From: Pirellulaceae bacterium
Lineage (GTDB): Bacteria > Planctomycetota > Planctomycetia > Pirellulales > Pirellulaceae
Direction of reading: 5' to 3'
Assembly: GCA_030744095.1 (NCBI GenBank)
Contig: JASLRF010000557.1
Span: 1 to 9,813, forward strand
DNA length: 9,813 bases
The notes under the pieces are model-generated. The model was not told the DNA's origin and did not search any database. It was given only the letters and a program-made list of their open reading frames with translations. Within the stretch, counting starts at the first letter, position 1, and every line of letters begins with the position of its first letter. Below, in pieces: positions 1 to 9,813 of the stretch. The position numbers were made by a program, and so were the translations under genes.

Positions 1-111
1 GACAAAGGCGTCCGCGTCGCCAAGAAGGCGTTTCAGACCATTACCAATCGACTTGAGCGAGACACCACGATCTCCAAATACGCCGTCCGCATTCAGCCGC
101 AGAAAACCTGA
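1..111 (+). CDS. C-terminal tail of an unidentified protein (cut by window start)
   Basis: An open frame runs from base 1 to a TGA at 109-111 and gives 36 residues: a basic stretch (VAKKAFQTITNRLER) followed by DTTISKYAVRIQPQKT. The frame has no stop before the end and no start inside the window, so it is the end of a longer gene. It lies about 70 nt before the CHAD gene on the same strand and could be co-transcribed with it. CHAD genes often neighbour polyphosphate kinase or exopolyphosphatase genes, but the tail is too short for me to assign it to either. Function unknown. Confidence 0.5.
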   Translation, partial: DKGVRVAKKAFQTITNRLERDTTISKYAVRIQPQKT

Positions 112-180
112 CGGTACATTTATTGCTGGGAGTTGCCTTAGAGCCGACAATGGAAATCTGGACTCAGCGAGAAGCTAATG

Positions 181-1140
181 ATGCCCGAAATCAACAACTG
201 GATGCAAGACATCACGTATGACGTGTCGGTGTGCGACGCCGCCAGACGATCTTTGCGGGCCAAGTTGTCTATGGTTGAACATTACCTTCCATTGGCTGCC
301 AAACATGCCACTGAAGACATCGAGCATGTCCATAAATTACGAGTCGCTACGCGTCGAACGATTGCCGCGTTAACTCTCTTTGCGGACGTGTTGCCAGTCA
401 AACAGACAAGGTGGTTGCGAAAGCACTTGAAGAGACTGCGTCGTGCAACCGGCAAGGCTCGTGATCTGGACGTCGTCGCCAGCAAGCAGGCAGGACAACG
501 ATTCAAGCGAAGTCGGAAGTTCGCTAAACGCATCCATCGCGAACGTAAACTCGCGCAACGACCGATCAACAAGTTCTACCGGCGACTGATTCCGAATGAC
601 TCGCTTGCTCGGCATGTCGACGACTTTCTCGATCAGATTGGCAAAGATCCGGCAGGCTCAGAACATGCTTGCTTTGGTGATTGGGCGAGATCGCGTCTCG
701 AATGCGTTGTGAAAAGATTCTTCGAATCTGTACCACGGCAAAAGAACGACCTCAAATCTCTTCATCGCTTTCGCATTCGCGGCAAGGAGCTACGCTACGC
801 GATGGAGCTGTTGGCTCCAGCCTTTCCTCCGGAGTTTCACGAAGAGCTGTCTCCAATTGTCGAGACGTTGCAGGACAGACTGGGGAAGATCAACGACCAC
901 GCCGTTGGCTGCGCGCGCTTCGAGCGATGGATCAAGTCCAGCAAGAAAAAGCACAGACGTTGCTTGCGAAAACAGCTCAACAGCGAACGTGGGAAACTCA
1001 AGTCATCCATGCGGAAGTTCGACAGATGGTGGACGCCCGAATTCTCCAACGAAGTGCTCGAGCGGTTTGACCGCTTCTTGAATCCGCATCCGCTCACGAT
1101 GTTGAATGCCGCAGGCCATTCAGACCCGGTCTGTCGTTGA
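181..1140 (+). CDS. CHAD-domain protein (polyphosphate-binding family)
   Basis: CHAD domains are all-helical, strongly basic proteins that bind inorganic polyphosphate; many are associated with polyphosphate granules. Two internal half-repeats are visible. The first has HKLRVATRRTIAALTLF (about residues 52-68) followed by LRRATGKARDLDVV (87-100). The second has LHRFRIRGKELRYAMEL (195-211) followed by LQDRLGKINDHAVG (231-244). The conserved His plus Arg/Lys ladder in each half is the CHAD signature. The protein is very rich in Arg and Lys, as expected for polyanion binding. No CYTH domain, membrane segment or signal peptide is seen, so it is a stand-alone CHAD protein of typical length (about 320 aa). 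Two adjacent ATGs (178 and 181) are possible. The weak SD GAGAAG at 169-174 is 3 nt from the first and 6 nt from the second, so 181 is preferred. Family assignment is firm; the cellular role is inferred. Confidence 0.88.
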   Translation: MPEINNWMQDITYDVSVCDAARRSLRAKLSMVEHYLPLAAKHATEDIEHVHKLRVATRRTIAALTLFADVLPVKQTRWLRKHLKRLRRATGKARDLDVVASKQAGQRFKRSRKFAKRIHRERKLAQRPINKFYRRLIPNDSLARHVDDFLDQIGKDPAGSEHACFGDWARSRLECVVKRFFESVPRQKNDLKSLHRFRIRGKELRYAMELLAPAFPPEFHEELSPIVETLQDRLGKINDHAVGCARFERWIKSSKKKHRRCLRKQLNSERGKLKSSMRKFDRWWTPEFSNEVLERFDRFLNPHPLTMLNAAGHSDPVCR

Positions 1141-1165
1141 CGGGCACCGCGCCGGGCGGGTACAC

Positions 1166-1188
1166 TTGATCGATTCTCTTACGATCAA
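1166..1188. repeat. 7-bp perfect inverted repeat between the CHAD gene and tkt
   Basis: TTGATCG (1166-1172) and CGATCAA (1182-1188) are exact reverse complements separated by 9 nt. They lie 26 nt after the CHAD stop. There is no T-run behind them, so they are not a classical intrinsic terminator. A dyad operator or a weak stem-loop is equally possible. A 10-bp perfect palindrome, GATTGCAATC, lies further on at 1211-1220. Either could occur by chance. Confidence 0.3.
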
Positions 1189-1303
1189 CTCTGTCGTGCG
1201 GGTGCGTCCCGATTGCAATCAGTGCATCACGACGGGCAACGAGCGCACCGACGAAGTCGCGAGCGCCGCTAGATAGTACCACGTCGCAAAGGAAGTATCA
1301 GCT

Positions 1304-3361
1304 ATGTCGGTTTCCACAACCAGTATTGAACAACTTACGATCAACACCATTCGAACTCTGTCAATGGACGGTGTCCAGCGAGCCAATAGCGGACACCCCG
1401 GCACGCCAATGGCCTTGGCACCTGTCTCGTATGCACTGTGGAGCAATGTTCTGCGGTTTGACCCTGGATGTCCCAGCTGGCCCGCACGCGATCGGTTCGT
1501 ACTCTCCTGTGGTCATGCGTCGATGTTACTGTATTCGCTGTTGCACTTGGCTGGGGTGCGACAGCAGGATGAACAGGGCAACGCCACGGATCAGCCAGCG
1601 ATTTCTCTGGAGGACATCAAGAACTTTCGCCAGCTGGGTAGCCCTTGTGCCGGTCACCCCGAATTCGGCGACGCGCCAGGAATTGAGACGACGACGGGCC
1701 CCTTGGGACAGGGAATTGGAAACAGTGTCGGCATGGCGATATCCGCCAAATGGCTGGCGGCACGCTACAACCGGCCTGGCTTCGAGTTGTTTGAGAACGA
1801 CGTTTATGCCCTGTGCAGCGATGGCGACCTGATGGAAGGCATCGGCTGCGAAGCCGCGTCACTTGCCGGACATTTGAAACTGTCCAACCTTTGTTGGATC
1901 TACGACGACAACAAGATCACCATCGAAGGTTGCACGGACCTTGCCTTTTCGGAAGATGTTGCCAAGCGTTTTGAAGGGCTTGGCTGGAATACGGTTTGTG
2001 TCACCGATGCCAACGATTTGGATGCTATGAACGCGGCATTCCAGTCTTTCAAAGACACCGGTGATCGCCCGACGCTCATCGTGCTGCAGAGCATCATTGG
2101 ATTTGGTTCACCAAACAAAGCGAATTCGCACGCGGCGCACGGCGCGCCGCTGGGCGACGACGAGATCCGATTGACCAAGGAAGCATACGGCTGGCCGGCC
2201 GACGAGAGGTTCCTGGTTCCAGAAGAAGCGGCCGCGCACTTTAGCGCCAGCGTCGCTGCTCGCGGTAAAGAAGCGCGCCAAGCGTGGCAAGCAAATTTTG
2301 CGGAATATGAGAAAGTACACAGCGATTTGGCCGATCAGTTGAAAGCAATTTGGTCGGGCAATTTGCCGACGGGTTGGGACGACGCGATTCCCACCTTTCC
2401 CACCGACGATAAAGGGATGGCCAGTCGCGCTTCCTCGGGCAAGGTTCTCAACGCGGTTGCCGATCAGATTCCATGGTTGCTCGGCGGTTCGGCCGACCTG
2501 GCTCCGTCGAACAACACGATGCTCAACGCCGAGGACGCAGGTGATTTTGGTGCGGACAACTATGGTGGTCGAAACATGCATTTCGGGATTCGCGAACACT
2601 CGATGGCCGCGGCCTGCAACGGAATGTCTCTAAGTGGCTTGCGACCTTATTGCGGTACCTTCTTCGTGTTTACGGATTACATGCGTCCGTCCATGCGGTT
2701 GGCAAGTATCATGCATCAGCCGGTAATCTATGTGTTGACGCATGATTCGATCGGGCTGGGGGAAGACGGTCCCACGCATCAACCCGTCGAACATCTGGCA
2801 GCGTGTCGCGCGATCCCTGGCTTGCGCGTCATGCGCCCTGCTGATGCGAACGAAGTTGCCGAGGCTTACCGTACCGCACTGGCCACGAACAATCACCCGA
2901 CTGCAATGGTGCTCACGCGGCAGGGCCTACCCACTCTTGATCGCCAGAAGTACGGTGCCGCTGCGGGCGTCGCACGAGGCGGTTACATCCTGGCGGACAC
3001 CGACGGTCAACCCGATGTGATCTTGATGGGAACGGGTAGCGAGATCAGAATCTGTCTGGAAGCACACCAACAGCTGACCGACGAAGGCGTCAAGGCCAGA
3101 GTCGTCAGTATGCCCTGCTGCGAGTTGTTTGATGAACAGGATCAAGCGTATCGCGACAGTGTTTTGCCGCCGACCGTAACGGCCCGCGTGGCCGTCGAAG
3201 CGGGGATCCGTCAGAGCTGGGATCGCTACCTGGGAATGTCTGGCCGATTCGTCGGCATGGCCAGCTTCGGGGCCTCAGGTCCTTTCGACCAGCTGTACGA
3301 TAGATTTGGCATCACGCCGGCCAACACCGTTGCCCAGGCCAAGGCAGCGCTGGCAAAGTAG
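1304..3361 (+). CDS. tkt: Transketolase
   Basis: Thiamine-diphosphate enzyme that moves two-carbon units between sugar phosphates in the non-oxidative pentose phosphate pathway; cytoplasmic. At 685 aa it has the family's full length. Recognisable motifs in order: ANSGHPGTPM (27-36, active-site His31), RFVLSCGHASML (64-75, His71), GPLGQG (132-137), the ThDP/Mg motif SDGDLMEG (172-179) ending at DDN (201-203), GGSADLAPSN (394-403), and FGIREHSM (427-434), whose Glu431 matches the catalytic Glu that activates the cofactor. LTHDSIGLGEDGPTHQPVEH (478-497) and RPADANE (511-517) complete the pyrimidine domain. The usual GDG of the ThDP motif reads SDG, a mild variant. An AAAGGAAG SD at 1288-1295 lies 8 nt before the ATG, which supports this start. 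The gene converges on the minus-strand gene ending at 3428. The 66-nt gap between them shows no convincing terminator hairpin. Confidence 0.97.
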   Translation: MSVSTTSIEQLTINTIRTLSMDGVQRANSGHPGTPMALAPVSYALWSNVLRFDPGCPSWPARDRFVLSCGHASMLLYSLLHLAGVRQQDEQGNATDQPAISLEDIKNFRQLGSPCAGHPEFGDAPGIETTTGPLGQGIGNSVGMAISAKWLAARYNRPGFELFENDVYALCSDGDLMEGIGCEAASLAGHLKLSNLCWIYDDNKITIEGCTDLAFSEDVAKRFEGLGWNTVCVTDANDLDAMNAAFQSFKDTGDRPTLIVLQSIIGFGSPNKANSHAAHGAPLGDDEIRLTKEAYGWPADERFLVPEEAAAHFSASVAARGKEARQAWQANFAEYEKVHSDLADQLKAIWSGNLPTGWDDAIPTFPTDDKGMASRASSGKVLNAVADQIPWLLGGSADLAPSNNTMLNAEDAGDFGADNYGGRNMHFGIREHSMAAACNGMSLSGLRPYCGTFFVFTDYMRPSMRLASIMHQPVIYVLTHDSIGLGEDGPTHQPVEHLAACRAIPGLRVMRPADANEVAEAYRTALATNNHPTAMVLTRQGLPTLDRQKYGAAAGVARGGYILADTDGQPDVILMGTGSEIRICLEAHQQLTDEGVKARVVSMPCCELFDEQDQAYRDSVLPPTVTARVAVEAGIRQSWDRYLGMSGRFVGMASFGASGPFDQLYDRFGITPANTVAQAKAALAK

Positions 3362-3427
3362 CCTGTCACGAGTTCTTCGTAGCCTGATTCGTGAGAATTC
3401 GAACGATTAAGATCTGCTAACTGTCGT

Positions 3428-4027
3428 TTAGCTGCAGTCCACTTTCTCCCAGAACTGCAACAGGTCTTTCCAGACCTTATCTTCCGCGTCGAACGGGTGG
3501 GGCGTGCGCAGAATCAAGACTGCGGTGTGATCAGCTTCGGGACAATACCAGCGGAAGACTTCGAGGTGTGTCGTTAAGGGCTGCTTAGTAACAAACGGAT
3601 CGAAGCCGTGAAACGTAATTGACCGACGGACGACCGCGTGCGAATGTTTAGTCGTCATTTGAGATTTTCCGAATTCGATCTTGATTTTCTGTGCCGCAAA
3701 TTGCCCTCGATACAGACCGGCATCGTAGGCCCGTAGCGCTCGATCGAAATCGGCTTGCTTTTCCAGGACATTGCCTTCCAACCAATAGAAGATCGGGTAC
3801 GACCAGGCGTAGTCGTCATTTTCGCGAAAGAAACCTGGTGGAAAACGCAGTTGCAGCCGACCTTTCCAGGGCAGGGTTTTTGCCCAAGCTGGTGGGTATT
3901 CGGTATCTTCAATCCGCCAGCCTGATGGTACTTGCAGACGAGGCGTTTCAGCGCCGCGAGCCATGGCGGGTACGATTCCAAGCGGAATCAACAAGAGCAC
4001 TGTACGTGGGAGGAGGGTCGGACGCAT
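3428..4027 (-). CDS. Exported protein of unknown function, third gene of the Pup-like/PafA-like unit
   Basis: I do not recognise the family. The 199-residue product begins with a Sec-type signal peptide: a short basic start (MRPTLLPR), a hydrophobic core (TVLLLIPLGIVPA) and a likely cleavage site near ARGA/ETP. The mature part of about 175 residues is soluble-looking and rich in aromatics, with short motifs such as LPWKGRLQLRFPPGFF and YPIFYWLEGNVLEK. It contains one Cys in the middle (FRWYCPEAD) and one near the C-terminus (VDCS). The frame stays open upstream to a TTG at 4075 that overlaps the stop of the PafA-like gene, but the ATG at 4027 has a good SD (AGGGAG, 7 nt away) and produces a proper signal peptide, so I chose it. 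The gene starts 44 nt after the PafA-like gene on the same strand and is probably co-transcribed with it. Whether it is functionally linked to the conjugation pair is unknown. Confidence 0.8.
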   Translation of the reverse strand: MRPTLLPRTVLLLIPLGIVPAMARGAETPRLQVPSGWRIEDTEYPPAWAKTLPWKGRLQLRFPPGFFRENDDYAWSYPIFYWLEGNVLEKQADFDRALRAYDAGLYRGQFAAQKIKIEFGKSQMTTKHSHAVVRRSITFHGFDPFVTKQPLTTHLEVFRWYCPEADHTAVLILRTPHPFDAEDKVWKDLLQFWEKVDCS

Positions 4028-4034
4028 GAGTGAT

Positions 4035-4040
4035 CTCCCT
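4035..4040 (-). promoter_or_regulatory. Ribosome binding site that fixes the start of the exported protein
   Basis: Read on the minus strand the bases are AGGGAG, 7 nt before the ATG at 4027-4025. This favours the ATG and its signal peptide over the upstream in-frame TTG at 4075. Confidence 0.6.
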
Positions 4041-4071
4041 GGTTCGTCTCCACCTGTGGCGATTGTCGTGC

Positions 4072-5850
4072 TCAATCCAAGTGCAAACCGTCTGTGCGGA
4101 CATTACTCTGGTGGCGGCCGTCACGGCGCGTGTCCTTTGCGGCACGTCCAAATCGTGCCAGCCGCACAACTTTGGCACCCCAACCTCGCCCGATAACAAC
4201 ATGCTGCCAATTTGCCCGAACTGGTTCGTCGCCGTCCGCAAATTCTCGGATGTAATGGCCCCGAGTCGTGGCGGGAGAGTTCGCTGGTGCCGACCGACGG
4301 GCGCGGTCGATCTCCTCGTTCGTCACCAAGACCGACGCCATCCCGGCGGGAACCAGCAGTTGATGGTAGCCCTCCGGCGACAATTCGTGGTAGCGGATAT
4401 CGATCTTCTTCTTTTCTTCCCAGGTCGCGCCCTGTCCCGCTTTGTCAATGAGGTATTTCTTGGTTACCCAATCCAACGAGCCAAACATTGAAAGCGAAGT
4501 CGCAGCGGATCGCGACATTTCCTCCAAGCTACTCAAAGCCTGTTCCCATAGTTGGATGATCTCTTCAGCCTCTTCTGGAACGTCGTCAACCTGTTTGGCA
4601 AGAAATGCTCGACACACCTCGAAGTAAAATCGTTGTAAGCCCAACGCAGTGGTCTTGCTTCCGTCGCTCAAGCCCAATTCAGCCGTCAGTGTCGGATCCG
4701 CGCAAACCCGATGCAATGCGCAGATTGGGCCGATCAAACGCGGTGGGTTACGGATAGCACCGGATTCGATGGCATCCAGCACCAGCATCGTTGTGCCGAC
4801 ACGAAGGTATTCCGCTGCATCACACATGTTCGAATCGCCGATGGCGAGCTGCAATCGCTGGCGTTGGGCAAACAACGTCAGATAATTGCGGGGCGCAAAC
4901 CAGGAATCGGTGTAGACCGCTTTGAAGAAATGGCCCATCGAAAATACGGGGCGATCATAAACCATGCCTCCAAATCCCGTCACACAATTGATTGCCGGGC
5001 CCTTGTCCGCGACATGAAAAGTGCCATCCCGATCGATCATGCCGGCTCCGGCGATCACCGGCCGGCTAATGAGAAATGGGAGCAGTTGTCGGCGTGCGCG
5101 ACGGAATCCGGTCGCCTGAATCAACACGTAAAGGTAGAGAGCCAATGGCGCGGTCAGCATCCGCGTTCCGAATTGAAGGGTCGTCTCTAGCCAGGCGGGC
5201 ACATGGATACAGGTCTCCCGTCCTTCGACCAGGTCGCTGCCAAACAAGAATAAAGCGACTGAGTGCCGCCCCCCAGTCAACAACTGAAATGGCAAATAAC
5301 ACAGCGCGGCAACCGCAAAGTAGCTGATCGTTACAAAGACCGACAGCAGTATGCCGATCCACGTCAGCACGGCCAGCGGAAACATGACAACCAAGCCAGC
5401 CCGCCAGAAAAACAGTTGCCAACCAGAAGCGATCGTTGCCTCGTAATTCTCTTGCGCGCCGTAGACGTTATCGTGGCCATCACGGTCATTCTTGATCAAG
5501 ACCATTTGGCCGTTGGTGACGGCTGACTTGGCCGACTCCGCCAACAGGCGATCTTGAGCGCGCTGGTAGGTCAGGGCTTCGCGCGGCCCGCGACATTCTG
5601 GTGTAGCACCTTCGACCAGGCCACCACCAGCCGCTGGTCGTTCTGCTTCGAACCAGACGGCACCGCCATTGGCCGTAAACACACCCTCTTTGAAGTGCTT
5701 GGCGGGAACCGCCAACACACGGCGACAGAGCGAGCCAATCAAAGCCTCGTACAAACGAAACTTCGATCGCGCCGTCTCGGAGTCGTCAGAATGGAAACGA
5801 ATGGCGTATTCTGTTTCCAATCCTACAAGCCGTTGAAAGACGTTCGACAC
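4072..5850 (-). CDS. PafA/Dop-family (Pup ligase-like) protein with a membrane insertion
   Basis: PafA and Dop share a glutamine-synthetase-like fold. PafA uses ATP to join the C-terminal Glu of Pup to a target lysine, while Dop deamidates or removes Pup. Motifs seen: GLETEYAI (10-17, ATP/Mg Glu), ANGGAVWFEAE (60-70), ATPECRGPREAL (82-93), KNDRDGHDNVYGAQENY (120-136), RPVIAGAG (263-270), GDSNMCDAAEYLRVGTT (338-354), LGLQRFY (403-409), SLDWVTKKYL (458-467) and IDIRYHEL (483-490). A C-terminal domain has TTRGHYIREF (528-537) and ANWQHVVIG (546-554). Between ENY136 and R263 lies an extra stretch of about 100 residues with a long hydrophobic block (147-191, probably two helices) and another at 230-248, so the enzyme is probably membrane-bound. 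The total of 592 aa compares with about 450-500 in the family. There is no Dop-loop, which leans toward PafA. The start is GTG, preceded in frame by a stop. The gene lies 15 nt behind the Pup-like gene. The exact reaction is inferred. Confidence 0.85.
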   Translation of the reverse strand: MSNVFQRLVGLETEYAIRFHSDDSETARSKFRLYEALIGSLCRRVLAVPAKHFKEGVFTANGGAVWFEAERPAAGGGLVEGATPECRGPREALTYQRAQDRLLAESAKSAVTNGQMVLIKNDRDGHDNVYGAQENYEATIASGWQLFFWRAGLVVMFPLAVLTWIGILLSVFVTISYFAVAALCYLPFQLLTGGRHSVALFLFGSDLVEGRETCIHVPAWLETTLQFGTRMLTAPLALYLYVLIQATGFRRARRQLLPFLISRPVIAGAGMIDRDGTFHVADKGPAINCVTGFGGMVYDRPVFSMGHFFKAVYTDSWFAPRNYLTLFAQRQRLQLAIGDSNMCDAAEYLRVGTTMLVLDAIESGAIRNPPRLIGPICALHRVCADPTLTAELGLSDGSKTTALGLQRFYFEVCRAFLAKQVDDVPEEAEEIIQLWEQALSSLEEMSRSAATSLSMFGSLDWVTKKYLIDKAGQGATWEEKKKIDIRYHELSPEGYHQLLVPAGMASVLVTNEEIDRARRSAPANSPATTRGHYIREFADGDEPVRANWQHVVIGRGWGAKVVRLARFGRAAKDTRRDGRHQSNVRTDGLHLD

Positions 5851-5865
5851 AAACTCGACCGCCTA

Positions 5866-6027
5866 CTATTCGCCACCGTGTGGAACTTTGGTCTCATCCA
5901 GATAAGCCTTGGCGGCCTGTTGACAGTCACGCTTCACGGTGGCGACAATCGAGGCCAGTGTTTTCGGCGCGCTGGTGGTCACGCTTTCACTGTTCTTTTC
6001 TTCCGTGCGAATTGCATCGGTAGTCAT
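5866..6027 (-). CDS. Pup/UBact-like small protein modifier ending in Gly-Gly-Glu
   Basis: This 53-residue protein is proposed to be the substrate of the PafA-like ligase next door. Pup and UBact are short, largely disordered proteins whose C-terminal Glu is joined to lysines of target proteins. Here the N-terminal half (MTTDAIRTEEKNSESVTTSA) is polar. Residues 22-46 can form a helix (TLASIVATVKRDCQQAAKAY, then LDET), and the end is KVPHGGE. The GGE end matches Pup after deamidation, so no deamidase would be needed. AKAYLDE resembles the RAYVQ-type segment just before GGQ in actinobacterial Pup. The rest is too diverged for alignment by eye. Five lysines (11, 22, 32, 40, 47) and one Cys (35) are present. 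Of two in-frame ATGs (6033 and 6027), the second is chosen because the SD AGAGGGG is 6 nt upstream of it and directly abuts the first. Two tandem TAG stops end the gene, 15 nt before the GTG of the PafA-like gene. Confidence 0.75.
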   Translation of the reverse strand: MTTDAIRTEEKNSESVTTSAPKTLASIVATVKRDCQQAAKAYLDETKVPHGGE

Positions 6028-6033
6028 TTGCAT

Positions 6034-6040
6034 CCCCTCT
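6034..6040 (-). promoter_or_regulatory. Ribosome binding site that fixes the start of the Pup-like gene
   Basis: AGAGGGG on the minus strand is a strong SD with 6 nt to the ATG at 6027-6025. It has no spacer to the ATG at 6033-6031, so the downstream ATG is the likely start. A strong SD in front of a 53-codon frame is itself evidence that the frame is translated. Confidence 0.6.
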
Positions 6041-6060
6041 GGGCTTGTTCTGAATCATTT

Positions 6061-6074
6061 GGTGGCAACCCACC
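6061..6074 (-). other. Small stem-loop in the leader of the Pup-like unit
   Basis: GGTGG (6061-6065) and CCACC (6070-6074) form a perfect 5-bp stem around a 4-nt loop. It sits in the proposed leader between the promoter and the SD, about 20 nt before the SD. It may stabilise or tune the message, or be chance. Confidence 0.25.
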
Positions 6075-6101
6075 GAACCGAACGCATGAATACGAGCTTC
6101 C

Positions 6102-6130
6102 ATGGTATTCCAGGCAGGGAATGCTGGCAA
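6102..6130 (-). promoter_or_regulatory. Sigma70-type promoter for the Pup-like/PafA-like unit
   Basis: On the minus strand TTGCCA (6130-6125; 5 of 6 to the -35 consensus) is followed after exactly 17 nt by TACCAT (6107-6102; 4 of 6 to the -10 consensus). Transcription would start near 6095 and give a leader of roughly 65-70 nt before the ATG at 6027. This suggests the unit is transcribed separately from the DHOD-like gene upstream, which ends 241 nt before it. Confidence 0.45.
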
Positions 6131-6259
6131 GGAAACGTGCCACTTTGATGCCGAGTTGGGGTCTTTTTGTGATAAACCGCCCGAGAATCGGCACAACGGG
6201 CCATCTTTCCGGCCAGCTCCTTCTGCGACGCGACTCGGCGCGGGACGAGGCGATTGTTT

Positions 6260-6282
6260 CACGTGACCCTATAAGTGACGTG
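6260..6282. repeat. Imperfect stem-loop across the stop codon of the DHOD-like gene
   Basis: CACGTGAC (6260-6267) and GTGACGTG (6275-6282) pair over 8 positions with one mismatch around a 7-nt loop. The stop codon (6271-6269, minus) lies in the loop. No U-run follows on the minus strand, so a canonical intrinsic terminator is not supported. It could be a transcript-end structure or a protein-binding dyad. Confidence 0.3.
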
Positions 6283-7330
6283 TTTCTTGCCATTCTTGTT
6301 TGATTTCGAGGGCGACGTGAGGATTCAACATCGCGGCCGTGGCCAAGTGCACTGCGTGCGCACCGGCACCAAGATAGCCGCGGACGTTGGTCGCCGAGCC
6401 CGCGCCGCCCACGCCGATCAGTTCGAGCTCAGAACCGCCAGCTGACAGCAGTTCATGAAACATCGCGACTTGGTTGGTCGACGCGTCCAGGATCGCGCTG
6501 CCACAGATCCCACGAACCTGGCCGTCAAATCGCCGTCCCCCACCCGACTGAACTACCTTAGTGGCAATACTATTGGTCATCGCCAATGCGGATGCGTTCG
6601 GTTCCAATGCATCGATCAACCGCGCGGCAGCATCGCGCGCCGAGACGTGCCCGACCTTGATGATCAGCGGCACATCACCAATCGCATCGCGAACACTTTC
6701 GGCGACTATCCTGGCATCGTCGGGCTGTTGAAACAACTGTCCGTCGCACGTCGCTACGTTGGGGCACGAAAAATTGGTCTCGACAACATCCGCCCCACTC
6801 TCGACCGCCCATTTGGCACAGCGCGCGTAGTCGTCGGCCAGATCGCCAATCGCCCAGCCATCTTGCACCGAAGCGACCACGGAGACACAAAGCAGTTTGT
6901 TTGACGCGAGTTGTTCGCGCGTCCACTGGACATCCGCGCGCCAGGACTCCGGCGATTTCGACGGCATTCCAAACGAGACGGCCCAACTCCCTTTCATCTC
7001 CTCGCATTCGTTTACATCAAGTTCGTCGCCGCGCAATGACGGGCATCCCACTGGAACGAGATTCGGCAGTGGGTAGCAGTCGCGCTGCCGGCTGCGAACC
7101 GTCTTGTAAGTGACCACGTCGAAACCAAGGCTGGCATAGTAGAGACACCACCTGCCGTTGAGCAACGGTCCGGCCGCAACGCCCAACGGCGACGCGACGG
7201 GAAGACCGCAAAACTGCCACTGACCTGCCATCGGCGGTACCACAACGTCAACGGGTTCGGGCCAGTGGCTGTAGTTCCACTCGTAAGACTGGTGCAGATC
7301 GTACCGAGGTAGCAACGATTGATGACCCAT
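6269..7330 (-). CDS. Dihydroorotate dehydrogenase-like FMN protein
   Basis: This is a TIM-barrel flavoprotein of the dihydroorotate dehydrogenase family, whose members oxidise dihydroorotate to orotate in pyrimidine synthesis or reduce related pyrimidines. Motifs: ASPLGVAAGPLLNGRW (46-61) and YKTVRS (75-80) near the start of the barrel; ETNFSCPN (184-191), the family's substrate-side motif; IIKVG (223-227), whose Lys225 should contact FMN; AMTNSI (250-255); GICGSAI (274-280); and the FMN-phosphate loop GVGGAGSATNVRGYLGAGA (306-324). The length of 353 aa is about that of family members, and no N-terminal membrane helix typical of class 2 enzymes is seen. I cannot assign the class or confirm the substrate by eye; a PreA-like or specialised relative is possible, so no symbol is given. 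No clear SD precedes the ATG. A TAAAAT -10-like box only 8 nt upstream suggests a nearly leaderless message. It faces ispE across a divergent region. Confidence 0.85.
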   Translation of the reverse strand: MGHQSLLPRYDLHQSYEWNYSHWPEPVDVVVPPMAGQWQFCGLPVASPLGVAAGPLLNGRWCLYYASLGFDVVTYKTVRSRQRDCYPLPNLVPVGCPSLRGDELDVNECEEMKGSWAVSFGMPSKSPESWRADVQWTREQLASNKLLCVSVVASVQDGWAIGDLADDYARCAKWAVESGADVVETNFSCPNVATCDGQLFQQPDDARIVAESVRDAIGDVPLIIKVGHVSARDAAARLIDALEPNASALAMTNSIATKVVQSGGGRRFDGQVRGICGSAILDASTNQVAMFHELLSAGGSELELIGVGGAGSATNVRGYLGAGAHAVHLATAAMLNPHVALEIKQEWQETRHL

Positions 7331-7338
7331 GGCAGCCC

Positions 7339-7344
7339 ATTTTA
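7339..7344 (-). promoter_or_regulatory. Possible extended -10 box for the DHOD-like gene
   Basis: On the minus strand TGTAAAAT contains TAAAAT (5 of 6 to TATAAT) with an upstream TG. It ends 8 nt before the start codon, so the transcript would begin within a few bases of the ATG. No good -35 box is visible, so support is weak. The lack of an SD in front of this gene fits a leaderless transcript. Confidence 0.22.
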
Positions 7345-7397
7345 CAGGCGATTCGCTTCATGGCGATGGAGCCGTGACCGGGAAACGTCGATTCGTG

Positions 7398-7425
7398 TTG
7401 ACCCTTGCTTCGGCACTTGTACAAT
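7398..7425 (+). promoter_or_regulatory. Sigma70-type promoter upstream of ispE
   Basis: TTGACC (7398-7403; 5 of 6) and TACAAT (7420-7425; 5 of 6) are separated by 16 nt. Transcription would start near 7432, leaving a leader of about 158 nt before the ispE ATG. It is the best plus-strand promoter in the divergent gap and probably drives ispE and the spoVG-like gene. Confidence 0.5.
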
Positions 7426-7461
7426 TCTGGGTGGCATTTGATTGACGTAAGATGCGATGCC

Positions 7462-7593
7462 ATGGTCATTTGCGGCACGCCGCAGGCAGCCAACAAGGAT
7501 GTCAAACCCAGCCTCTCGCGTGAATTGTCACCGGGACAGGATTTCCGAAAGGACGGCGGCGTCCAACTTGACCATCGATCGATCCAACTATGA
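7462..7593 (+). CDS. Candidate 43-codon leader ORF overlapping the ispE start
   Basis: An ATG at 7462 opens a frame of 43 residues (beginning MVICGTPQAANKDVKPS and ending HRSIQL) that stops at TGA 7591-7593. Its stop overlaps the ispE ATG as ATGA (7590-7593), the classic geometry for translational coupling, and ispE has no SD of its own. Against it: no clear SD precedes the ATG, other frames in this leader are also open, and I see no family resemblance. It could equally be untranslated leader. Confidence 0.25.
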   Translation: MVICGTPQAANKDVKPSLSRELSPGQDFRKDGGVQLDHRSIQL

Positions 7594-8573
7594 ACCAGAA
7601 CACCCGTGGCTCGATACGCATCGATTGTTCGGCAAAACTGAATTTGTTCTTAGAGGTGCTTGGCAAGCGTGATGACGGCTTTCATGAAATCGAAACGATC
7701 ATGTCGGCCGTTTCCTTATATGATTCACTGTTCTTTTTCAGTAACTCGACCGGCAACTTACGACTGAGCTGTCAATGGGCTTCCGGCTTGGAGGGACACA
7801 AGCGTGCGTCCGAGAACGGCATTTCAGACTGTTTGGGTGAGCTACCTCAGCATTCGGACAACATTGTCTGGAAGGCCGTTGAGCGCCTGCGAAATGACGC
7901 GGGTATAGAAGCGGGTGCAACGATCCAGTTGGTCAAGCGCATTCCCGCGATGGCAGGTCTTGGTGGCGCTTCAAGCAACGCGGCAGCCGCACTTTTGGCA
8001 GCCAATCGCGTCTGGCAATTGGGTTGGTCGCAGGCGCGGTTGGAACGGTTGGCGGCGGAGCTTGGGAGTGACGTTCCATTTTTCCTTGCAAGCCGATCGC
8101 CTGGGTCAGCCATGGCGGTGGCCCGCGGTCGTGGGGAACGGATCGAAGGATTGACCGGTATGACCAAACTGCATTTCGTTGTTGTGAGACCGCCCACGGG
8201 GCTCTCCACGCCGCGAGTTTACGGACGTTGTCTGCCGGCCGAAAAACCCACCAGTCTCAGTCAGCGAGTGCGAGCACTGCGCGACGGCAACCCTGCTCGC
8301 GTGGGTGCCCAACTGTTCAATCGCTTGCAATCCACCGCAACCGAGCTTTCGCCTTGGATCGAAAAGGTTCGCGCTGCTTTTAAACGACTCGACTGCCTCG
8401 GCCACGCCATGAGCGGCAGCGGCACCAGCTATTTCGGGCTCTTCCGCAGTGCGCGCCACGCAGCCAGACACGCGGTTCGTTTGCGAGCCGCGGGACTTGG
8501 TTATGTGTTTACAACAAGGACGGTCACAGTGCCCTGTCAAGTTGCGGGGTTCCGCCGAGTAAACGGCAAGTAG
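7590..8573 (+). CDS. ispE: 4-diphosphocytidyl-2-C-methyl-D-erythritol kinase (IspE)
   Basis: GHMP-family kinase that phosphorylates CDP-methylerythritol with ATP, the fourth step of the MEP route to isoprenoid precursors; cytoplasmic. Evidence: SAKLNLFLEVLGKRDDGFHE (14-33) with the catalytic Lys16 and the usual NLFL/DGFHEIETIM N-terminus; PAMAGLGGASSNAAAALL (119-136), the glycine-rich ATP loop; GSDVPFFL (159-166) with catalytic Asp161; LFNRLQ (242-247) at the usual LFNDLE position; and MSGSGTSYFGLF (274-285), the C-terminal glycine loop. Length 327 aa is slightly above the common 280-310. The extra residues include a stretch at about 51-90 before the conserved DNIVWKA. An in-frame stop 19-21 nt upstream makes this ATG the only ATG start that keeps the motif. 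No SD is visible, so translation may be coupled to a leader frame. The next gene follows 18 nt later. Confidence 0.95.
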   Translation: MNQNTRGSIRIDCSAKLNLFLEVLGKRDDGFHEIETIMSAVSLYDSLFFFSNSTGNLRLSCQWASGLEGHKRASENGISDCLGELPQHSDNIVWKAVERLRNDAGIEAGATIQLVKRIPAMAGLGGASSNAAAALLAANRVWQLGWSQARLERLAAELGSDVPFFLASRSPGSAMAVARGRGERIEGLTGMTKLHFVVVRPPTGLSTPRVYGRCLPAEKPTSLSQRVRALRDGNPARVGAQLFNRLQSTATELSPWIEKVRAAFKRLDCLGHAMSGSGTSYFGLFRSARHAARHAVRLRAAGLGYVFTTRTVTVPCQVAGFRRVNGK

Positions 8574-8591
8574 GTTAAGGGAGCAACCACG

Positions 8592-9215
8592 ATGAGAATC
8601 ACCGAAGTGAGAATCAAGCTGACGGAAGAAATAGATGATCGCCTCCAAGCTTTTTGTTCCGTCACATTCGACGACTGGTTTGTGGTTCGGGATCTGAAGA
8701 TCATCGAGGGTACCAACGGACCATTTGTGGCAATGCCAAGTCGAAAACTCACCGCACATTGCCCCCGCTGCGGTTCCAAGAATCATCTCCGCGCTAACTA
8801 CTGCAATCAGTGTGGTGGCAAGCAGGACCCGGATCGGGCCGTGCGAGACGATGCAGGACGCGCAAAGCTCTATGCCGATATCGCACACCCTATCAATTCT
8901 GATTGTCGCGAGATGATTCAGACGCGCGTCGTCGCGGATTATCAGAAAGAACGCGAGCTATCCAGCCAACCAGGCTATGTCTCTCGTTACGAAGATGAAT
9001 TCGACGATGATTTCGCTCCGCCAGCGGAAAACGGTGGTCCCACCGCTGTGGAAAATATGCCGTTGGAATCCAGACACCAGAAACGCGAACACACGGTCGT
9101 CGAACCGGCTGCCCCTGGACCCCGCGCCCCGCACGCCACCGCCGCGAGTCAAAAAAACCTGAATCGTGCCAACAGGAAAACAGGGGGGTTCGGTTCCGGG
9201 ATCCTGGACGACTGA
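8592..9215 (+). CDS. spoVG: SpoVG-family protein with zinc-ribbon insert and disordered tail
   Basis: SpoVG proteins are small nucleic-acid-binding regulators, studied mainly in Firmicutes and Borrelia, where they affect division, sporulation or virulence genes. The SpoVG fold is split here. Residues 1-54 hold the first half (ITEVRIKL, FVVRDLKIIEGTNGPFVAMPSRK), and 94-120 the second (YADIAHPINSDCREMIQ). Between them sits a zinc ribbon, HCPRC (56-60) and CNQC (71-74), with four Cys spaced 2-10-2. A basic or polar linker follows. After 130 an acidic, low-complexity tail (YEDEFDDDF, then Pro/Ala-rich) ends in GGFGSGILDD. Length 207 aa is about twice that of ordinary SpoVG (roughly 85-100). The AAGGGAG SD at 8577-8583 lies 8 nt before the ATG. 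It sits 18 nt behind ispE and is probably co-transcribed. The zinc ribbon is, to my recollection, common in planctomycete homologues. The target is unknown; a role in RNA or DNA binding is inferred. Confidence 0.9.
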   Translation: MRITEVRIKLTEEIDDRLQAFCSVTFDDWFVVRDLKIIEGTNGPFVAMPSRKLTAHCPRCGSKNHLRANYCNQCGGKQDPDRAVRDDAGRAKLYADIAHPINSDCREMIQTRVVADYQKERELSSQPGYVSRYEDEFDDDFAPPAENGGPTAVENMPLESRHQKREHTVVEPAAPGPRAPHATAASQKNLNRANRKTGGFGSGILDD

Positions 9216-9216
9216 A

Positions 9217-9247
9217 ACCGTTGGGGAATAGTCGCCACCGTGGGGAA
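9217..9247 (+). repeat. Two near-identical short direct repeats after the spoVG-like gene
   Basis: ACCGTTGGGGAA (9217-9228) and ACCGTGGGGAA (9237-9247) differ by one base and begin 20 bp apart, just after the stop. A complementary TCCCCAA occurs at 9352-9358. Two-turn spacing would suit a binding site, but chance is not excluded. Confidence 0.25.
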
Positions 9248-9295
9248 CGATCTCATAGTTGGTTGCCAGGCGTCGCGTGCTGGTCGCAGGGTTCC

Positions 9296-9339
9296 TAACG
9301 ATTCCTCGGGCAAGATCCGTCCCAGCCTCAGAATCGTTA
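9296..9339. repeat. 9-bp perfect inverted repeat in the gap after the spoVG-like gene
   Basis: TAACGATTC (9296-9304) and GAATCGTTA (9331-9339) are exact reverse complements around 26 nt. GGG (9308-9310) and CCC (9321-9323) inside the loop could extend the fold. It lies between the end of the ispE/spoVG-like unit and the next promoter, a natural place for a transcript end, but there is no T-run directly behind it; a T-rich patch (CTATTTTATTG) begins about 25 nt later. Confidence 0.4.
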
Positions 9340-9371
9340 CTTACGCCAAGCTCCCCAAGTCGTCTATTTTA

Positions 9372-9401
9372 TTGACCAGTGCTTATTGCCTGGACTATAC
9401 T
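9372..9401 (+). promoter_or_regulatory. Strong sigma70-type promoter for the secreted protein gene
   Basis: TTGACC (9372-9377; 5 of 6) and TATACT (9396-9401; 5 of 6) are separated by 18 nt. Transcription would start near 9408 and give a leader of about 70 nt before the ATG at 9477. It is the best-matching promoter in the window. Confidence 0.55.
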
Positions 9402-9476
9402 GAGTGTTTCCTACGCCCAGGTTGGCTGACTGTACGCCGCAGTGATCGGGCGATTCGACGGTTAGACGGACGTCTC

Positions 9477-9813
9477 ATGTTTCCAAAAAACCATCTACAT
9501 CTGACTGCGACATGGGTCTTGTTGGCTTCGTTTTGCACGACCCTCGTAGCCCAACAACCGCCAAGGATTCGACCACTAGCGCCAGGTGTGCTGACGGTCA
9601 TTCCCGTAGAAACTGAGCCTGAAGAGACATTTAGCGGCCCCGTACCGATTGTCGAAGTGGTGCAGGGGATCCCGAATCTGACTTGGACTCCGAACTTTGA
9701 CGCCAAGAGCAACACGCTGGAAGAGAAGGCCAAACGGGCGATTTTCCGCCGGCCGGTTTGGAATTTGGAGTTCGCATTCAAACCGCTCCGCATGTTGGAA
9801 GTTGATATTCCGC
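9477..9813 (+). CDS. Secreted protein of unknown function (cut by window end)
   Basis: An ATG at 9477 opens a frame that runs off the window after 112 codons. The first 25 residues form a Sec signal peptide: MFPKNHLH, then a hydrophobic core (TATWVLLASFCTTLVA), with likely cleavage near VAQ/QPP. The mature start is proline-rich (QPPRIRPLAPGVLTVIP), followed by an acidic patch (VETEPEETFSGP) and a mixed segment (FRRPVWNLEFAFKPLRMLEV). I recall conserved planctomycete exported proteins of this style but cannot name the family. The strong promoter at 9372-9401 supports the gene. The SD is weak or absent. A 5-bp inverted repeat, AGACG (9464-9468) and CGTCT (9471-9475), lies right before the start. 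C-terminal part and function unknown. Confidence 0.72.
   Translation, partial: MFPKNHLHLTATWVLLASFCTTLVAQQPPRIRPLAPGVLTVIPVETEPEETFSGPVPIVEVVQGIPNLTWTPNFDAKSNTLEEKAKRAIFRRPVWNLEFAFKPLRMLEVDIP

Follow-up and report, generated by a model that had tools for sequence, protein, structure and literature searches.

Two adjacent genes on the minus strand of a 9,813-nt stretch of DNA from a Pirellulaceae bacterium (the whole stretch is referred to as the window) quite probably constitute a two-gene, membrane-anchored pupylation module. The upstream gene codes for a Pup-like modifier of 53 residues and the downstream one for a ligase of the PafA/Dop family that carries a membrane insertion. Anatomy and comparison lend good support to reading this pair as a system for membrane-anchored ligation that needs neither deamidation nor a proteasome, but the mechanism is unproven.

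A conserved small gene precedes a Pup ligase gene

The modifier gene was located at positions 5866..6027 (-) by translation, conservation and dN/dS. Its translation, MTTDAIRTEEKNSESVTTSAPKTLASIVATVKRDCQQAAKAYLDETKVPHGGE followed by a stop, comprises 53 residues with the C-terminus VPHGGE. An alternative in-frame ATG at 6033 would yield a 55-aa modifier, and the ATG at 6027 appears to be the better start, since the Shine-Dalgarno sequence AGAGGGG (6034..6040 (-)) abuts ATG 6033 yet stands 6 nt before ATG 6027. Tandem stops TAG TAG (5863..5868 (-)) close the frame, and the ligase gene begins with a GTG at 5850, 15 nt past the first of them. The original prediction, which gave no strand, had pointed to a strong Shine-Dalgarno sequence, tandem stops and a PafA/Dop-family gene 15 nt downstream; all three are there, the gene starting at GTG 5850 matching Pfam PF03136 (Pup_ligase) over its length with an E-value of 2.6e-80, above the gathering score. 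The frame itself, also proposed at that stage, proved real, as five database proteins are 70-98% identical to it and all end in KVPHGGE.

Substitution patterns indicated coding-type evolution of the modifier frame in 9 of 14 pairs (dN/dS 0.13-0.50). Six pairs, formed within L003-L005 and within L013/L019/L020, gave 0.13-0.27; L011/L012 gave 0.25, and the window gave 0.24 with L001 and 0.50 with L002. The other five pairs had dN/dS of 0.62-1.06; dS exceeded 1 in five pairs, and it was saturated in several pairs outside the 0.62-1.06 set. Judged by sequence comparison, the 53-aa frame is confirmed as a real, conserved small gene.

In the predicted model of the modifier (pLDDT 76, pTM 0.47), residues 1-18 are disordered, residues 19-37 and 39-45 form helices, and the tail is extended. 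The window modifier has a C-terminal GG[EQ], a disordered N-terminal part and a helical C-terminal part, as in Pup; family-wide, only the GE is invariant. The Pup models of Pfam (PF05639) and NCBIfam (TIGR03687) recognised none of 52 modifier members, and the control, a canonical Pup of locus L065, was recognised by both (2.9e-18 and 3.4e-15). Profile comparison matched the modifier family weakly to the L065 Pup, over 32 collinear columns that reach the GG (probability 7.6%, P 0.0046), and to eight mixed Pup/UBact-type (soluble-type) modifiers with P 0.015 and probability 3.0%. In the PDB the modifier profile matched ribosome recycling factor and nothing else, which we take as chance; a PHROGs search returned nothing, amino-group-carrier models matched no member, and a weak acyl-carrier-protein match in 1 of 52 members (E 0.0015) was taken as chance. 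Of the Pup/UBact-like identity suggested earlier, the Pup-like modifier is upheld by conservation, whereas by profile the family is neither Pup nor UBact. The modifier probably works like Pup and has the same root, while its profile places it outside Pup proper.

The Gly-Glu end is invariant across ligase loci

We scanned GTDB genomes with 19 aligned ligases as the query and obtained 68 loci; L001-L062 carry a ligase of the same type as the window (membrane-type loci), and L063-L068 are distant soluble relatives. Of these 68 loci, 51 have a GE-ended frame at most 260 nt upstream of the ligase match. Another locus, L049, was added by profile, its modifier ending 410 nt upstream of the start of the ligase match. 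A modifier stands beside the ligase in 52 of the 62 membrane-type loci, with L016 unjudgeable because its contig starts 42 nt upstream of the ligase. From the modifier stop to the start of the ligase match the median distance is 13 nt, and it is at most 60 nt in 45 of the 50 loci tallied out of these 52. The pair is also found in the phagocytotic Candidatus Uabimicrobium amorphum (L052), where the modifier ends in VPKGGE; locus L059 belongs to Plesiocystis pacifica.

We aligned 52 members, comprising the window and 51 loci (L001, with its 5' end cut, was left out). The C-terminal Gly-Glu is invariant in all 52, and Asp34 and Tyr42 are near-invariant. The check proposed with the original prediction, a search of small frames upstream of PafA-like genes in relatives, therefore found the GE end kept in 52/52 aligned members. 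Loss of the frame or of its GGE end where the ligase is kept, or substitutions of a non-coding kind, had been named beforehand as the outcomes that would speak against the modifier, and neither was seen. The GGE end as such held in part: GE is invariant, but exact GGE is not universal, some lineages having NGE, CGE, EGE or DGE instead.

Flagging frames by a GE or GQ ending is partly circular. Against circularity stand the conservation of Asp34 and Tyr42, for which no selection was made, the lack of GQ among flagged modifiers, and the matches found by profile or sequence. A search of a protein database with the family alignment yielded 45 proteins and, together with the frame search, 47 distinct ones, all 47 ending in GE (the profile used contains the GE columns), against a GE background of 0.19%. 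This background comes from stop-to-stop frames of 30-180 aa in L001-L062, where 70 of 10,053 end in GE: 51 are modifiers and 19 (0.19%) are other frames, with a further 38 ending in GQ. In none of 20 ligase-free genomes did a profile match reach the GE end. Comparison between genomes shows the gene pair, its conservation, its coding nature and its invariant GE.

Modifiers unlinked from their ligases

Nine loci of the Rhodopirellula/Rubripirellula group have no GE-ended frame beside the ligase. A whole-genome profile search revealed a modifier frame elsewhere in all nine genomes, ending in [H/Y/C]DGE, and overturned the idea that the modifier had been lost in Rhodopirellula. The profile E-values were 1e-4 or better in four of the nine and 0.018 to 0.27 in five. 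In R. baltica (G027) modifier and ligase lie on separate contigs, and in G026, on one large contig, at 0.64 Mb and 8.01 Mb, respectively. A six-frame all-against-all comparison within the Rhodopirellula clade was uninformative, since conserved DNA produces matches in all frames.

The unlinked modifier has a common location in L069, L070 and L073-L077. An opposite-strand gene follows it in six of the nine genomes, and the only one tested, that of L075, is of the His_biosynth family. A protein of roughly 780 aa follows it in seven of the nine; of the two tested, from L070 and L075, neither has a Pfam match.

We also sampled 118 genomes from the order of G027. PF03136 was present in eight, five of them of the membrane type, with G137 and G141 typed by match length alone and G027 and G153 already in the first set. 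A GE-ended modifier is present in all five; the profile search at E 0.1 did not pick up that of G149, which was spotted by eye beside the ligase. Six modifiers (L073, L074, L075, L076, L077 and G141) score weakly with the profile (E 0.018 to 0.27), and their assignment relies on the ending they have in common and, in five cases, on a common location; the profile match of L077 stops 3 positions short of the end.

Two membrane-type ligases and two modifiers occur in Roseiconus nitratireducens (G030; L046, L078/L090/L091). The first ligase has an adjacent modifier ending in GGGE. The second, L090, is of the Rhodopirellula type and has no neighbouring modifier, the unlinked one ending in HDGE (profile E 0.23). 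This genome offers a natural test of the specificity between ligase and modifier. Modifier and ligase are unlinked in 9/9 Rhodopirellula-group genomes, in G137 and G141, and in the second pair of G030. The modifiers gathered from genomes number 66 (the 52 aligned, L001, the nine unlinked, those of G137, G141 and G149, and the second of G030), and all end in GE.

The ligase carries a hydrophobic insertion after core strand 4

The gene for the membrane-type Pup ligase (PafA/Dop family) spans 4072..5850 (-) and codes for 592 aa from a GTG start. Its product scores far under the curated cut-offs of the PafA and Dop equivalog models, TIGR03686 and TIGR03688 (174.2 versus 551.3 and 175 versus 492.3). 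Comparison of the predicted structure assigned it the Dop/PafA fold, with Dop and PafA closest by far; the wider fold family includes small-amine ligases, as seen from matches to glutamate-cysteine ligases.

A hydrophobic (membrane) insertion, overlooked in the original prediction, occupies residues about 143-246 (5113..5424 (-)). An alignment with soluble PafA/UBact-type enzymes places it after the YGAQENY strand and before FRRARRQLLPFLISR. Alignment, hydropathy and the predicted model agree on a transmembrane (TM) insertion directly after core strand 4. Hydropathy analysis of 15 proteins gave 1-4 merged segments per insertion, with two that overlap in the window ligase, and the model has one 50-residue helix (142-191) followed by more helices up to residue 245. 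The 'TM' status of ligases was set by a hydropathy threshold, and L026 falls under it, though it lies inside the membrane clade and has the insertion. The ligase of L056 is a split gene near the contig end.

At the position of Glu68 (E67 in model numbering; codon at 5647..5649 (-)), several soluble PafA-type enzymes have an aligned Asp. The 65 distinct rows of the membrane clade, two of which are pieces of L056, with L062 (ligase cut by the contig end) left out, have 63 E, 1 D and 1 gap. Ten soluble rows with a readable motif have 7 D (L063, L064, L065 8203, L066, L067 twice, and L068) and 3 E (L065 6226, L085 and L086), a contrast drawn from a MAFFT alignment and a motif scan rather than from structures (hmmalign left the soluble N-terminal half unaligned). 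Glu68 was dropped as an exclusive mark of the membrane clade because 3/10 soluble rows also have Glu; in these alignments Glu at the presumed catalytic position appears usual for the clade, not exclusive to it.

A frame at 3428-4075 (-), of up to 215 aa, adjoins the 3' end of the ligase gene, its first possible start, a TTG, overlapping the ligase stop. Family searches gave no match above threshold for it, and it is not among the recurring neighbours. Elsewhere in the window, 8592-9215 (+) codes for a 207-aa SpoVG-domain protein, with a zinc-ribbon-like segment (residues 52-78) inside the SpoVG match, and we regard it as an unusual extended SpoVG.

Proteasome genes, partner genes and number of enzymes

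The search for proteasome genes was confined to relatives, partly draft genomes. The Mpa cut-off was passed by 0 of 32 relatives compared with 1 of 14 control genomes, the 32 being taken from the 36 relatives of the PF00227 search. No full-length PF00227 pair was found in these 36. A PF00227 match is present in 25 of them, and 23 of the 25 pass the HslV cut-off; of the remaining two, G004 has an HslV fragment and G028 gave no HslV match. The enzyme family, the predicted fold and the insertion, like the finding of no Mpa/20S pair in relatives, come from comparison. Among frames of at least 90 aa around the ligases, we found no recurrent third gene: besides the ligase, neighbour clusters cover at most 7 loci and reflect Rhodopirellula-group synteny or are scattered in position and strand.

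A single PF03136 match was found in 33 of the 36 relatives. The other three are G025, with one gene in two pieces, G030, with its two membrane-type ligases, and G006, with a second locus. Both G006 and G153 combine the GE-ended membrane type with a separate locus, where an SGQ-ended modifier accompanies two further PF03136 proteins (L088 5929-6135 in G153 and L089 1862-2104 in G006). Nine loci that are not of the membrane type have a modifier (L063-L067 and L086-L089), ending in GQ in seven and in GE in two, L066 with two enzymes and L087 (genome G131) with one; no modifier was recognised in L068 and L085. In L087 a 64-aa frame ending in SGE (4342-4536) stands 7 nt before the only PF03136 gene, which is soluble; this may be a soluble system with one enzyme and a native Glu. 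In these rows, which are few and related, a Glu ending tends to accompany single-enzyme systems, which would fit a deamidase-free pathway; it is not a rule, because L066 has a GE end and two enzymes. The genome with L065, of Candidatus Azambacteria, has three PafA/Dop-like frames beside its canonical Pup.

Proposed mechanism and alternatives

For the conjugation, the lysine acceptor, the membrane topology and the outcome we infer the following course. In the modifier, a disordered N-terminus would lead into a bihelical C-terminal part with a free Gly-Gly-Glu tail. The modifier would dock at the GS-fold active site of the neighbouring ligase, where the gamma-carboxylate of the C-terminal Glu would be phosphorylated using ATP, and would then be transferred to an amine. 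The likeliest amine is a lysine on a protein in or near the membrane, because the insertion after core strand 4 would hold the ligase there. As the tail already ends in Glu, no deamidase would be needed, and the native end would bypass deamidation, as the original prediction had it. A single enzyme in each genome would form the modifier bond and might also slowly reverse it. The tag would not be fed to the 20S proteasome; it would probably act as a regulatory or sorting mark or feed another protease.

Other acceptors have to be weighed against a protein lysine. The ligase might use a small amine, or an amine on a membrane lipid, as the acceptor for the modifier (for example an aminophospholipid, ornithine lipid or polyamine), by analogy with a bacterial Atg8 lipidation or with LysW-type carriers. 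The glutamate-cysteine ligase matches in the wider fold family, the membrane insertion of the enzyme and the lack of an Mpa or 20S pair in relatives are consistent with this. However, the closest folds by far are those of Dop and PafA, whose acceptor is a protein lysine, no conserved third gene points to a metabolic pathway, and the amino-group-carrier models found no member, which makes such an acceptor unlikely. We think it quite improbable that the tag is joined to membrane lipids or amine metabolites without a proteasome, a deamidase or a third conserved component, as a counterpart of Atg8 lipidation built on Pup chemistry that would span planctomycetes (including the phagocytotic Uabimicrobium), myxobacteria and Acidobacteriota.

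Ligation to a protein lysine by the neighbouring enzyme also competes with readings that change the role of the enzyme, of the frame or of the pathway. That the enzyme is mainly a Dop-like depupylase or deamidase, the ligase of the modifier being elsewhere or missing, is hardly to be expected with a single PF03136 match in 33/36 relatives, and all modifiers seen already end in Glu, so a deamidase would be without work. A standard Pup- or UBact-proteasome system with proteasome genes elsewhere would share the enzyme family and have a similar GG[EQ] end; this is very unlikely, given 0/32 relatives at the Mpa cut-off, no two full-length PF00227 proteins in any of 36, and an HslV assignment for 23 of the 25 PF00227-bearing relatives. 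We rejected proteasome-linked Pup as unsupported in relatives, with no Mpa and no 20S pair. The small size of the frame and its position just before the ligase gene would suit a chance ORF or an unrelated leader peptide controlling that gene, but we give this next to no credence: GE is invariant in 52/52 members, Asp34 and Tyr42 are near-invariant, and dN/dS is low in most pairs. A leader peptide could not explain the unlinked copies in 9/9 Rhodopirellula-group genomes, and these copies rule it out; conservation, dN/dS and the unlinked copies rule out a chance ORF.

Relation to known systems

The window pair is a further case of a class predicted in 2008 by Iyer, Burroughs and Aravind (PMC2588565), of which the original prediction was unaware. 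That paper reports Pup in Rhodopirellula and Plesiocystis, the small Rhodopirellula ORF being unannotated. The Pup ligases it describes have four TM segments following core strand 4 and no proteasome linkage, and modification of membrane proteins was proposed as their role. It also states that pup is always adjacent to pafA and that a membrane-protein gene is linked to the pair. As in those systems (PMC2588565), the window has a short G[EQ]-ended modifier, here of 53 aa, adjacent to a PafA-family ligase with a TM insertion after core strand 4, and proteasome genes are not nearby. In contrast to the adjacency given there, the family member ending in GE lies away from the ligase gene in the Rhodopirellula group (it may not be the ORF of the 2008 authors), and in contrast to the linkage with a membrane-protein gene, no third gene recurs here. 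A 2010 review (PMC2837639) cites the 2008 prediction and suggests lateral transfer from actinobacteria, and in a 2020 study (PMC7947786) a single planctomycete PafA/Dop homologue serves as outgroup. In the open-access literature, partly in excerpt, we found no later study of the class beyond these two, and no bench test of a membrane-type Pup pair.

Our data give a sharp definition of a family whose modifier is missed by current Pfam and NCBIfam models, and a target for two-protein reconstitution. LysW-type carriers are likewise very short, Glu-ended proteins, with the Glu side-chain carboxylate ligated to an amine; they have a metal-binding body and an ATP-grasp ligase, whereas the ligase fold here differs from ATP-grasp and no amino-group-carrier model matched.

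UBact, reportedly described by Lehmann and colleagues in 2017, is said to be a Pup-like modifier outside Actinobacteria, a feature shared by the system analysed here. A UBact locus is defined by two soluble PafA/Dop paralogues, whereas the window has one membrane-type enzyme. The soluble loci L063, L064, L066 and L067, which we take to be UBact-type, differ in the same way, carrying two or more soluble PafA/Dop-like frames, and their modifiers end in GGQ in three cases and GGE in one.

Pupylation is known from textbooks as proteasome targeting. The Pup-proteasome system and the window pair have in common a small modifier with a disordered N-terminal part, a helical C-terminal part and a GG[EQ]-like end, and the family and fold of the ligase. 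They differ in that Pup profiles fail here, the end is native Glu only, most genomes have one enzyme, the ligase has a membrane insertion, and no Mpa or 20S pair was found in relatives. Because the relatives show no Mpa/20S pair and usually no second PafA/Dop enzyme, the pair, with its membrane insertion, offers a natural test of pupylation without degradation.
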